Origin: Thermoanaerobaculia bacterium
GTDB lineage: Bacteria; Acidobacteriota; Thermoanaerobaculia; Multivoradales; JAHEKO01
Length of the DNA: 64,000 nucleotides
Reading direction: 5' to 3'
Assembly (NCBI GenBank): GCA_947259925.1
Contig: CAMYOG010000041.1
Location: 62,001-126,000, forward strand
Below are positions 1 through 64,000 of the stretch, one piece after another. The position numbers and the translations under genes were made by a program. The notes beneath the pieces were generated by a model. It worked only from the letters and a program-made list of their open reading frames with translations. It searched no databases and had not been told where the DNA came from. Positions within the stretch are counted from its first letter, which is position 1; every line of letters begins with the position of its first letter.

Positions 1-861
1 TACCGGTTCGTCTTCGCGGTCCTCCCGTTCCTGCCGATCCTGCTGCTCGGCCGAGTGCGACCGAAGGGTCGGGACCTCTGGCTGCTGGCGCTCACCGGGT
101 TCCTGATGGTGCCGGTGACGTTCTTGCTCCAGGTCGGGGGCCTGCTGTTCACCAGCGCCACCAGCGCGGCGCTACTGATCGGAACCGGCGCGCCGCTGCT
201 GGCGGTCGCCGCGGTCCTGTTCGAGGGCGAGCGGCTCGGCCGGCGCGGCTGGATCGCGGTAGGGATCTCGACCCTGGGCGTCGCCCTGCTGGTCGGTACA
301 CCCGGCGAGGGCGACGACTGGCGCGGCAACCTCCTGGTCTTCCTGTCGATGGTCGCCGCTACCGTCTGGGTGATCCTCAGCAAGCGGCTGATAGGGCGCT
401 ATCCGGCGCTCCATGCGACCGCCTGGATCCTGACCGCCGGCACCCTGATGCTGATCCCGATCTCGCTCGCCATCTCCGGGCCGCCGCCGGTGGCGCTGTC
501 GGCCGGGGTCTGGGGCTCGCTCCTGGCGCTCGGTCTCGGTTGCACGACGCTCACCTACGTGCTCTGGAACTGGGGCGTTGCGCGGGTCGGGGCCGGGCCC
601 GCCGGGGTTTACCTGAATCTGCAGCCGATTACTGGCGCTCTCCTCGGGGTGATGGTGATGGGCGATCCGATCGGCGCCGGAGTCGTGGCGGGGGGCGGCT
701 TCGTCCTCGCCGCCTCGTGGATGATCTCGAAGCGGCCGCGGGGCTCTCGAGGCGCGTCTCCCGAGGACCCAAGGCCCTCTGTCAGGTGGTGGCTCGACGG
801 CCGGCCGTCGTTACAGGCCGAGATCGCGCTCAAGTGGCTGCTGGGCGACAAGACCACCTGA
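1..861 (+). CDS. EamA/DMT-family transporter (5' end outside window)
   Basis: Frame is open from base 1 (YRFVFAVLPFLPILLLGRVRPKGRD...); multiple TM helices and EamA-like C-terminal half. Confidence 0.85.
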   Translation, partial: YRFVFAVLPFLPILLLGRVRPKGRDLWLLALTGFLMVPVTFLLQVGGLLFTSATSAALLIGTGAPLLAVAAVLFEGERLGRRGWIAVGISTLGVALLVGTPGEGDDWRGNLLVFLSMVAATVWVILSKRLIGRYPALHATAWILTAGTLMLIPISLAISGPPPVALSAGVWGSLLALGLGCTTLTYVLWNWGVARVGAGPAGVYLNLQPITGALLGVMVMGDPIGAGVVAGGGFVLAASWMISKRPRGSRGASPEDPRPSVRWWLDGRPSLQAEIALKWLLGDKTT

Positions 862-882
862 TCCGGTTCGTATACTGGAGGC

Positions 883-2109
883 ATGAGCCGAGCGTCCACG
901 GTAGCTGTTGTCGTCATCGTCCTTCTCATCCTGCCGACGAGTCTCGCCCTGGCCGCCGACTGGCCGCAGTTTCGCGGACCGGACCGCGACGGTCGGTCGG
1001 CCGAGACCGGACTGATCGACGGCTGGGGCGAGGGTGGGCCGACGGAGCTCTGGCGGGTGCCCCTCGGCGCCGGGTACTCGGGGATGTCGATCGTCGGCGA
1101 CCGGCTCTTCACGATGGACTCGGACGGCGAGAGCGAGTACCTGGTGGCGCTCGACGCCGGATCGGGTGCCGAGATCTGGCGTACCAGGATCGGCGGACTG
1201 TTCACCAACGACTTCGGCGACGGTCCCCGGGCCACACCCACCTTCCATGAAGGCGCTCTCTATTCCGTCGGCTCCCTGGGTGATCTGACCGTGGTGAGCG
1301 CCGCCGACGGCTCGGTGGTCTGGAGCCGCGACCTGCAGGAAGACTTCGACAGCGAGCTACCGAACTGGGCCTTCACCAGCTCGCCGCTGATCCTCGGTGA
1401 TGCCGTGATCCTCGAGATCGGCGGCTCGAGTAACCGGACCATCGGCGCGTTCGATCGGGCGAACGGCGAGCTGCTCTGGACCGGGGGCGAGGGTGAGATC
1501 GCCTACTCGTCGCCGGTGGTGGTGCCGTTCAACGGTGTCACCCAGATCGTCGGCCTGACCAAGAACGGCCTGACCGCGTTGTCGACCGAGGGCGAGACGC
1601 TCTGGACCAGCGAGTTCGTGCCCGATCTCGGCATCAAGCCGGCGTCGCCGGTCTTCGTCGCCCCCGATCTCATCTTCGTCTCGGCCTCCTACGAGGCCGG
1701 AGCCAAGGTGGTGCGGATGGTCGCCGATGGTGATTCGGTCGGCGTCGAAGAGGTCTGGGCGCACGGGCTGATGCGCAACCACTTCAACGGATCGGTAGAG
1801 GTGGATGGGCATCTGTGCGGCTTCGACAAGGCGTTTCTCAAGTGCATCGATGCGGCCACCGGGGAGCAGACCTGGATCAAGCGGGGCCTGGGCAAGGGCT
1901 CGTTGATCCGCGCCGATGGCAAGCTGATCGTCTTGAGCGAGCGCGGCAAGCTGGTGCTGTTGGCAGCCGACGCCGAGCGGCTGGTCGAGCTCGCCTCCCA
2001 TCAGGCGCTGACCGGTCGCTGCTGGACGCAGCCGGCGCTAGCCAACGGCACCCTCTTTTTGCGCAACACGGCCGAGATCGTCGCCTACGACCTCGCGGCC
2101 GGCAGCTGA
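883..2109 (+). CDS. PQQ-binding-like beta-propeller repeat protein, secreted
   Basis: Signal peptide then DWPQFRGPDRDGRS, repeated blade motifs (GSLGDLTVVSAADGSVVWSRDL). Confidence 0.9.
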   Translation: MSRASTVAVVVIVLLILPTSLALAADWPQFRGPDRDGRSAETGLIDGWGEGGPTELWRVPLGAGYSGMSIVGDRLFTMDSDGESEYLVALDAGSGAEIWRTRIGGLFTNDFGDGPRATPTFHEGALYSVGSLGDLTVVSAADGSVVWSRDLQEDFDSELPNWAFTSSPLILGDAVILEIGGSSNRTIGAFDRANGELLWTGGEGEIAYSSPVVVPFNGVTQIVGLTKNGLTALSTEGETLWTSEFVPDLGIKPASPVFVAPDLIFVSASYEAGAKVVRMVADGDSVGVEEVWAHGLMRNHFNGSVEVDGHLCGFDKAFLKCIDAATGEQTWIKRGLGKGSLIRADGKLIVLSERGKLVLLAADAERLVELASHQALTGRCWTQPALANGTLFLRNTAEIVAYDLAAGS

Positions 2110-2122
2110 GGAGGAGAGCGGA

Positions 2123-2896
2123 ATGAGAACCAGACAATCGCTCGCAGGCACGCTGATGATCTCCCTGTTGCTGGTCGGGTGTGCTGGCGAGACACCCGAG
2201 GACCCGGCGGCGGCGGCCGAGGTCGATGCGGTCGTCGCCCGCTACGTCGAGGCCCTGGGCGGCGCCGACAGCCTCGGCCGGATCGAGACGCTACGCAAGA
2301 GCGGCACCTACGTCTACAACGGGTTGGAGCACCCACTCACGGTCCTGCAGAAGCGGGGTGCGCGCTGTCGGGAGGAAATCGAGGGGCTGACCGAGTACGG
2401 CACCACCACCGAGACCGGGACCACGATCGTGCGCGCCTTCGACGGCGAGACCGCCTGGGTGGCGTCCGAGGGCGCCGAGCGGACGGTGGAGAAGATGCCG
2501 GACGAGCTCCAGGCCAGCTTCGTGCTCGAGGCCGACTTCGAGAGCCCGCTGGTCGGCTTTCGCGACAAGGGTCACTCGATCCGAATGGCGGGGGAGGCCC
2601 AGGTCGAGGGCGTCGACGTCATCCTGCTCGATCTCGAGCTGGCGAGCGGCCAGACCCAGCGCTGGTTCCTGAACCGCGAGACCTATCTGCCGGTCATGAA
2701 GACGACCGAGATGGCGGAGGGTGACTTCGCCGCCGCCCGGACCTGGTATCTGGACGACTATCGGGAGGTCGAGGGGGTGCAGATGCCGTTCTACGTCCTG
2801 GTCGAGGAGATGCTCTTCTCGCGCGAGTACATCCTGGACGAGATCGTGGCCAACGTCGCAATCGACGACGCGCTCTTCGCCGAGCCCGGTAGCTGA
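2123..2896 (+). CDS. Lipoprotein, outer-membrane lipoprotein-sorting-like
   Basis: Lipobox LLLVGCAGE; LolA-like body. Confidence 0.7.
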   Translation: MRTRQSLAGTLMISLLLVGCAGETPEDPAAAAEVDAVVARYVEALGGADSLGRIETLRKSGTYVYNGLEHPLTVLQKRGARCREEIEGLTEYGTTTETGTTIVRAFDGETAWVASEGAERTVEKMPDELQASFVLEADFESPLVGFRDKGHSIRMAGEAQVEGVDVILLDLELASGQTQRWFLNRETYLPVMKTTEMAEGDFAAARTWYLDDYREVEGVQMPFYVLVEEMLFSREYILDEIVANVAIDDALFAEPGS

Positions 2897-2984
2897 GCGC
2901 TCGAGCCGACCCGGCCCCAGCCCGGGCCGTCGGCACGAGTATGATCGCCAGGACAACTTCGGGGAGAAAGGGCAGCGGCGTCGG

Positions 2985-5420
2985 ATGATCGGCGAGAGCC
3001 TTGCGCACTACAAGATCGTCGAAAAGCTCGGCGAGGGTGGGATGGGTGAGGTCTACCTCGCCGAGGATCTGAAGCTCAAGCGGCGGGTCGCCCTCAAGGT
3101 GCTGCCACGGGAGGGATCGTCCGCCCCGGCGCAGCTCGAGCGGTTCCAGCGCGAGGCCGAGGCGATCGCCGCGCTCAGCCACCCGAACATCGTCACCATC
3201 CACTCGGTCGAACAGGTGACCTCGCCATCCGGCGAGTCGGTCCACTTCCTGACCATGGAGCTGGTCGAGGGCAAGACACTCGAACAGATCGTTCCGGCCG
3301 GTGGGCTGCCGCAGAAGAAGCTCTACGACGTCGCCGTCCAGATCGCCGATGCCCTGGCCGCGGCACACGCCAAGGGGATCACCCACCGCGACCTCAAGCC
3401 GACCAACATCATGGTCGGCGACGACGGACGGGTGGTCGTCCTCGATTTCGGTCTGGCCAAGCTGGCGGAGCGCGATCCGTCGCTGATGGTGACCCAGGCG
3501 CCGACCCAGGCGGTCACCCGGGAGGGCACGATCCTCGGTACCTATCCCTACATGTCGCCCGAACAGGCCGAGGGCAGGCCGCTCGACGCGCGCACCGACA
3601 TCTTCTCGTTCGGGGTCATCCTCTATCAGTTGGCGACCGGGGTACGGCCATTCCAGGGCGATACCTCGGCGGCGCTCATCTCTTCGATCCTCAAGGACGA
3701 AGCGGTCTCGGTCGAAGAGCTGAACACCGCGCTGCCGCGGCAGCTCGGTCGGATCGTCAGCCACTGTCTCGAGAAGGAACGCAACCGGCGCTTCCAGTCG
3801 GCGCTCGACGTCCGTAACGAGCTCGCCGCCCTGCGCCGGGAGGTCGAGTCGCACGAGGCCTCGGTGGCAATCCAGGCGTCGTCCGTCTCGCAAGCCCCCG
3901 CGCCCGAGAGCCGCCACCGCCTGATGCTCGTCGTGGCAGCGATCCTCGCCATCGTGGCGGTCGGGATGTTCCTGGTGCCCCGGTTCGCGAGCCGGCCCGA
4001 GACGCCGGACCAGGCGCCGATCTCTCGAGAAGCATCGCAGCCGACGGTGGCGGTCTTTCCGTTCCAGAACCTGACCGCCGATCCGGCGTTCGACTACCTG
4101 GAGCTCGCTGTCCCGGACGAAGTGACGACCGCCCTGAGCCGCGCACCCGGCCTCGCGGTGAGGCCGTTCACGACGACCGCCTCGTACTCCGCCGAGGTCT
4201 TCGATCCGGGCGCGGCGGGGAAGGCCGTCGGAGCGGCCAACCTGGTCACCGGCCAGTACTTTGCGGAGGGAGAGCGCCTCCAGATGACGCTGGAAGCGAT
4301 CGATGCCGAGACCAATCAGCTCTTCTGGCGCGAGAGCGTGAGTGGCACGACCGGTGATCTGATCGCCCTGCGCGCCCTGGTCGCCGAGCGAGTGCGGGAA
4401 GAGCTGGTCCCGAAGCTGGGCGCCGTCGACGTTTCGGGTGGCGGTACGGTGCCCTCGAACGAACAAGCCTACAACCTCTACCTGCGCGGGCTCGCGCAGG
4501 GGACCGACATCGATCCCAATCGTCGCGCGATCGCCATGCTCGAGCAGGCGGTCGAGCTCGACCCCTCGTACGCTCCGGCCTGGAACGAGCTGGCGGCCCG
4601 CTACTACTACGAAGGCAATTACGGCCTGGCGGGGAGCGAGATGTACGACGCGGCGATCGAGGCGGCGCAGCGCGCGCTCGCCCTCGATCCGAGCCTGGTG
4701 GGGTCCGCGATGCGGATCATCACGATCCAGGCGGAGACGGGCCAGCTGGAGGAGGCCTGGGACGAGGCGAGCCGGCTGCTGGAGAGGCATCCGGAGAGCG
4801 CCGATCTCCATCATGCGATGGGCTACGTGCTGCGCTATGCGGGTCTAGTCGATGAAGCGCTTCTCGAGTGCGAGCGCGCCCTGGAGATCGACTCGACGAA
4901 CCCGCGGTTTCGCTCTTGTGGAATCACCGCCTACCTCGTCGGCGCCTATGATCGCTCCGAGGTCTTTCTACAGCTCGACGGCACCACCCACATGTACGTC
5001 TCCAACATCACGATGCTGCGCGTGAGGCAGGGTCGCCCGTTGGATGGCCTCTCCATCTTGCGCTCAGAGCGCTCGGGCCTCTGGCACCTGCGCTATCTCG
5101 AGCTCTGCCTGGCCGACGAAGCGCCGGACGAGCGCGAGTCGCTGGCACAACGAATCGAGCCCGAGGTCTTCAGACAGCTCGACGGCGAGCAGCTCTACTG
5201 GACGGCGGCCTACATGTCCTACTGCGGCGAGCCGGAGCGCGCGGCTCGCCTGCTGAAGGGAGCGGTAGAGCGCGGCTACTGTTCGTACCCCCTGATCGAG
5301 ACCGATCCGCTCTTGGAGCCGGTCCGGGACTCGGGCGGCTATGCCGAGCTGCGCAGCGAGGCTCGGGCCTGTCACGAGCGCTTCCTGACCCACCGCGCGG
5401 CCCGAGCCGCCCAGCCGTAG
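2985..5420 (+). CDS. Serine/threonine protein kinase with C-terminal TPR region
   Basis: MIGESLAHYKIVEKLGEGGMGEVYLAEDLKLKRRVALKVL, HRDLKPTNIM, DFGLAKL; TM then TPR motifs. Start chosen at 2985 rather than the ORF-track 2721. Confidence 0.93.
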   Translation: MIGESLAHYKIVEKLGEGGMGEVYLAEDLKLKRRVALKVLPREGSSAPAQLERFQREAEAIAALSHPNIVTIHSVEQVTSPSGESVHFLTMELVEGKTLEQIVPAGGLPQKKLYDVAVQIADALAAAHAKGITHRDLKPTNIMVGDDGRVVVLDFGLAKLAERDPSLMVTQAPTQAVTREGTILGTYPYMSPEQAEGRPLDARTDIFSFGVILYQLATGVRPFQGDTSAALISSILKDEAVSVEELNTALPRQLGRIVSHCLEKERNRRFQSALDVRNELAALRREVESHEASVAIQASSVSQAPAPESRHRLMLVVAAILAIVAVGMFLVPRFASRPETPDQAPISREASQPTVAVFPFQNLTADPAFDYLELAVPDEVTTALSRAPGLAVRPFTTTASYSAEVFDPGAAGKAVGAANLVTGQYFAEGERLQMTLEAIDAETNQLFWRESVSGTTGDLIALRALVAERVREELVPKLGAVDVSGGGTVPSNEQAYNLYLRGLAQGTDIDPNRRAIAMLEQAVELDPSYAPAWNELAARYYYEGNYGLAGSEMYDAAIEAAQRALALDPSLVGSAMRIITIQAETGQLEEAWDEASRLLERHPESADLHHAMGYVLRYAGLVDEALLECERALEIDSTNPRFRSCGITAYLVGAYDRSEVFLQLDGTTHMYVSNITMLRVRQGRPLDGLSILRSERSGLWHLRYLELCLADEAPDERESLAQRIEPEVFRQLDGEQLYWTAAYMSYCGEPERAARLLKGAVERGYCSYPLIETDPLLEPVRDSGGYAELRSEARACHERFLTHRAARAAQP

Positions 5421-5428
5421 CCGGCGGC

Positions 5429-7261
5429 TCAGTGCTCGGGCGCGGCCTCGATGACCACCGCCGGTCCGGCTCCCTCCGGCTCGTGGATCGAATCGATCAT
5501 CGTCCTGACGTCTTCGGAGGGCTCTCTCGTGAACGGCGTCAGCGCCAGGGTCACGCCGAAGTTGAGCAGCATCCCCACGACACCGATCCCCTGGGGCTCG
5601 ATCCCGAAGCACCAGTTCGGCATGCCGGCGTAGACGCTGCCGATGATGTAGCTGGCGGTGAAGCCGATGCCGCAGATCATCCCGGCCACGGCTGGGACGG
5701 TGCCGACCCGTTTCGAGAAGATGCCGAGCACGATCGCCGGGAAGAAGCTCGCGGCCGCGAGACCGAAGGCGAACGCCACCACCTGACCGACGAAGCCGGG
5801 TGGGAAGATCCCCAGCAGGCCCGCCACCACGACGGCGAGACCGATGACCACCCTGCCGACGACCAGGCGCTGGGCCTCGGAGGCGTCCCGATTCAGGATC
5901 CGATAGTAGAGATCGTGGGCGACGCTCGAGGAGATCACCAATAGAAGACCGCTGGCGGTCGATAGCGCCGCCGCCAGCCCACCGGCGGCCACCAGGGCGA
6001 TGATCCAGTCCGCCAGCGCCGCCATCTCGGGGGTCGCCAGGACGATGATGTCGCGATCGGGTCCGGAGAGACCGCGCTCGGTCAGCACCGCCCGGCCGTC
6101 GCGGGCATCGGTTCCGCCGCTCGATAGCCACTTCTGGTGATCGACCCTGATCGCCGCCAGCTCGACCGAGGTGAGCTTGCCGCTCCGGAAGATCTCGTTC
6201 CGGGCCCCATCGGCCGGTCCGTGGTAGGCGACCCGGCCGTCGCCGTCGTCGAGCCAGAGCACCAGCCCGGTCTGCTCCCAGTTCCGGAACCAGGACGGCA
6301 GCTCCGCCTCCGCGCGGCCGTGCAGGCTCTGGATCATGTAGTAGCGGGCGAAGGCGGCGGTCGCCGGCGCGGTCAGGTAGAGCAGGGCGATGAAGAAGAG
6401 CGCCCAGAAGGCACTCCAGCGGGCCGCGCGCACCGACTTGACGGTGTAGAACCGGACGATGACGTGAGGCAGGCCGGCGGTGCCGACCATCAGCGCCAGG
6501 GTCACGCAGAAGACGTTGAGCTTGTTCCACCGCCCGGTGAAGGCTTCCGTGTAGCTGCTGAAGCCGAGATCGGCGTGCAGCTGGTCGAGCTTTGCCAAGA
6601 GGGGGGCGCCTTCGTCGAGGAGCCGGCTGCCCATGCCGATCTGGGGCACCGGGTTGCCGGTCAGCTTGAAGCTGATGGCGATCGCGGGGATCAGGAACGC
6701 GGTGATCAGCACCCAGTACTGCACGACCTGGGTCCAGGTGATCCCCTTCATGCCGCCGAGCGTCGCGTAGGTGAAGACGATTGCCATGCCGATCGCCACG
6801 CCGACGTTGATGTCGACCTCGAGGAAGCGCGAGAAGACGATACCGACGCCGCGCATCTGGCCGGCCACGTAGGTGAAGCTGACGAAGACCGCGCACACCA
6901 CCGCGACCAGCCGCGCGGTGTTCGATTCATAGCGATCGCCGACGAAATCGGGCACGGTGTAGTGCCCGAACTTGCGCAGATAGGGCGCGAGCAACAGGGC
7001 CAGCAGGACGTAGCCACCGGTCCAGCCCATCAGGTACATACCGCCGGCGTAGCCCATGGTGGAGATCAGGCCGGCCATCGAGATGTACGACGCCGCGCTC
7101 ATCCAGTCGGCGGCGGTCGCCATGCCGTTCGCCGTGGCCGGTACGCCGCGCCCGGCGACGTAGAAGCCGGTGGTGTCGCGGACGCGACTCAGCCAGGCGA
7201 TGATCAGGTAGGTACCGAACGTGACCCCTACGAAGAGGAAGGTCCAGAGCTTGATGCTCAC
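5429..7261 (-). CDS. Sodium:solute symporter, SSS family large subunit
   Basis: VRDTTGFYVAGRGVPATANGMATAADWMSAASYISMAG; paired with small subunit. Confidence 0.9.
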   Translation of the reverse strand: MSIKLWTFLFVGVTFGTYLIIAWLSRVRDTTGFYVAGRGVPATANGMATAADWMSAASYISMAGLISTMGYAGGMYLMGWTGGYVLLALLLAPYLRKFGHYTVPDFVGDRYESNTARLVAVVCAVFVSFTYVAGQMRGVGIVFSRFLEVDINVGVAIGMAIVFTYATLGGMKGITWTQVVQYWVLITAFLIPAIAISFKLTGNPVPQIGMGSRLLDEGAPLLAKLDQLHADLGFSSYTEAFTGRWNKLNVFCVTLALMVGTAGLPHVIVRFYTVKSVRAARWSAFWALFFIALLYLTAPATAAFARYYMIQSLHGRAEAELPSWFRNWEQTGLVLWLDDGDGRVAYHGPADGARNEIFRSGKLTSVELAAIRVDHQKWLSSGGTDARDGRAVLTERGLSGPDRDIIVLATPEMAALADWIIALVAAGGLAAALSTASGLLLVISSSVAHDLYYRILNRDASEAQRLVVGRVVIGLAVVVAGLLGIFPPGFVGQVVAFAFGLAAASFFPAIVLGIFSKRVGTVPAVAGMICGIGFTASYIIGSVYAGMPNWCFGIEPQGIGVVGMLLNFGVTLALTPFTREPSEDVRTMIDSIHEPEGAGPAVVIEAAPEH

Positions 7262-7572
7262 GGATCGCCCGCCCGCAGTCTCTCGAGCTCGCGGTGATGG
7301 TCGGCATCGAGCCGGTTGAGCGCCAACCCGTAGACCAGGATCAGCAGGATGAAGATCAGGATGCTGCCCTGCTGGGCGAACCAGAAGCCGAGCGGGAAGC
7401 CGGCGAGATGGAAGCGATTGAGCCAGTCGGCCAGGAGGACGCCGCAGCCGAGCCCGGCGAGCGCCCAGATCGCCAGCAGGACGATCATGATCCGCAGGTT
7501 GCGGCGCCAGTAGCGTTGGATCGACGCCGCGACCCGAGGATCGCGCACGTCGAGCTGGCTTTCACCTGACAT
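7258..7572 (-). CDS. DUF4212-type sodium:solute symporter small subunit
   Basis: Two TM helices, 4-bp overlap with the large subunit, typical gene order. Confidence 0.85.
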   Translation of the reverse strand: MSGESQLDVRDPRVAASIQRYWRRNLRIMIVLLAIWALAGLGCGVLLADWLNRFHLAGFPLGFWFAQQGSILIFILLILVYGLALNRLDADHHRELERLRAGDP

Positions 7573-7599
7573 TCCGCCGAGCAGCCTACGGGTGCGGGG

Positions 7600-8379
7600 T
7601 CAGAACGAGAACCCGACCAGCAGCTCGACGAACTCGCCTCGTTCCCGGTGGTCGCCGTAGTAGGTGATCGACGCGCGCCTCGAGCGGTCCTCGTAGCCGA
7701 ACTTGACGCTCGGGTTGTGGCCGTCGAACTCGCTGCCGATCCGCAGGCTGGTCCCCGAGAGCAGCTTCGAGCGGGTTCCCGAAAGCCTGAGCTTGGCTCC
7801 GACCCAGGCGTCGCCGTCGAACCGGAAGCGGGGAGAGGTGCGGAGCTTGAAGCGATCGGAATCCGCGTCGCTGCCGCCGCCGCCCAGCTTTCCGCGCAGC
7901 TCGTCGCGCCGCTCCTCGAGCCGCAGGGTGTTGAGCACCGCCTTGTGCGAGATTCTGCCCAGGCTGCTGAGGAGAATCCCCGAGAGCTCCTCGTGCTGGT
8001 CGGGGATGTCCGACAGCTTGGGGGTGAAGCCGTGGTCGTGGACGGCGATCCAGAAGTTGGCCTCGTTCAGCCGGCGCAGTCGATCGCGGCCGAGGAGCTC
8101 TTCGAGGTTGCGGGCCTGGCGCTCTTCGCGCGGCAGGTCGAGATCGACCTTGTTCTTGGAGGGCGGTCCCTTGGAGAACGGTCCGGCAGCGTTCGCGGAG
8201 GTGACGAGCAGCACCAGGACGCACCAACCGAGCGCGCATGCCACGATCCCCCGCAACGCCACGTCTATGAGCCTCCTGTCTCCAAGGTACGGCCTTCGAC
8301 TGGTCTCCGCCGCGGACTCGCCGCGGCTCTGCTGATCTAATGCCCTCATAGGATAGCGCGACGCCGCTCCGGGCGCCAA
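7600..8379 (-). CDS. Hypothetical secreted protein
   Basis: Signal-like N-terminus, beta-rich end VELLVGFSF; start codon uncertain. Confidence 0.55.
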   Translation of the reverse strand: MAPGAASRYPMRALDQQSRGESAAETSRRPYLGDRRLIDVALRGIVACALGWCVLVLLVTSANAAGPFSKGPPSKNKVDLDLPREERQARNLEELLGRDRLRRLNEANFWIAVHDHGFTPKLSDIPDQHEELSGILLSSLGRISHKAVLNTLRLEERRDELRGKLGGGGSDADSDRFKLRTSPRFRFDGDAWVGAKLRLSGTRSKLLSGTSLRIGSEFDGHNPSVKFGYEDRSRRASITYYGDHRERGEFVELLVGFSF

Positions 8380-8405
8380 TGGCCTCTCAGAGGGTTGAGA
8401 CTGGC

Positions 8406-8589
8406 CTAGCCTGGCCTTCTCACCAGCTTCCTACTGCGCCGCCGTATGCGCTTGAATCTGCACGACTTTGCTCGGTCGGGCATCCTCGACGTATTTCGAG
8501 TACGCCTGTGGTGCCCTCGGTCGCAAAGCCCTGCATCTTCAAGCACCTACGCCGGCTCGCTACGAAAGCCGGCGAGAAGGTCAGGCTAG
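8406..8589. repeat. 184-nt foldback element with 22-bp imperfect terminal inverted repeats
   Basis: ctagcctggccttctcaccagc (8406-8427) pairs with gccggcgagaaggtcaggctag (8568-8589), 3 mismatches; complementarity continues inward (gccgtatgcgcttgaatctgcacgactttgc vs gcaaagccctgcatcttcaagcacctacgcc). Confidence 0.75.
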
Positions 8590-8635
8590 CCGATCACCGA
8601 GAACGACGAATCCCGCCCGCGCCCGTAGCGAGGGT
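8586..8635 (-). pseudogene. Short remnant resembling the 3' end of the FAD oxidoreductase gene at 10871
   Basis: Minus strand encodes ...DSSFSVIG*; identical to the C-terminus of 10871..12178, with similar DNA (gattcgtcgttctcggtgatcggctag vs gactcgtccttctcggtgatcggctaa). Confidence 0.5.
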
Positions 8636-10321
8636 TCAGTGCGACGCGGCTCCGAGCCTGGGGAACACCAGGGCTCGGTCCGCGGGGGGACCGAGGATCG
8701 AGATCCGCCGGCCGTCGAAGCGCTCGAGGGTCACGCGCTCGATCTCGGTCGCGGGTCCGAGGCCGAAATGGAAGCGAGGATCGCTGACGGAAAGAAAGGA
8801 AGCGCCCGCGGCCCAATGGCGCTCGAAGACGCGCTCGCCCGCCCCGACGGAGGCACGCACGGCTCCGGGGGCGTCGACGATCAGCCAACTCCCCCCTCGG
8901 ATCGAGTCATTCCGGAGGAGCGTCGGCGGCGCGTCGACGTTGGACACCGCGAGGTCCAGGTCGCCATCGGCGTCGATGTCACCGACGGCGAGACCGCGGC
9001 TCGACTCGATCGTCTCGAGGCCGGCTTCGGCACCGACCTCGCGGAATCTCTGACCTTGCCACTCGAGCAGCGAGTTGCGCTGCCGGAAGCTGGTTCCCGA
9101 CTGCGGCGCGCGATCGGCCTGGGGGTAGATATGGCCGTTGGCGATGAAGACGTCCAGATCGCCGTCCAGATCGAGGTCTGAGAGCGTCGTGCCCCAGGAG
9201 AGCGGCCAGTAGCTCGGCTCGCTGACGCCGAGCGGCCGGCTGACGTCCTCGAACACCAGATCTCCGAGGTTGCGGTAGAGAGTCGAGGCGTCCTTGTAGA
9301 AGTTCGTGACCAGGAGGTCGGGGAGTCCGTCGTCGTCCAGGTCGCCGACGGCGAGCCCCATCCCCGCCTGGGCGTTGCCCATCGCGTCGAGGGCGGCGCC
9401 GCTCCACAGCCCGACCTCCTGGAAGCGGCCACCGTCGTTCTCGTAGACGTAGTTCGGGTTGGAATCGTTGGCCACGTAGAGGTCGAGATCGAGGTCTCCG
9501 TCGAGGTCGGTGGCGACCACGCCGAAGGAGTAGAAGAGCCCGATGTCGTGGAAGCCTCCGCTCTCTGTCGCGTCCTCGAATCGGCCACCGCCGAGGTTGC
9601 GGAAGAAGCGGTTGCCGAGCCCCTCGAGGCCGAAGGGGCCGAGCATGACCTTCATCCCCTCCCAGTCGAGCTCCGGCTCGGCGTTCAGCACCTCTTCGGT
9701 CGTGCAATCGATGTAGCCGCCCAGGTAGAGGTCCTGGTCGCCGTCACCATCGGCGTCGAAGAAGACCGCCCCGGTCGACCAGCCGTCGATGCTCGGCGCC
9801 CCGGCCAGGGGCTCGAAGGAGCCGTCGCCGAGATTGCGGTAGAGGACGTCGGGGCCGAAGTTGGAGACGAAGAGGTCGGGGAGTCCGTCGCCGTCCACGT
9901 CGCCGACGCCCACCCCCGTGCCCCAGCCGTCGTCGCCGACGCCGGCGGCTGCGGTCACCTCCTCGAAGACCCCGTCGCCTCGGTTCCTGAAGAGAGCGTT
10001 GCGTCCGCGCTCGGCGACCTCGGATCCCTCGAGCCGCCAGCCGTTGACCAGGTAGAGGTCGAGATCGCCGTCGAGGTCGTAGTCCAGAAGAGCGAGCCCC
10101 GTGCCTCCCGATTCGAGAATGTGAGGCTTCTCCGGGCGGCCGCACCAGGTGGGCGTCGTGAGACCGGCTTCGGCGGCCACGTCGGTCAGCTTCAGATGCG
10201 TGCTCGCCGAGGCTTCGCCGCCCCGCGCCGCGGGTGCGAGCACCAACGCCACGAGCAGGCTCAGAACGACCGTCAATCCATGCTCAATAGAGGCTTCGCC
10301 ACCCCCTCGAACATTGCCCAC
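8636..10321 (-). CDS. CRTAC1 family protein (FG-GAP/VCBS repeats, ASPIC/UnbV)
   Basis: Repeated DxDxDGxxDLxVxN motifs; ASPIC/UnbV-like C-terminus. Confidence 0.9.
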   Translation of the reverse strand: MGNVRGGGEASIEHGLTVVLSLLVALVLAPAARGGEASASTHLKLTDVAAEAGLTTPTWCGRPEKPHILESGGTGLALLDYDLDGDLDLYLVNGWRLEGSEVAERGRNALFRNRGDGVFEEVTAAAGVGDDGWGTGVGVGDVDGDGLPDLFVSNFGPDVLYRNLGDGSFEPLAGAPSIDGWSTGAVFFDADGDGDQDLYLGGYIDCTTEEVLNAEPELDWEGMKVMLGPFGLEGLGNRFFRNLGGGRFEDATESGGFHDIGLFYSFGVVATDLDGDLDLDLYVANDSNPNYVYENDGGRFQEVGLWSGAALDAMGNAQAGMGLAVGDLDDDGLPDLLVTNFYKDASTLYRNLGDLVFEDVSRPLGVSEPSYWPLSWGTTLSDLDLDGDLDVFIANGHIYPQADRAPQSGTSFRQRNSLLEWQGQRFREVGAEAGLETIESSRGLAVGDIDADGDLDLAVSNVDAPPTLLRNDSIRGGSWLIVDAPGAVRASVGAGERVFERHWAAGASFLSVSDPRFHFGLGPATEIERVTLERFDGRRISILGPPADRALVFPRLGAASH

Positions 10322-10758
10322 GCCGCCTTGCGCGCGGTGTCGTCGGTCGCCTGGCGGAGCTGGCTCACGGCCTCGAGCATCTTCGTCTTGGCCTCACGGT
10401 TGACGACCACATAGCCCTCCTCGAAGATGCCCTGCTCCTCGCCGGTGGCGTTGAAGTGGTGGCCACCCTCGAGCAGGCGCTTGCGTACTCCGGCGATGGC
10501 GTTGTCGCCTTCGTTGGCGAACAGCGCCATGTGGGCTGCCGCGCCGGACCAGTCGCCCCGCTTGGCCAGCTGCATGGCGGCGTGGTAGTGGCCGTCGAGC
10601 ATCGACTTGACGAAGGCCGCCTCGGCGCTGCGCACGGCGAGAACGGTGTCGGCCAGAGCCTCGTAGGCTGCGGCCATCGGTGGCGGCGTCTCCTGCGCCG
10701 GAGCCGGTACGGCGAGCAAGGCCGCCGTGACGACGAGTAACGCGAGGCTCTTCTTCAT
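10273..10758 (-). CDS. Hypothetical secreted protein
   Basis: Signal peptide MKKSLALLVVTAALLAVPAPAQE. Confidence 0.6.
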   Translation of the reverse strand: MKKSLALLVVTAALLAVPAPAQETPPPMAAAYEALADTVLAVRSAEAAFVKSMLDGHYHAAMQLAKRGDWSGAAAHMALFANEGDNAIAGVRKRLLEGGHHFNATGEEQGIFEEGYVVVNREAKTKMLEAVSQLRQATDDTARKAAWAMFEGVAKPLLSMD

Positions 10759-10870
10759 GGTGATCCCTCCATCGGTTGGATTGCGTACATCGGCGAGGCC
10801 GGTACGAACACGAATCTAGTGGTCCCGTCTGGCGCCGGGACCACCCCACGGGGTTGGGCCTCTCGTCCGG

Positions 10871-12178
10871 TTAGCCGATCACCGAGAAGGACGAGTCCTG
10901 GTTGATCTGGCGCAAGCGGCTGAAGAAGCCCAGGTCGAGGTCACGCCGGGTGTACTTGAGACGCAGGCGGACCGGGTCGCGATCGTGATCGCGGCCGTCT
11001 TCGACCTGCGAGATCAGCTCGGTCATCAGCTTGCCGACCACCGGCCCGTTCTTGAACTGGTTGCCCGAGGTGCCGACCGCCATGTAGAAGCCGGGCAGGT
11101 CCGAGCGGTCGTAGACCGGCAGCCAGTCGTCGCTGACGTCGTAGAGGTCGACCACGCCCTTGGGCCGCATCGGGATCGGCAGGTCGGGCAGCCGCTGTGC
11201 CACGCGCTCGGCCTGGGTGAACCACTGCTCACTGAAGGCGGTGTTGTAGTCGTCCGGGTCCTCGACCGATTCGGGCTCGTCGCACGCCGGGTCCTGCGAG
11301 CCGACCAGGAGATGGCCGCCGATCTCGGGCCTGGCGTAGCCACCGGTATCGTCGTCCGAGATGATGGTCCCCAGCTCGTCGAAGTTCGAGCCTTCCGGAA
11401 CCGGCACGTGGCAGACCTCGTGGCGGACCGGTCGGATCTTGATCTTCATGCCGTCCTCGGCGCCGGCGAGTCGGTTGATCCTGGTCGAGTGGGGCCCGGC
11501 GACGTTGACGACGACCGGCGCCTCGATGGTCGTGCCGTCCGCCAGTCGGACGCCGGCTGCGCGGCCTTCCCGGCGCAGGATCTCGACCACCTCGACGTTG
11601 AACCGGAACTCGCCGCCGCGCGCTTCGCATGCACGCTGGACGTTGTGACAGGAGAGCTGGGGGTCGCTGATGAACCCCGACTCGGGGATGTAGGCCGCTC
11701 CGGCGATCGACGGGCCCGTGGTCTGGCCGAAGCGCTCGTCGTCGCGCTTGACCGGTGGCCCGAACCGGCGGACATCGACGATCGGGAAGCGCTCCCTGAC
11801 GCCCTCCGGGTCGAGCTCCTCGTAGGCGATGCCGAGCTCGTCGAGACTCGCCATCACCGAGCGCAGATGGTCGTTCTTCTCGGTCTTGAAGACCAGGCAT
11901 CCGGTGTTGACGTAGCGGGCGAACCCGAGCTCGTCGAAGACTCCGAGGTATCTCGCCCAGTCGATCCAGTAGAAGTAGCTCTCGCGGGCCAGGGCGACGC
12001 CGTGCGGGGTCGAGTAGTGGAAGCGGATGATGGCGCAGGACGCCGCCGTCGAGCCGTAGCCCGCGCCGTGCAGCCTGTCGACGTTCAGGGTCCGATGGCC
12101 CCGTTTGGCGAGCTCGAACGCGGTGCAGCAGCCGATGATGCCGGCACCGATGATGATGACGTCGTAGTCTCTCGACAT
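10871..12178 (-). CDS. FAD-dependent oxidoreductase, DAO/sarcosine oxidase-like
   Basis: N-terminal DVIIIGAGIIGCCTAFELAKRG dinucleotide-binding motif, DAO architecture. Confidence 0.92.
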   Translation of the reverse strand: MSRDYDVIIIGAGIIGCCTAFELAKRGHRTLNVDRLHGAGYGSTAASCAIIRFHYSTPHGVALARESYFYWIDWARYLGVFDELGFARYVNTGCLVFKTEKNDHLRSVMASLDELGIAYEELDPEGVRERFPIVDVRRFGPPVKRDDERFGQTTGPSIAGAAYIPESGFISDPQLSCHNVQRACEARGGEFRFNVEVVEILRREGRAAGVRLADGTTIEAPVVVNVAGPHSTRINRLAGAEDGMKIKIRPVRHEVCHVPVPEGSNFDELGTIISDDDTGGYARPEIGGHLLVGSQDPACDEPESVEDPDDYNTAFSEQWFTQAERVAQRLPDLPIPMRPKGVVDLYDVSDDWLPVYDRSDLPGFYMAVGTSGNQFKNGPVVGKLMTELISQVEDGRDHDRDPVRLRLKYTRRDLDLGFFSRLRQINQDSSFSVIG

Positions 12179-12285
12179 CCCCTCCCCCTGATCGCAACTC
12201 TACCCGACGGAGCACGGTCCATTGGCCCGTTGTAGGACGCTCTATAGACAGCGCGGCACGCCGGCCGTGTGCTAGCGTTTCGGCC

Positions 12286-13422
12286 GTGAGGGACGTCTGT
12301 AGAGCGTTTTCGCTGCTACTGCTGCTCGCCACTATCGTGGCGCCGGCTCCGGCGATCGCGCAGTGTGACGCGCCGATCGATCTCGGCCGCGGACCGGTCA
12401 ACTTCTATGTTCCCGATTCCTACGACCCTGACGAGCCGGCGCCCCTGGTGGTGCTGCTGCACGGCCGTGGCGGGGCCGGGAGCCTTCAAGAGAGATATAT
12501 GGGCTTCAGGCCGATGGCCGACCGGTTCGGCTTTCTCTACGCCTATCCCGACGGCACGCGCGACATCTCGGGCGTCCTGTTCTGGAACGGCACCGACGCC
12601 TGCTGCGACTACGGCGGCACCGGCGTCGACGACTCGGGCTATCTGCTCGAGCTGGTCGAGACGATCGAGGCCCAGTGCAACGTCGACCCGCGCAAGATCT
12701 ATTTCACCGGCCACTCCAATGGTGGATTCATGTCGTACCGGATGGCCTGCGACCACGCCAGGCGGATCGCCGCGATCGCGCCGCTCGCGGGCGCCACCTA
12801 CTACGATCCCGCCGACTGCCGCCCGCGCAGGCCCGTCCATGTCCTGCACGTGCACGGCACCCGCGACGAGACCATCTTCTACGACGGCGGTGGCCTCGGC
12901 GGGGTCCTCTACCCGGGAGCCGTCGCCTCGGTCGAGACCTGGGCGGACTACAACGGTTGCCGGGCGGAAGGCGCGGCGGCGCCGGCCGGTCTGGATCTCG
13001 ACGAGGAGCTGGAAGGTAGGGAGACCCACCGTATGCGTTTCACCAGGGCGTGCTCCGCGGGCGGCTCGGCCGAGCTCTGGACGATCGAGGACGGCGGGCA
13101 CGTTCCGGCCCTGAGCTCCAACTATGCCAGAGCGATCAGCGAGTTCCTGCTGGCTCATCCCAAGCCGGGTCAGTGCTCCGGAAGCGAGCGGGTAGTGGCC
13201 AAGAGATGCACACGCTCCGGAAAGCTGATTCTGAAGCTCCGCGCTGGCCTCGCCCGCGATGGCTATCGGGTCGAGCTCGAGAACGGCGAGTATCTCTACG
13301 GAGTTCTCAACCGGAAGGGTCGCGCCAAGGTCCGCTTCAAGGGCCTTCCGGACGGCGACGGCACGGCCAGGATCACCTTCGGCTGTGGCGAGGTCGAGGT
13401 CGTGCCTTTCGAGTGCGGCTAG
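12286..13422 (+). CDS. Secreted PHB depolymerase/feruloyl esterase-like alpha/beta hydrolase
   Basis: Signal peptide, PLVVLLHGRGG, GHSNGGFMSY nucleophile elbow; extra Cys-containing C-terminal domain. Confidence 0.85.
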   Translation: MRDVCRAFSLLLLLATIVAPAPAIAQCDAPIDLGRGPVNFYVPDSYDPDEPAPLVVLLHGRGGAGSLQERYMGFRPMADRFGFLYAYPDGTRDISGVLFWNGTDACCDYGGTGVDDSGYLLELVETIEAQCNVDPRKIYFTGHSNGGFMSYRMACDHARRIAAIAPLAGATYYDPADCRPRRPVHVLHVHGTRDETIFYDGGGLGGVLYPGAVASVETWADYNGCRAEGAAAPAGLDLDEELEGRETHRMRFTRACSAGGSAELWTIEDGGHVPALSSNYARAISEFLLAHPKPGQCSGSERVVAKRCTRSGKLILKLRAGLARDGYRVELENGEYLYGVLNRKGRAKVRFKGLPDGDGTARITFGCGEVEVVPFECG

Positions 13423-13431
13423 AGAGGCACG

Positions 13432-13531
13432 GGGACAGCGCGCTCTGGGTGACCCCAGCGCGCTCGGCAGTCCTCACAGAGTCGCTCGGGCGGTGCCCGA
13501 GCTCGGCCGGGTGGCCCGACCGCGCTGTCCC
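13432..13531. repeat. About 100-nt structured intergenic element between convergent genes
   Basis: 11-bp perfect terminal IR gggacagcgcg (13432-13442) / cgcgctgtccc (13521-13531); internal 8-bp perfect hairpin gctcgggc-ggt-gcccgagc (13484-13502). Confidence 0.75.
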
Positions 13532-13539
13532 GATTCCCG

Positions 13540-15885
13540 TTAGAGCGGCCAGATCAGCGGCAGGAAGAAGACCACCAATAGCAGGAGCAGGACGGTCAGT
13601 GGCAGACCGACCCGGGTGTAGTCGGTGAACCGGTAGCCGCCGAAGCCCATGACCAGCAGGTTGACGGCGTGGCCGACCGGGCTCATGAACGCGCTCGACG
13701 CACCGATCGCCAGCACCATCAGCAGCGCATGCGGCGAGAGGCCGGAGGCCGCGGCGGTCTCGAGGGCGATCGGTGCCATCAATACGGCGACCGCGGCGGT
13801 CGGCATGATCTGGGCGGCGAACGCGGTGATCAGGAAGAGGCCGGCGATCAGCGCCCGCGGCCCGAGCGCCGCGAGCGAGCCGAGCACCCGCTCGGCGATC
13901 AGCTCGGCCAGCCCGCTCTCTTCCATCGCCAGGCCGAGACTGAGCATGCCGGCGATCAGGATCACCGCCTTGAGCTCGATCGAGCGGTACGCCTCCTCGA
14001 GGGTCAGGCACCCGGTCAGGATCATCAGCAGGGCACCGGTCGGCGCGGCGATGTAGACGGGCACCAGACCGGTCACCACCGTGGCCAGGACGCCAGCCAT
14101 GATCAGAGCGCCGATCGATGCCTTCTCCTGCCGCGGTGGCGCCTGGGCCTGCTCGCTCAGGACGTAGAAGTCGGGGTCTTCGGCGAGAAGAGCGAGTCGG
14201 TGTCGATCGCCGTAGAGAAGAAAGGCGTCACCCAGCTTGAGACTCATCTCACCGAGACCGGTGCGATAGGCACGACCGTTGCGCCATATCGCCAGGACCG
14301 AGAGGCCGTACTTGTTGCGGAAGCCGAGCTCGGTGACGGTACGACCCGCGAGCGAGGTGCGTGGCGAGAGCGACGCCTCGACCATGCCGACCAGCTCGGA
14401 CTCGAGATCGCCAAACCCGGGCGGCGGCTCGGGGCTGACCTCCAGCCCCTGTAGTGCCTGCAGAACCTCCAGGTCCTCGCGGCGACCACGCAGGAGCAGG
14501 ACGTCGCCGGCGGCCAGGGCCTGCCCGGGGTCGGGAAGAAGTCGCGCCTCGCCGTCCCGAAGGATGGCCAGGACGGTCAGTCCGAACGCCTCGGCGAGGC
14601 GGATCTCGGTCAGGAGCTGTCCGGCCAGGAGCGACGCCTCGGGGACCTTGACGCTCAACAGACGCCGCTCGAGCTGGTATCGGCCCGCCACTTCGCGAAT
14701 GTCCAACGGCTGGACAGCACTGAACTCGGCGCGATCCGAGATCTCCTCGGTGCGGCCCTGGGCGGCCGCCACCAGGAGCCGATCGCCCGGCTCGAGCCGC
14801 ACGCGCCGCAGTCGGGTGCGTCGCACCTCTCCCTGCCGGTCGATGGCGACCACGTTCAGCCCGAGCTGGCGCCTGATGTCGGCTTCACGAATCGTCTGGC
14901 CGGCGAGCGGCGATTCGTCGCCGATCTCGACCTCGAGCAGGTCGAACTTCGCCCTGGAAAGCCGAGCCAGAACTCTCTGCGTCGACTCGACCACCAGATG
15001 GTGCCAGGCGCGCAGCGCTTCGAAGCGGTCCAAGCGCCCCTCGGTCAAGAGCTCGTCGCCGCTGCGCAACACGTAATCCGGCGTCGGCGCAAGCCGCAAC
15101 TCGCCGTCCCGGCGGATAGCGACGACGTTCAGACCGAGCGCGAGGCCGAGGTGGCTTTCGCCCAGCGTGCGGCTCTCGAGGGGCGATCCCGACGGGATGG
15201 TCAGGGAGCAGAGGACCTTTTCGAGCTCGTACAGGTCTTCTAGATCCTTACCCTCCGCCTGGCGTCTGGGGTCACGGTCCGGCAGCAGGTGGCGGCCGGC
15301 CAGAGTCATGTAGGCGACTCCCAGGACCAGCGCTGCGAGGCCCACGGGCGTGAAATCGAACATTGTGAAGGGCTCGTAGCCGTGGTCGGCGAGCGCTCCC
15401 GAGATCAGGATGTTGGGCGCCGTACCGATCAGGGTGGTCATGCCACCGAGCAGCGATCCGAACGCCAGCGGGATCAGCAGCTTCGACGGCGCCAGACCGA
15501 TCCGGCGGGTGATCTCGAGCACCACCGGCAGCATGAGCGCGGTGATGCCGATGTCGTTCATGAACCCCGACAGCAGTCCGACCGTCATCATCAGGACCGG
15601 CGTGAGGCGGCCGGGCGTCCGCCCGGCGAACTGCAGCACCCGGCGGCCGATCAGGTGCGCCACCCCGGTGCGCATCAGACCGCCGCTCAGAATCAGCACC
15701 GAGGCGATCGTGATCACCGCCTCGTTGCTGAAGCCGGCGATCGCCTGCTCCCCTTCGAGAATGCCGGTCAGCGCGAGGCTGAGCATGACCAGCACCGCCA
15801 CCAGGTCGACGCGCAGCTTCTCGGTCACGAACAGAACGATCGCGACCAGCAGGATGCCGAGTACGACGAGGATCGAAAGGCTCAC
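13540..15885 (-). CDS. SLC13-family permease with multiple TrkA-C (RCK_C) domains
   Basis: N- and C-terminal TM blocks around repeated TrkA-C-like segments (LAGQTIREADIRRQLGLNVVAIDRQGEV); GTG start. Confidence 0.9.
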   Translation of the reverse strand: MSLSILVVLGILLVAIVLFVTEKLRVDLVAVLVMLSLALTGILEGEQAIAGFSNEAVITIASVLILSGGLMRTGVAHLIGRRVLQFAGRTPGRLTPVLMMTVGLLSGFMNDIGITALMLPVVLEITRRIGLAPSKLLIPLAFGSLLGGMTTLIGTAPNILISGALADHGYEPFTMFDFTPVGLAALVLGVAYMTLAGRHLLPDRDPRRQAEGKDLEDLYELEKVLCSLTIPSGSPLESRTLGESHLGLALGLNVVAIRRDGELRLAPTPDYVLRSGDELLTEGRLDRFEALRAWHHLVVESTQRVLARLSRAKFDLLEVEIGDESPLAGQTIREADIRRQLGLNVVAIDRQGEVRRTRLRRVRLEPGDRLLVAAAQGRTEEISDRAEFSAVQPLDIREVAGRYQLERRLLSVKVPEASLLAGQLLTEIRLAEAFGLTVLAILRDGEARLLPDPGQALAAGDVLLLRGRREDLEVLQALQGLEVSPEPPPGFGDLESELVGMVEASLSPRTSLAGRTVTELGFRNKYGLSVLAIWRNGRAYRTGLGEMSLKLGDAFLLYGDRHRLALLAEDPDFYVLSEQAQAPPRQEKASIGALIMAGVLATVVTGLVPVYIAAPTGALLMILTGCLTLEEAYRSIELKAVILIAGMLSLGLAMEESGLAELIAERVLGSLAALGPRALIAGLFLITAFAAQIMPTAAVAVLMAPIALETAAASGLSPHALLMVLAIGASSAFMSPVGHAVNLLVMGFGGYRFTDYTRVGLPLTVLLLLLVVFFLPLIWPL

Positions 15886-15980
15886 GGATGCTCGCGTGTG
15901 GGGGACACAATACCTATTCCACGCGCCGCGCGGATTACGTATTGTGTCCCCATCCAGTCAAGGGCTCACGGATGCTCGCG
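15879..15980. repeat. Hairpin insertion flanked by 18-bp direct repeats
   Basis: ggctcacggatgctcgcg at 15879-15896 and 15963-15980; between them ggggacacaatac (15901-15913) / gtattgtgtcccc (15939-15951), perfect 13-bp IR. Confidence 0.85.
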
Positions 15981-16007
15981 CGCGAGCTTATCGAGACCCG
16001 GTCGTCC

Positions 16008-16355
16008 TCAGGCGTGGGCGGTGGACCTGGCGGGGTACTCCTGGTTCCAGCTGCAGCGGAGACAGATGACGCGCCGCACCTTGGGCAGGAGTCGGGAGAC
16101 CGCGTAGAGCAGCAGGGAAGGACCGCAGATCCAGAGCACCGCGAAGTAGCCGGCGCCGGTGCCGAACCCCATGTTGGCGCTGCCCCAGAAGAGCTGTGCA
16201 AGGTAGGCGAGCGCCAGCACGGGCAGCAGCCAGACCGCGACCCTGCGCACGGCTCGAGCGGCCTTGCCCGGCTCGAGCCGGTCATACGGGAAGTCCGAGA
16301 GATCCGCTCCACACTCGGGGCACAGCCGAGGGGGCGTCTGCTCTTGAGCCTGCAT
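16008..16355 (-). CDS. Small membrane protein with N-terminal zinc-ribbon-like CPECG motif
   Basis: CPECGADLSDFPYDRL then TM helices and CLRC. Confidence 0.6.
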   Translation of the reverse strand: MQAQEQTPPRLCPECGADLSDFPYDRLEPGKAARAVRRVAVWLLPVLALAYLAQLFWGSANMGFGTGAGYFAVLWICGPSLLLYAVSRLLPKVRRVICLRCSWNQEYPARSTAHA

Positions 16356-16379
16356 GATCCGATCCTTCCGTTCGACGCC

Positions 16380-16949
16380 TCAAGCGCTGGTCGAGGACCA
16401 GCCGTCGTACTCCTTGCGCACGTCGTCGCGCCTGAACCAGTAGATGAGAAAGGCCGGGTAGGCGAGGGTCGCTGCCAGGGCAAGCGGCAGGCCGACGGCG
16501 GTCGCGGCTTGCCACCCTCCCGGCCATAGCGCACCCAGCTGATCCGCGCTGGTGATCATCCTGCCGGTGGCGAAGACCGACTCGAGCACGATCCAGGCGA
16601 TCACCAGCCAGGCCCAGGTGGTCGACAGACCTACGCCCGAGCGCACGTGGTTCTTCAGGCGCAGCGAGGCGACGATCAACAGCCCCCCCAGCGCGAGCCC
16701 GATCAGGGCCGAGATCACCAGCCAGGGAGTAGGCGGCAGGATCACCATCAACAGCTGGGCCATCTCGCTCGAGAACCAGCGGCTCAGATAGTCCTCCGTC
16801 CAGTAGAACGGCACCGCGAGGTCGCCCAGCTGGTCGATGATCGTGCAGATGCCGACGACGATTCCGATGATGCCGATGATCCTCGGCCAGAGAGCTCCCC
16901 GCGGCTCAGCGCTCTCGCCGTAGACAGTCGATGTGTCGACGTGACTCAT
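16380..16949 (-). CDS. Hypothetical multi-TM membrane protein
   Basis: MSHVDTSTVYGESAEPRGALWPRIIGIIGIVVGICTI...; ATG at 16949 chosen over ORF-track start. Confidence 0.65.
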   Translation of the reverse strand: MSHVDTSTVYGESAEPRGALWPRIIGIIGIVVGICTIIDQLGDLAVPFYWTEDYLSRWFSSEMAQLLMVILPPTPWLVISALIGLALGGLLIVASLRLKNHVRSGVGLSTTWAWLVIAWIVLESVFATGRMITSADQLGALWPGGWQAATAVGLPLALAATLAYPAFLIYWFRRDDVRKEYDGWSSTSA

Positions 16950-17211
16950 ACCGACCCCCTGTCTGGGTAGCAGACTCCCCCGGCTCGGACCACGCGCCGA
17001 CGGGTGGGCTCGCGGCCACCCCGACCTACAGAGCCAGCAACGCTCCTTCATCATCTGGGTCCGGCAGCAAAACGATCGCCGAAACGCGGTGACAGGCAAC
17101 TGACTACGGAATCTCGAGCGGCCTTCTGGAACGGCGGACCCGTCAGCAGGTCGTAATTGGTTACCTGTCCCCGTTTTTTGGTCCGGTTTCTGCCGTTAAG
17201 ATGACGCCCCT

Positions 17212-18249
17212 ATGACCGATTTCGACTTCTTCGCCGGGCAGAGCGAGTGCGAGCTCGACATCACCGGCGTCGAGAACGCGATTCTCGACTTCCTGGTGCG
17301 CGCCGAGGACTCCGACCTGGAGGCGCTCGCCCTCGACAAGGGCATCATGAAGCTGGTCGATACCGATGAGCAGGCGACGATCCTCGAGCACGTCGGCAAC
17401 CTCGAGCCGGAGATCGAAGCGGGCGGCTCGTGCGCCAACGTTCTGCGCGTGGCCGCGCGCTTCGGCTGCCGCTGTTCCTACAGCTCCGCCACCGGACTCG
17501 ACCTGAACGGCTCGCTCTTCGGCCAGGAGCTGGAGAAGGCCGGAGTGAAGAACCGGGTGGCGCACGCCGACGGGGTCACCGGAACCAGCGTCATCCTGGT
17601 GACCCCCGACGGCGAGCGGACCATGAACACCCATCTGGGCGTCTGCCGCGGCTATCTCCCCGAGCACCTGCCGCTCGACGACATCCGTCACTCCAGGATC
17701 TTCTTCACCACCGGCTACATGTGGGACACGCCGAACCAGATCGAAGCGATCGAGCTGGCGCTCGAGACGGCGCGGGAGACCGGCTGCAAGCTGGCGGTCG
17801 ACCTGGCCGACCCGTTCGCCGTCAACCGCTCGCGCAAGATCCTGCACCGCCACCTCGAGGAGGGTCTCGACGTGCTCTTCTCGAACGCCGAGGAGGCGCG
17901 GATCCTGACCGATCTCCGCGCCGACGAGGCGACGCGCGAGATGGCCAGGACGGTCGACGTCGCGGTGGTCACCGACGGCGCCAACGGTGCTTTCATCGGC
18001 CATCGCGACGAGCTGATCCACATCGAGGCCCACAACGTGACGGTGGTCGACACCACGGGGGCCGGCGACTGCTTCGCCGCCGGCTTCCTCGCCGGCCTGA
18101 TCCGACGCGAGCCGCTCGAGCTGTGCGGCGAGCTGGCGACGCTGCTCGCGTCCGACACCATCGGCCATCTCGGTGTCAAACTCTCCTACGACATCGAAGC
18201 GCGAGTGGAGAAGCTGCTGACGAGCCCGGAGGGCATGGACGCCCGATGA
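17212..18249 (+). CDS. PfkB-family sugar/adenosine kinase
   Basis: DTTGAGDCFAAGFLAGL signature; GGSCANVLRVAARFG N-terminal motif. Confidence 0.9.
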   Translation: MTDFDFFAGQSECELDITGVENAILDFLVRAEDSDLEALALDKGIMKLVDTDEQATILEHVGNLEPEIEAGGSCANVLRVAARFGCRCSYSSATGLDLNGSLFGQELEKAGVKNRVAHADGVTGTSVILVTPDGERTMNTHLGVCRGYLPEHLPLDDIRHSRIFFTTGYMWDTPNQIEAIELALETARETGCKLAVDLADPFAVNRSRKILHRHLEEGLDVLFSNAEEARILTDLRADEATREMARTVDVAVVTDGANGAFIGHRDELIHIEAHNVTVVDTTGAGDCFAAGFLAGLIRREPLELCGELATLLASDTIGHLGVKLSYDIEARVEKLLTSPEGMDAR

Positions 18250-19019
18250 AGACCAAGAAGGACCTGGTCGAGAACTGGCTGCCGCGCTACACCGGCACGG
18301 CGGCCGAGGAGTTCGGTCGTCACATCCTTCTGACCAACTTCAACAACTACGTCGAGATGTTCGCGGGTTTCCAGGGCGTCGAGGTCGAGGGGCGCGACCG
18401 GCCGATGCCCAACGCCACGTCGGAGGACATCACCATCATCAACTTCGGCATGGGCAGCGCCAATGCCGCCACGGTGATGGACCTGCTCTCGGCGATCTCG
18501 CCCCGCGCGGTCCTCTTTCTCGGCAAGTGCGGCGGTCTCAAGAAGAAGAACAAGATCGGCGACATGATCCTGCCGATCGCCGCCATCCGCGGCGAGGGAA
18601 CGTCGAACGACTACCTTCCGCCCGAAGTCCCGGCGCTGCCGTCGTTCAACCTCCAGCGCGCGGTCTCGCACACCGTGCGCGAGTACGAGCTCGACTACTG
18701 GACCGGCGCGGTCTACACCACCAACCGCCGAGTCTGGGAGCACGACTCGGACTTCAAGAGGACCCTGCGCACCACCCGCGCGACCGCGATCGACATGGAG
18801 ACCGCGACCATCTTCGTCGTCGGCTTCGTCAACCAGATCCCGCGCGGCGCGCTCCTCCTGGTCTCCGACCAGCCGATGATCCCCGATGGCGTCAAGACCG
18901 AGGAGAGTGACGAGGAGGTCACCCGGGGCTTCGCCGAGACCCATCTCCGAATCGGCATCGACTCGCTGCGCGAGATCCGCGACGGCGGGCACTCGGTCAA
19001 GCATCTGCGGTTCGAGTAG
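18246..19019 (+). CDS. AMP nucleosidase, short form (phosphorylase-like fold)
   Basis: MKTKKDLVENWLPRYTG...; GKCGGLKKKNKIGDMILPIAAIRGEGTSNDY; AIDMETATIFVVGF; ATGA overlap with preceding kinase. Confidence 0.85.
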   Translation: MKTKKDLVENWLPRYTGTAAEEFGRHILLTNFNNYVEMFAGFQGVEVEGRDRPMPNATSEDITIINFGMGSANAATVMDLLSAISPRAVLFLGKCGGLKKKNKIGDMILPIAAIRGEGTSNDYLPPEVPALPSFNLQRAVSHTVREYELDYWTGAVYTTNRRVWEHDSDFKRTLRTTRATAIDMETATIFVVGFVNQIPRGALLLVSDQPMIPDGVKTEESDEEVTRGFAETHLRIGIDSLREIRDGGHSVKHLRFE

Positions 19020-19094
19020 GCGCGGCCCGTCCCACCCCGAAACGGGGCGCACCGGCCGCGCCGGCCATGTAGCTTCGGCTCGGAGCCCCGAGCG

Positions 19095-19529
19095 ATGGAG
19101 CGCATCAACCGGCGCAAGCTGTTTCAGGGCGGCTTGATGGCGGGCCTGGTCCTGACCGTCGCCGAGGCAGTGGTCGAGGGCCTGCTCTTCAGCCTTCTCG
19201 GAATCGGGCACGAGGGGCGGCGGCTGGCGTCGCTCGGCTGGTCGCGCGCCGACTGGGGAGTCTGGAATCACCTGATCAACCTTGCCCTCCCGTTCCTGAC
19301 CGGCATCCTGCTCGTCGCCCTCTACGCCGCGATCCGTCCGAGATTCGGCCCGGGCGTGAAGACGGCGCTGATCGCCGCCGGGTTCTTGCTCGGCTACTGG
19401 ACACTGGTGCTGATCTACCTGACCAACGCCGGCATATGGAGCCCGTCGGTCGGTGCTGCGAGCTTCGTGGATAACCTGGTAGTGCTGCCGGCGGCCGCTC
19501 TGGCCGGTGCCAAGATTTACCGCGAGTGA
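19095..19529 (+). CDS. Hypothetical membrane protein
   Basis: 4 predicted TM segments. Confidence 0.6.
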   Translation: MERINRRKLFQGGLMAGLVLTVAEAVVEGLLFSLLGIGHEGRRLASLGWSRADWGVWNHLINLALPFLTGILLVALYAAIRPRFGPGVKTALIAAGFLLGYWTLVLIYLTNAGIWSPSVGAASFVDNLVVLPAAALAGAKIYRE

Positions 19530-19703
19530 GCCGGGCGGATGGACCGCTTGGCGACCCCGTGCTCCAAACCGCCTTTCCGGGCGGTGCGCCGGTTGTGATC
19601 GAGCTGTAGGTTCGAGACCGGACGGCCCTGCCCTCGGTTCGGTACGAAGGGAGGCAGCACGCGTCGCACCATTCCGCGTTCACTGGCCGCACTCGGCCTC
19701 GCG

Positions 19704-21275
19704 TTGGCCGTAACCGGTGCCGCTTACGCGGCGCGGATCGATCTCGGCCCCGATGCTTGGCCGGTGGGCGACCTCGAGCACTATAGCCAGCTCCAGCGGA
19801 CCTGGGGCAACGACAAGCCACAGACGGTGACCAGGCACGGCCTGGTGATCGGCACCACCGGCGCGCTCGCGGTCCGGTCGGGGGTGGAGGCGCTGCGCCA
19901 GGGCGGCACGGCCCTCGACGTCGCAATCACCACCTCGCTCGCGCAGATCACGCTCAACGCCGGAGCGACGGTCACCTTCGCCGGCAAAGCGGCGATCGTC
20001 TACTACGAGGCGGCGACCGGGGAGCTGTACTACATCAACGGAGCCTGGAACGTTCCGCGCGGACAGACGTCCGGCGCCGACATCCCGCCCTGCGGCACGC
20101 CGAGCGGTCGGCAGGTGCTCGTGCACGGCCTGATGGCGGCGTTCGAGGAGGCCCACGATCGCTTCGGTGAGCTGCCTTTCCGAGCCCTCTTCGGTCCTTC
20201 GATCTACTTCGCCCGCGAGGGGTTCGAGGTCAACCGCGCTCTGGCGGGCTGGATCGACGTCCGGGCCGAGGTGCTCACCCGCCACGCGGGTGGACGCCAG
20301 ATTTTCCGCAAGCCCGACGGCACCCTCTATCGGCAAGGCGACTGGTTCACCCAAGGGAAGCTCGCCCGGACGCTCAAGCGCATTTCCCGCAAGGGCTCGC
20401 GCTACATGTACCAGGGTCGGTGGGCCCGGAAGCTCGTCGACGCGGTTCGGGCTCAGGGAGGTCGGATGACCCTGGCCGATCTGCGCGCCTACGAGCCGCT
20501 CTGGACGGCGCCGGAGAGCTTCGCCTGGAACGGCCTGCGCTTTCACGCACCGCACTATCCGGGCTTGGGCGGAGACAACCTGCGAGCGGCGTTGACCGGC
20601 CTGGGCGCCTCCGAGCTGACCTCGGCCGGGCACTACACGCAGTCGGTCGATGCGCTGTCGGCGCTCCTCGATGGCGTTGGGCGGCGGCACGGACTACCGC
20701 TCGGCGCTGGAAGTCACTCCGACGGCGTGGTCGTGATCGACTCCGCCGGCAACGTCGCCGCCGTGCTGCACACGGTCAACACGCTGATCTGGGGAGCGAC
20801 CGGGATCTTCATCGACGGCATCTCGATCGCCGACCCGGGCTGCTGGGCTCAGGGACTCGTGGACATCGCGGGTCCCGGTGGCCGGCTGCCGAGCCACGAG
20901 CTGCCGCTGATCGTGACGCGCAACGGCGTGCCGGTCGCCGCCGCGAGCTCGGTGGGCAGCGGTCTTTTCGAGGCCACCTTCTTCACCCTCGCGAACGTCC
21001 TCGCGTACGGCATGGAGCCGGGCGAGGCGATCCGCACGCCGACCTTCCACCTGTCGTCCCCGACCCCTGGCGGCACCGTGGTCCACCGCGTGGTCGAGGG
21101 CGAATTCCCGAGAGATCTCCTGGCTGCGGTGCGCGTGCGTGCGTACCTGATCGACGAGCTGCCGCGGCGCGACGTGCCACTCGGTTGGTGCGTAATCGCC
21201 ACCTTCGACCCGGCCTCGGGCCGCCGGGTGGGCGCGACCTCGATCGATTGGAACGGTCTGTCGCTGGGTGAGTAG
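19704..21275 (+). CDS. Gamma-glutamyltransferase-like protein with atypical catalytic site
   Basis: GGT fold motifs (GALAVRSGVEALRQGGTALDVAI; SDGVVVIDSAGNVAAVLHTVNTLIWGATGIFIDG) but GSH in place of T-[STA]-H; start uncertain, in-frame signal-like sequence upstream. Confidence 0.8.
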   Translation: MAVTGAAYAARIDLGPDAWPVGDLEHYSQLQRTWGNDKPQTVTRHGLVIGTTGALAVRSGVEALRQGGTALDVAITTSLAQITLNAGATVTFAGKAAIVYYEAATGELYYINGAWNVPRGQTSGADIPPCGTPSGRQVLVHGLMAAFEEAHDRFGELPFRALFGPSIYFAREGFEVNRALAGWIDVRAEVLTRHAGGRQIFRKPDGTLYRQGDWFTQGKLARTLKRISRKGSRYMYQGRWARKLVDAVRAQGGRMTLADLRAYEPLWTAPESFAWNGLRFHAPHYPGLGGDNLRAALTGLGASELTSAGHYTQSVDALSALLDGVGRRHGLPLGAGSHSDGVVVIDSAGNVAAVLHTVNTLIWGATGIFIDGISIADPGCWAQGLVDIAGPGGRLPSHELPLIVTRNGVPVAAASSVGSGLFEATFFTLANVLAYGMEPGEAIRTPTFHLSSPTPGGTVVHRVVEGEFPRDLLAAVRVRAYLIDELPRRDVPLGWCVIATFDPASGRRVGATSIDWNGLSLGE

Positions 21276-21299
21276 GCGGGGCACGCACCGGCAACTTGC

Positions 21300-21323
21300 T
21301 ACCAGGATCCTACTCTGGTAGGA
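21300..21323. promoter_or_regulatory. Putative TA operator
   Basis: Nested inverted repeats taccag/ctggta (21300-21305/21315-21320) and tcctac/gtagga (21308-21313/21318-21323) upstream of antitoxin. Confidence 0.55.
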
Positions 21324-21350
21324 TTCCGGTAGCAACCGAGGGGACTCCGG

Positions 21351-21608
21351 ATGAGTGCTTCGACCAAGATCTCGATCAGCCTGCCTGCAGAGACCCTCGA
21401 GCTTGTAGAGCGCGAAAGGCGGGCAACGGGTGAGAGCCGGAGCGAGCTCTTCCGGCGAGCCGTCGAGAATCTCTTCGAGAGCGCGCGCCGGGAGGCCGCG
21501 ATCCGTCAGTATGTCCAGGGCTACGTGGCCGAGCCGGAGACCGAGTACGAAGTCTCTGCGGCCGAGCAACTCGCGGGCTCCGCCTTCGATGGCGAGGAGT
21601 GGGAGTGA
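21351..21608 (+). CDS. Ribbon-helix-helix antitoxin
   Basis: TKISISLPAETLELVERERRATGESRSELFRRAVENL. Confidence 0.85.
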   Translation: MSASTKISISLPAETLELVERERRATGESRSELFRRAVENLFESARREAAIRQYVQGYVAEPETEYEVSAAEQLAGSAFDGEEWE

Positions 21609-21922
21609 GGCGGGGCGAGCTATGGTGGGCTCGAATTGCACCACCCGTCGGAAGGCGGCCAGTCCTCCTTCTTTCTCGGGACGAGGCATACTTCGTCCGC
21701 AGCCTGGTCACGATCGCCCCGGTGTCGACCACGGTCCGGCGGATTCCGGCAGAGGTGCCGCTCGGGTCCGCGGACGGACTACCCAAACCGTGCGCGGTCA
21801 ACCTCGACTCGATCACGACCATCCCCAAGGCCCATCTGGAGCGTCGCATCGCGGCGCTGTCGCCGGAGAAGCTCGGGGCAGCGGAGAGGGCGCTGCGCTT
21901 CGCGCTCGGCCTGAACGGCTGA
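21599..21922 (+). CDS. MazF/PemK-family toxin
   Basis: VRRGELWWARIAPPVGRRPVLLLSRDEA...CAVNLDSITTIPKAHLERRIAALS; overlaps antitoxin stop. Confidence 0.9.
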   Translation: MGVRRGELWWARIAPPVGRRPVLLLSRDEAYFVRSLVTIAPVSTTVRRIPAEVPLGSADGLPKPCAVNLDSITTIPKAHLERRIAALSPEKLGAAERALRFALGLNG

Positions 21923-21929
21923 CCCGGAG

Positions 21930-22868
21930 CTAGTCCGAGGGATAGTGGAACGTCTCCCCGGGTGCGTGGGGGATCCAGGCGGCCGGGAAGTTGGCCTCGA
22001 TGACGCTCACCAGGTTCTCGTAGCTCTGCCAGCGCGCAAAATGGTTGGCCGGCGCCGTCGGCAACGGCAGGTGTGCGACTACGGCCGCGCGCGGCCGGAT
22101 CAGGTCGCGCACCATCTCGACCCGCCAGTCGCTCGCCAGGAACCAGAACGGGAAGAGCCCGACGTCGATGTCGGCGAGCAGCCCCAGATAGGGCTCGAAG
22201 GTGTCCATCTTGGCCTCGGTATCGCCGAAGTGGAGAAAGCGCGAGCCGCCGAGGGTCACGACGACGCCGAGGTTCTCGACCGGGGGATCGAGGCGGCCGT
22301 GATGGAGGTTCAGGACCTCGATCTCGACGCCGTCGATCTCCAGGCGCTCGACCTCTCCCTCGGCCGGGAAGACCGCTCGAGTACGCCCGAGCAACGGGCT
22401 GTCGGGCGACAGTCTCTTCTTCAGTCGGTCGATCACCTGGGGTGTCGAGACGAAGACGGCGTCTGGGCTCGAGGAGAGGAACCGCGCCACCGAGTCGGGA
22501 TGGAAGTGATCGGGGTGGTAGTGGGAGGCGATGGCCACGTCGATCCCGGCCCACTCGCCGGCGCCCTGCTCGAGCCGGTCGCGCATCTCCGGTGGGCAGA
22601 CCGGGTAGCCGGTGACGTCCGGACCGAACAGGCCGTCCACGAGCACCCGCCGGCCGGCGCCTTCGATCAGGAAGCCCTCGTTGGCGATCCACCGGACTTC
22701 GAGCTCCGCGGCGGTCGCCGCCGGCCGCACCGCGACCTGAGACCTCGGGGCTTCCACCTGGCCGCAGCCGAAGGCCCAGATCAGGAGGGCGCCCAGAGCG
22801 ATGGCGGAGGTCCGGCTCATGAAGCGTGCTCTGTCAGGCGGCGAGAGTATCTTCCTGGCCGCCGGCAC
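21930..22868 (-). CDS. MBL-fold metallo-hydrolase
   Basis: SHYHPDHFHPD motif, HFGDTEA. Confidence 0.88.
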   Translation of the reverse strand: MPAARKILSPPDRARFMSRTSAIALGALLIWAFGCGQVEAPRSQVAVRPAATAAELEVRWIANEGFLIEGAGRRVLVDGLFGPDVTGYPVCPPEMRDRLEQGAGEWAGIDVAIASHYHPDHFHPDSVARFLSSSPDAVFVSTPQVIDRLKKRLSPDSPLLGRTRAVFPAEGEVERLEIDGVEIEVLNLHHGRLDPPVENLGVVVTLGGSRFLHFGDTEAKMDTFEPYLGLLADIDVGLFPFWFLASDWRVEMVRDLIRPRAAVVAHLPLPTAPANHFARWQSYENLVSVIEANFPAAWIPHAPGETFHYPSD

Positions 22869-23292
22869 GGCGGTTCCTCGGCACGCTCGCCAGCAGGAAG
22901 AGCGCGGCCGCCAGCAGGAAAGGCGACGAGACGACGCCCGGGGCCGGGCGGCCGAGCATCAAGGAAGCCGCGATGTGGCCGAGTCCGTTCACCGTCATGA
23001 TCACGCCGTAGAGGTAGGACAGCCAGCGCATCCAGCTCCGGTCCCTGCGAGTCAGGGGAGTCAGGGCGAAGAGGATCAGAACCCCCACGATCAGGCCGGT
23101 CAGCCAGACTTCGAAGGTGAAGGTCGGGAAGGGCAGCCATGGCACCTCTTGCCGCGTCGACTCGATCAACGGGTTGTAGAACGAGAGGAAGTCGGTAAGC
23201 GTCTCGTCGAGCACATGCGCGGCGAACGCCACGGTGAGCAGAAGCCAGGCCAGCCGCCAGCGGGCTTCGGAGTGCGGGGTCGAGTTGCTCAT
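22834..23292 (-). CDS. Membrane protein, HXXEE-like
   Basis: MSNSTPHSEARWRLAWLLLTVAFAAHVLDETLTDF; TM helices; start inferred downstream of the ORF-track start. Confidence 0.55.
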   Translation of the reverse strand: MSNSTPHSEARWRLAWLLLTVAFAAHVLDETLTDFLSFYNPLIESTRQEVPWLPFPTFTFEVWLTGLIVGVLILFALTPLTRRDRSWMRWLSYLYGVIMTVNGLGHIAASLMLGRPAPGVVSSPFLLAAALFLLASVPRNRRAGGQEDTLAA

Positions 23293-23460
23293 CTCGCTCC
23301 TCCAGCGAGGTCGATCCGGGCCGCTCGGTGACCATTCTGTCACTACCCGCCATCCAGGGGGCAGAGTGCCTGTTTCTTTGCGGGTTGATGGTTCCGCTGG
23401 CGATTCACGGCAGCTGATCTACAGCTCTTCAGACCGAGGCGCTGGCAAACGGAGACGAGC

Positions 23461-23850
23461 TCAGTCCAGCGGAACGAGCGCCTCGCGGATCCAGGGGACG
23501 AGGTGCTCGAAGTCGCACTGGCCGGTCTCGAGCAGGCCTGTGAGGAAGGCATGCGCGGCCTCGGCGTCGACCTCGAGCTGCCAACCGTTGAGGCGAAGGA
23601 AGACGTCCGTAGCGAAGAAGGCGACTCGCTTGTTCCCGTCGACGAACGGATGATTCATGATCAGCGACTCGAAGAACGCTGTTGCCGTCTCCGAGAGATC
23701 GCGGTAGTAACCGGAGCGGGGGCGATAGAGGGCGCTTTCGAGCAGGCCAAGATCGCGCACGCCCTCGGCGCCAGCAAAGACCTCCAGGGTTCGCGAGTGA
23801 AGCGCGAGGACCTCGTCCCGTGTCAGGAACGAGACGGTCTCATTCGGCAA
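23461..23850 (-). CDS. Doc (death-on-curing) Fic-family toxin
   Basis: Fic-type motif NHPFVDGNKRVAFFATDVFLRLNGW. Confidence 0.92.
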   Translation of the reverse strand: MPNETVSFLTRDEVLALHSRTLEVFAGAEGVRDLGLLESALYRPRSGYYRDLSETATAFFESLIMNHPFVDGNKRVAFFATDVFLRLNGWQLEVDAEAAHAFLTGLLETGQCDFEHLVPWIREALVPLD

Positions 23851-24052
23851 GGAGGCGACCCAGCTCCTGGTTGTCGGCGATCGAGTCCTCCAGATGACGG
23901 AGCACCACCGGGCGCACTCGGCGCCTGCGCACGTAGTCGCGAATCGCCTCGGTCAGGAGCCCGGAGATGCTCTGATGAAACTCGTCGGCCAGAGCCTTGA
24001 GGTCGTTCCAGGCTCGCTCGTCCACCTTGGAGCTGATCTTGATTGCCGCCAT
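23840..24052 (-). CDS. RHH-like antitoxin partner of Doc
   Basis: MAAIKISSKVDERAWNDLKALADEFHQSISGLLTEAIRDYV; 11-bp overlap with doc. Confidence 0.8.
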   Translation of the reverse strand: MAAIKISSKVDERAWNDLKALADEFHQSISGLLTEAIRDYVRRRRVRPVVLRHLEDSIADNQELGRLLAE

Positions 24053-24056
24053 GGCT

Positions 24057-24076
24057 TATCTTGACATGTCAAGATA
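24057..24076. promoter_or_regulatory. 20-bp perfect palindrome, likely autoregulatory operator
   Basis: tatcttgacatgtcaagata, 4 nt upstream of the antitoxin start codon. Confidence 0.75.
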
Positions 24077-24090
24077 TGTCAGGTCAATGC

Positions 24091-24288
24091 TCAGAGCTCC
24101 AGATCCGGACGGCCGCGGTCGGTCGACCGTCTCGGTTGGCGCGCCCGAGGAGGCAGAGCGTCGTGAAGCTCCTGGAGGGCATCGAGCCAGTCGGCCGGCG
24201 CGATCGCCCTGGCGCGCCGGAGGGCCGCGACGTCTTCTTCCGAAGTCGGGAGGTCGCGATCGAGATCCAGGAGATCAGCCTTGCTCAT
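24091..24288 (-). CDS. Small hypothetical protein
   Basis: MSKADLLDLDRDLPTSEEDVAALRRARAIAPADWLDALQEL; overlaps the upstream chimeric ORF end. Confidence 0.5.
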   Translation of the reverse strand: MSKADLLDLDRDLPTSEEDVAALRRARAIAPADWLDALQELHDALPPRARQPRRSTDRGRPDLEL

Positions 24289-25191
24289 CCAGCTCCTCGA
24301 ATCGGTTCAGGAGTCCGTGCTTCTCGAAGTAGCCTCTCATTTCCGATCTGTCGTACTCGGTCAGCCTGCCCCAGTCCCACTCGCCCGCGGGTGCGTTGAT
24401 ATCCGTGAACGTGGCGACGACGTACAGCTCCGATTCCGCGCTCGGCCACCACTTGAGAGAAAGGCCGGGACCGGGCGGCCCGAACGGGATGAGGGCAGCC
24501 GGAGAGCTGAGCTGGGAGTTGCTGAACGACGTCCTGAAGTCTCCGAACCGGAAAAAGTCGAGCACGCCGCCCGCGCCCTGTTGACCCAGCCTGAGAACCA
24601 CTGCTCCCAGAAGAACACGGCCACATACGGGTCCCATTCGAACCAGGCGGTGTCGGTGGCCCAGAGTGAGCCGGTCTGAAGACGGAATAGGCCTGGCACC
24701 GCGTTGTCGCCCAAGGTATGGCGCCCGTCGATGCCCAAGACGATGCTGCCCTGGAAGTCCGTGCCTCGTCGGGCAGCTTCCCACTTCGCCTCGAAGAGAA
24801 CCCATCCAGCCGCGGCCGTATCCTCTTCCGTCAAGGTCTCGGAAGCGACCTGGTAGATCGCCTGATAGCTGAATCCCAGCATCAGACCGTGCTTCTGGTA
24901 GAGCCGCTTCTTGAAGTCGGCCCAGCGCTGGGGCTTGAGCTGCGGCACCACCGAATCCAGCTTGGGGAGGCTGTTGTTGAGATCCGATTCGATGTCCTTG
25001 GGGTTGCCGATCTCCCTCTGTTGGCCAGGGTCGACCTGCTCATCCGGGCTGGGGGACGCCTCCTCCTCCGCGGGTCGCGGTGTGTCGCCATCCTGTGCCA
25101 GGAGCACGCCATGACCGAGCAAAAGAACCAACGCCCCGATCGCGGCAACAAGCCGGTGTCTTGGTTGGACTGCTAGTGGGCACTTGGCCAC
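24275..25191 (-). pseudogene. Frameshifted carbohydrate-porin (OprB)-like gene with an apparently foreign C-terminal tail
   Basis: ORF 24361-25191 gives ...DPYVAVFFWEQWFSGWVN; continuation GAGGVLDFFRFGDFRTSFSNSQLSSPAALIPFGPPGPGLSLKWWP is in ORF 24275-24805; break near 24575. Confidence 0.75.
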
Positions 25192-25510
25192 GGCTCAACC
25201 TTGACGCATGCTCGCCCTCATCCAGAAGTCCGGCGCGAACGCCAAGCGTCTCAGGGCCCCGGCGGGAAACCGCGGAACATCCGGGTGATACCTTGTCGTC
25301 CTTGGAGCCCTGGAGAGCGTACCAGCTGGGCCCTGGAACCCGAGCTATCCGTGATCTGCTTGAGCAAGATCGGGACTAGAGAGCTGTTCCTCTCGCGGAT
25401 TCGCTGCCGAGACCTCCGAATGAATCCGAGAGCGAAGGCTGGTTGGCCACGCGGGACCTAGAACCGATAGCGGTTCAAGAGCACTGAATCCTGAACCACC
25501 TGGCGCCTTC

Positions 25511-25798
25511 TTGTGGCGCAAGGTGCCACGTTCCCATCAAGCGGGCCTTCGCTACCATCACCCGATCTCGGAGAAATGGGAGGTCATCCTGCGCGGTGAT
25601 GTAGGCGGTTTTGGGGTGGGCTCCGACCTGGCCTGGAACGTCGCGGTTCTCCTCGAGCGAGACCTCAGCCGTCGGACCTCGCTGTTCTTCGGGGCGGGTT
25701 TCCTGGACGTCGACTACAAGGAGGGTCAGGGGGACGACCTGTTCGCCTACGACATCCAGCACCGCGGCGCGATCCTCGCCTTCAACTTCACCTTCTAG
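25511..25798 (+). pseudogene. C-terminal fragment of an outer-membrane beta-barrel protein
   Basis: SEKWEVILRGDVGGFGVGSDLAWNVAVLLERDL...HRGAILAFNFTF with terminal Phe; lacks signal peptide and N-terminal half. Confidence 0.6.
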
Positions 25799-25889
25799 GC
25801 GCGGGACCAGCTCGTCGGATAGCGAGAGGACGCGCTCCAAGCGCGTCGTCTCTTCTTGCGGGCATTGAAGAGCCCTATCTGCTAGAATA

Positions 25890-25905
25890 TTATCGTGAGT
25901 GATAA
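25890..25905. promoter_or_regulatory. Putative operator overlapping the antitoxin GTG start
   Basis: ttatc-gtgagt-gataa inverted repeat. Confidence 0.4.
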
Positions 25906-26398
25906 CTCTTTGCGAGCTGAGCAGATGCCAATCGGCTTCCAGATCCGAACCCGGAGGATGGAGCGCGGGTTCACTCTTGCCGAGCTCGCACGACGCGCCG
26001 GGACCAGTGCACCGACGCTGCACCGCTACGAAAGTGGTTGGGAGCGATTCGAGCTCGCCACCCTGCGCCGGCTGGCGGCGGCGCTCGGCGTGCGGTTGAG
26101 CGTGAGCTTGGGTCCTTTGCCGAGCGAGACACCCGAGTCGGCACCCTCGAGAGCCGAGTTGGCCCGCCACTTGAGAGCGCTGTTCTGGGATCGCCCCCTA
26201 CAATCACGGGACATCGACGAGTTTCCGCAGTGGGTGCTTCGCCGCGTCCTCATGTTCGGCGACCGGGCGCAGGTCGAAGCGAGCCGCCGGTTCTATGGCG
26301 ATGAAGCCGTACGCAAGGCGGCAGCTCACCGAGAGGTCGACGAGCGGACCCGGAACTACTGGAGTCTCATCCTGGGGCCGGAGACCGATGACGCCTAA
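25895..26398 (+). CDS. XRE-family HTH protein, antitoxin-like
   Basis: IGFQIRTRRMERGFTLAELARRAGTSAPTLHRYESGWERFELATLRRLAAALGV. Confidence 0.88.
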   Translation: MSDNSLRAEQMPIGFQIRTRRMERGFTLAELARRAGTSAPTLHRYESGWERFELATLRRLAAALGVRLSVSLGPLPSETPESAPSRAELARHLRALFWDRPLQSRDIDEFPQWVLRRVLMFGDRAQVEASRRFYGDEAVRKAAAHREVDERTRNYWSLILGPETDDA

Positions 26399-27020
26399 AG
26401 TCCTGAGTGCGGAAGCCTGGAAGACCCTGCGGCTCCTGGTTGCGGACGGCTGCTTGGGGTCGTGGACGCTCGCCGGTGGAACCGGCCTCGCCCTCCAGCT
26501 CGGGCATCGATACTCCGAGGATCTCGACTTCTTCAGTACGGAGGCCTACGAGACAGAGACGCTGATTCAGCGGCTGTCCGCCATCGGGCCGCTGTCGATT
26601 CAGAGTCGGTCCTCGGCGACACTTCACGCCGTTCTTCGAGGCCTGCGAGTCAGCTTTCTCGGGCTGCAGGAACCGCTGGTCTATCCGGGCACGCCCTATC
26701 GCGGGCTGACGCTCGCGGATCCGCGGGACATCGCCGTCATGAAGCTCGTGGCGATCGGTGGCCGCGGCAGTCGGAAGGACTTCGTCGACCTCTTCTTCTT
26801 TCTCCAGGCCGGGGGCAGTCTGGAGTCGGTCCTCGAGCTGACTCGCCGCCGCTTCCAGAGGGTCGACTATAACGAGTACCACCTGTTGAAGAGCGTGGTC
26901 TACTTCGAAGACGCCGAGTCGGAGCCCATGCCGAGAATGCTCCGCAAGGCCTCCTGGCCCGCGATCAAAGAGCGAATCGTTGTGGAGGTGCGGGGCCTGG
27001 CGGGGCCGGGAGGTGGGTAG
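26388..27020 (+). CDS. AbiEii/AbiGii-family nucleotidyltransferase toxin
   Basis: WTLAGGTGLALQLGHRYSEDLDFFS; 11-bp overlap with HTH gene. Confidence 0.9.
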   Translation: MTPKVLSAEAWKTLRLLVADGCLGSWTLAGGTGLALQLGHRYSEDLDFFSTEAYETETLIQRLSAIGPLSIQSRSSATLHAVLRGLRVSFLGLQEPLVYPGTPYRGLTLADPRDIAVMKLVAIGGRGSRKDFVDLFFFLQAGGSLESVLELTRRRFQRVDYNEYHLLKSVVYFEDAESEPMPRMLRKASWPAIKERIVVEVRGLAGPGGG

Positions 27021-27075
27021 GTCAACTCGTACAAGATCCCGTGGCCTGCTTTCCGTCTGTAGTCGGTAGGGATCA

Positions 27076-27168
27076 CGCTGGGCCTCGACTATGCTCGGAG
27101 TCAGGCGCAGAAACTCGACGTCACCGATCTGCTCGAGCGCGCTCTGGCGGAGGCCGCCGAAGGTTGAG
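27076..27168 (+). pseudogene. 3' remnant of an unidentified gene
   Basis: ITLGLDYARSQAQKLDVTDLLERALAEAAEG* with no start region. Confidence 0.35.
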
Positions 27169-27232
27169 GCCCGGTTCGGCTCGGTAGAATCCGGCTTCCC
27201 AGGCAGAACGCGTGGGAGGAATCACACAAGCA

Positions 27233-28990
27233 ATGAAGCCGAGGGTACAGATGCGGTCGATGCTATTCCTGTTGCCGCTGGTGCTCCGAGTGCTGACGAC
27301 GCCTGCCGTCCACGCCGACGCGATCATCGTCACCCAGGCGATGAGCGCCTCGTCGATCTGCGAGATCTTCGTCGAGGAGTCCTCGATCCGGGTGGAGCTC
27401 GAGATCGGCGGCAGGGACCTTCCAGGCTTCCGCAACCTGATGCCCGACTCGGTCTTCGAGCGCCTCGGCAACGAGCCGGAGCCGCTCCGGGATCGCTTTC
27501 CTCGGTTCTTCCAGGAGGATCTGGTGCTGCGTCTCGACGGGGGCGAGCCGCTCTTCGGTCGGGTGCTCGAAATGGAGCCGCGTCCAAAGGTCAAGCGGGA
27601 CCTGATCACGGGCGAGCCCTTGCCCGCCGAAGAGGGTGAGACCGAGACGGTCGTCTACGCGGTTCTGGAGTATCCGTACGCGGGTCGACCGAGCACATTG
27701 ACGATCTCGTCGCCACGAGACGAAGGCGGCGCACCGAATACCACGATCGGGTTCGTGCTCTACCACCTCGGCCTGCCGACCCCCGACTTCCGCTACATGG
27801 GTCTCGAGCAGACTGTCGATCTCGATTGGGACGACCCGTGGTACTCGCGCTTTCGCAACCGGAACCTCCGGCGGTAGTACGACTCGCCGATCAACGTCTT
27901 TCTGTACGTCGAGCCGTACGAGGTGCGGGTCGAGGTGATCTCGAGGCCGTCCGACATTCAGAAGTGGACCGACCTCGGCCTCCAAGGTGAGAAGACGATT
28001 CCGGTCGAGGCCCAGTTCGAGATCAAACAGCAGATCGCGGCCTTCCTGCTGGATCAGTTCGTGCTGCAGATCGACGGCGAGACGGTCACGCCGGAGCTCG
28101 ACCGGGTCAACTTCCTGAATCGGACTCTCAGGACCAGCACGGTGATCGACCCACCGGAGCCGCTCGACACGCTCTCGGCGACGCTGGGGACCATCTGGGT
28201 GGTGCCGACCGGGGGACTGCCCCAGGAAGCGTCCGTCGACTGGAAGCTCTTCACGCCCAGGATCCAGAAGATCCCGGCAGCGGCGACCGACGAGGCCGGG
28301 CCGTTGCGGTTCTTCCTGGCCGAAAGCGACAACATCCTCTGGTGGAAGAACTTCCTCAAGAACCCGACCCTGCCGACCCTGGTCGAAGTCGCGCCGCCTC
28401 CGGGACTGCTTGCGCGGTCGGCGGTCTGGTTGACCTGGCTCGCCGGTGGCGCGCTGCTCGTAGTGGGCGCTCTGCAGGTCCGGGGAGCGGTGCGCCGTTC
28501 TTCGGCGCGGAAGGGCTGGGTCGTGGTCGCTGGGCTGGCCGTGTTGACGGCGGCGCTCTTCTTTGCCGGCCGCCCGGCGCAGCTGACCGACGATCGCGCC
28601 AACGAGCTCGCCGGCGCGCTGCTCCACAACATCTATCGGGCGTTCGACTTCCGGACCGAGGAGTCGATCTACGACGTCCTGGCGCAGAGCGTCTCGGGCG
28701 ATCTGCTGACCGAGACCTATCTCGAGACCCGCCGTGGACTCGAGCTGGCGAGCCAGGGCGGAGCGCGGGCCAAGGTGAAGGAGATCGAGCTCCTCGAGGT
28801 CGAGCCCCGCGCGCTCCGCGGCGAGCCCGGATTCGTCGCCAACTGTCGCTGGAACGTCTCGGGCGCGGTCGGACATTGGGGGCATGTCCACACCCGCACC
28901 AACCAGTACGAGGCCGAGCTGCGTGTACAGCCGGTGGACGGCGTCTGGAAGGTGACCGACCTCCAGGTGCTCCAGGAGGAGCGGCTCTAG
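27233..28990 (+). pseudogene. Secreted/membrane protein interrupted by a single in-frame TAG at 27875-27877
   Basis: ORFs 27212-27877 and 27923-28990 share a frame; readthrough gives ...RFRNRNLRR*YDSPINVFLYVEPYEVRVEV... Confidence 0.8.
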
Positions 28991-29757
28991 CGCTCGGCCA
29001 GGCCGCCGTCCGTGAGCTCCCACTCGCGGACGACCTCGTCGGTCGAGCTCGCCGCCGGTCCGGGTAGGAAGCGCGCACGGATGAGTGCGCCGTCGGCCTC
29101 CAGCGAGACGATCCTGACCCGGTCGCCTACGAGAGCCGTCGCCAGGTTGCGGGGGTCACCCTCTACCAGGCCCACGACTGCCAGGTAGACGAAGGAGCCG
29201 CTGCCGCCCGAGCTCTCGACCAGCAGCACGATCGCCTCTTCTGAGCCGTCGCCGTCGAGATCGGAACGCTCGAGCGGCTCGGTGAGCATTGTCAGCGTCG
29301 GCCGCGAAGCGCCCCCTGGCTCGAACGGCTCGCCCTCGTAGCGCCCCGCCCACAGGCGAACCGGCTGCTCGTAGACCCCATGGTAGGTGGTGTTGCTCAG
29401 CTGCTCGAGCGTCGGGCCGGAGCGCCGTGCGGCGCCCCGAGGACAGAGGAACGGGTCGCGGCCCTCGGCAGCGTGATACGCGTAGACGCGATCCCCGACC
29501 GCCAGCTCGATCCTCGAGCCCGGGGTCAGCACCTGCGCGTACATCATGCCCTCTTCGGGACAGCCGAGGCTCGCGTCGGGCCAGGTGACCGCTTCCAGGC
29601 TCCGCACCTCGATCTCCTCCGTGCCGATGCCCAGTCGCTCCGCCAGGTCCTCGATCGCCGCCCTCTCGACCGCCGTCTGAGTCGCTGCCATGGCGGGGCT
29701 GGCCAGTGTCGCCGTCGCCAGCAGCAGGATCGCCGATGCAGCTCGGTGACGATTCAT
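28987..29757 (-). CDS. Hypothetical secreted protein
   Basis: Signal peptide MNRHRAASAILLLATATLASPAMAATQTAVE. Confidence 0.75.
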   Translation of the reverse strand: MNRHRAASAILLLATATLASPAMAATQTAVERAAIEDLAERLGIGTEEIEVRSLEAVTWPDASLGCPEEGMMYAQVLTPGSRIELAVGDRVYAYHAAEGRDPFLCPRGAARRSGPTLEQLSNTTYHGVYEQPVRLWAGRYEGEPFEPGGASRPTLTMLTEPLERSDLDGDGSEEAIVLLVESSGGSGSFVYLAVVGLVEGDPRNLATALVGDRVRIVSLEADGALIRARFLPGPAASSTDEVVREWELTDGGLAER

Positions 29758-29758
29758 A

Positions 29759-30343
29759 TCAGAACCCCTTGCCGATGTTCAGACCGTACACCAGGACCTC
29801 CTCGTCGTCGACGAGGTCGACGTTGAATACCGGTGTGATGGTGTACCCGCCGACCTCGAAGTCGTACATCACGCCGAGGCGGACCAGGAACTCCCGGTCT
29901 TCGTCGTCCTTGTTCTCGAAGCCGGGTGCGGCGAGGAGCTTCCAGGAGCCCCCGGGATGGAGGGTCAGCGGGATCCCGGCCACCCACGAGCGGTCCTTAC
30001 CGACGTAGTCGACCAGGGCGCCGATGCCCCAGTGCTGATTCAGCCGGTACTCGTAGTCGAGCCCTACCGAGAACACCCGCGAATCCTCGACGATGACCGA
30101 GCCCTCCTCGCTCTCGGCGCCGGCCTCGGCGTGCCGCTCGATCTCGCCGTCGGTGACGCCCAGGAAGATCGAGAGGTGGTGTCGATGGAACGCGTGGTCA
30201 CCGTGCTCTAGGTGCTCGGCGGCCTCCGCGTGCGCATGTTGCTCCTCCTCGTGCTCCCCGGCGAACGCCGGAGCGAAGGAGATCGCGAGGCCCAGGAGGC
30301 AGGCCGCCGTGCCCAGGACGAATATCCGATGTCTGCTCATCAT
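29759..30343 (-). CDS. Outer-membrane beta-barrel-like protein
   Basis: Signal peptide, alternating beta strands, His-rich segment EHEEEQHAHAEAAEHLEHGDHAFHRHH. Confidence 0.65.
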   Translation of the reverse strand: MMSRHRIFVLGTAACLLGLAISFAPAFAGEHEEEQHAHAEAAEHLEHGDHAFHRHHLSIFLGVTDGEIERHAEAGAESEEGSVIVEDSRVFSVGLDYEYRLNQHWGIGALVDYVGKDRSWVAGIPLTLHPGGSWKLLAAPGFENKDDEDREFLVRLGVMYDFEVGGYTITPVFNVDLVDDEEVLVYGLNIGKGF

Positions 30344-30471
30344 GCCCTCACTTAACGCTTCAGCCTTCCGCCTCGACTCGGAGCGAACGGATCACGATTT
30401 CGGCCGCTTCCCCGGGATCGAGCACGTCAACCCGTTGGCTTGAGACCAGGGAGCCGGGTACCCGGCTGGAC

Positions 30472-30909
30472 TCATTCGAGCAGTGTCAGCCGCAGCTCGG
30501 GGAAGCGTTGGAAGTCGTCATCGAAGGTCACCAGACCGAGGCTTCCGGCGCGGGCGAAGGCGGCCAGGTAGCTATCGGTCCAGAACTTGGTGGACGAGCC
30601 ACCGAGGCGGCACTGCTCGGCCATCAGTAGCTCCGTGCCCTCCGGCTCAGGAGCGAAGACCACCGGCTGGGCGGCCAGTACCCGCTCGTAGATCGACCAG
30701 GCCTGTTCGATCGTCTTCCGTTGCTCTCCCATTACGCGTTCATTGGTCAGTAGGCGCAGCAGTCCGAGCTGCGTAACTCGACAGAAGGCGAGGCAATCGT
30801 TCTCCTCCAGAAGGTCCTCCTTCCACCACCGGATCGCGGCAACGTGGTGAGGATGTTCGCCGACGAGGGTCGCCAGCCAGACGTTAACGTCGGCCAGGAG
30901 GTAGCGCAT
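30472..30909 (-). CDS. PIN-domain VapC-like toxin
   Basis: YLLADVNVWLATLVGEHPHH...TKFWTDSYLAAFARAGSLGLVTFDDDFQRF. Confidence 0.9.
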   Translation of the reverse strand: MRYLLADVNVWLATLVGEHPHHVAAIRWWKEDLLEENDCLAFCRVTQLGLLRLLTNERVMGEQRKTIEQAWSIYERVLAAQPVVFAPEPEGTELLMAEQCRLGGSSTKFWTDSYLAAFARAGSLGLVTFDDDFQRFPELRLTLLE

Positions 30910-31195
30910 CCTCCGACTCGTCCCCCTCGAGGACCTCGTCGATCCTCCGCTCGTCGATCGAGCGCATCGCCTCGGTCGTCTGGCCGTCGATCAACGGGAG
31001 GACGCAGTCCTCTCCGAGGACCGACACCCCCGCTTCGTACTCGATCTCGATCTCGCGGACCTCGGCGGCGCGGTGCTCGAAGAGCGAGTCCCGCAGGGCT
31101 TCGGTCACATACTCCTTGAGCTTCTGGCCTCGCATCGCGGCGCGCGCTTTGATCTGGCGAAAGAGCTCGTCGGGAAGGTCGATCGTGGTTCTCAC
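30884..31195 (-). CDS. RHH antitoxin, VapB-like
   Basis: MRTTIDLPDELFRQIKARAAMRGQKLKEYVTEALRDSL; overlaps toxin. Confidence 0.88.
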   Translation of the reverse strand: MRTTIDLPDELFRQIKARAAMRGQKLKEYVTEALRDSLFEHRAAEVREIEIEYEAGVSVLGEDCVLPLIDGQTTEAMRSIDERRIDEVLEGDESEDALPPGRR

Positions 31196-31206
31196 GTACC
31201 GACTCT

Positions 31207-31220
31207 AGCATATTTATGCT
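31207..31220. promoter_or_regulatory. Palindrome upstream of vapB-like gene
   Basis: agcata-tt-tatgct, perfect 6-bp arms in an AT-rich stretch. Confidence 0.55.
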
Positions 31221-31308
31221 TTCATGCGGCGGATGGTAGTGGTACGGAAAGGGGCAGCACACCCCGTCCGGGACTGGCTCGCGCCCGTTCTGAACGAGGA
31301 GCACGAGA

Positions 31309-31342
31309 GAGCCTTGCCAGGCGACGAGGCCTGGCAAGGCTC
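31309..31342. terminator. Strong 14-bp perfect hairpin between divergent TA operons
   Basis: gagccttgccaggc-gacgag-gcctggcaaggctc; no clear U-tract, so terminator role is uncertain. Confidence 0.5.
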
Positions 31343-31449
31343 CTCTTGTGGTGACGGAGTGGGGGCGCTGCGCTCTAGGCCCCGTCTGGGGTGCGCTGGC
31401 CCTTTCCGTACCAGCTACCCGGCAGATCGGATTGCGTTTCCTGGAATCT

Positions 31450-31474
31450 ACATGTACATTAGTGCTGTACATGT
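31450..31474. promoter_or_regulatory. Putative YefM-type operator
   Basis: acatgtac (31450-31457) / gtacatgt (31467-31474), perfect 8-bp arms upstream of antitoxin. Confidence 0.65.
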
Positions 31475-31491
31475 CGTGGAACCTTGGAGCC

Positions 31492-31782
31492 ATGGCCAAT
31501 AGAACTACCTACACCCAAGCGCGGGCTCACCTCGCCAGCCTCTGTGATGAGGTCGCCGAGACTCGTGAGCCGTACGTGATCGAGCGCCGCAACGGCGAGA
31601 ACGTAGCTCTCATCTCCGAAGCCGAGCTGGACTCGCTGCTCGAGACCGCCCATCTGCTTCGCTCGCCGCGCAACGCTCGCCGGCTCGCCGTGGCCCTGGA
31701 GCGCGCTCTCGGTGGAGAGCCGGCGCCGACGTCGCTCGAGGAGCTTCGGCGGGAGCTGGGTCTCGAGGAGGCGGAAGGTTAG
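31492..31782 (+). CDS. Phd/YefM-family antitoxin
   Basis: TTYTQARAHLASLCDEVAETREPYVIERRNGENVALISEAELDSLLETAHLLRSPRNARRL. Confidence 0.9.
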   Translation: MANRTTYTQARAHLASLCDEVAETREPYVIERRNGENVALISEAELDSLLETAHLLRSPRNARRLAVALERALGGEPAPTSLEELRRELGLEEAEG

Positions 31783-32062
31783 CTCGACCGGCGGCAACCC
31801 TCGGCGGCGTCTCGCAGTCTTTCAACCGGAGTTCCGAGAGGATCTGCGCTATTGGGTGCGGACCGACCGCAAGGTGGCCCTACGTGTGCTGCGACTCGTG
31901 GAAGCCGTATTGCGCGACCCGGCCGACGGTCCGGGCAAGCCGGAGCCGTTGAAGTTCCATTTCCGCGGCTGCTGGTCCCGGCGGATCACGCAGGAGCACA
32001 GACTGGTCTACCTGGTCAGGGAAGCGCGGGTCGACTTCTTGCAGGCCCGGTACCACTACTGA
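31779..32062 (+). CDS. Txe/YoeB-family toxin (start codon unresolved)
   Basis: FREDLRYWVRTDRKVALRVLRLVEAVLRDPADGPGKPEPLKFHFRGCWSRRITQEHRLVYLV...ARYHY*. Confidence 0.88.
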
Positions 32063-32104
32063 GCTGGTCGGATAGCATGAAGGCTCCAGAGAGAGTCCGT
32101 CTCA

Positions 32105-32944
32105 GTGGGTGAGGGAGTCCGCGTGTGCCTGAATCGCCGAATCGCCGTTCTTGGGCTGCTTGGGGTGCCGCTGTATCTGATCGGCTTCCCTTGCGCAGCG
32201 GCCGTGACCGGGCTCGACCGGCCCGCGGCCGAGCGCTTTCTGGCCTCCGCCAAGGCGACCGACAAGGAGCAGATCGGAGTCGGTGTCACGCGCTCCCTGC
32301 GTGTGACCTTGACCGACGGCACCCGGACGGCGCGGGCGATCTGGAAGACGATCGACGAGCGGACGCCGTTCAAGCGCTTCGACGACGGCACGTTCGAGAT
32401 GGGATTCTCCGATTCGTACAAGTACGAGCTCGCCGCCTACGAGCTCGACAAGCTGATCGGACTCGGCCTGGTGCCCCCGGTCGTGGAACGGAAGCTGTGG
32501 CGTGAGCGCGGCTCGCTGCAGCTCTGGATGGAGGACACCATCACCGAGGCCGAGCGCAAGGAACAGGGCCGGCCGGCGAAGGACCGGGCGCTCTGGAACC
32601 GCCAGATCTACGCCGTGCGGCTCTTTCACAACCTGACCTACAACACGGATTTCAACAACATCAACAACGTCCTGAGCGACGCCGAATCCAGGATCTACCT
32701 GATCGACCACTCGCGTGCCTTCCGGACCACCAAGGAGCTCCTGGCCGGCTCGGACCTGACCAGGTTCTCGAGCTCGCTGCTCGACTCCCTCCGCACGCTG
32801 GACCGGGAGACGCTGACCAAGCGACTCGGCCGCTGGCTCTCGAAGGGGCAGATCCAGGCGCTGCTCGTCCGGCGTGATCTCATCCTCCAGACCGCTGACG
32901 AACTGGTCGCCGAGAAGGGGAGCGACGCGGTCCTCATCCCGTAG
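32105..32944 (+). CDS. Exported protein with a FAM20/PI3-4K-like kinase fold signature
   Basis: Signal-like N-terminus; DSYKYELAAYELDKLIGLGLVPPVVER; NTDFNNINNVL...IYLIDHSRAF resembles catalytic and metal-binding loops. Confidence 0.6.
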   Translation: MGEGVRVCLNRRIAVLGLLGVPLYLIGFPCAAAVTGLDRPAAERFLASAKATDKEQIGVGVTRSLRVTLTDGTRTARAIWKTIDERTPFKRFDDGTFEMGFSDSYKYELAAYELDKLIGLGLVPPVVERKLWRERGSLQLWMEDTITEAERKEQGRPAKDRALWNRQIYAVRLFHNLTYNTDFNNINNVLSDAESRIYLIDHSRAFRTTKELLAGSDLTRFSSSLLDSLRTLDRETLTKRLGRWLSKGQIQALLVRRDLILQTADELVAEKGSDAVLIP

Positions 32945-32946
32945 CC

Positions 32947-33611
<665 letters not shown>

Positions 33612-33615
<4 letters not shown>

Positions 33616-34793
33616 GAGACGTCCTCTACCTGGCCTGGCGCTACCTCGCCCACCACCGGATCAAGACGGCGATCCTGGTGACCTCGATCGCGCTGATCGT
33701 CTACCTGCCGATCGGCTTGAACGTGCTCATCGGCAAGAGCGCCGACGAGCTGACCGCGCGCGCCGTGTCGACGCCGGTCCTGGTCGGCGCCAAGGGAAGC
33801 CCGCTCGAGCTGGTGCTCAACTCGCTCTACTTCGAGTCGGCGACGCCCGCGCTCACCCGCCACGCCGAGGTCGACCGGATCGCCGAAACCGACCTGGCGC
33901 TGCCGATCCCCCTCTATGTCCGCTTCAAGTCGCGCGGGCACCCGATCGTCGGCACAACGCTCGACTATTTAGACTTCCGCGGCCTCGAGATCGCCGCGGG
34001 ACGCAGGCCGGCGGTGCTCGGGGAGTGTGTGCTGGGATCCCGGGTGGCCGAGAGCCTCGGCGTCGGCCCGGGCGGCTCGGTGATCTCCTCGCCCGAGAGT
34101 GTCTTCGACATCGCCGGGACCTATCCGTTGAAGATGAAGGTGGTCGGGGTGCTGGCGCCGTCGTACTCCCAGGACGATCTGGCGATCTTCGTCGATTTGA
34201 AGACCGCCTGGGTGATCGAGGGCGTCATCCACGGCCACCAGGACCTGGCGGCGCCCGAGGCGGCGTCGCAGGTGCTCGATCGCGACGGCGACACCATCAC
34301 CGCCAACGCCTCGGTCGTGCAGTACAACGAGATCACGCCGGAGAACATCGACTCGTTCCATCTCCACGGCGACTTCTCGGACTATCCGATCTCGGCGGTG
34401 ATCGCGGTCCCGGGCGACCAGAAATCGGGCGTGATCCTGATGGGCCGCTACGAGGGGGACGACGCGACCGCCCAGATCGTCAAGCCGAAGAAGACCATCG
34501 ACGAGCTTCTCGACACCGTGGTGACCGTCCAGGGCTTCGTGGTCGCGGCCCTGGGTCTCGTGGCGCTCGCGACCGTGGCGACGGCGTTCCTGGTGTTCAT
34601 GCTGTCGCTCCGGCTGCGGCGCCGTGAGATCGACACGATGACCAAGATCGGCGGCTCGCGCGCCCGGGTGGCCGCGGTACTCTGCTCGGAGATCGTCGCC
34701 GTGCTGCTCGCCGGCGGACTCCTGGCGCTCGGTCTGACCCTGGCGACCGGGCGGTTCGGTGAGGCCGCGATCCGGGCGTTTCTGGTCGGCTAG
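33612..34793 (+). CDS. ABC transporter permease, FtsX/MacB type
   Basis: MRDVLYLAWRYLAHHRIKTAILVTSIALIVYLPIGLNVL; large periplasmic domain; C-terminal TM bundle; 4-bp overlap with ATPase. Confidence 0.9.
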
Positions 34794-34803
34794 GAGACCG
34801 AAC

Positions 34804-35718
34804 ATGCGAAGAGTGACCTGGACCGTGCTCGTGCTGCTCACGCTCGGCTGTGACTCGGACAGAGAGGCCGCGCCGCCGGAGCGTAGCGCCGCGCCCACCG
34901 GCAGCCGAGCGCTCTCGGTCTACGTCGTCAACGAGCCACTCCGGTACTTCGCCGAGCGGATCGGCGGCGGCGAGGTCGAGGTCGCCCTGCCCGTACCGGC
35001 GGGGGTCGACCCGGCGTACTGGTCGCCCGACCCCGAGACCATCGTCGCCTACCAGAACGCCGACCTGATTCTCCTGAACGGCGCCGGCTACGCCAAGTGG
35101 GTCGATCTGGTGTCGCTGCCGCGAGCCCGCCTGGTCGACACCTCCGCGGCCTTTCGAGATCGGTATCTGCCGTTGGACGAGGGCCCGGTCCACACCCACG
35201 GCCCCGAAGGTGAGCACTCGCATACCGGGTACGCCTTCACCACCTGGCTCGACCCGACGCTCGCGCTCGAGCAGGCGAGGGCCATCGCCGACGCTCTTGC
35301 GGAAGCCCGCCCCGCGCGCGCCGACGCTTTCCGCGCGGCCTTCGCCGAGCTCGAGTCCGATCTGACCGAGCTCGACCAGCTCCAGGCGGCGGCATGGGAT
35401 CGGCTCGGCGACGCGCCGGTGGTCTTCTCGCACCCGGTCTATCAGTATCTCGAGCGGCGCTACCAGCTCGACGGCCGATCGGTTCACTGGGAGCCCGGCG
35501 AGGCTCCGAGCGAGGAGATGTGGAGCGAGCTGGAGGTGTTGCTCGCGGAGCATCCGGCAGGCTGGATGATCTGGGAAGACGAGCCGCTCGACGGGACCCG
35601 GGCCCGGCTCGAAGCGCTCGGCGTGCGCAGCCTGGTCTACCGGCCGCGAGCCAGCGCCTCCGACGGCGATCTCGTGGACGGGCTGCGCGCCGATCTCGCC
35701 GCGTTCGAGAGCGGGTAG
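34804..35718 (+). CDS. ZnuA-like metal-binding lipoprotein
   Basis: Lipobox LLTLGCDSD; His-rich loop HTHGPEGEHSHTGYAFTTWLDP; cluster A-I fold motifs. Confidence 0.85.
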   Translation: MRRVTWTVLVLLTLGCDSDREAAPPERSAAPTGSRALSVYVVNEPLRYFAERIGGGEVEVALPVPAGVDPAYWSPDPETIVAYQNADLILLNGAGYAKWVDLVSLPRARLVDTSAAFRDRYLPLDEGPVHTHGPEGEHSHTGYAFTTWLDPTLALEQARAIADALAEARPARADAFRAAFAELESDLTELDQLQAAAWDRLGDAPVVFSHPVYQYLERRYQLDGRSVHWEPGEAPSEEMWSELEVLLAEHPAGWMIWEDEPLDGTRARLEALGVRSLVYRPRASASDGDLVDGLRADLAAFESG

Positions 35719-35732
35719 ACTCGGCGCACCCG

Positions 35733-36620
35733 ATGCGCACGGTCCTGGCGTACAGCTCCTGGTGGTTGGTGATGGTCGGCTTCTTCGCCCTCACCGCCTG
35801 GCTGGCGGACAGCGAGATGCCGAGCCCCGGCCTGGTCTTCGCCATGACCGTCGTCAACACGTTCTTCATCGCCGGCGCCGAGCAGCTCCTGCCCAGGGTG
35901 AAGGAGGTCAGCCTGTTCAGGGACCGCCAGACGGTCAACGACATCGCCCACGGTGTCCTGTTCTCGTTCGCCGGCCGCCCGCTCGCCAGCGGCGCTGGCC
36001 TGGCGCTCTTCGCCTGGGTCGCGCCGCGGGTCGGGACGCTCGAGCTTTACTGGCCACGCCAGTGGCCGCTGGTCGCGCAGATCACCCTGGCGCTGCTCCT
36101 CTGGGGCCTTCAGAACTACTGGTTCCACCGGGCGTTCCACAGCTTCGACCGGCTCTGGGGGTTCCACGCCATCCACCACGACACGCCCCAGATGCACCTG
36201 TTCAAGTCGGGTCGTACCCACGTGGTCGAGGAGATGTTGCAGTACTTCCTGGTGCCGCTGCCGTTTCTCTTCCTCGGCGTGCCCGCCGAGGTGCTGGTCT
36301 GGATGGGCCTCTTCCTGATCGCCCAGGGCAACCTCGAGCACTGCAACCTGGATCAGAGATTCCACTGGAGCATGCACTACATCCTGCCGACGCCGCAGCT
36401 CCACTGGATCCACCATGCCCAGCCGCGCTCGCTCCACGACTCGAACTACGGCGCCACCGGTCCGATCTGGGACCTGATCTTCGGCACCTACAAGCACCCG
36501 GACCGCTATCCGATCGAGGCGATGGGTCTCGCCGACTCGCCGGTGCCGCCCGGCTTCGTCGGTCAGCTGGCGCATCCGTTCAAGGAGCTGATGGCGAATC
36601 GCAGACCGCGCGTCGGCTGA
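35733..36620 (+). CDS. Sterol desaturase/fatty acid hydroxylase family protein
   Basis: Histidine boxes FHRAFH, HAIHHD, WIHHA. Confidence 0.9.
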   Translation: MRTVLAYSSWWLVMVGFFALTAWLADSEMPSPGLVFAMTVVNTFFIAGAEQLLPRVKEVSLFRDRQTVNDIAHGVLFSFAGRPLASGAGLALFAWVAPRVGTLELYWPRQWPLVAQITLALLLWGLQNYWFHRAFHSFDRLWGFHAIHHDTPQMHLFKSGRTHVVEEMLQYFLVPLPFLFLGVPAEVLVWMGLFLIAQGNLEHCNLDQRFHWSMHYILPTPQLHWIHHAQPRSLHDSNYGATGPIWDLIFGTYKHPDRYPIEAMGLADSPVPPGFVGQLAHPFKELMANRRPRVG

Positions 36621-36651
36621 CCGCCGGCTCGCACCGCTAGTGGAGGGAACG

Positions 36652-37302
36652 ATGGAACGCAAGAATCGCAAGTACGAAGCCGAGGGGATCGTCGTCGAGT
36701 TCGAGGTTCCGCGCTGCATCCACGCCGAGGAATGCGTCCACGGTCTGCCGGAGGTGTTCGACGCCCAGGCGCGACCCTGGATCCAACCCGAGAAGGGGAG
36801 CCCGGACGCGATCGCCGAGGTCGTGCATCGCTGCCCGACCGGCGCCCTCAGCTACCGGAGAACAGACGGTGGGCCGGAGGAGCCGGTCCCGGCCGAGAAC
36901 AACGTTCGCGTCGTCCCCGACGGACCGCTCTATCTGGCCGGGCGCGTGCGCCTGCACCTTCCCGACGGCGAGCTGCTCGAGCAGACCCGGGTCGCCCTCT
37001 GCCGCTGCGGCGACTCGAAGAACAAGCCGTTCTGCGACAACACCCATCTCGAGGAGAAGTTCTCGGACCCCGGGCTTGCGGTCGAGCACAAGCTCGGCGC
37101 GGCGCCCGAAGAGGCCGGCGACGCGCTGACGGTGAGGCTGGCCGCGAACGGTCCGATCCTGATCGAGGGGCCGATGCGGGTCATCACGGCCGACGACCGC
37201 TCCGGTGACGGGGGCAAGGGGGCGCTCTGCCGTTGCGGCGCTTCGAATACGAAGCCGTACTGCGACGGGGCTCACAAGACGTCCGGCTTCGAGGCCGACT
37301 GA
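36652..37302 (+). CDS. (4Fe-4S) mono-cluster plus dual CDGSH-type iron-sulfur protein
   Basis: CIHAEECVHGLPEVF; CRCGDSKNKPFCDNTH; CRCGASNTKPYCDGAH. Confidence 0.92.
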   Translation: MERKNRKYEAEGIVVEFEVPRCIHAEECVHGLPEVFDAQARPWIQPEKGSPDAIAEVVHRCPTGALSYRRTDGGPEEPVPAENNVRVVPDGPLYLAGRVRLHLPDGELLEQTRVALCRCGDSKNKPFCDNTHLEEKFSDPGLAVEHKLGAAPEEAGDALTVRLAANGPILIEGPMRVITADDRSGDGGKGALCRCGASNTKPYCDGAHKTSGFEAD

Positions 37303-37365
37303 GCCGGACCTCGCCTGCGCCCGAGGGACGCCGGGTCCGTAGCGGGTAGGGTTGCGCTACAGCTG

Positions 37366-37379
37366 TCGAAATTCTTCGA
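37366..37379. promoter_or_regulatory. Candidate operator upstream of the galactoside operon
   Basis: tcgaa-attc-ttcga inverted repeat. Confidence 0.3.
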
Positions 37380-37481
37380 AAAGCTTCTTGCATCTGCGTT
37401 CGCTTTCCTTTAGTTTCTGTTCAGTCGGAACCGAGTATCGGATGCCAAGGGCCTGATCGAGCAGGCCAGGGAGGCGAGCCA

Positions 37482-40268
37482 ATGTCGAGATCTTCGCTTC
37501 GTATCTTGGGTTTCCTGGTCCTTCAGGTTGCTCTCGCGATAGGGGCAGGAGCCCAGACCACCGGGACGATCCGTGGCGACGTCAGCGATCAGGAGGGCAG
37601 CCTGCTGCCAGGGGTGACGATCGCCGCGACCAGCGAGACGCGCGGAACCACGCGAATCACCATCACCGGCGAGAGCGGCGCGTTCTCGCTGGGGTCGATG
37701 CCGGTCGACCGGTACACCCTCGAAGCGTCTCTGGACGGCTTCCACACCCAGACCGTCAACGGGGTCCGCGTCGGGATCAGCTCGACGGTGACCCTCGAGT
37801 TGACGCTGCCGCCCGACACGCTCGAAGAGAGCATTACCGTTCTGGCGCTGCCGATCCTCGACGTATCGAGCTCGAGCGTCGGTAGCACATTCACGTCGGA
37901 GTTCCTCGAAGACCTGCCGACCGACCGCAACTTCTACGACGTGATGTCGGTCGCTCCGGGCATCAGCCAGGAGTCGGAGGGCAGCACCGGCTTCTCGGCG
38001 TTCGGCTCGAGCGTCGCCTCGAACTCCTGGAGTGTCGACGGGCTCGAGACGACCAATACCGACACCGGCAACGCCTGGTGGTACATCAACGCCGACACGA
38101 TCGAGGAGGTGCAGGTGCTCGCGATCGGCGCTCCCGCACAGTACGGCAACATGTCGGGAGCGGCCCTGAACGTGGTCACCAAGTCGGGCACCAACGACCT
38201 CAAGGGCTCGGTGAACCTCTACTACCAGGAGCCCGACTGGACCACGGAAAACGTCCGAATCAACGACATCCCCTATATCAGAGACGAGTTTCGCAACATC
38301 ACGTTCACGCTGGGCGGACCGATCAAGCAGGACAAGATGTGGTACTTCGTGGCGTACGAGAACGCCCGCGACGCGTCGTCGCAGCCGGGCCAGGATCCGG
38401 CCTTTCCCGATACCTACCCGTCGGATCGCTACGACCTCAAGCTGACCACGGCGATCAACGACAGCAATCTGCTCGAGGCCAAGTACCACTACGAGGACTA
38501 CCGCTGGGCGTTCGGGGATCCGTTCACGACTCCCGATGCGCAGGGCAGCGAGTTCGGCTACAACCCGGCGTGGAGCGTCCAGCTGCAGTCGGTGCTGGGT
38601 GCCGATACCCTCCTTGAGCTCAGGTACGCGGGCTACGACGGCACCGACAACTGGCTCTCGCGCACCCGGGCCACGGCTGATCCGTTCATCGACTACTCGC
38701 CTCCCGATGGCGGCCCGGCGCGCTTCAGCGGCAATCTCTGGTACCCCTACATCTGGGAGCTGTCACGGGACCAGGTGGACGCTACGGCCTCCCATCATGC
38801 CGACGAGTTCCTGAACGGCGATCACGACTTCAAGTTCGGGATCTCCTACGGCAAGGGGGAGGGCGACACTGTCACCGCCGGCGGCCTCAACGGTGTCTAT
38901 TACTACCGCTACGAGTACACCTATGACTACTACGGGTACGAGTACGTCTACCCCTACTACTATCGGGTGACCGCTCGTCCCTACCACTACGGAGCCGAGG
39001 CCGACTCGATCTCCGCGTTCGTCGACGACTCCTGGAAGGTGACCGAGAACCTGACCGTCAACATCGGTCTGCGATTCGATCAGCACAAGGCCGACATTCC
39101 GGACTACCCGCGGCTCAATCAGGATTGGAGCCCCACCAACGAGACCATTCCGGGTCTCAGGGACGCCGTCGATTGGACCTACTGGTCCCCTCGGCTCGGA
39201 TTCGCCTACCAGATCGGCGAGACCGGAGTCTTGCGCGGCTTCTACGGCAAGTTCTACGACGGCAACGTGACCGGCAACTGGTACGCGCCACCACCCGACG
39301 CCCCGAGCTATCTCTACGAGTTCTCCGACTCGTTGGACGGCCCGTGGGAGTTCTCCTTCCTCTTCGAGCAGAAGGGGACGACAGTCGACCCGAATCTGAA
39401 GGCGCCCGAGACCGATCAGTTCACGCTCGGCTACGAGCGCCGCATCGGTCGCAACTACACGGTCGGCATCCAGGGGGTCTACAAGGACACCGAGAACATG
39501 ATCGGCTTCGAGATCCTCGGTGATGGCGTCTACGAGATGGTCCCGTGGACGAATCCGTTTACCGGCGAGGTCGTGCAGCTGGCGAGCATCATCGAACAAC
39601 CTTCGCTGCGAAAGGGCAACGGCCCGGGTGCCGGCTCGCTCGCTCCGCCCGGCACCCGGTTCGACCAGGAGTACACCGGCGCCTTCGTGACCTTCAATCG
39701 GGTCTACGCCGACGGTTGGAGCCTGAGGGCTTCCTATTCGTGGTCGGATTCGGAGGGCTTTCTGCCGCGACCGCTCTCCCAGGGTCAGGGCTCACCTTTC
39801 TATACCTCGAGCGAGGGTAGAGACCCCAACAACTGGATCAACGCCAATCAAGCTCTCCAATTGCTGAGAGAGCACGTCATCCAGGTGCAGAGCCAGTTCG
39901 ACCTGCCGTGGCGGCTCAACGGCTCGGTCGTCTACAGCTATCTCGACGGCAAACCGTACGGCCGGCAGGTCCAGGTGGGCGCGTCGTCGTCGGCCTCGCC
40001 GCTCGCCCAGGGCAACCAGACGGTGATCGCGCTTCCGGCCGGAGCCGGACCGGACCTGCCGGACCAGAACGTGCTCGATCTGGCGCTCGGACGGACGTTC
40101 GAGATGGGTCCGACCGAGCTCAAGATCGACATCCAGGCGTTCAACATATTCAACGAGGGCTCCCACGACTGGTGGGAGACCCTGGTGGTGCCGCCAGGCG
40201 ACCAATTCGTCCCGTCGGGCTTCATAACTCCGCGGCGATACATGCTGCGACTCGGTCTGAGGTTCTGA
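37482..40268 (+). CDS. TonB-dependent receptor with N-terminal carboxypeptidase-regulatory-like domain
   Basis: TTGTIRGDVSDQEGSLLPGVTIAA; plug and barrel domain; ends MLRLGLRF. Confidence 0.92.
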   Translation: MSRSSLRILGFLVLQVALAIGAGAQTTGTIRGDVSDQEGSLLPGVTIAATSETRGTTRITITGESGAFSLGSMPVDRYTLEASLDGFHTQTVNGVRVGISSTVTLELTLPPDTLEESITVLALPILDVSSSSVGSTFTSEFLEDLPTDRNFYDVMSVAPGISQESEGSTGFSAFGSSVASNSWSVDGLETTNTDTGNAWWYINADTIEEVQVLAIGAPAQYGNMSGAALNVVTKSGTNDLKGSVNLYYQEPDWTTENVRINDIPYIRDEFRNITFTLGGPIKQDKMWYFVAYENARDASSQPGQDPAFPDTYPSDRYDLKLTTAINDSNLLEAKYHYEDYRWAFGDPFTTPDAQGSEFGYNPAWSVQLQSVLGADTLLELRYAGYDGTDNWLSRTRATADPFIDYSPPDGGPARFSGNLWYPYIWELSRDQVDATASHHADEFLNGDHDFKFGISYGKGEGDTVTAGGLNGVYYYRYEYTYDYYGYEYVYPYYYRVTARPYHYGAEADSISAFVDDSWKVTENLTVNIGLRFDQHKADIPDYPRLNQDWSPTNETIPGLRDAVDWTYWSPRLGFAYQIGETGVLRGFYGKFYDGNVTGNWYAPPPDAPSYLYEFSDSLDGPWEFSFLFEQKGTTVDPNLKAPETDQFTLGYERRIGRNYTVGIQGVYKDTENMIGFEILGDGVYEMVPWTNPFTGEVVQLASIIEQPSLRKGNGPGAGSLAPPGTRFDQEYTGAFVTFNRVYADGWSLRASYSWSDSEGFLPRPLSQGQGSPFYTSSEGRDPNNWINANQALQLLREHVIQVQSQFDLPWRLNGSVVYSYLDGKPYGRQVQVGASSSASPLAQGNQTVIALPAGAGPDLPDQNVLDLALGRTFEMGPTELKIDIQAFNIFNEGSHDWWETLVVPPGDQFVPSGFITPRRYMLRLGLRF

Positions 40269-40311
40269 GCTGACCGTCGGGGAGGCGAAGCCGGTCTCGC
40301 TGCGGGCCGCC

Positions 40312-41076
40312 ATGCGGCACGAGGCGATCCGCTCGGCCCTGGCGGCGACTGGGCGGGTCAGCATCGCCGAGCTGACCGAGCAGCTCGGCGTCACGGCGGT
40401 CACGATCCGAGAAGATCTCAAGCACCTCGAGGAGCTCGGCCTGCTCACCCGGACCCGTGGTGGGGCACTTGCTCGACCCGACAGCAGTGTAGAGGACGCG
40501 CTCGAGCTGACCAGCCGGACCCACCGCGCCGAGAAGCAGGCGATCGCGAGTCGCGCCGTCTCGCTGATCGAAAGCGGCCAGACGGTGATCATCGACGTCG
40601 GCTCCACGACCACCGCCCTGGCGAATGCACTGCCACCCGATCTCCGCGACGTGGTCGTGATCACGAACGGACTCAACATCGCGCTGGCGCTCGAGAGGAC
40701 ACCGGGAGTCTCGGTGATCGTCACCGGCGGCACCCTGCGGCGGCTTCAGCACTCGCTGGTCGCGCCGATGGGCACCCTGTTGCTCGAGCGGTTGACGGCG
40801 GACGTAGCTTTCCTTGGCTGCAACGGCGTCGATCCGGAGCGAGGCGTCACCAACGCCAACATCGCCGAGGCCGAGATCAAGCAGGCGATGCTGCGCTCGG
40901 CGAGCTACTCGGTTCTCCTGGCCGACCACGACAAGATCGGTGCCGTGGCGTCGGCGTTCGTGGCCGACGTCGACAGCGCCGATCTTCTGATTACGGATAG
41001 CGGTGCCGACCCCGCGGTGCTCGAGGCGCTGCGCGAGCGAGGCCTCGAGACCGAGGTCGTGGAACCCGCCTCTTGA
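40312..41076 (+). CDS. DeoR/GlpR-family transcriptional regulator
   Basis: N-terminal HTH VSIAELTEQLGVTAVTIREDLKHLEELGLLTRTRGGAL; DeoRC sensor domain. Confidence 0.93.
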   Translation: MRHEAIRSALAATGRVSIAELTEQLGVTAVTIREDLKHLEELGLLTRTRGGALARPDSSVEDALELTSRTHRAEKQAIASRAVSLIESGQTVIIDVGSTTTALANALPPDLRDVVVITNGLNIALALERTPGVSVIVTGGTLRRLQHSLVAPMGTLLLERLTADVAFLGCNGVDPERGVTNANIAEAEIKQAMLRSASYSVLLADHDKIGAVASAFVADVDSADLLITDSGADPAVLEALRERGLETEVVEPAS

Positions 41077-42278
41077 GCTCGGTGGCCGTCCTGACGACGG
41101 CGCTGGAATCGAGCTTCCGCGGTCGGTTCGGCGGCGCCGGCGAAGCGCGGATCGCCCTGGCGCCCGGACGGGTCAATCTGATCGGTGAGCACACCGACTA
41201 CAACGACGGCTGGGTGCTGCCGATGGCGATCGAGCGCTACGTCGGGCTCGCCTACCGACCGCGACCGGACTGCCGGATCGTTGCGCACGCGAGAGCCTTC
41301 GAGGAGACCGTCGAGCTCGACCTGGTCTCGCCTGCTGGCGATTGCGAGGCGAGTTGGAAGGCCTATGTCGCCGGGATGGCATGGACCATGGTGGCAGCTG
41401 GTCTCGAGCTCACCGGGATCGACTGCGTGATCGACGGCGACGTGCCCTTGGGTGCTGGACTCGCCTCCTCCGCGGCGCTGGAGATGGCGACCGCCCGTGC
41501 GCTCTGTGACGCCGCGGATATCGACTGGTCGCCCCGGCGGATGGCGCGTCTCGGCCAGGAGGCTGAGACGCGGTGGGTCGGCGTCGCCTGCGGCGTCATG
41601 GATCAGCTCACGTCCGCCTGTGGGCAGCCCGGGAGCGCCCTGCTGCTCGACTGCCGGAGTCGGAGAACCGAGCCCGTGCCGCTGCCGGACGAGGCGGCGG
41701 TGGTGGTGATGGACACCGGAGCTCGACGCACACTCGCCGGCAGCGCCTACAACGAGCGCCGCGCCAGTTGCCAGCGGGCGGTGCGAGGGCTGCGACGGCT
41801 CGACCCCGAGGTCGCGGCTCTGCGCGACGTCGACCGGAAGCTGCTCGAGGCCGCGCGGGACTCGCTCGACGATCTCACCTTCCGTCGGGCTCTGCACGTC
41901 GTCGAGGAGAACCTCCGGCCGGTGGCGATGGCCGCCGCTCTGCGAGACGGGGATCTCGAGCTTGCAGGGCGCCTGATGAACGACTCCCACGGAAGTCTGC
42001 GAGATCTCTACGAAGTCTCGGGGCCGGAGCTCGATCGTATGACCGGGCTCGCACGCAATCACCCGGCCTGCTACGGCGCTCGCCTGACCGGTGCGGGCTT
42101 TGGCGGCTGCGGCGTGGCGCTGGTGGCGGCCGACCAGGCGGAGATCTTCGCCGAGGACGTCCGGCGCTCCTATGTCGCCGAGTCCGGGCTCCCGGCCGAG
42201 CTCTTCACCTGCCGAGCGGTGGGCGGGGCACGGCTCCACGGCAACGCCCTCGGCGCGGCACCCGCTCCGAAAGCCTAG
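41073..42278 (+). CDS. galK: Galactokinase
   Basis: APGRVNLIGEHTDYNDGWVLPMAI; PLGAGLASSAALEMA; GHMP fold; TTG start overlapping the regulator stop. Confidence 0.92.
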   Translation: MSSVAVLTTALESSFRGRFGGAGEARIALAPGRVNLIGEHTDYNDGWVLPMAIERYVGLAYRPRPDCRIVAHARAFEETVELDLVSPAGDCEASWKAYVAGMAWTMVAAGLELTGIDCVIDGDVPLGAGLASSAALEMATARALCDAADIDWSPRRMARLGQEAETRWVGVACGVMDQLTSACGQPGSALLLDCRSRRTEPVPLPDEAAVVVMDTGARRTLAGSAYNERRASCQRAVRGLRRLDPEVAALRDVDRKLLEAARDSLDDLTFRRALHVVEENLRPVAMAAALRDGDLELAGRLMNDSHGSLRDLYEVSGPELDRMTGLARNHPACYGARLTGAGFGGCGVALVAADQAEIFAEDVRRSYVAESGLPAELFTCRAVGGARLHGNALGAAPAPKA

Positions 42279-42283
42279 GCGAC

Positions 42284-47977
<5,694 letters not shown>

Positions 47978-47981
<4 letters not shown>

Positions 47982-49054
47982 AGAGAACTTTGAGGGGGGC
48001 GGTTTCGATGGTGCTGGTGGCGGCTCTGGGGACGCTGGCGTGTGGCGCCGAGCCCGAAGAGGCGACCGGCGAGGTCGCGCTCGCGCGCAGCGCCGGGTGT
48101 GGCCTGGCACCGCCGGTGGCGCCCGGAGAGAGCGGAGCCCTGAGCCTCACGGTGGGTGAGCTCGAGCGCCGGTACGTCCTCCACCTGCCGCCCGCCTACG
48201 ACTCGGCTCGCCCCCTCAGCCTGATGCTCGACTTCCATGGCTACACCGGCACGGCGGAGAGCGAGGAGGAGTACACCGGCCTGAGCCGTCACGCCGACGC
48301 GCACGGGTATGCAGTCGTCTACCCGCAGGGGACCGCGTTCCTGACCGAGGATGGCGACAGCGTCACCTCGTGGAACGACCTCGCCGGCAGCCGGTCGAGC
48401 GGTCCCGAGGGGCCGATCTGTTCGGAGGACGCCTTCGAATACCCGCACCCCCCAGAGTGCGGCGACCCGACGCCCTGCACCTGGGCGACCTGTCACGATG
48501 ATCTCGCCTTCGTCGAGCAACTCCTCGACACGCTCGAGCAGACCGTATGTGTCGACCTCGATCGGGTCTACGCGACCGGCATGAGCAACGGCGGCATGTT
48601 CGTCCACCGCCTGGGCTGCGCGATGCCGGAGCGCTTCGCCGCGATCGCCCCGGTCGGAGGGACGTTGGCCCGGGGCTTCAACTGTGCGCCCGGTCCGTCG
48701 ACGCCGCTCTCGATGATGAACGTCAACGGTAGACGCGATGACTATGTGTCCCAGAAAGGGGTGGTCAGCTCGGACGGGTACTACTACACGAGCGCCGCCG
48801 ACGTCATGAGCAGATGGGCGAGTCCGGAGGCCCAAAACTGCAAGCCCGCCACGACGCCCTACCCGACTTCCGCGGACGGTCTGCTCGGTATCGACTGCTA
48901 CCAGCATCCTGACTGCGCGACGGGCGCCGAGGTCGTCCACTGCGACTGGGACGGCGAGCACGACTGGCCTCAGGCCGAAGGGATCGACGCCGGCAACCAG
49001 ATCATCTGGGAGTTCTTCTCCAAGCACTCTAGAGGTGGCGGAGGAAGTCGCTGA
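47978..49054 (+). CDS. PHB depolymerase/feruloyl esterase-like lipoprotein
   Basis: Lipobox LGTLACGAE; LMLDFHGYTG; YATGMSNGGMFVHRL. Confidence 0.85.
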
Positions 49055-49152
49055 GTCGGAGAGTCCTGCTCGCGCTCGGCGTATGCCTGGCGGCGGCCCA
49101 GAGCGGACAATGTCGGGGGCTTCCGGAGGTCACGCCCGTCGAGGCCGGCTTC

Positions 49153-50325
49153 GTGCCGGAGCGCCTCGCGCGCATCGAGGCGATGGGCCGCGGCTATGTC
49201 GAGCGGGGAGCGATGCCGGGCGTCATGACGGTGATCGTGCGCCACGGCAGGATCGCGCATTCCTACCGCGTAGGGTTTCGCGACGTCGAAAGCGGCGCGC
49301 CGCTCGAGCCCGATACCATCTTCCGGATCCACTCGATGACCAAGCCAATCACGGGAGTGGCGATTCTGCAGCTGATCGAGCGGGGCGAGCTGCGACTCGC
49401 TGACCCGGTCGCCGACTACCTACCCGAGCTGCGCGAGATGAGGGCCTGGGTCGGTGGCCCGGCCGACGCGCCCGAGACCGAGCCTGCCCGGCCGATGACG
49501 ATCGAGCACCTGCTGACCCACACCTCGGGCTTCACCTACGACGACGAGACGCTCGGCGGAGTACCGGCGATCTACGCGGCGGCTGACCTTTATTCAGTCC
49601 CGGATCTGGCCGCCTTCGTGCGCAAGCTCGCACGACTTCCGCTCGCATCCCAGCCCGGCACGCGCTGGGAATACGGCGTTGGCATGGACGTTCTAGGGCG
49701 GTTGGTGGAGGTCGTCTCTGGCCGCTCGTTCGCAGACTACCTGGCGGAGGAGATCTTCGAGCCACTGGGGATGGTCGACACTGGTTTCCGGCTGCCGGCG
49801 GCGAAGGTGTCCCGCCTTGCCGCGCTCTACGCCCGCACAGAGAGTGGCGGCCTGCGCCGGACCGAAGCGCCCGATGGGAGCGCGTTTCGCGCCGAGCGGC
49901 CAGTCCCGTTCGGCGGTCACGGCCTGATCTCGACCGCCGCCGACTACGCTCGTTTCGCTTGGATGCTGGCGAAAGGCGGCGAGCTCGACGGCGTTCGGAT
50001 CCTCTCGGCACGATCGGTCGATCTGATGATGGGGGACGCTCTCGGTCCGAGCTATGGCGAGCATCCGCTGACGTCGAGCTGGCTGGGCAGCACCGCCCGC
50101 GGGCTCGGCTTCGGCCTCACCGGAGCGGTGGTGCGCGACGGCGACGCCAACGGTGTCGCCGGATCGACCGGCGCCTTCTTCTGGGGCGGCGCGGCCAGCA
50201 CGCACTTCTTCGTCGACCGGCGGCGCGGCCTTGTCGGTCTCCAGTTCACGCAGCTGATGCCCTCGGACGCCTATCCGATTCGAGAGGAGTTCCGGCGGCT
50301 GACGTACGAGGCGCTCGCCGACTGA
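49153..50325 (+). CDS. Serine hydrolase, class C beta-lactamase-like (start probably further upstream)
   Basis: FRIHSMTKPITGVAILQLIERG; YGVGMDVLGRLVE; signal-like LSRRVLLALGVCLAAAQSGQ in frame from 49051 but without ATG/GTG/TTG. Confidence 0.88.
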   Translation: MPERLARIEAMGRGYVERGAMPGVMTVIVRHGRIAHSYRVGFRDVESGAPLEPDTIFRIHSMTKPITGVAILQLIERGELRLADPVADYLPELREMRAWVGGPADAPETEPARPMTIEHLLTHTSGFTYDDETLGGVPAIYAAADLYSVPDLAAFVRKLARLPLASQPGTRWEYGVGMDVLGRLVEVVSGRSFADYLAEEIFEPLGMVDTGFRLPAAKVSRLAALYARTESGGLRRTEAPDGSAFRAERPVPFGGHGLISTAADYARFAWMLAKGGELDGVRILSARSVDLMMGDALGPSYGEHPLTSSWLGSTARGLGFGLTGAVVRDGDANGVAGSTGAFFWGGAASTHFFVDRRRGLVGLQFTQLMPSDAYPIREEFRRLTYEALAD

Positions 50326-50366
50326 CGAGGGCGGGCGGAAGCGTACCCTGCTACTGTCGTGGCGCG

Positions 50367-51332
50367 GTGGCTCGTTCCGATCGACCCGCCTACCTCGATC
50401 TTCCGCCTGATGAGCTGGCGGCCCGGGCGCGGCTCGGTCTCACGCATCTCGAGCGCTGCCGGGTCTGTCCGCGCGACTGCGACGTCGACCGGCTCGAGGA
50501 CGAGATCGGCGTCTGCAAGACCGGCCGCCACGCGGTGGTCTCCAGCTGCTTTCCCCACTTCGGCGAGGAAGACTGCCTACGGGGCTGGAGAGGATCGGGC
50601 ACGATCTTCTTCTCGCACTGCAATCTGCGCTGTGTCTTCTGCCAGAACTACGACATCAGCCAGGCGACCAAGGCGCGCGCCGAGCGCGGCTATACCCCGG
50701 AGGAGCTCGCCGGCATGATGCTCGAGCTCCAGGCCAGGGGGTGCCACAACATCAACTTCGTCACCCCGGAGCACGTCGCGCCGCAGGTGCTGGAAGCCGT
50801 CGCCCTCGCCGCCGCGCGCGGACTTCGCCTGCCGATCGTCTACAACACGAGCGCTTACGACTCGCTCGACAGCCTGGCGCTCATGGACGGCGTCGTCGAC
50901 GTCTACATGCCTGACTTCAAGTACTGGACGGCGGCGGCGAGTCGCAAGTACCTGGTCGCCGAGAACTACCCCGAGACCGCCCGGGCGGCACTCCTGGAGA
51001 TGCACCGCCAGGTCGGCCCGCTCAGGCTCGACCCCGACGGGCTCGCCCGGCGGGGCGTGCTCATCCGCCATCTGGTGATGCCAGGCGGTCTGGACGAGAC
51101 CCGCGCCATCCTGGAGTGGATCGCGACCGAGCTCGGGCGGGACAGCTATGTCAACCTGATGGACCAGTACGCGCCCGCCGGGCGGGTCGGCCCGGACCGC
51201 TATCCGGAGATCGATCGCCGGCTCCGGTCGTCCGAGCTCGCCGAGGCCCGGGCGATCGCCCGGGACGTCGGCCTCACGCGTTTCGACGAGCGGCGTCCGC
51301 ACGCGCGGCTGCTCCGCCGGCTGGTGGGCTGA
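50367..51332 (+). CDS. Radical SAM protein, PflX/COG1313-like
   Basis: FSHCNLRCVFCQNYDIS cluster motif; N-terminal Cys motif CRVCPRDCDVDR. Confidence 0.9.
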   Translation: MARSDRPAYLDLPPDELAARARLGLTHLERCRVCPRDCDVDRLEDEIGVCKTGRHAVVSSCFPHFGEEDCLRGWRGSGTIFFSHCNLRCVFCQNYDISQATKARAERGYTPEELAGMMLELQARGCHNINFVTPEHVAPQVLEAVALAAARGLRLPIVYNTSAYDSLDSLALMDGVVDVYMPDFKYWTAAASRKYLVAENYPETARAALLEMHRQVGPLRLDPDGLARRGVLIRHLVMPGGLDETRAILEWIATELGRDSYVNLMDQYAPAGRVGPDRYPEIDRRLRSSELAEARAIARDVGLTRFDERRPHARLLRRLVG

Positions 51333-51361
51333 CCGGCGCTGGCGATCGGACGTTCGACGGC

Positions 51362-54300
51362 CTACGGCACGGTCAGCGACGGATCGAGGCCGATGTCGAC
51401 GAAGCTGTCGGGGCCGAACTCGACGCCGTTGTGGAGAATGACCGCGACGCCCGCCCGCAGCACCAGCTCGCCGTTCGGCCCCAACACCAGGTAGTGCTGC
51501 TGGAGCTCGATGGTGTTGCACGCCTCGTAGAACTCGGGCACGAGTACCACGCCGGGTCCGAGGATCAGGTCGATGCCGTCGGCGGCCATACAGACGCCGA
51601 TCACCAGCGTATCGGTCGCCTGGCCGCTGTTGCCGGAGGACGAGGTCAGGTCGCCCGAGACATTGACGAACGTACCGACCGAGAGGGCAACGACATTCAC
51701 CGCCACCGTGCAGGCCTCACCCAGCTCGACCGAGCCGCCGCTCAGGTCGATCGTCGTGCCTCCGGCCGGCGCACTGACCGTGCCGCCGCAGTCGTTGAAG
51801 ACCGCGGGATCAGGCGCTACGAAGAGTGGCGCCGGCAAGACGTCGGTGAAGGCGAGGTCGGTGGCCGGAATGTCGTTGACACCGTTGTCGATGGTGAAGA
51901 TCAGCCTGGTGGGCACGCCCTCGACGATCATGTCCGGCTCGAAGGACTTGACGAACAGTGGCGGTGAGTTGATCTCCAGGATCGCCGTCGCCGGCAGAGC
52001 CACCGGGACGCCGAGGATCTCGAGGTCTCCGGTCTCATTGAGATAGTCACCACCGGGAATGCCCAACGGCACCAGGAGATCGACCGAGAAGGTGCACGAT
52101 CCGCCCGGCAGCAGGTTGCCGCCGGTCATGATCAGCACCGAGGTGCCGCTGATCGACGAGCCGATGCCGCACGGCTCGGCCGGCAGACCGATCGCCTCGA
52201 GGCCCGGGAAGCCGATCAGGTTCAGGTCGTCGGCGAACGAGAGATCGGTCACCGATGCCGTTGGCGACAGGTTGACGATCGTGAAGGTCAGAATCGGGGT
52301 GCCGCCGGGGCTCGACGGACCGTCGAACTCCTTGGTGAACTCGAACGAGTTGATCAGGAGCTCGTCGCTGGCCGGCTCTCCGGTCACCGCCAGCCCTTCG
52401 ATCGTTCCGGTCAGTGACGAGGTCGTGTTGACGGCCGTGGTGCCGATCGGCAGTGGCGCCGGAACCTGGACGGTGAGGGTGAAAGAGCACTCGCCGCCGG
52501 TCAGGCTGCCGCCCGAGAAGTCGAGCAGACTGGTTCCGGTGAGAGTGCCGCCGCAGGAGCCGGTGTCGTAGGGCGGAACGCCTTCCAGACCGGCGAGCGC
52601 GGCGTCGAGGTCGTCGCTGAAAGCGAGGTCGCTCGCCTCGTCGAACGCACCCAGGGTGGCGATCGTGAACTCGAGGGTGACCTGGCCGCCCGGGATCACC
52701 GGGTCGTCGATGAACTCCTTGGTCAGCAGCAGCTGTCCGGTGGCCACGACCAGGTCGTCCTGGGCGTTCGGGAACGGCAGGGTGGTCGAGTCGATCACCC
52801 CCTCGAGGTCGCGGGTCCGATTGACGTAGTTGCCCGACGGGGTCGCGGCCGGGACCATCAGCTCGACCGAGAAGGTGCACGAGTCGTCGCCTTCCATGCC
52901 GGTCGGCGCGTCCAGGCTGCCGCCGCTGAACCGGAGCGCCTCGTCGATCGCCGGGGTCGGCGGGAAGGGGATCTCGGGGGCGCTGAAGATCTCGAGCAGC
53001 GATCCGGTACCGCACGGGTCGACCAGCGGCATCGGCGTGACCACCGTCAAGCCTTCGAGCACGTCCGGATCGAGCAGGTCTTCGAAGAAGATGTCCGAGA
53101 TCGGATCCGGGCTCAGGTTGGTGAGTGTGAACTCGAGCATGACCGTGCCGCCGGCGATCACCGGGTCGTCGACGAAGCTCTTGGTGAGGATCAGGCCGCC
53201 GACGGTCAGATCGTCTTCCGCCGGCAGCTCGGTGGTCTCGACGCCGAGCACGGTGGCCACCACGTTCGAGGTGGTGTTGGTGTGGATGCCAGCGGGCGCG
53301 TCCACCGGGACGAGCAGGTCGACGCTGAAGGTGCAGATCTCACCCGGCGCCAGGGTGGCACCCGAGAAGGTGAGCAGGGTGTCGCCCGCCGTGCCGACCA
53401 GGTCGCCGTTGCCCGGTCCGCAGACGTCGGCCAGCGGCAGCTGGCCAGCGGCCGCGGCGAGGCCCGCCAGTGCCGCCGCCAGATCGTCGGTGAACTCGAC
53501 GTCGACGGCGTCGCCGGGGGCGCTCGGGTCGTGCTCGAGGGTGAACTCGAGCGTCACCATGCCGCCCGGCTGGACCGGATCGGTGGTGAACTCCTTGGTC
53601 AGCCTCGGCGCGGCGACCAGGTCGAAGGTGTCGGTGGCCGGTAGGCCGGTGACCGGCGCGCCGTCGACCATCGCGGTGATCTCGTCGGTGGTGTTGACGT
53701 AGGTGCCGGTCCCGAGGCCGGTGGGAAGCGTCAGGGTGACGTCGAAGCTGCACGAGTCGCCCGCCATGCCGGCCGCGGACAGCAGGCCGTCGTTCAGGGA
53801 CAGGCCCTGGCAATCGGCACCGCAGGAATCGAGCGTGACCGATGAGCCTGCACCGCACGGATCGGCCCCCGGCAGCACGGCGGTGATCGGGAACGGCAGG
53901 AAGGCCGTGAGCTCGTCGAAGAACTCGACGTCGGTCGCCGCCGAGGTGGTGCTGGTGTTGGTGATGGTGAATCGGATCACGACGTCGTCGCCGGCGCCGA
54001 CCACCGGGTCGGGGTCGAGGGTCGCGGCGTCGAGGAATTCCTTGACCAGGATCGGGAAGGCGATCACCCGCAGATCGTCGCTCGCGGGGTCGCCGGTCTC
54101 GGTTGCACCGTCGATCGTCGCGCTGATCGAGCTGGTGGTGTTGGTGTGGATACCGGTCGCGGCGCCGACCGGCACCGTCAGCGTGACGCTGAAGGTGCAG
54201 GAGCCTGCGGCTGGCAGGTTGCCACCCGCCAGGGTCAGCACGTTGACCGGCTCGACGGTCAGGGTCGAGCCGGCACCGCACGGGTCGGTCGGCAGCGCGC

Positions 54301-57300
54301 CCGAAACGGTCAGGTCCGGGGTACCCGGAAGGACTGCGTCGAGATCGTCGGTGAACTCGATGTCGGTCGCCTCGAAGTCGCGGCTCGGGTTGTTGATGGT
54401 GAACTCGAGAGTCACGGCGCTACCCGGAGGTACCGGGTCGTCGGTGAACGACTTGACCAGGAAGCCCACGCGCACGTCGAGCTCGGCGGTGGCGAAACCG
54501 ACCGAGCCCGCGAAGATGGGCTGGGTGGTCAGCTCGCTGCTGACGTTCTCGTAGAGGTCGTCGCCCGCCGCGGTGACGTCGACGGTGACCGTGCAGGTCT
54601 CGCCCGCGGCGAGGACCGGGGAGCTGGGCAGGAAGCCGACAGCGCTGAGGGTGATGACACCGGTTCCCGGATCCGCCAGCAGAAAGGCCGGACCGGATGT
54701 GCTCTCGCAGTCGGTCGCCGCGTTCGACGGCGTCGCGATGATCAGGCCGGCGGGGAGGATATCGGTGAAGTCCAGATTGCCGACGTCCGAACCTCGTCCG
54801 GCGGCCGACAGGTCGACGAGGAAGGTGAGCGTGCTGGTGCCGCCCGGCGGGATCGTCGCGGGCGAGAAGCTCTTCGAGAAGCCCGGCAGGTCGGCGTCGA
54901 CGATCAGGGTCGCCTCGGCGAAGCCGCCGCTGCCGGCGGTCGAGGTCAGCTCGTCGGAGACGTTGTCGTACTCGCCCGGCGCCGCTGCGGTGACGTTGAC
55001 CGTGACCGTGCAGGTGGCGCCAAGACCCAACCGCGCTCCGGTGAGGCTGATCGTCGTACCGCCGTCGGGGGCGGAGAGGACGCCGTCGGTGCAGTCGGTG
55101 AAGGCGCTCGAGGGGGTCGCGATGACGACGCCCGGGGGCAGAACGTCGGTGAACGTCACCTGCTCCGCGAGGGCGCCCGAATCGAGGTTGGCGATCGTGA
55201 ACTCGAGCTGGGTGGTGCTGCCCGGGCCGATGGTGTCCGGCCAGAAGACCTTCGAGAAGTCGATCGGCGGCTCGATGACGAGATCGTCCTCGGCCGGGTC
55301 GCCGACGTCGAGGCCCCCCTGGGCGAGCGCGCTGGTGGTGTTGGTGAAGGTCCCGAACGAGGCTTCGCTCGGCACGTCGAGGCTGACCGTGAACATGCAC
55401 GAGTCGCCCGCCGACCCGGCCGCCGCCAGGCTGCCATCGACGAAGACGATGGTGCTGCCGCCATCGAAGGTGGTCACGGTGCCACCGCACGCCGCGAACG
55501 GCAGCCCGCTCGCGACCAGGCCCGGGACCACCGACTCGAGATCATCGGTGAACCCGAGCATGTCCGCCGCGGTGGTACCGAGGTTGGTGAGCGTGAAGGT
55601 CAGGTCGACGCTGTCGCCGGCCTGGACCGGGCCGTCGAACGCTTTTTCCAGGGTCAGGAAGCCGAGACGGAGCGTGTCGGTGGCCGGGTCGCCGACCACG
55701 GTCGGACCCTCGCCGAAGAGAACGCCGGTGATCTGGCTCGTCTGGTTGAACGCTTGGGTGCCGACCGGCAGGGAGGGCACGCTGAGAGTGAGCTCGATGG
55801 TGCAGCTCGCACCACCTGCCAGGGAGCCGCCCGCGTAGTCGAAGAGCCCGGTCGGGAAGCCCGCGGCCATGCCGCCGCAGGTGTTGGTCGGGGCGCCGGT
55901 CGCCTCGAGGCCCTCGAGCGCTCCCTCGAGGTCGTCGGTGAACGCGATGCCCTCGATCGGGTCGTCCGGATCCAGGTTGGTGATCGTGAACACCAGGGTG
56001 GCCGTGCCGCCAGGCGGCACCGGGTCGTCGGTGAACTCCTTGGTGAACAGGAGGAAGACATTGTCGACCACCAGGACGTCGGTCGCCTCGTCGAACGCGA
56101 TCGGCGTCGGCATGTCGGCCTCGAAGCCCGGGACACCCTCGTCGCCCGTGGTGTTGACGTAGGTTCCCGACGCCGCCCCGAACGGCACGTCGAGCAGCAC
56201 GCTGAAGGTGCACATCTCTCCCGGCGCCAGGGTGCCGCCCGAGAAGAGCATGAAGGTATCCCCGGCAGACCATTCGACGGTGCCGTTGCCCGGACCGCAG
56301 ACGTCCGTGACGGTCGATCCGTCGAGAGCGGTGATGTCGGGCGAGCCACCGAGGATGGTCGCCATGTCGTCGCGGATGGTGATCGCCGTCGCGGTCAGGG
56401 TCGGGTGGACGTTCTCGATCACGAACTCGAGCGTGACCAGCTCGCCGGGGATCACCGGGTCGTCGAGGAACGCCTTGGTCAGCTCCAGGCCGTCGATCCT
56501 GAGATCGTCCTCGGCCGGGTTGCCGCTCACTCCGGCCACTCCGTCGACCGTCGCGGTGACCGCCGACGTCGTGTTGGTGTGCGCTCCGGGCCCGGCGGCC
56601 GTCGGTACCGACAGCGTGACCGAGAAGGTGCACTCCTCTCCAGGCGCCAGCACGCCGCCCGAGAAGTCGAGCAGGCTGGTGCCCGACAGGGTACCGGTGC
56701 CGGGATCGCCACCCGGGCCGTCCGGATCGCACGCCTCGGTGAGCGGCAGCCCGACCGCGGCGAGGCCGGCGATCGCCGGATCGAGTGCCGCCAGATCGTC
56801 GGTGAAGGCGATCGCGGTGGCGTCGCCGGGGGCCGCCTCGTCGTGGCTGAGCGTGAACTGGAGGGTCGTCGTACCGCTGGGCGCCGCCGGGTCGTCGATG
56901 AACTCCTTGCGCAGGGTCGGTGCGCCGAGGATCTCGAGGTCGCCGCTGACCCCGGGTGCGGTAAAGGGGGCCTCGAAGAAGTCCAGGAGCCCGGTGACGT
57001 CGCCGGTGGTGTTGGTGTAGACCCCGGCGGGCGTGCCCGCGGGAATGTCGAGCTCGACCTCGAAGGTGCACGAGTCTCCGGGCATCGCGGCCGGCGCCAG
57101 GGAGCCGCCGTCGAAGACCAGGATCGTCGGATCCGGTGGCGTGATGATGACGATCATCCCGATGATGATGTCCGGGGGATTGAAGACGGTGATTCTCGAG
57201 CCGTCGCCGCAGACGTCGAAGATCGGATCGTCGTTGTTGCCGGCCACCAGGCTGTTGGCGGCGAGTCCAGGCAATGCGGTCTCGAGGTCGTCGTCGAACG

Positions 57301-59821
57301 CGATGTCGCTGGTCGCCGTGAGCGAGCTGGTGTTGGTGAGGGTGAACTCGAGCGTCACCGTGCCGCCGGCGGGGGCCGGATCGTCGGTGAACTCCTTCGT
57401 GACGGTCGGGACCAGGTCGACCACCAGTTGGTCGGTCGCCATGTTGCCGACCACACCCTCGCCGTCGATCGTCGCGGTGATCGCGCCGGTGGTGTTGGTG
57501 AAGGTGCCCGCGCTGGCCCCCGCGGGCACCAGCAGCTCGACGTCGAACTGGCAGGAGTCGCCCGGTCCCAGGCTGCCGCCGGTGAGACTCAGCTCGCCCG
57601 TACCGGCCACGAACGCCAGCGACGAACCCACGCCGCACGGCTCCGACGGCAGCGGGCCGCCCGGCGCCAGGCCGGTGAGCGAGCCGAGCGGGTCCAGGTC
57701 GTCGGTGAAGGCGATCGAGGTCGCCGGGAAGTCGCGATCCAGGTTGGTGACGATGAAGCGCAGGTCTACGGTGCCGCCAGGCGCCACCGGATCGTCGAGG
57801 AACGACTTGACCAGGAACTCCACCGGGACGTCGAGGGAGGCGGTGGCGAAGCCGCTCGACCTCATGGGGTCGTTGGTGAAGGCGGCCTCGCTCAAGAGGT
57901 CGCTCGAGGTGTTGAAGAAAGTGCCGTTGAGGGTGGCGGTCACATCGACCGCTACCGTGCAGCTCGAGCCGGCCGCGAGAGGAGTCGGAGATATGGCCGT
58001 GAACGAGATTCCGTTGGCGACCGGGTCGCCCCCACCCTCCTGCGACGAGATAACGCTCACCACGCCCCCCGGGCAGTCGGTGAAGGTGTTCGCCGGTGAG
58101 GCGATCTCGAGGCCGGCGGGCAGCAGGTCTTCGAACAGCAAGCCGAAAGCGGGGCCGGCGTTCGCGGTGTTGTCGACCGTGAAGATCAGCCGGCTGGTTC
58201 CCAGAAGCGGGATCGAGCTCGGCACGAACTCCTTGCTGAAGCCCGGCCGCCCTCCCTCGACGGTCAAGTCGTCCGTCGCCGGACCGCTGTTGCCGGTGCT
58301 CGAGGTGAGGTCGCCGGAGACGTTGGTGAACGGTCCTTCCCCAGGGGTCGAGGAGGCGACGTTTACGCTGACTGTACAGGTCTCGAAGGCGCCGACCCGC
58401 CCGAACGTCAGGCCGATCGTCGAGCCGCCAGCGGGCGCGTCGAGGATCGCGCTGCCGCCGCAGTCGGTGACCGCGCTCGCCGGGTCGGCGATCGTCAGGT
58501 CGGCCGGCAGCGTGTCGGTGAAGGTCAGAAGATCGGCCGGGGCCGCGTTGGTGGAGTTGTCGATGAGGAAGGTCAGGGCGGTGGTGCTGCCCGGACCGAT
58601 GGTGTCGGGTACGAACGCTTTCGAGAAGAGGACGCCGGACTGTGCGGTCGTCGTGTTGACGAAGGTGCAGGTGATCTCCTCGCCGGCGGAGAGATCGATG
58701 TTGTCGGCAGAGCCCTGGGTGCAGTCGGCGGACTCCAGCATCCAGTCCATCGGCACGGCCTCGGCCACGTCGTAGACCCCGGGCAGAAGAAAGACCTCGA
58801 AGGGCGGATCCTGGTCGGAGAGGCTGAAGGCGATCGGCGGCGATTGGACGCTGAACTCCAACTGGGCTTCATCGAGGTCGAAGTCGAACACTGTCGGGTC
58901 GCCGACCGGCTGGGTCTGCTTGTCGACGATCAGCTTGCCGCCCTGTGAGTTCTGGAACGTGCAGGTCACCGTCTCGGTGCCGTCGAGGACGATGGTGGCG
59001 GTGCCGGCACCGACGTCTGTGAGCGAGTTCTCCGTGGGATCCGCGCAGCCCAGAGCGGTCAACAGCCAGCCCTCGACCGGGGCCTCGGTCACAACATAAG
59101 TGCCAGGCGTGAGGGGCGTGAAGGTCTCGGAGCTCGGCAGCGTTTCGTCGCTGTCGGTATCCAGATCGAAATCGCCCAGGTCACCGCTGAAGCTGAAGTC
59201 CTGTGCCTGGAACCCCGGCACCGTCTCTTTGACGATCACGATGGTCTGGGCTTTGGCGACGGTCCCGGTGACGAGGACCAGGGGCAGCAGAAGCGAGATC
59301 AGGCGCCGCCGACCGCTGCTAGCGGAGGCGCCAGGCGCTTTTCCCAGTATCCAACTACCGGCCGCCAACAGCAGTCCGAGGAGCAGCGCGAGGGCCCAGG
59401 CGGGCGTCGCCGGAGCCATCGGCAGGGTGCAGTCGGCCACGGTCGCGGTGATCGCGTCGCCCTCCGTGCCTCCGATAGGCGGCGTGCCGGGGGTGTTGGT
59501 GACCGAGAGCACGACGGTGGCGCCGACGGTGAGCGCGGCAGGGACGGTGAAGGTGAACGTCTCGTTCACCGCCGTGAAGGTGTTGGTGTTGCCGGTGCCG
59601 AGCAGGGTCGTGCCGGTCGCGTCCCAGACCTCGGCGGTCATCGGGATGCCGACGGAGGAGGCGGCGGTGGTCTGGCCGTCGTAGATGGCGCCGTCGGTGC
59701 AGACCGTCTCGCTGCCGGCGACGACGTCGAACGAGTGGGCCCGGACGTCGGCGAGCAGGGTGCCAGCGGCGAGCACGGGACCGACCAGGATTGTCAGAGC
59801 AAACCGACGGAAGTTCTTCAA
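51362..59821 (-). CDS. Giant exported DUF11-like repeat protein (2819 aa, about 17 repeats)
   Basis: Repeats of KEF.DDPV.PGGTVTLEFTLTN...FTDDL...GLP...CG...SGG.LAPGE.CTFSV.L.VP...NTT; signal peptide; internal IPTL-CTERM-like TM near residues 135-160. Confidence 0.92.
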   Translation of the reverse strand: MKNFRRFALTILVGPVLAAGTLLADVRAHSFDVVAGSETVCTDGAIYDGQTTAASSVGIPMTAEVWDATGTTLLGTGNTNTFTAVNETFTFTVPAALTVGATVVLSVTNTPGTPPIGGTEGDAITATVADCTLPMAPATPAWALALLLGLLLAAGSWILGKAPGASASSGRRRLISLLLPLVLVTGTVAKAQTIVIVKETVPGFQAQDFSFSGDLGDFDLDTDSDETLPSSETFTPLTPGTYVVTEAPVEGWLLTALGCADPTENSLTDVGAGTATIVLDGTETVTCTFQNSQGGKLIVDKQTQPVGDPTVFDFDLDEAQLEFSVQSPPIAFSLSDQDPPFEVFLLPGVYDVAEAVPMDWMLESADCTQGSADNIDLSAGEEITCTFVNTTTAQSGVLFSKAFVPDTIGPGSTTALTFLIDNSTNAAPADLLTFTDTLPADLTIADPASAVTDCGGSAILDAPAGGSTIGLTFGRVGAFETCTVSVNVASSTPGEGPFTNVSGDLTSSTGNSGPATDDLTVEGGRPGFSKEFVPSSIPLLGTSRLIFTVDNTANAGPAFGLLFEDLLPAGLEIASPANTFTDCPGGVVSVISSQEGGGDPVANGISFTAISPTPLAAGSSCTVAVDVTATLNGTFFNTSSDLLSEAAFTNDPMRSSGFATASLDVPVEFLVKSFLDDPVAPGGTVDLRFIVTNLDRDFPATSIAFTDDLDPLGSLTGLAPGGPLPSEPCGVGSSLAFVAGTGELSLTGGSLGPGDSCQFDVELLVPAGASAGTFTNTTGAITATIDGEGVVGNMATDQLVVDLVPTVTKEFTDDPAPAGGTVTLEFTLTNTSSLTATSDIAFDDDLETALPGLAANSLVAGNNDDPIFDVCGDGSRITVFNPPDIIIGMIVIITPPDPTILVFDGGSLAPAAMPGDSCTFEVELDIPAGTPAGVYTNTTGDVTGLLDFFEAPFTAPGVSGDLEILGAPTLRKEFIDDPAAPSGTTTLQFTLSHDEAAPGDATAIAFTDDLAALDPAIAGLAAVGLPLTEACDPDGPGGDPGTGTLSGTSLLDFSGGVLAPGEECTFSVTLSVPTAAGPGAHTNTTSAVTATVDGVAGVSGNPAEDDLRIDGLELTKAFLDDPVIPGELVTLEFVIENVHPTLTATAITIRDDMATILGGSPDITALDGSTVTDVCGPGNGTVEWSAGDTFMLFSGGTLAPGEMCTFSVLLDVPFGAASGTYVNTTGDEGVPGFEADMPTPIAFDEATDVLVVDNVFLLFTKEFTDDPVPPGGTATLVFTITNLDPDDPIEGIAFTDDLEGALEGLEATGAPTNTCGGMAAGFPTGLFDYAGGSLAGGASCTIELTLSVPSLPVGTQAFNQTSQITGVLFGEGPTVVGDPATDTLRLGFLTLEKAFDGPVQAGDSVDLTFTLTNLGTTAADMLGFTDDLESVVPGLVASGLPFAACGGTVTTFDGGSTIVFVDGSLAAAGSAGDSCMFTVSLDVPSEASFGTFTNTTSALAQGGLDVGDPAEDDLVIEPPIDFSKVFWPDTIGPGSTTQLEFTIANLDSGALAEQVTFTDVLPPGVVIATPSSAFTDCTDGVLSAPDGGTTISLTGARLGLGATCTVTVNVTAAAPGEYDNVSDELTSTAGSGGFAEATLIVDADLPGFSKSFSPATIPPGGTSTLTFLVDLSAAGRGSDVGNLDFTDILPAGLIIATPSNAATDCESTSGPAFLLADPGTGVITLSAVGFLPSSPVLAAGETCTVTVDVTAAGDDLYENVSSELTTQPIFAGSVGFATAELDVRVGFLVKSFTDDPVPPGSAVTLEFTINNPSRDFEATDIEFTDDLDAVLPGTPDLTVSGALPTDPCGAGSTLTVEPVNVLTLAGGNLPAAGSCTFSVTLTVPVGAATGIHTNTTSSISATIDGATETGDPASDDLRVIAFPILVKEFLDAATLDPDPVVGAGDDVVIRFTITNTSTTSAATDVEFFDELTAFLPFPITAVLPGADPCGAGSSVTLDSCGADCQGLSLNDGLLSAAGMAGDSCSFDVTLTLPTGLGTGTYVNTTDEITAMVDGAPVTGLPATDTFDLVAAPRLTKEFTTDPVQPGGMVTLEFTLEHDPSAPGDAVDVEFTDDLAAALAGLAAAAGQLPLADVCGPGNGDLVGTAGDTLLTFSGATLAPGEICTFSVDLLVPVDAPAGIHTNTTSNVVATVLGVETTELPAEDDLTVGGLILTKSFVDDPVIAGGTVMLEFTLTNLSPDPISDIFFEDLLDPDVLEGLTVVTPMPLVDPCGTGSLLEIFSAPEIPFPPTPAIDEALRFSGGSLDAPTGMEGDDSCTFSVELMVPAATPSGNYVNRTRDLEGVIDSTTLPFPNAQDDLVVATGQLLLTKEFIDDPVIPGGQVTLEFTIATLGAFDEASDLAFSDDLDAALAGLEGVPPYDTGSCGGTLTGTSLLDFSGGSLTGGECSFTLTVQVPAPLPIGTTAVNTTSSLTGTIEGLAVTGEPASDELLINSFEFTKEFDGPSSPGGTPILTFTIVNLSPTASVTDLSFADDLNLIGFPGLEAIGLPAEPCGIGSSISGTSVLIMTGGNLLPGGSCTFSVDLLVPLGIPGGDYLNETGDLEILGVPVALPATAILEINSPPLFVKSFEPDMIVEGVPTRLIFTIDNGVNDIPATDLAFTDVLPAPLFVAPDPAVFNDCGGTVSAPAGGTTIDLSGGSVELGEACTVAVNVVALSVGTFVNVSGDLTSSSGNSGQATDTLVIGVCMAADGIDLILGPGVVLVPEFYEACNTIELQQHYLVLGPNGELVLRAGVAVILHNGVEFGPDSFVDIGLDPSLTVP

Positions 59822-59969
59822 GGGGCCACTCCTCTCTCTCCCCAGGCACGCTCGGCGAGGCGCCTTGAGGACTGACGATCGGGACGCGGGTGCAAGCTCG
59901 AACGAGTGTATACCGAGAATCGAGCCATCCGCGCTGCGCCGTAGGCCCTTGACACCGGTCGCGGCGTGG

Positions 59970-61934
59970 TCACTCCGAGGCCGCTCGCAAGCCCCAGTCC
60001 CACAGGGCGATGCTCAGTGGACGAGTGTCGCCGTTGTCCAGCAGGTCATCGGCGACCGTGGGCGGCTCCGAGCTGCGCAGACGCAGGACCTGGCGCCCGC
60101 TCGCCAGCCACAGCGGTCCGACCGCGTGAGCGACGAGATCCGGACCGACGACCAACCCTCCGACGGGCCGATTCGCCAGTGCCAGCTCGATCCGTCGTGG
60201 GTCGCCGAAGGCGGTGAGCTCGAGCTCGAGAGTCGCCCAGAGGCCCTCGCCGGTGCGGTTCTCGAGCCACAGCTGGCCCTCCGCCGACATCCATCGGTAG
60301 GTCTGCTCCCCTTTGAACTCGCGCCAGTGGAAGCCGGGGCCGACGAGCACGGTCAGAGGGGCGGGAGGCGCCTCCACCGCGAACACCAGGGAGTCGTCGA
60401 AACGCTCCACCTGCCTCAGTCCCTCGGGCGGGTCGCGATCCGACAGCCAGGCGCCGAGCGGCCCGGTCCGACGCACCAGCACGTGGTCGAAGTCCTCGGC
60501 GGCGAGCCGGCCCGGGAAGTCGGGAGCGGCACAGTCCTCGTTGGGGCGGAGCAGTCCGAGCGGCCGCCCGAGGAGTCGCGGCAGCCGAGCGTGGATCGGA
60601 TCCGACGCCGGGACGCAGTCGAGCGCCCGGATGGCAGGCGGTTGCTCCTGGAGCCAGCGGTGGGCCGCGGTCGGCAGGACGTGGCGCCAGCGCCAGGGCG
60701 GTACGGGTGCCAGCTCGACGGCTGCGACCACCAGCAGCAGGGCGGCGAGGCGGCGCCGGCGACCGCCCGCTCCCAACAGTCGATCGGTCCCCAGGCCGGC
60801 CAGGATCGCCACGGCCAGGATCACCATCAGGCCGAAGCGAGCGTGGGCGCGAAACATCGGTAGCAGGGCGTAGAGCGCGGCGGTGGGGCGGGGCAGTGTC
60901 CACGAGCCGAGCCGCCACTCGGGTCCGAGTGAGAAGAGGAAGCAGACCAGGGCGATCGCCGCCAGCGCCGGTACCGCCCAGTCGCGCTGCCGCGAGCGCG
61001 TCCAGTGCCAGAGTGCCGCCGCGGCCAGGGCGAGGGGTGCCCATCCGAGGGTCAGCTGCTGCTCCACGACGCCGTCGGCGAGCCGACCCTGGGCCCAGAT
61101 CGCCGACGCCCAGCCGCCGAGGAGCGGATGCTCGACACTCGGAAGCAGGTAGCTGAACCAGCGGGCGGAGTAGTGGAAGAGGTCCTCGCGCGGGAAGGCG
61201 AGGCTCCCCGGCCGCGACAGAACCGCCGGCGCTCGCCCGGCCAGGTAGGCTGCTCCCACCCCTGCCGATGCCAGCAGTGCCGCCGAGCTCACGACCAGGT
61301 TGCGCCCGCGCCCGGGGTCTCGAGGCGCCCATAGCCACCACGCCGCTAGCGCACAGGGCGTGACGACGGCCGCCAGCAGGGCGCCGTAGAAGTTGGAGAG
61401 GGCGAGGACCGCCGCCGTGGAGACGAGGAGGGCCAGCCGGCCGACGCTCGGCCGTTCGAGGGATCGCCAGAGCACCAGTAGGTAGAGGGGCAGCCACTGG
61501 GTCTGGGCGATGTGCGGGTGGTAGGCGGCGTGCGCGAGATGGAAGGGTGCGAAGGCGTAGAGGAAGGCCGCCACCCAGGCTCCGGGCAGCCGCGCTCCCA
61601 GATGGCGCGCGAGCAGGAACGTGAACAGCGCCGTCAGCGGAAACGTGACCAGTACCAGCAGGTTGTAGGCGGCGACGCCGTCGCCGAGGAGGGCGGCGAG
61701 TAGCCGGCCCGGGTAGTCGGTGGCCGGCTGCGCGTAGATTCCAGGTGGCGCCGAGCCCTCGAGCTGGACGATGACCGTGTAGGGATCGTGGTGCCGCCCC
61801 ACGATCTCGTTGCCGAACAGCCGCGACGACGGGGCGACGAGCACCGGAGCCGCCAGGATCAGGGTCAGAATGCAGGCGGCGCAGGTCACTCCTGCGGGCC
61901 CCGACAGGCCGCGACTACTCTCTTGGGCGGTCAT
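59970..61934 (-). CDS. Multi-TM GT-C/YfhO-like membrane protein
   Basis: Many TM segments; APFHLAHAAYHPHIAQTQWLPLYLLVLW; soluble C-terminal domain. Confidence 0.75.
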   Translation of the reverse strand: MTAQESSRGLSGPAGVTCAACILTLILAAPVLVAPSSRLFGNEIVGRHHDPYTVIVQLEGSAPPGIYAQPATDYPGRLLAALLGDGVAAYNLLVLVTFPLTALFTFLLARHLGARLPGAWVAAFLYAFAPFHLAHAAYHPHIAQTQWLPLYLLVLWRSLERPSVGRLALLVSTAAVLALSNFYGALLAAVVTPCALAAWWLWAPRDPGRGRNLVVSSAALLASAGVGAAYLAGRAPAVLSRPGSLAFPREDLFHYSARWFSYLLPSVEHPLLGGWASAIWAQGRLADGVVEQQLTLGWAPLALAAAALWHWTRSRQRDWAVPALAAIALVCFLFSLGPEWRLGSWTLPRPTAALYALLPMFRAHARFGLMVILAVAILAGLGTDRLLGAGGRRRRLAALLLVVAAVELAPVPPWRWRHVLPTAAHRWLQEQPPAIRALDCVPASDPIHARLPRLLGRPLGLLRPNEDCAAPDFPGRLAAEDFDHVLVRRTGPLGAWLSDRDPPEGLRQVERFDDSLVFAVEAPPAPLTVLVGPGFHWREFKGEQTYRWMSAEGQLWLENRTGEGLWATLELELTAFGDPRRIELALANRPVGGLVVGPDLVAHAVGPLWLASGRQVLRLRSSEPPTVADDLLDNGDTRPLSIALWDWGLRAASE

Positions 61935-62761
61935 CCGCGGGCGGTCGGGCGGACCTCGGGTCGGACGGCGACCGCCGCGATGAGATAGCCGTGGCGCCTC
62001 AGCCCCGGGAACCGCCGCGAGAGCGCGGCGAAGGGCTCGAGCGCCAGGCGCGTAAGCCGGGCGAGCGGCCGGAGCCAGACCCAGCAGGCCAGGTCGAGCA
62101 TCCGGAGCCAGCCGGGCATGAACAGGATGCCGGTCTCGTCGTGTACCTCGAAGCCCGCACCGCGGCAGAGCTCGCGCAGGCCGGTGCGCGTGAACGACCT
62201 TTCGTAGCCGTAGTCGTAGAGACCCAGGCGCTGGAGCACCCAGGCCAGGAGCGGCCGCAGAAACGGGTCGAGCCGGTTGGGGACTCCGATGATCGCGCGC
62301 CCGCCCGGCTTCAGCACCCGGTAGATCTCGCGTATGGCGACGGCGCTATCGTCGAAGTGCTCGACGGTGCCCATCGAGTAGACGGCGTCGAAGCTGCCCT
62401 CCCGGTAGGGAATCGCGCGCACGTCGGCGACCACGCCGGAGAGGTGCAGCGATGCGGCATCGAAGCCCATCCGCGCCGCCCTGGCGATCGGCTCTGAGAT
62501 GTCGATACCGGCGCAGCGAGCGCCGCGCGTCGCCGCCCAGCGCAGGATGCGAGTGTTCTTGGCCTCGTCCCAGAGGTCGGTCTTGAGGATCCTGGCGCCC
62601 GCGAGTGGCTCCAGGTGCTCGCGAAAGAGGCGGCGCTCGTCCTCTCGGTAGATCGTCGTGCTGAAGGCGCCGCCGAGATCGGGGAAGCTGTCGCCGACGC
62701 CGGTCCAGAAGTCGCGGTAGGCGGCGGCCTCCGGGTTCGGAGCGCTCGGACGCTCGGTCAC
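61931..62761 (-). CDS. Class I SAM-dependent methyltransferase
   Basis: ADVRAIPYREGSFDAVYSMGTVEHFDDSAVAIREIYRVLKPGGRAIIGVPN; GTG start at 62761. Confidence 0.9.
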   Translation of the reverse strand: MTERPSAPNPEAAAYRDFWTGVGDSFPDLGGAFSTTIYREDERRLFREHLEPLAGARILKTDLWDEAKNTRILRWAATRGARCAGIDISEPIARAARMGFDAASLHLSGVVADVRAIPYREGSFDAVYSMGTVEHFDDSAVAIREIYRVLKPGGRAIIGVPNRLDPFLRPLLAWVLQRLGLYDYGYERSFTRTGLRELCRGAGFEVHDETGILFMPGWLRMLDLACWVWLRPLARLTRLALEPFAALSRRFPGLRRHGYLIAAVAVRPEVRPTARG

Positions 62762-64000
62762 GGTTGGGGCACGGGCTGCGGCTCGTTCGACTCCGGGGGC
62801 GAGAGTCGCGACAGGGCCCAGACCAGCAGCCGGGGTATGGCCAGTGCGGCGCACCGGATCACTACCACGTGGATCTCCACCGAGAGCTGACGGGCGGCGG
62901 CCAGAACCGCGACCAGCGCGACCTGAGAAGCGAGCAGGGTCGCGCAGGCGAGCGCCACTCGCCGTCCGGTGAAGCGACTCCAGCCGACCGCCCAGAGCAG
63001 CGCAGCGAAGAACCCGATCTGGAATGCGGGCAGGAGCACCAGGGCGCCCTGGGGGTCCGCCCAGCCGAGCCCGGCCTCGAGCCGGGATTGGGCGGCGGCC
63101 TGTATCGTCACTGCCAGCGCCGTACCGACCGCGACCGCCCCGACCGCCCGCCACCCGCGGCCCGTCCGGCCGGGGTCGGTGGCGAGGTGGGCGGCGATCG
63201 CCACCACGACCAGGGCGGCCAGGATCTGATAGAAGGCGTGAACCGCCACGAACGGCGAGCCGATCAGGCTGGGCGGGAGCGCCACCACGAGCAGCCGCGC
63301 GGTGGCCAGCGCCAGGAAGAGTGGGACCGCACCCAGCAGTGCCAGCAGTCGCGACCGTGCCGAACCGGCGAAGAGGATCACGCCGGCCAGATAGACCGGG
63401 AAGAGCGGCGTCGCGACGCATTCGCCAGAGATGATCCACCTACCCTGTTCGGTTCTGAGCAGGGAGTCGAACACCTGTGCCTCGACGCCGATCCCATTGA
63501 GGAGCCAACCGGCGACCCGTGCCGAGCTCCGCGCCGCCGCCAGGATCCAGTCGCTGCGCAGGAGCGCTGGCAGGGCCGCGTAGTAGAGACCGACGAGAAT
63601 CGTGGCGAGGCCGAGGAAGCGCCAGATGGCGGCCGGCTCGTAGTGGAGAGCCGGCCGGGATGCGGACGTCGCCGGAGGCGGCTCCCGAGTCGCCCACCGC
63701 ATCCAGGTCACGACGTAGCCCGCTGCGGCCAGGATCAAGACCGCCGGCCAGACGTAGAGGTGGAGCAGCCGGAACAGGTCCACCTGGTCCACGATCAGGG
63801 CGAGGCTGCCGATCCTGACGGTGTTCAGGAGGCTGATGACCACGAATCCCAGAGCGCATCCAGCCAGGCGACGGCGCCAGGTCGTGGGGAAGGCCAGGAT
63901 CGCGCCGAGGCACAGCGCCAGGGCGTCCGAGCCGGTACAGCTCTCATTGACGATGACCGAGTTTTTGGGTGCACCGGTGAGCGCACACGCGAAGTCGAGC
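62758..64000 (-). CDS. Exosortase-family membrane protein with two exosortase-like modules (5' end outside window)
   Basis: Frame open to window edge. Module 1 NESCTGSDALALCLGAILAFPTTWRRRLAGCALGFVVISLLNTVRIGSLALI...FRLLHLYVW; module 2 GWLLNGIGVEAQVFDSLL...ISGECVATPLFPVYLAGVILFAGSARSRLLALLGAVPLFLALATARLLVVALP...AVHAFYQIL. Confidence 0.82.
   Translation of the reverse strand, partial: LDFACALTGAPKNSVIVNESCTGSDALALCLGAILAFPTTWRRRLAGCALGFVVISLLNTVRIGSLALIVDQVDLFRLLHLYVWPAVLILAAAGYVVTWMRWATREPPPATSASRPALHYEPAAIWRFLGLATILVGLYYAALPALLRSDWILAAARSSARVAGWLLNGIGVEAQVFDSLLRTEQGRWIISGECVATPLFPVYLAGVILFAGSARSRLLALLGAVPLFLALATARLLVVALPPSLIGSPFVAVHAFYQILAALVVVAIAAHLATDPGRTGRGWRAVGAVAVGTALAVTIQAAAQSRLEAGLGWADPQGALVLLPAFQIGFFAALLWAVGWSRFTGRRVALACATLLASQVALVAVLAAARQLSVEIHVVVIRCAALAIPRLLVWALSRLSPPESNEPQPVPQP

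Follow-up and report, generated by a model that had tools for sequence, protein, structure and literature searches.

The gene at the edge of the window (the whole stretch of 64,000 nucleotides that was analysed) encodes an exosortase-type membrane enzyme, in which two complete catalytic modules are carried by one polypeptide. Exosortases are enzymes that remove sorting tags from surface proteins. The best explanation, to which we give moderate credence, is that of a dedicated XrtH-related exosortase, in which a canonical module 1 is joined to a second competent module 2 and to a third membrane module, and which probably uses an acceptor made by the products of its own operon.

In the initial annotation, the reading frame had been described as running off the window edge, and its extension upstream had been proposed. 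The frame is indeed open at this edge and continues for 161 bases into this genome's contig C41, which gave the full N-terminus of a protein of 467 amino acids. The start is a GTG codon at position 4161 of locus L001 (window-equivalent 64161), and it shares bases with the stop codon of the gene that precedes it. Along the chain, two homologous exosortase modules are followed by a C-terminal four-helix module, and this gene is the only exosortase match in the genome. The positions of the gene and its parts are as follows:

62758..64161, minus strand: tandem exosortase gene, from open reading frame and sequence; the window part, 62758..64000, encodes residues 54-467, with the stop codon at 62758-62760
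63667..64000, minus strand: module 1, canonical XrtH-like exosortase unit, residues 20-165 (first part beyond the window), from NCBIfam, HHalign and invariance in the tandem proteins
63937-63939, 63814-63816 and 63760-63762, minus strand: codons of the module 1 triad, C75, R116 and H134, respectively
63172..63636, minus strand: module 2, diverged exosortase unit, residues 176-330, from HHalign to single exosortases and to module 1, and from its invariant triad
63418-63420, 63295-63297 and 63238-63240, minus strand: codons of the module 2 triad, C248, R289 and H308, respectively
62794..63162, minus strand: module 3, residues 334-456, with four predicted helices and no detectable similarity to modules 1 and 2

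All the motifs first noticed in the sequence were recovered at these places. The full triad claimed near the edge corresponds to C75 (NESCTG), R116 (LLNTVRIG) and H134 (LLHLYVW), and that of the second unit to C248 (GECVATPL), R289 (ATARLLVV) and H308 (VHAFYQIL). When residues 1-168 were scanned alone, they scored 52.9 bits with TIGR04178, the signature of the exosortase/archaeosortase superfamily, whose cut-off is 23; the whole protein scored 50 bits. The nearest curated model of module 1 was XrtH (TIGR04177), with 70.4 bits, a score under its cut-off of 86. Compared with single exosortases by HHalign, module 1 gave E=1.8e-28, and it keeps both the glycine two positions after the cysteine and the asparagine three positions before the arginine. 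It is likely that module 1 performs the canonical tag cleavage.

The assignment of the second half required more sensitive comparisons. No match to Pfam, Exosortase_EpsH (PF09721) included, was obtained with the whole protein, and none of the curated exosortase models, TIGR04178 included, was passed by residues 169-467 scanned alone. It had been stated at the outset that the idea of two units would fall if only one half scored against exosortase models. The second half does score, though far under the curated cut-offs: its best E values were 0.003 (XrtX) and 0.005 (ArtB), in alignments that span most of both models. The idea therefore survived only narrowly on these models, and it took the profile-profile comparison to make the exosortase identity of module 2 firm. 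When module 2 was compared by HHalign with 26 single exosortases of related genomes, the alignment covered 151 columns at E=1.9e-11 and paired the Cys, Arg and His of one side with those of the other; the score was 72.3, whereas the top score of 60 column-shuffled versions was 20.5. Modules 1 and 2 matched each other with E=6.6e-8. Furthermore, in a joint alignment built without reference to the triads, the three residues share columns in 31/31 sequences of module 1, 32/32 of module 2 and 26/26 single exosortases, and the spacing of the Cys, Arg and His/Arg catalytic residues typical of the superfamily is present in both modules. The proposal of two exosortase-type units in one polypeptide is confirmed by this profile comparison and by the register of the triads.

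Module 2 forms a long branch and diverges widely outside the triad. At its cysteine, the motif is C-x-x-T-P/A-L, compared with C-T/S-G in canonical units, and the glycine two positions after the cysteine and the asparagine three positions before the arginine, both seen in canonical units, are lacking. It has invariant residues of its own, namely T251, L253, P255, F310 and Q312. All six triad residues are invariant across the 32 tandem proteins, one sequence being truncated ahead of C75. Since the triad never varies in a module that otherwise changes fast, module 2 is likely to be catalytic as well, as judged from its sequence.

In order to place the two triads with respect to the membrane, an AlphaFold2 model was built from 15 sequences (mean pLDDT 79); it superseded a model from 6 sequences (pLDDT 65). 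According to the helix list of this model, in both modules the cysteine lies just ahead of a helix, the arginine near the end of the next one and the histidine a few residues into the following one, and the basic loops sit on the side opposite the triads. From these equivalent helix-end positions and from the basic loops across the membrane, both triads presumably face the same, presumably outer, side. The helix order of the model is compatible with triad residues that lie near each other on the outer face of the membrane. No relative and no solved exosortase structure were found by sequence or by fold in the copies of the PDB that were searched, the fold search giving chance matches only.

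The initial annotation had mentioned neither the C-terminal module nor the operon and the likely substrates. The C-terminal module contains the invariant residues D369, Q371, R436 and P443. The first three of these sit at the ends of helices and, in the prediction, on the membrane face to which the triads also point. A third exosortase unit was considered, as the helix order is alike and the invariant Gln and Arg stand roughly at the places of Cys and His. However, this identity is not claimed because the sequence similarity of module 3 stays within the shuffled range.

A parallel orientation of the two units, as predicted here, is also what would be needed if the protein were an internal pseudodimer, in which module 2 is mainly a structural or regulatory partner and its triad is kept for folding or for substrate positioning (exosortases might act as dimers). 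The long branch of module 2 and the loss of the canonical neighbours of its motifs are in line with such a role, which we regard as the main rival, a real though lesser possibility. On the other hand, the triad of module 2 is invariant in 32 proteins despite wide divergence elsewhere, and such full conservation speaks against a second half with a structural role only.

The favoured reading of a dedicated two-site exosortase draws on the genes around it, which lie in the order AdoMet decarboxylase, tandem exosortase, methyltransferase and PF10131 protein, with overlaps of a few bases, followed by a gene for a DUF11-like protein:

L001 4158-4553, outside the window: AdoMet decarboxylase-like gene, overlapping the start of the tandem exosortase
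61931..62761, minus strand: class I methyltransferase (Methyltransf_11), whose start overlaps the exosortase stop (GTGA)
59970..61934, minus strand: PTPS_related (PF10131) multi-pass membrane protein, a possible lipid-linked sugar transferase, overlapping the methyltransferase end
51362..59821, minus strand: DUF11-like repeat surface protein of 2819 amino acids, 148 bases after the PF10131 gene
59306..59422, minus strand: mid-protein sorting-tag-like segment of the DUF11-like protein, PMAPATPAWALALLLGLLLAAGSWILGKAPGASASSGRRR, near residue 134 and followed by a second hydrophobic segment

Of 15 tandem loci, 13 have a close homologue of the methyltransferase nearby, 10 have the decarboxylase and 9 the PF10131 protein. 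No homologue of the three was detected at 37 single-exosortase loci within 1.5-kb flanks; as these loci include repeats of one gene and their flanks are shorter than the stretches taken for the tandem genes, the contrast is only indicative. The methyltransferase homologues at the tandem loci share about 58-62% identity and are better conserved than the exosortase. A fusion occurs in one relative (G006), where a single open frame of 739 residues (L024 7959-10175 / L003 658-2874) joins the tandem exosortase and the methyltransferase. The decarboxylases retain the ESH motif, which is the motif of self-processing in such pyruvoyl enzymes. In Haloferax volcanii, cleavage by archaeosortase A needs PssA and PssD, the presumed source of an amine-bearing lipid through which the cysteine thioester is resolved (PMC7157517). 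By analogy, the AdoMet decarboxylase and the methyltransferase-like enzyme may prepare an acceptor. Both systems link a thiol sorting enzyme to genes for a putative amine acceptor, a decarboxylase among them (PMC7157517); archaeosortase A, however, has a single module, and the decarboxylase at the tandem locus acts on AdoMet and not on a serine lipid. In several Thermoanaerobaculia loci (L025 3784-5879, L082 10269-12239, L026 9440-11448), von Willebrand-like proteins with a DTSGTM motif and DsbA-like thiol proteins were seen after the tandem gene.

Candidate substrates are encoded next to the tandem genes. An ice-binding-like PF11999 protein is the neighbour of the tandem gene in seven genomes (G296, G310, G221, G345, G398, G158 and G450, the last being the genome of L029). 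Of the 15 tandem genomes, 7 encode PF11999 proteins and all 7 have one adjacent to the tandem gene; eight of the nine copies are at the tandem locus. These seven neighbours end in C-terminal tags of the IPTL/VPTLP type, for example VPTLPEWAMITLSLLLALAGAFAMRSRG and PVPTLPQWGALLLAAGLLGLGYLRLRRR; two of them score above the IPTL_CTERM model (TIGR04174, cut-off 20.5), with 30.8 and 22.8, and two just below. No PF11999 protein was found in the window's genome, and the IPTL model search of that genome matched no tag; the controls of that search gave no match either. A strict regular-expression scan of the rest of contig C41, of the window and of several relatives gave one C-terminal tag, in L026 only, and carries little weight because the strict pattern missed known tags.

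In the window itself, the DUF11-like neighbour is a probable substrate of the tandem exosortase. Its candidate mid-protein tag scores under the known models; in a homologue from another genus (G016), a clear PVPTIP tag, PVPTIPGGGLLLLALMLLAGGAVLLARRSRG, stands at the same place. In both the window (59222-59821, minus strand) and L061 (1459-2076, plus strand), the N-terminal domain of the large repeat surface protein ends in the tag-like segment, after which comes a second hydrophobic segment resembling a signal peptide, as if one open reading frame held two exported proteins. A tag inside a protein is not new in itself, because mid-protein XrtH signals are already listed in NCBIfam as Midcut-by-XrtH (NF033207). 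The DUF11-like neighbour is arranged like these known XrtH-linked proteins, yet it stays under the cut-off of 45 bits: the window protein gave no match and its homologue reached 8.7 bits. It was also considered whether mid-protein tags are the reason for having a tandem enzyme. This idea found no support, since a full-length homologue with such a tag is present in only 2 of 15 tandem genomes and mid-cut proteins are already tied to ordinary XrtH. Matches to NF033207 number 0-2 per tandem genome, whereas genomes with a single-type exosortase in that order have 4-19, which suggests that the tandem exosortase has few, dedicated substrates.

Thus, starting from the observed elements, namely two homologous modules, conserved triads, an operon and tagged neighbours, the following course can be proposed for a dedicated two-site enzyme. 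Both exosortase units, joined in one chain, would lie on the outer side of the cytoplasmic membrane. There, C75, aided by R116 and H134, would cleave the tripartite tag of the IPTL/VPTLP type, the substrate being held as a thioester. Module 2 would provide a second catalytically competent site with an altered pocket, which would most likely serve either a further step or another scissile site of the same small set of substrates. The AdoMet decarboxylase, the methyltransferase-like enzyme and the PF10131 protein would probably build the acceptor, perhaps an amine-bearing one, by which the thioester is resolved. Against this explanation stand the scores of module 2 under the curated cut-offs, the loss of the canonical Gly and Asn, and a natural or assembly variant of one metagenome-assembled genome (G522, L130 1390-2787), in which module 2 has lost R289 through an in-frame deletion. 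The lack of a PF11999 protein in the window's genome and the candidate tag there, under the model cut-offs, are further points against it.

A bolder form of this reading and a different division of labour between the modules were also weighed. In the bolder form, the sites would act in sequence on one substrate: after module 1 has cut the tag, module 2 would carry out another acyl transfer or cut again, for instance beyond the hairpin of a mid-protein tag, and the neighbouring enzymes would build the acceptor from decarboxylated AdoMet. We consider this improbable; if true, a two-step processing reaction would be done by one membrane enzyme. Also improbable is that each module reads a different tag and so serves its own class of substrates, as the differing motif surroundings of the two modules could suggest. 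The tags in tandem genomes are few (0-2 XrtH mid-cut matches, against 4-19), and those adjoining the tandem gene are all of one IPTL/VPTLP type; such few and uniform tags argue against two specificities.

Of the known systems, XrtH, the IPTL-CTERM exosortase, resembles the tandem enzyme in being the nearest model of module 1, in the C/R/H triad, in the helix plan and, in relatives, in the IPTL-type tags of neighbouring proteins. The tandem enzyme differs in its score below the XrtH cut-off, in having two modules and a third membrane module, in its operon and in its few dedicated substrates. To our knowledge, the moiety attached to substrates by bacterial exosortases has not been established. 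Because it combines a canonical site with an altered but fully conserved one, has few substrates and lies in a fixed operon which names candidate acceptor-making enzymes, the tandem enzyme offers a tractable system for finding out which moiety an exosortase attaches and whether the enzyme acts as a dimer. A search of the open literature for fused or double exosortases found nothing relevant, an earlier mention being possible; the protein seems to be a so far undescribed variant within a known enzyme family.

At least 32 distinct tandem proteins, from at least 32 species of Acidobacteriota, were counted by combining an alignment-based scan of the GTDB collection with searches of the phylum and the class. 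A genome-wide scan with the single protein gave no match, its peptide patterns being too specific, and the alignment query was used instead; by this query, the hosts are Thermoanaerobaculia, with further members in Vicinamibacteria, one of them on a chromosome record of 6.1 Mb. Five full-length tandem homologues from relatives of the same family show 42-51% identity, and in most tandem genomes a single exosortase match is present. That two adjacent exosortase genes were wrongly joined by assembly or annotation is hardly credible: most sequences do come from metagenome-assembled genomes, and in one of them the frame is broken in the linker, but such an artefact is contradicted by the conservation of the architecture, which is uninterrupted in 32 species, one of them represented by the 6.1-Mb chromosome-level record (L028). 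The broken frame (G587, L131, about 2193) is a frame change in the linker between the modules; as a second start in this linker is unconvincing, it is probably a sequencing error or a recent frameshift.
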